DNA of 10,540 nucleotides from Hyphomicrobiales bacterium (lineage in GTDB: Bacteria > Pseudomonadota > Alphaproteobacteria > Rhizobiales > Xanthobacteraceae), in NCBI GenBank assembly GCA_016201085.1, contig JACQDO010000074.1:1-10540 (forward strand), in the 5' to 3' direction. How positions within the stretch are numbered: the stretch's first letter is position 1; every line of letters starts with the position of its first letter. Of the stretch, positions 1 to 10,540 are shown piece by piece. The notes under the pieces were generated by a model. That model searched no databases. It was given only the letters and a program-made list of their open reading frames with translations, and was not told the DNA's origin. The position numbers and the translations under genes were made by a program.

Positions 1-1
1 G

Positions 2-94
2 ATTTTGTCCGATGCCGAGCGCACCCGCATCCGCCGCAACGAGATCGGCTTCGTCTACCACTCGCATCATCTGCTGCCGGAATTCACCGCGCTG
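2..94 (+). pseudogene. lolD: LolD fragment (lipoprotein-export ABC ATPase), inverted relative to lolC
   Basis: The plus strand reads, from codon 5-7, [18 protein letters not shown], then [12 protein letters not shown]. This is the stretch of LolD between the Walker A region and the signature motif, including the family-typical GFVYQxHHLLPEF block. LolD is the ATPase of the LolCDE system, which releases lipoproteins from the inner membrane for transport to the outer membrane. Only about 30 residues are present: the N-terminus with Walker A would lie left of the window, and the similarity stops at position 94, where the sequence becomes antisense lolC. In relatives lolD follows lolC on the same strand, so this piece is inverted. 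The Q-loop glutamine expected after GFVY is histidine here. The open frame continues to 526, but everything after position 94 is antisense to lolC and is not lolD. Confidence 0.75.
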
Positions 95-1257
95 GTCTCG
101 GCCGTATCCATGTTGGCGGGCAGACGCGACAGGAAATACAGCTCTGGCGAGAACAGCTCGGTGCTGGTCATCCACGACAGAAATTGCCGGATGCTCTCGA
201 TATTGGCGCAGACCACCACGCCGAGCAGGAAGCCGATAATGGTGCCGACCACGCCGATGGACGCGCCGGTGATCAGGAACACGCGCATGATGGCGCCCTG
301 CGTGGCGCCCATGGTGCGCAGGATGGCGACATCCTGGCCCTTGTCTTTGACCAGCATGATCAGGCCGGACACGATGTTGAGCGCCGCCACCAAGACAATG
401 AGCGTCAAGATCAGGAACATCACATTGCGCTCGACCTGCAGCGCGTTGAAGAAGGTGGCGTTGCGCTGGCGCCAGTCGATCAGGAAGATCGGCCGCTGCG
501 CCGCGTCCTGCACCGCCTTGCGGTAGCGGTCGACGCGGTCGGGATTGTCGGTATAGACCTCGATGGCGGTGACGTCGCCGGCGCGATTGAAATAGGCCTG
601 CGCCTCCTTCAGCGGCATGAACACCATGGCGTTGTCGTATTCCGACATGCCGATCTCGAACACCGCGGCGATCTTGTAGACCTTGATGCGCGGCGTGGTG
701 CCCATCGGCGTCACCGCGCCACGCGGCGCCACCAGCGTGATGTTGTCGCCTGAGCGCAGCGAGAGCTGGTCGGCAAGCCTTCGCCCGATGGCGACGCCCT
801 GGCCGTCGTCGAAGCCGCCGAGCGAGCCCTGCTTGATGTTGTTGATGACGGAGGGCAGCTTTTCCAGATCCATCAGCCTTATGCCGCGGACCAAGACGCC
901 GCCGGCATTGAACGGCGAGGACGCCAGCGCCTGGCCTTCGACGATGGGCGCCGCCAGTTTGATGCCTTTGACGTCATTGATGCGTTTGGCCACTTCCTCC
1001 CAGTCAGTCAGCGGCTTTTCCAGCGGCTGGATCAGCAGGTGACCGTTCAGCCCGAGAATCTTGTCGAGCAGCTCGGTGCGAAAGCCGTTCATCACCGCCA
1101 TCACGATGATCAGCGTGGCGACACCGAGCATGATGCCGAGGAAGGAGAACCCGGCGATCACCGAGATGAATCCTTCCTTGCGCCGCGCCCTGAGGTAGCG
1201 CAGCGACAGCATCCATTCGAACGGCGAGAAGGGCCGCGTCCCGTTGGGGTCGGTCAT
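67..1257 (-). CDS. lolC: LolC/LolE-type lipoprotein-releasing permease, 3' end replaced
   Basis: Inner-membrane permease of the Lol lipoprotein-releasing ABC transporter. Many alphaproteobacteria have one such protein (LolF-like) doing the work of both LolC and LolE. I chose the ATG at 1257, giving [10 protein letters not shown] followed by [17 protein letters not shown], which matches the usual family N-terminus; an ATG at 1308 would only add non-conserved residues. TM1 spans about residues 31-55, then comes the periplasmic MacB-PCD-like domain, TM2 about 279-303, the cytoplasmic coupling region [17 protein letters not shown] at about 304-320, and TM3 about 325-352. Family similarity runs to about residue 391 (AETSAV) and then stops. 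The last few codons before the stop at 67 are antisense lolD. About 35 residues with TM4 and the usual LDPVEALRYE-like tail are therefore missing. The product as written would probably not fold into a working permease. Confidence 0.9.
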
Positions 1258-1306
1258 GAAAGGTTTGGTTCCCGCCTTTGAATCTTCACACGATTCGGGC
1301 GGATTC

Positions 1307-1325
1307 ATGCCACGGATCGTGGCAT
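1307..1325. repeat. Perfect 8-bp inverted repeat upstream of lolC
   Basis: ATGCCACG, a 3-base spacer GAT, then CGTGGCAT form a perfect inverted repeat about 50 bp upstream of the chosen lolC start. In lolC-sense RNA it would be a short hairpin in the leader. It could equally be an operator. No T-run follows on the lolC strand, so it does not look like an intrinsic terminator. Function is unknown. Confidence 0.5.
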
Positions 1326-1360
1326 AAGTCCTCGGAAGCACACAGGATTTTTGCCGAATC

Positions 1361-1457
1361 CGTCATCCTGAGGTGCGAGCGAAGCGAGCCTCGAAGGATG
1401 GACGGCCCGGGCCGTCGCCCTTCGAGGGCCGCCTTCGGCGGCCACCTCAGGGTGACG
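1361..1457. repeat. Dispersed palindromic repeat between proS and lolC
   Basis: The outer arms CGTCATCCTGAGGTG (1361-1375) and CACCTCAGGGTGACG (1443-1457) are complementary except for one G-T pair. Inside are further paired arms, CCTCGAAGG (1389-1397) with CCTTCGAGG (1419-1427), and a perfect 16-bp central palindrome (1401-1416). I recognise the GTCATCCTGAGGTGCGAGC...GCCTCGAAGGATGG wording as an intergenic repeat common in Bradyrhizobium-type genomes. It fills most of the 224-nt proS-lolC gap and would form a long hairpin in proS-lolC read-through RNA. No coding capacity is visible. Confidence 0.7.
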
Positions 1458-1481
1458 GTGCACGATTTGAGCGTGGCTACG

Positions 1482-2804
1482 CTACTTCGACAGTAAATCC
1501 AGCGCCGCCGCCGGGCTCATCATCTCCCGGCTGCCGTCGGCGCGCTTTTTCACTTCCACCTTGCCTTCGGCCAAGCCGCGCGGGCCGATCATCACCTGCC
1601 AGGGCAGGCCGATCAGATCGGCGGTGGCGAACTTGCCGCCGGCGCGCTCGTCGCGGTCGTCGTAGAGCACATCGACGCCCTTGGCGGTGAGGTCCTTGTA
1701 GAGCTGCGCGCAGGCGCCGTCGGTCCCGGCATCGCCCTGCTTCAAATTGAGCAGCGCCACCTTGAACGGCGCCACCGCCTCCGGCCAGACGATGCCGGCG
1801 TCATCGTGCGAAGCCTCGATGATGGCGGCAACCAGCCGCGACGGCCCGATGCCGTAGGAGCCCATGTGCACCGGCACCTCTCCGCCCGCGCCGGTGGCGA
1901 CCACCGCCTTCATCGGCGCGGAATATTTGGTGCCGAAATAGAAGATGTGCCCCACTTCGATGCCGCGCGCCGACACCTGTTTGTCGGCCGGCACTTTGGC
2001 GAAGGCGGCCGCGTCGTGCATGTCGGAGGTGGCGGCGTATTGCGACGTCCACTGGTCGACCGTCGCCTGCAAACCGGCGACGTCGTCGAAATTCACATTG
2101 GCGCCCGGCACCGCGAAGTCGAGATAATCCTTGTGGCAGAACACCTCCGACTCGCCGGTCTGCGCCAGGATGATGAATTCGTGGGACAGATTGCCGCCGA
2201 TGGGCCCGGACTCGGCGCGCATCGGAATTGATTTCAGCCCCAGGCGCTGGAACGTGCGCAGGTAGGCGACGAACATCTTGTTGTAGGAATGCTGCGCGCC
2301 GGCCTGATCGAGGTCGAACGAGTACGCGTCCTTCATGAGGAATTCGCGGCCGCGCATCAGCCCGAAACGCGGGCGCACCTCGTCGCGGAATTTCCACTGG
2401 ATGTGGTAGAGGTTGAGCGGCAGATCCTTGTACGAGCGCACATAGGCGCGGAAGATTTCGGTGATCATCTCCTCGTTGGTCGGCCCATAGAGCATCTCGC
2501 GCTCGTGGCGGTCCTGGATGCGCAGCATCTCCTTGCCATAGGCCTCGTAGCGCCCGCTCTCGCGCCACAGCTCGGCCGACTGGATGGTCGGCATAAGCAA
2601 TTCGATGGCGCCGGAGCGGTTCTGCTCCTCGCGCACGATCTGGCAGATCTTCTGCAGCACGCGGAAGCCGAGCGGCAGAAAGGCATAGATGCCGGCGGCC
2701 TCCTGCCGCATCATGCCGGCGCGCAGCATCAGCCGGTGCGAGACGATCTCGGCTTCGCGCGGCGGCTCTTTCAGGATCGGCAGGAAATAGCGGGTGAGGC
2801 GCAT
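1482..2804 (-). CDS. proS: Prolyl-tRNA synthetase, short alphaproteobacterial type
   Basis: Class II aminoacyl-tRNA synthetase that charges tRNA-Pro with proline in the cytoplasm. The 440 residues fit the alphaproteobacterial form that lacks the inserted YbaK-like editing domain; bacterial ProS with the insertion is about 570 residues. Motif 1 lies around residues 48-72 (ending in LLMPTIQ). Motif 2 is about 136-162 ([17 protein letters not shown], then LMKDAYSF). Motif 3 is about 315-330 ([16 protein letters not shown]). The anticodon-binding domain is about 345-440, with [18 protein letters not shown]. The ATG at 2804 gives [15 protein letters not shown], the normal family start; the longer upstream frame runs into non-conserved sequence overlapping copC. 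The gene is intact. Because the copper cassette separates it from the DUF1467/rnj operon, it needs a promoter in the 141-nt gap upstream. Confidence 0.95.
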
Positions 2805-2945
2805 GGCTATTGTCTCGGAATCGGGAACGGCGGGCCCCTTGTGAAAGCGGATAGTTAGGGAAAAGACAAGAGCCGCGCTGCGCAAGCGGCCGTTTTCAGC
2901 CCGCGCAGGGGAACAAATATAGCTCCAACCGGGTATAGTCCGGTC
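2805..2945. promoter_or_regulatory. Divergent intergenic region between proS and copC
   Basis: This 141-nt gap must hold promoters for proS (minus) and copC (plus). It includes the most A/T-rich patch nearby (2911-2921). A TATAGT hexamer at 2934-2939 sits exactly where a -10 box would place transcription start on the A of the copC ATG; no convincing -35 box is present. The same hexamer lies inside an inverted repeat, ACCGG (2928-2932) and CCGGT (2940-2944), separated by 7 bases, which could be an operator. On the proS strand there is a TATATT (2921-2916), again without a good -35. All individual sites are guesses. Confidence 0.3.
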
Positions 2946-3320
2946 ATGAATCGCTTTACGTCCTTCGCCTTTTTCGTCATGGCCGTTATCGCCATGCTGG
3001 CGGCGCCGACCGGTGCCTTGGCGCATGCCTCGCTCCAGCGCGCGTCTCCCACGGCCGGCAGCACAGTCGCGGCCGCGCCCACCGAGGTGGTGCTGTGGTT
3101 CAACGAAACGCTCGAGCCGTCCTTCAGCGGCATCGAGGTGCGCGATGCGCAAGGCGCGCCCGTTCATGCCGGCAAGGCGAGCGTCGATGCGAAGCAGCGC
3201 AGGCAACTACGCATGCCGCTCAAGACTCTGCCGCCGGGAACCTACAAGGTGATCTGGCGTATCCTTTCGGTGGATACCCATCGCGCGCAGGGCGATTTCA
3301 CTTTCCGCGTCGGGCCGTAA
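2946..3320 (+). CDS. copC: CopC-family periplasmic copper-binding protein
   Basis: Small periplasmic copper carrier, 124 residues, the usual CopC size. Residues 1-26 form a signal peptide (basic N-terminus, hydrophobic core, cleavage after GALA). Cleavage would leave His27 as the first mature residue, as needed for the copper(II) histidine-brace site. The other expected ligands are visible as Asp110 and His112 in [11 protein letters not shown]. The beta-sandwich signatures are present ([45 protein letters not shown]). No Met-rich copper(I) loop is seen, so it is probably a Cu(II)-only CopC. It is followed by copD, the membrane partner thought to move copper across the inner membrane. There is no clear Shine-Dalgarno sequence before the ATG. 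The gene is intact and faces away from proS. Confidence 0.92.
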
Positions 3321-3335
3321 GAATCTTTAGGTTTT

Positions 3336-3423
3336 GCGCATGACCTTATCCGACCTTCCTTCGCCCGCCGAAGCGGGCTTCGCGAAGCCGGGAAACCGGT
3401 TCCCATTTTTCGGGGTCATGCGC
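3336..3423. repeat. Dispersed palindromic repeat between copC and copD
   Basis: Outer arms GCGCATGACC (3336-3345) and GGTCATGCGC (3414-3423) are perfectly complementary. Inside lie GCCCGC-CGAA-GCGGGC (3363-3378), which makes a tight tetraloop hairpin, and the palindrome CTTCGCGAAG (3378-3387). The wording GCGCATGA...AAACCGGTTCCCA...TCATGCGC matches a short intergenic repeat common in Bradyrhizobium-type genomes, here with extra sequence between the halves. It occupies nearly all of the copC-copD gap, and its last base is 2 nt from the copD start codon. Confidence 0.7.
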
Positions 3424-3425
3424 AG

Positions 3426-4476
3426 GTGATCGACCCTCTCATCCTGGCGCGCGGTATTCATAGCGCGGCGACGGTGCTCGCCAGCGGTACGGTCTGCTTC
3501 GTGGTGCTGATAGCCGATGTCCCGGCACTACGCCGCCGCTTGAGTCTGATGATCTGGCTTGCGCTTGGCGTCGCGATCTTGTCGGGCGCCGGCCGGCGCT
3601 CGCAGTGGCCGCCGTCTTCATCGCCCTGCTCGGCTGGGTCGGCCAGAACGGCGCGACGCCGGCGCTGGCCGGCGATCTTCAACTGGCGACTGACGTAATG
3701 CACCTGTTGGCAGCCGGCGCGTGGCTGGGCGGTCTGCCGGCTTTGGCGCTATTGCTGGCGCAGGCGCGCGGCAATCCGACCCGGCGCGCATCCGCCGTTC
3801 GCCGGTTCGGAACACATGGCCTCATCTGCGTGACCGCGCTGGTCGCCAGCGGCATGTTCAACGCTTGGAACCTGCTCTCCGGCCCAGGCGACCTGCTGGC
3901 GACCGACTATGGCCGCCTGCTCTCGCTCAAACTCGGCCTGGTCGTCGCCATGCTGGCCATAGCCGCCGTCAACCGCTTCAGCCTTACCCCGCGGCTGGCC
4001 TCGCCTGGCTCGCTGAGCGCCCTCCAGCGCAACAGCCTGGTAGAGAAGCCGTGCTCGGGCTTGGCGTGCTGCTGCCGGTCGGCGCGCTCGGCACGCTGGA
4101 GCCGGCCGCACATAGCCACGTCCATACGCCGTCGGTGGTAACGCCGGCCGAAGCGGCCTTTGTCCATATCCACGCCGGCGAGACAATGGCCGAAGTCACC
4201 ATCGACCCCGGCCGCGCCGGGCCGGTGCGGGCGACGATACGCGTCTCGCGCGAGGATTCGGCAGATTTCGCTATAAAAGAGGTGCGGCTGGCGCTCGATC
4301 CGCCGCGTGCCGGCGTGGCATCGGTCGAACACGCTGCCACCCGCAAGCCGGACGGAACTTGGCAGGTCAACCGGATTGACATTGAGCAAGCTGGCGTCTG
4401 GACCGTGCGCGTCATCGTCGTGCCGGTGAGCCAACAACCGATCGTGCTCGACGCTCCCATAGTGATCGAACGTTGA
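3426..4476 (+). pseudogene. copD: CopD-family copper transport membrane protein, disrupted
   Basis: Inner-membrane partner of CopC, apparently with a C-terminal periplasmic domain. Three frames are needed to follow the similarity. Frame one, from GTG 3426, gives two helices (LILARGIHSAATVLASGTV; LSLMIWLALGVAILSGAG). At 3589-3597 the text jumps, with loss of an estimated 70-150 residues (from memory of family length), into a second frame: ALAVAAVFIALLGWVGQNGATP, then DVMHLLAAGAWLGGLPALALL, THGLICVTALVASGMFNAWN and LKLGLVVAMLAIAAVNRF. At 4043-4046 a duplicated GA moves it to a third frame, VLGLGVLLPVGALGTLEP. This is followed by a His-containing segment (HSHVHTPS, FVHIHAGETM) and a beta-rich YtkA/FixH-like domain ending in PIVLDAPIVIER. 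It cannot make a full protein as written. Real decay and sequence error are both possible. Confidence 0.85.
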
Positions 4477-4676
4477 AGCGTACGAATACTGGTGACATCG
4501 GTCGCAGTGTCGGATAGCGTGCGGCACGCCGTAAGAACGGAAGCCGGCAGATCAGACCGGTTCCAGCCATGCGGTCCAAGTCTTGGGAGGCAAGCAAGTC
4601 GATGGCGCGCTAACCGCAGCCAGCCCGTACGCCATATAAGCAACAAGCGCGGGTCAAGGACGGATAGAGATACGAC
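4477..4676. other. Non-coding stretch between copD and the terminator hairpin
   Basis: About 200 nt with no convincing reading frame on either strand and no tRNA, SRP RNA, tmRNA or RNase P signature that I recognise. It could be the 3' untranslated region of copCD. Because it ends in a strong Rho-independent terminator, it could also be a small RNA with its own promoter, although I see no good promoter. Confidence 0.3.
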
Positions 4677-4709
4677 GAGCAGGGCATGCGCGCCCTGCTC
4701 TTTTTTTTT
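4677..4709 (+). terminator. Intrinsic (Rho-independent) terminator
   Basis: A perfect 9-bp stem, GAGCAGGGC (4677-4685) and GCCCTGCTC (4692-4700), with the 6-base loop ATGCGC, is followed directly by nine T residues (4701-4709). It acts on plus-strand transcripts, so it ends copC-copD or a small RNA just upstream. On the minus strand the hairpin is preceded by the A-run and not followed by a T-run, so it should not terminate the DUF1467 operon efficiently. Confidence 0.9.
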
Positions 4710-4732
4710 GACTTGCCCCGGACGCGTCGGAA

Positions 4733-5005
4733 TCACCGCGGCGGCGTGGAAATCCTCGCCAGCCATTCGATCGGCAACAGCCCGCGCGCGTAGCTCACAT
4801 AGAGGATCGCGAAAATCGCGCTGGCAATCAGCGTGGTCCACAACAGCTTGCTCCAGACGCGGTGGCTGGCCGGCGCACCTGGATCGGTGCCGGGCGTCAC
4901 GGTCCCGCTCTCTTCCTGATTGCGCACGCCCCAGGGCAGCACCGCGAACAGCGTGACCCACCAGATCAGGAAATAGATGGCCACAAGTGTTGTGGTGCCG
5001 AGCAT
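4733..5005 (-). CDS. DUF1467 family small inner-membrane protein
   Basis: A 90-residue protein with two predicted membrane helices (about residues 5-25 and 53-72). The typical DUF1467 features are visible: an IYFLIWWVTLFAVLPWGVRNQ first helix and loop, then a TPGTDPGAPAS linker. No enzymatic function is known for the family, and none can be inferred from this sequence. The ATG lies 3 nt after the stop of the methylmalonyl-CoA epimerase gene, with a GGAG/AGG purine patch inside the end of that gene, so translation is probably coupled. It is the last gene of the nuo-birA-rnj-mce run before the oppositely oriented copper cassette. In relatives, as I remember them, proS follows it directly. Confidence 0.88.
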   Translation of the reverse strand: MLGTTTLVAIYFLIWWVTLFAVLPWGVRNQEESGTVTPGTDPGAPASHRVWSKLLWTTLIASAIFAILYVSYARGLLPIEWLARISTPPR

Positions 5006-5008
5006 GAA

Positions 5009-5413
5009 TTAAGCCTGCTCCAACTCAACCAGCGTGCCGCAGAAATCCTTCGGGTGCAGGAACAGCACCGGCTTGCCATGGGCGCCGATCTTGGGTTCGC
5101 CGTCGCCGAGCACGCGCGCGCCCTGCGCTTTCAGGACATCGCGGGCGGCGCGAATGTCGGGCACTTCGTAGCAGACGTGATGCATGCCGCCGTCGGGATT
5201 TTTCTCCAGGAACTTGGCGATCGGCGAGCCTTCGCCCAGCGGCTCCAGCAATTCGATCTTGGTGTTGGGCAGCGTGATGAATACGGTGGTAACGCCGTGC
5301 GCCGGCTGCGGCACCTGCGCCGAGACTTCCGCCCCCAGCGTATCGCGATAGACCTGTGCCGCCTTGGCGATGTCGCGCACCGCGATGGCGACGTGATTGA
5401 GCCGACCGATCAT
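5009..5413 (-). CDS. mce: Methylmalonyl-CoA epimerase
   Basis: VOC-superfamily metalloenzyme of 134 residues, the normal length. It interconverts the (R)- and (S)- forms of methylmalonyl-CoA in propionate, odd-chain fatty acid and branched amino acid breakdown. Two beta-alpha-beta-beta-beta repeats are present. Likely metal ligands are His7 (RLNHVAIAV), Glu54 (KIELLEP), one of the His78-His79 pair (GGMHHVCYEVPDI) and Glu130 (GTLVELEQA). The family-typical GEGSPIAKFLEKNPDGGMHH stretch is intact. The ATG at 5413 is preceded by a GAGGGA ribosome-binding site and follows RNase J by 22 nt. Its methylmalonyl-CoA mutase partner is not in this window. Substrate assignment rests on close family similarity; other VOC enzymes are less likely. 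Confidence 0.93.
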   Translation of the reverse strand: MIGRLNHVAIAVRDIAKAAQVYRDTLGAEVSAQVPQPAHGVTTVFITLPNTKIELLEPLGEGSPIAKFLEKNPDGGMHHVCYEVPDIRAARDVLKAQGARVLGDGEPKIGAHGKPVLFLHPKDFCGTLVELEQA

Positions 5414-5435
5414 TGTTTCCCTCGTAGTGCGCGCA

Positions 5436-7112
5436 TCATACCGTCAGCACATGCACATGGCACATCGGTTTCTTGCCCCAGCGCTGGGCGACCGCCGCGC
5501 GCACGGCGCGGCGCACCGCCTCGGCCACCGCGTCCGCATCGCGTTTCTTGCCGCGCGGCAGCTGTTCGACCGTGTCGAGCACGATGTCATAGACGGCATC
5601 CTCGATCGACTCGCCGTCGCGGTCGCGCTCGGGAATGCCGATCAGGTCGAGTTCGGGATCGGCCAGCAGCACGCCCTTGCCGTCGAGCGCCAGCGCGACC
5701 GACACGCAGCCGGCAAAGCTCAGCCTTTTGCGGTCGGCGACGGTGCGGGCCTCGGCCGGAACCAGCAGCGAGCCATCCTTGTAAAGCCGCCCGGCCGGCA
5801 CTTCGTCGATAATGCGCAGGTCGGGCGCCAGCCGCACCAGATCGCCGTTGCGGCATTGCAGCACCTCGGGCACGCCGCAACTGCGCGCCAACTTGGCGTG
5901 CTCGGACAGATGCAGCGCCTCGCCGTGCACGGGAATGACGATCCTGGGCTTGACCCAGGAGATCAGCTCGGCGAGCTCGGCGCGGCGCGGATGCCCCGAC
6001 ACATGCACTAAGTGAGTACGATCGGTGATCACCTCGATGCCCTGCTCGATCAGCCCGTTGAGCACGCGGCCAACCTCCTTCTCGTTGCCGGGAATGGTAC
6101 GGGCGGAAAAGATCACGGTGTCGCCGCGCGACAGCGTCACCTCGGGGTGCTCGTCGGCGGCGATGCGCGAGAGCGCCGCGCGCGGCTCGCCCTGGCTGCC
6201 GGTGCACAGCGCCACCACCTTGTTGGGCGGCAGATAGCCATAAGCATCGGCCGGGCGGAATGCCGGCACGCCCTCGAGATAACCGGTCTCGCGCGCGATC
6301 TGCACGACGCGCTCCATGGCGCGGCCGACCACCACCACCTCACGCTCGGCCGCTTGCGCGGCCATCGCCACCGTGCGCAGGCGCGCCACGTTGGAGGCGA
6401 AGGTGGTCACCGCCACGCGGCCGCGCGCGGCCTTCACCAGCTCGGTGATGGTCTTGCCGACATCGGCTTCCGAGGGCGAGCGGCCGTCGCGTACCGCATT
6501 GGTGGAATCGCCGATCAACGCGAGGCAGCCCTGCTGCCCAAGCGCGCGCAGCTTCTTCTCGTCGGTGACGTCACCCAAAATCGGCGTCGGGTCGATTTTC
6601 CAGTCGCCGGTATGCAGCACGTTGCCGCAGGGCGTGCGGATGATGAGCGCGTTCGATTCAGGAATCGAATGCGCCATCGACACCAGCTCGATGTCGAACG
6701 GACCGATATTGAACCGGCTGCCGAGTGCAACGATGTTGACCGGGATTTCCGGCGCGCCCGGCTCGCTGCGGCGCTTGGCTTCCAGCAATGCGGCGGTGAA
6801 TGGCGTGGCGTAGATCGGCAGCTTCAGCTTCGGCCACAGCTCGATGATGGCGCCGTAATGATCCTCATGCGCGTGCGTGAGCACCAGGCCGGCGAGGTTC
6901 TTGCGCTCCTCCACCAGATAACGGATGTCGGGCAGGATCAGGTCGACGCCGGGCAGATGTTCTTCCGCCGCGAACGAGACGCCGAGATCGACCGCCAGCC
7001 ATTGCCGGCGGCGCTCGTCGCCCAGCCCATAGATCGACAGGTTCATGCCGATTTCGCCGACGCCGCCGAGCGGCGCGAACACCAGGTCCTGTTGCGGTTC
7101 ACGGTTCGGCAT
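5436..7112 (-). CDS. rnj: Ribonuclease J
   Basis: Metallo-beta-lactamase/beta-CASP ribonuclease of 558 residues, the usual full length, with 5'-to-3' exonuclease and endonuclease activity; in alphaproteobacteria it takes part in rRNA 5'-end maturation and RNA turnover. Catalytic zinc-binding residues are visible: HAHEDH (His80, His82, Asp84, His85), His148 in SMAHSIPES, Asp170 in HTGDWKIDPTP, and His396 in IPVHGEALH. The beta-CASP region shows DSTNA (202-206), TTFASNVARLR (236-246), GRAMERV, GSQGEPRAAL (305-314), SARTIPGNEKEV and VSGHPRR (371-377). A C-terminal domain of about 100 residues follows. The ATG is 3 nt after the birA stop (TGA-ACC-ATG), with only a weak GGCGGAG site inside birA, suggesting coupled translation. 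Intact. Confidence 0.95.
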   Translation of the reverse strand: MPNREPQQDLVFAPLGGVGEIGMNLSIYGLGDERRRQWLAVDLGVSFAAEEHLPGVDLILPDIRYLVEERKNLAGLVLTHAHEDHYGAIIELWPKLKLPIYATPFTAALLEAKRRSEPGAPEIPVNIVALGSRFNIGPFDIELVSMAHSIPESNALIIRTPCGNVLHTGDWKIDPTPILGDVTDEKKLRALGQQGCLALIGDSTNAVRDGRSPSEADVGKTITELVKAARGRVAVTTFASNVARLRTVAMAAQAAEREVVVVGRAMERVVQIARETGYLEGVPAFRPADAYGYLPPNKVVALCTGSQGEPRAALSRIAADEHPEVTLSRGDTVIFSARTIPGNEKEVGRVLNGLIEQGIEVITDRTHLVHVSGHPRRAELAELISWVKPRIVIPVHGEALHLSEHAKLARSCGVPEVLQCRNGDLVRLAPDLRIIDEVPAGRLYKDGSLLVPAEARTVADRKRLSFAGCVSVALALDGKGVLLADPELDLIGIPERDRDGESIEDAVYDIVLDTVEQLPRGKKRDADAVAEAVRRAVRAAVAQRWGKKPMCHVHVLTV

Positions 7113-7115
7113 GGT

Positions 7116-7675
7116 TCAGGCTCCGCCCAGGCCGAAGACTTCGCCGGCGGTGACGGTGATCTCGCCGCAGGCGCCGCACAGCAGCAGATGGCCGGCCCCG
7201 CACTGGCCAGATCGGTCGCCGGGAAGGCTGTGTCTCTGGGATGCGCGGCGCAATTGACGCCGATGCCGATCGCCACGGAAAACGTCGGCCCGCTCTCGCC
7301 TTCGATCAGAATGCCGGCGACCTTGGCCATGCCCAGCAACAGATCGTTCGGCCATTTCACGGCCAATAACGGCCCGAGCTGCGGCGCGCGCGCCACAACC
7401 GCGTCATGCAGCGCCAGCGCCGTCACGAACGACAATTGCGGCGCCAATTCCGTCAATGACGGCTCGTTCACCAACAACGTGGCGTAGAGATTGCCCGGCG
7501 GCGAGGCCCAGGTGCTGTTGCGGCGGCCGCGGCCGGCCGTCTGCGCAAGCGCGCTCACCCACAACGGCCCGCGCTCGCCGGCGCGCGCCAGCGCCAGCGC
7601 CTCGGCATTGGTGGAGCCGAGCGTCTCGTAAGATTTGTGCCGGACCCCCGCCAGGTCCGTGGCGTCGCGGTTCAT
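7116..7675 (-). pseudogene. birA: Biotin-acetyl-CoA-carboxylase ligase (BirA), internal deletion with frame change
   Basis: Biotin protein ligase of the class without a DNA-binding domain; it attaches biotin to carboxylase carrier domains. From ATG 7675 the catalytic domain is clear: GSTNAEA (20-26), GRGRRNSTWASPPGNLYATLL (48-68), the KWPND biotin site (107-111), KVAGILIEGE and GIGVNCA (137-143). Similarity ends at residue 160 (TDLASAG). Reading on in this frame gives no family similarity and runs into rnj, ending at 7043. In another frame the expected C-terminal end appears at once (GHLLLCGACGEITVTAGEVFGLGG) and stops at 7116, 3 nt before rnj. I estimate 60-80 residues are missing at 7190-7199, including the remainder of the central domain and the start of the SH3-like domain. 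The ligase is normally essential, so this suggests sequence error or a second copy elsewhere. Confidence 0.85.
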
Positions 7676-7694
7676 CTACATGCGCGGTCGCGCG

Positions 7695-9140
7695 CTAAAA
7701 GAGAGACTTCGCCGCCACGGTCGCCGCGTTCAGGATCGGGGCGGGATAGGCGAAGAACAGCATGACCACCAGCCCGGACACCCCCAGCACCAGCCGCAAC
7801 AGCCCCGGCATTTGCTCGAAGCCTTTCACCGGCTCGTCGAAATACATCATCTTCACGATGTTGAGATAGTAATAAGCGCCCACCACACTGGCGAGCACGC
7901 CGATCACGGCGAGCGTATAGAGCCCAGCCTTGATGGCGGCGAGGAACACGTAGAACTTGGCGAAGAAGCCGGCGAGCGGCGGAATACCGGCGAGCGAGAA
8001 CAGCAGCATCGCCAGGAAGAACGCCATGGTCGGGTGCGTGCGTGCCAGCCCCGCGAGATCGGCGATGTTCTCCACGAACACGCCGTCGCGCCGCATGCTC
8101 AGGATCACCGCGAAGGTGCCGAGCGTCATCGCCACATAGATCGACATATAGACCAGCACGCCCTGCACGCCTTCCGGCGTCCCGGCGGCGAGGCCAACGA
8201 GCGCGAAGCCCATGTGGCCGATCGAGGAATAGGCCATCAGGCGTTTGATGTTGCGCTGGGCGATGGCGGCGAAGGCGCCCAGCACCATCGAGGCGATCGA
8301 AACGAACACCACGATCTGCTGCCATTCATGCGTGATGCCGGGGAACGCCACCACGGTGGCGCGCACGAAAATGGCGATGCCGGCGACTTTCGGCGCGGCG
8401 GCGAAGAAGGCGGTGACCGGCGTGGGCGCGCCTTCATAGACGTCGGGTGTCCACATGTTGAACGGCACCGCCGAAATCTTGAAGCAGAAGCCGACGAACA
8501 GGAATACCAGCCCGAACACCAGCCCGAGGCTGGCGCCGGCCTGCGTCGCCTTGGCGATGCCGGCGAAGCCGACCGTGCCGGTAAAACCATAGATCAGCGA
8601 AGCGCCATAGAGCAGCATGCCGGACGACAGCGCGCCCAGCACGAAATATTTCAGGCCCGCTTCGGTCGATTTCACATTGTCGCGGTTGGACGCCGCCACC
8701 ACGTAGAGCGGCAGGCTCATGGTCTCGAGGCCGAGATAAAGCGCGATCAGGTCGGCGGCCGAGATCAGCATGAACATGCCGAGCGTCGAGAGCAGGAACA
8801 GCACGCCATATTCGAACTTCTGCTGCTTCTCGACCGTCAGCCAGTTGAGCGACAGCATCAGCGTGCCGGTCGAGCCGGCGAGCGCCAGCAGCTTGAGGAA
8901 GCGCGCGTAATCGTCGACCACGAAGCTGCCTTCGAACAGCGAGGTGCGGCCGGCCGGCATCAGCACGATGGCGAGCCCGGCCAGCGCCAGCACGCCGATG
9001 CAGAAGCCGTTGACGATGCCGGCGCTGCGATCGCTCTGGTGCACGCAAACGCCGGCCATCAGCATCAGCATGGCGCCACCGGCCAATATGGCTTCCGGCA
9101 GCATCGGCAACAGCCCTTGAAATTGCATCAGCTGGTTCAT
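7695..9140 (-). CDS. nuoN: NADH-quinone oxidoreductase subunit N
   Basis: Antiporter-like membrane subunit of respiratory complex I, 481 residues, full length and hydrophobic throughout. Charged residues of the proton path can be placed: Glu139 ([12 protein letters not shown]), Lys163 (GLKYF), Lys221 ([10 protein letters not shown]), Lys251 (AAPKVAG) and Lys395 (GFFAKFY). These line up with Escherichia coli NuoN Glu133, Lys158, Lys217, Lys247 and Lys395. Other signatures are [24 protein letters not shown] and [17 protein letters not shown] chose the ATG at 9140 ([16 protein letters not shown]), 10 nt after the nuoM stop; the longer frame overlaps nuoM and is not conserved. Position 228 is Asn where His is normal (VPFHMWTPD). 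It is followed after 19 nt by birA. Confidence 0.95.
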
Positions 9141-9150
9141 CGGGCTTTGC

Positions 9151-10481
9151 TCACTGCACCAGCAATGCGGCGGTCTTGGCCGCAGAGATGACATGGTTGT
9201 AATTGTCGAGAAGTTGGGCGACCGAGGCCGCCGACATGTCGAGCACCGGGCCGGGCGCGACGCCGAACAGGATGGTGAGGATCACCAGCGGCGTGAAGAT
9301 CACCGCTTCGCGCCAGCCCATGTCCTTGATGCCGGCAAGACTCGGCTTCTGGATGCCGAAGATCATCTTGCGGTACAGCCACAGTGCATAGCCGGCCGAC
9401 AGGATGACGCCGAAGGTGGCGATGGAAGCGACCGCGATGTTGTTCTTGAAGGTGCCTATCAGCGTGAGGAATTCGCCAACGAAGCCGGAGGTGCCTGGCA
9501 GGCCGACATTGGCCAGCGTGAACACCATGAACACGAAGGCATACAGCGGCATGCGGTTCACCAGCCCGCCATAGGCGGCTATCTCGCGCGTGTGCATGCG
9601 GTCGTAGACCACACCGACGGCAAGAAACAGTGCGCCGGAGACGATGCCGTGCGAAATCATCTGGAAGATGCCGCCGGCGACGCCCTGCGTCGTTGCCGCG
9701 AAGATGCCCATGGTGACGAAGCCCATATGCGCGACCGAGGAATAGGCGATCAGCTTCTTGACGTCCTCCTGCATCAGCGCCACCAGCGAAGTACCGGCCA
9801 CATCGGCATCTTGACCGCGAAGGAAGCAAAGAAAGCGAGCCATGCCCATTTCTGCAGCTCCAGCGGGAAGCCGAACTTCAGCAGCGTCGGGATGTCGGTA
9901 GTCTGCGCCTGCCAGTACATCGCCATGATGGCGAGCAGCATCAGCACCGAGCCGAGCAGCGTGTAGAGGAAGAACTTGAAGCTGGCATAGACCCGGCGCG
10001 GGCCGCCCCAGACGCCGATGATCAGGAACATCGGGATCAGGCCGCCTTCGAAGAACAGATAGAACAGCACCAGATCGAGCGCCGCAAAGGTGCCGATCAT
10101 CAGCGTTTCCAGCACCAAGAACGCGATCATGTATTCCTTCACGCGCTTCTGGATCGAGGTCCAGCTCGCCAGGATGCAGATCGGCATCAGCGCGGTGGTG
10201 AGGATCACGAAGGGCAGCGAAATGCCGTCGACGCCCATATGGTAGTTCGACACGCCGAGCCAGGGATACTTCTCGACGAACTGGAATTCCGCCGAGCTGG
10301 CATCGAAGCGCCAGACCAAGACCAGCGAGATGGCAAACGTCACCAACGTCGTCCACATCGCCACCCAGCGCGCGGTGCCCTTGCCGAGATTGTCGTTGCC
10401 GCGCGCGAGCAGCATGATCAGCAGCGCGCCCAGCAGCGGCAGGAAGGTGACGACGGAGAGGATGGGCCAATTGATGTTCAT
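9151..10481 (-). pseudogene. nuoM: NADH-quinone oxidoreductase subunit M, internal deletion with frame change
   Basis: Antiporter-like complex I subunit. From ATG 10481 the N-terminal half is normal: [33 protein letters not shown], Glu145 in [11 protein letters not shown] (E. coli NuoM Glu144) and Lys224 in [10 protein letters not shown] (E. coli Lys234). The first frame then runs into a stop. In another frame similarity resumes at once as [25 protein letters not shown] and continues to LLVQ at 9151, including the GEF glutamate of [10 protein letters not shown]. The family segment normally between them (HTWLPDAHVEAPTAGS through LLKMGGYG to the next helix) is absent, about 50-55 residues by memory. 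It carries a nearly invariant LPDAH motif and a key channel lysine. The junction is at 9790-9797. As written, no working NuoM could be made. The flanking nuoL and nuoN are tightly spaced (1-nt overlap and 10-nt gap). Confidence 0.9.
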
Positions 10482-10540
10482 TAGCGCACCGCGAACATGA
10501 AGTAGGTGATGAAAGCGGCCGCGCCGATCAGCATGGCGAA
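10481..10540 (-). CDS. nuoL: NADH-quinone oxidoreductase subunit L, C-terminal end only
   Basis: The last 19 codons of a gene entering from the right edge: [19 protein letters not shown] then TAA. This matches the hydrophobic C-terminal helix of NuoL, and the position before nuoM is the conserved nuoLMN order. The TAA overlaps the nuoM ATG by one base (TAATG), a translational-coupling arrangement. NuoL is the distal proton-pumping subunit of complex I. Most of the gene is outside the window, so its integrity cannot be judged. Confidence 0.8.

Follow-up and report, generated by a model that had tools for sequence, protein, structure and literature searches.

Two published classes of in vitro chimera resemble the join described here. 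For multiple displacement amplification (MDA), one study reports that 406 of 475 chimeras were inverted, that 93.5% of the inverted chimeras with segments <10 kb apart had complementary bases, over a range of 2 to 21 bases, and that self-priming hairpins were excluded as a major route, with displaced 3' ends on nearby strands favored instead (Lasken and Stockwell 2007; PMC1855051). Comparable joins arise without MDA during library end repair, through single-strand hairpin chimeras and annealing, according to two reports (PMC8674242, PMC8458033). In addition, a further source describes more wrongly oriented read pairs in amplified libraries (PMC4060946).

The window analyzed here is the whole of contig C277 (10,540 of 10,540 bases, with position 1 the contig's first base), from a draft genome of 3,661,176 bases in 526 contigs that is 88.57% complete and whose nearest named relatives, among the best 80 of 580 GTDB records, are Pseudolabrys. 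In an ordinary pair of the Pseudolabrys type, exemplified by locus L041, lolC (10001 to 11269) and lolD (11262 to 11993) overlap by 8 bases and have the same sense, and dnaE follows. Both pieces in the window are close orthologs of the members of this pair; however, neither gene is whole there, and positions 1 to 95 are a piece of lolD joined backwards to its neighbor lolC.

On the plus strand, positions 2 to 94 translate into a 31-residue LolD piece, residues 2 to 31 of which matched positions 72 to 101 of the LolD profile TIGR02211 (E value, 1.4e-7), and the DNA of this fragment (1 to 95) was 84.8 to 95.5% identical to that of 14 relatives and 96% identical to L041 over 75 bases. On the minus strand, positions 67 to 1257 matched positions 1 to 381 of the 411 in the lolCE profile TIGR02212 (444.8 bits), whereas the L041 lolC covers all 411 positions. 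In a per-base comparison with the 14 relatives, lolC similarity stopped at about position 85; the lolC gene without its 3' end thus occupies 85 to 1257, and the remainder of its frame (67 to 84, in the open reading frame 67 to 1341) is a spurious end in which the reversed lolD piece is read through to a chance stop. At position 84 all 14 relatives agreed with the window in lolD and none in lolC, and at position 96 all 14 agreed in lolC and none in lolD; the join therefore lies within 85 to 95, an 11-base word, CACCGCGCTGG, that is common to both sides. The first-pass annotation had placed LolD on the plus strand and lolC on the minus strand down to about 85, as the two profile matches and the base comparison bear out, and had proposed a shared word at the junction, which is present but is 11 bases long rather than the 10 that it gave.

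The order of the two genes was compared in 94 related loci, 14 of them from whole genomes and the others the best 80 of 580 GTDB records; the set was not deduplicated, and at least three contigs are present in both parts. The whole-genome search gave a match in 36 of 40 genomes, and the loci of the 14 best relatives were those compared base by base. In all 94 loci lolD followed lolC in the same sense, and in none was the arrangement that of the window, in line with the earlier statement that the two genes are normally consecutive on one strand, for which comparison with close relatives had been proposed. The piece of lolD found in the window had the sense of lolC in all 92 loci that could be scored by DNA. 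The two loci missed by the DNA search, L049 and L079, were recovered by protein search, in each case with lolD behind lolC and in its orientation; the L049 contig stops inside lolD, and the L079 lolD is normal. The two points joined in the window were 463 bases apart in 12 of the 92 scored loci, including L025, L026, L029, and L041, and 432 to 482 bases apart in 91 of them; in the remaining locus, L097, the distance was 1,725 bases and the orientation normal.

The closest relative, G009, with a LolC identity of 94%, has the exact 11-base word at both normal sites, in inverted orientation and 452 bases from each other. Within 1 kb, the 4,170-base G009 locus has only one other 11-base inverted word and none that is longer, and the 24 of 1,500,000 point pairs 100 to 1,099 bases apart that have an inverted word of at least 11 bases correspond to these two words. 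The exact word was present at both sites in none of the 13 other relatives, and hence in 1 of the 14 overall (G009 only). Judging from the junction and from G009, the species of the window would itself have carried the word at both sites, and its original distance would have been the 452 bases seen in this nearest relative.

Together, the inverted orientation, the closeness of the two points in the unrearranged order of the relatives, the 11 complementary bases, and the position of the join 95 bases from the contig end lead us to interpret it as a fold-back chimera that arose in vitro and ended up at the tip of a draft contig, an artifact of a known kind, with a probability of roughly 90%. An inverted join over a short distance at a complementary word, with loss of the intervening loop, matches the published signature of such chimeras. 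Most likely, then, the genome itself has an ordinary, consecutive lolC-lolD pair. In the proposed mechanism, the word CCAGCGCGGTG lies near the 3' end of lolC, and CACCGCGCTGG follows on that strand some 452 bases away, within lolD; a 3' end at one of the complementary words would anneal to the other and would then be extended, either in amplification or in library end repair. Such extension would attach a reversed part of lolD to lolC, with loss of the loop between them, and the assembler would have built the last 95 bases of the contig from one or more chimeric reads, with the true continuation missing. The reversed join, the shared word, the order in relatives, and the location at a contig end are observed, whereas the in vitro origin and the priming step are inferred. 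Points against this reading are that only 1 of the 14 relatives has the exact word at both sites, that none of the other contig ends compared was inverted, that 452 bases exceeds the range searched for end-repair hairpins, and that the MDA study excludes self-priming hairpins as a major route.

The agent that made the chimera is a separate matter. The window resembles the MDA chimeras in joining inverted segments <10 kb apart with an intervening deletion and with junction complementarity within the range of 2 to 21 bases; it differs from that set in being a single event seen only at a contig tip (PMC1855051). It likewise resembles the end-repair hairpin chimeras in that a short reverse-complementary word within one strand marks the join; however, those chimeras came from formalin-fixed tissue, with hairpins searched for within 150 to 300 bases, and widening the search from 200 to 300 bases gave no more of them, so that the 452 bases of the window lie beyond the range covered (PMC8674242, PMC8458033). 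The draft looks like a short-read metagenome bin, in view of 60 contigs seen whole or in part, of which the smallest has 2,518 bases, and of one 141-base overlap between contig ends, and for this reason we do not attribute the chimera to MDA in particular; either MDA or routine library preparation may have made it. The first-pass annotation had suggested a fold-back chimera joined at microhomology, of the type made by MDA. Its fold-back reading is supported by the orientation, the distance, the 11-base word, the lost loop, and the 94 normal loci of 94, but its attribution to MDA goes beyond the evidence, since end-repair hairpins give a similar join.

Searches of the draft for the missing parts of the locus bear on whether the join could instead exist in cells. 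Window positions 1 to 400 matched only themselves in the draft DNA, with no second place among the 40 of 161 candidates scored. One of four matches to the lolCE profile passed its cutoff, the one in C277. Matches to the LolD profile elsewhere in the draft reached 220.5 bits (C230), all below the cutoff of 307.75; this cutoff is a weak test for an intact lolD because the true lolD of L041 also falls below it, at only 250 bits, and just 1 of 14 control genomes passes. The LolD profile alone being indecisive, we relied on a DNA comparison with the lolD-dnaE region of L041. Over the lolD part, with 40 of 435 candidates scored, this region matched the 75-base piece of C277 at 96% and otherwise short stretches of other ABC ATPase genes at 72 to 90%; C230 aligned with the L041 lolD over only 142 bases at 74%. 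Neither an intact lolC-lolD pair (by profile and DNA searches) nor the reciprocal piece of an inversion (by DNA searches) was found in the incomplete draft, with 40 candidates scored in each DNA search. The start of dnaE is on another contig, C112 (NF004226, 1,482.8 bits). In six relatives the aligned edge of C112 falls 0.7 to 1.9 kb beyond the point joined in lolD, and the rest of lolD therefore corresponds to the gap between C277 and C112, as the ordinary lolC-lolD-dnaE order would predict.

As an alternative, the DNA may truly be inverted, or duplicated in inverted form, with one break in lolC and another in lolD, either throughout this genome or in only some members of the population. Inversions joined at microhomology do happen in cells, and the draft, although only 88.57% complete, has no intact pair to speak for the normal order. 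On the other hand, such an event would truncate both genes, with no intact copy in the draft, and well-studied Gram-negative bacteria depend on LolCDE for viability; all 94 related loci are normal; and the join is only 95 bases from the contig end. We consider a real inversion very unlikely on these grounds, and even more doubtful in the specific form of a genuine microhomology-driven inverted rearrangement by which lolC and lolD would be split, either across this lineage or in a subpopulation, with lipoprotein export rewired or an intact copy left unassembled. If the join were real, it would break two genes of the central lipoprotein exporter. Under the preferred fold-back reading, the first 95 bases of C277 are unreliable, as is the LolC C terminus annotated from this contig, and a tip of this kind is recognizable from the sequence and its relatives alone.

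Other contigs of the draft served as controls. Ten other contig ends were compared with four relatives, with 40 candidates scored per genome. By our reading, collinearity with one or more of the relatives extended to 15 bases or less from the tip at six of these ends, and none of the 10 was inverted; the four uninformative ends comprised the 3' end of C282, with 79 unmatched outer bases, and others that were repeats or unmatched. An additional end, the left one of C295, was collinear with G022 from base 3. The fold-back accordingly looks like a local event rather than a draft-wide one. A self-comparison of window positions 1 to 1500 for mirrored arms revealed no long inverted copy. A scan for inverted self-matches in 22 contigs (the window, C112, and 20 others, of which one was partial and three were all N), which is blind to cases of the window's type because their template is off the contig, gave mostly internal repeats; the only matches near an end were a 24-base palindrome at 4529 to 4552 of L136 (4,554 bases) and a 34-base match at 7193 to 7226 of L148 (7,344 bases).

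The assembler could also have made the join by itself, with no chimeric molecule involved, for instance where reads overlapped by a few bases, and the presence in C277 of other breaks relative to its relatives, in nuoM, birA, and copD, is consistent with such an error. However, the words normally used in assembly are far longer than 11 bases, and in this draft the ends of C112 (L119, 3580 to 3720) and C22 (L152, 1 to 141) share exactly 141 bases, with no other overlap of comparable length among 56 contigs. This overlap is probably the word size of the assembly and hints at a short-read one; a size of 141 is an assembler default. A mis-join at an 11-base overlap is, in our judgment, the least probable of the explanations considered.

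The other breaks lower the trust to be placed in C277. In nuoM, 181 bases of G009 are missing at 9792/9793 and the frame is broken, and no better nuoM match was found elsewhere in the draft. Wrongly merged read pairs were weighed as the cause of this deletion but discounted, since there is almost no shared word at the break; for the same reason, the breaks in nuoM, birA, and copD may have a cause other than that of the lolC-lolD join. The C-terminal part of birA is missing at 7156 to 7205, where residues 176 to 259 of the G009 frame have no match and the BLAST pieces are separated by 196 bases fewer than in G009; a DNA search of the draft with the birA region, run without a positive control, was empty. 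Compared with G011, copD is about 52 residues short near 3587, and its frame shifts near 4045.

The window contains no tRNA and no Rfam match. Between lolC and proS, at 1360 to 1458, lies an imperfect palindrome of about 100 bases, itself without an Rfam match, and copies related to it are scattered through the draft and through other genomes of the genus.
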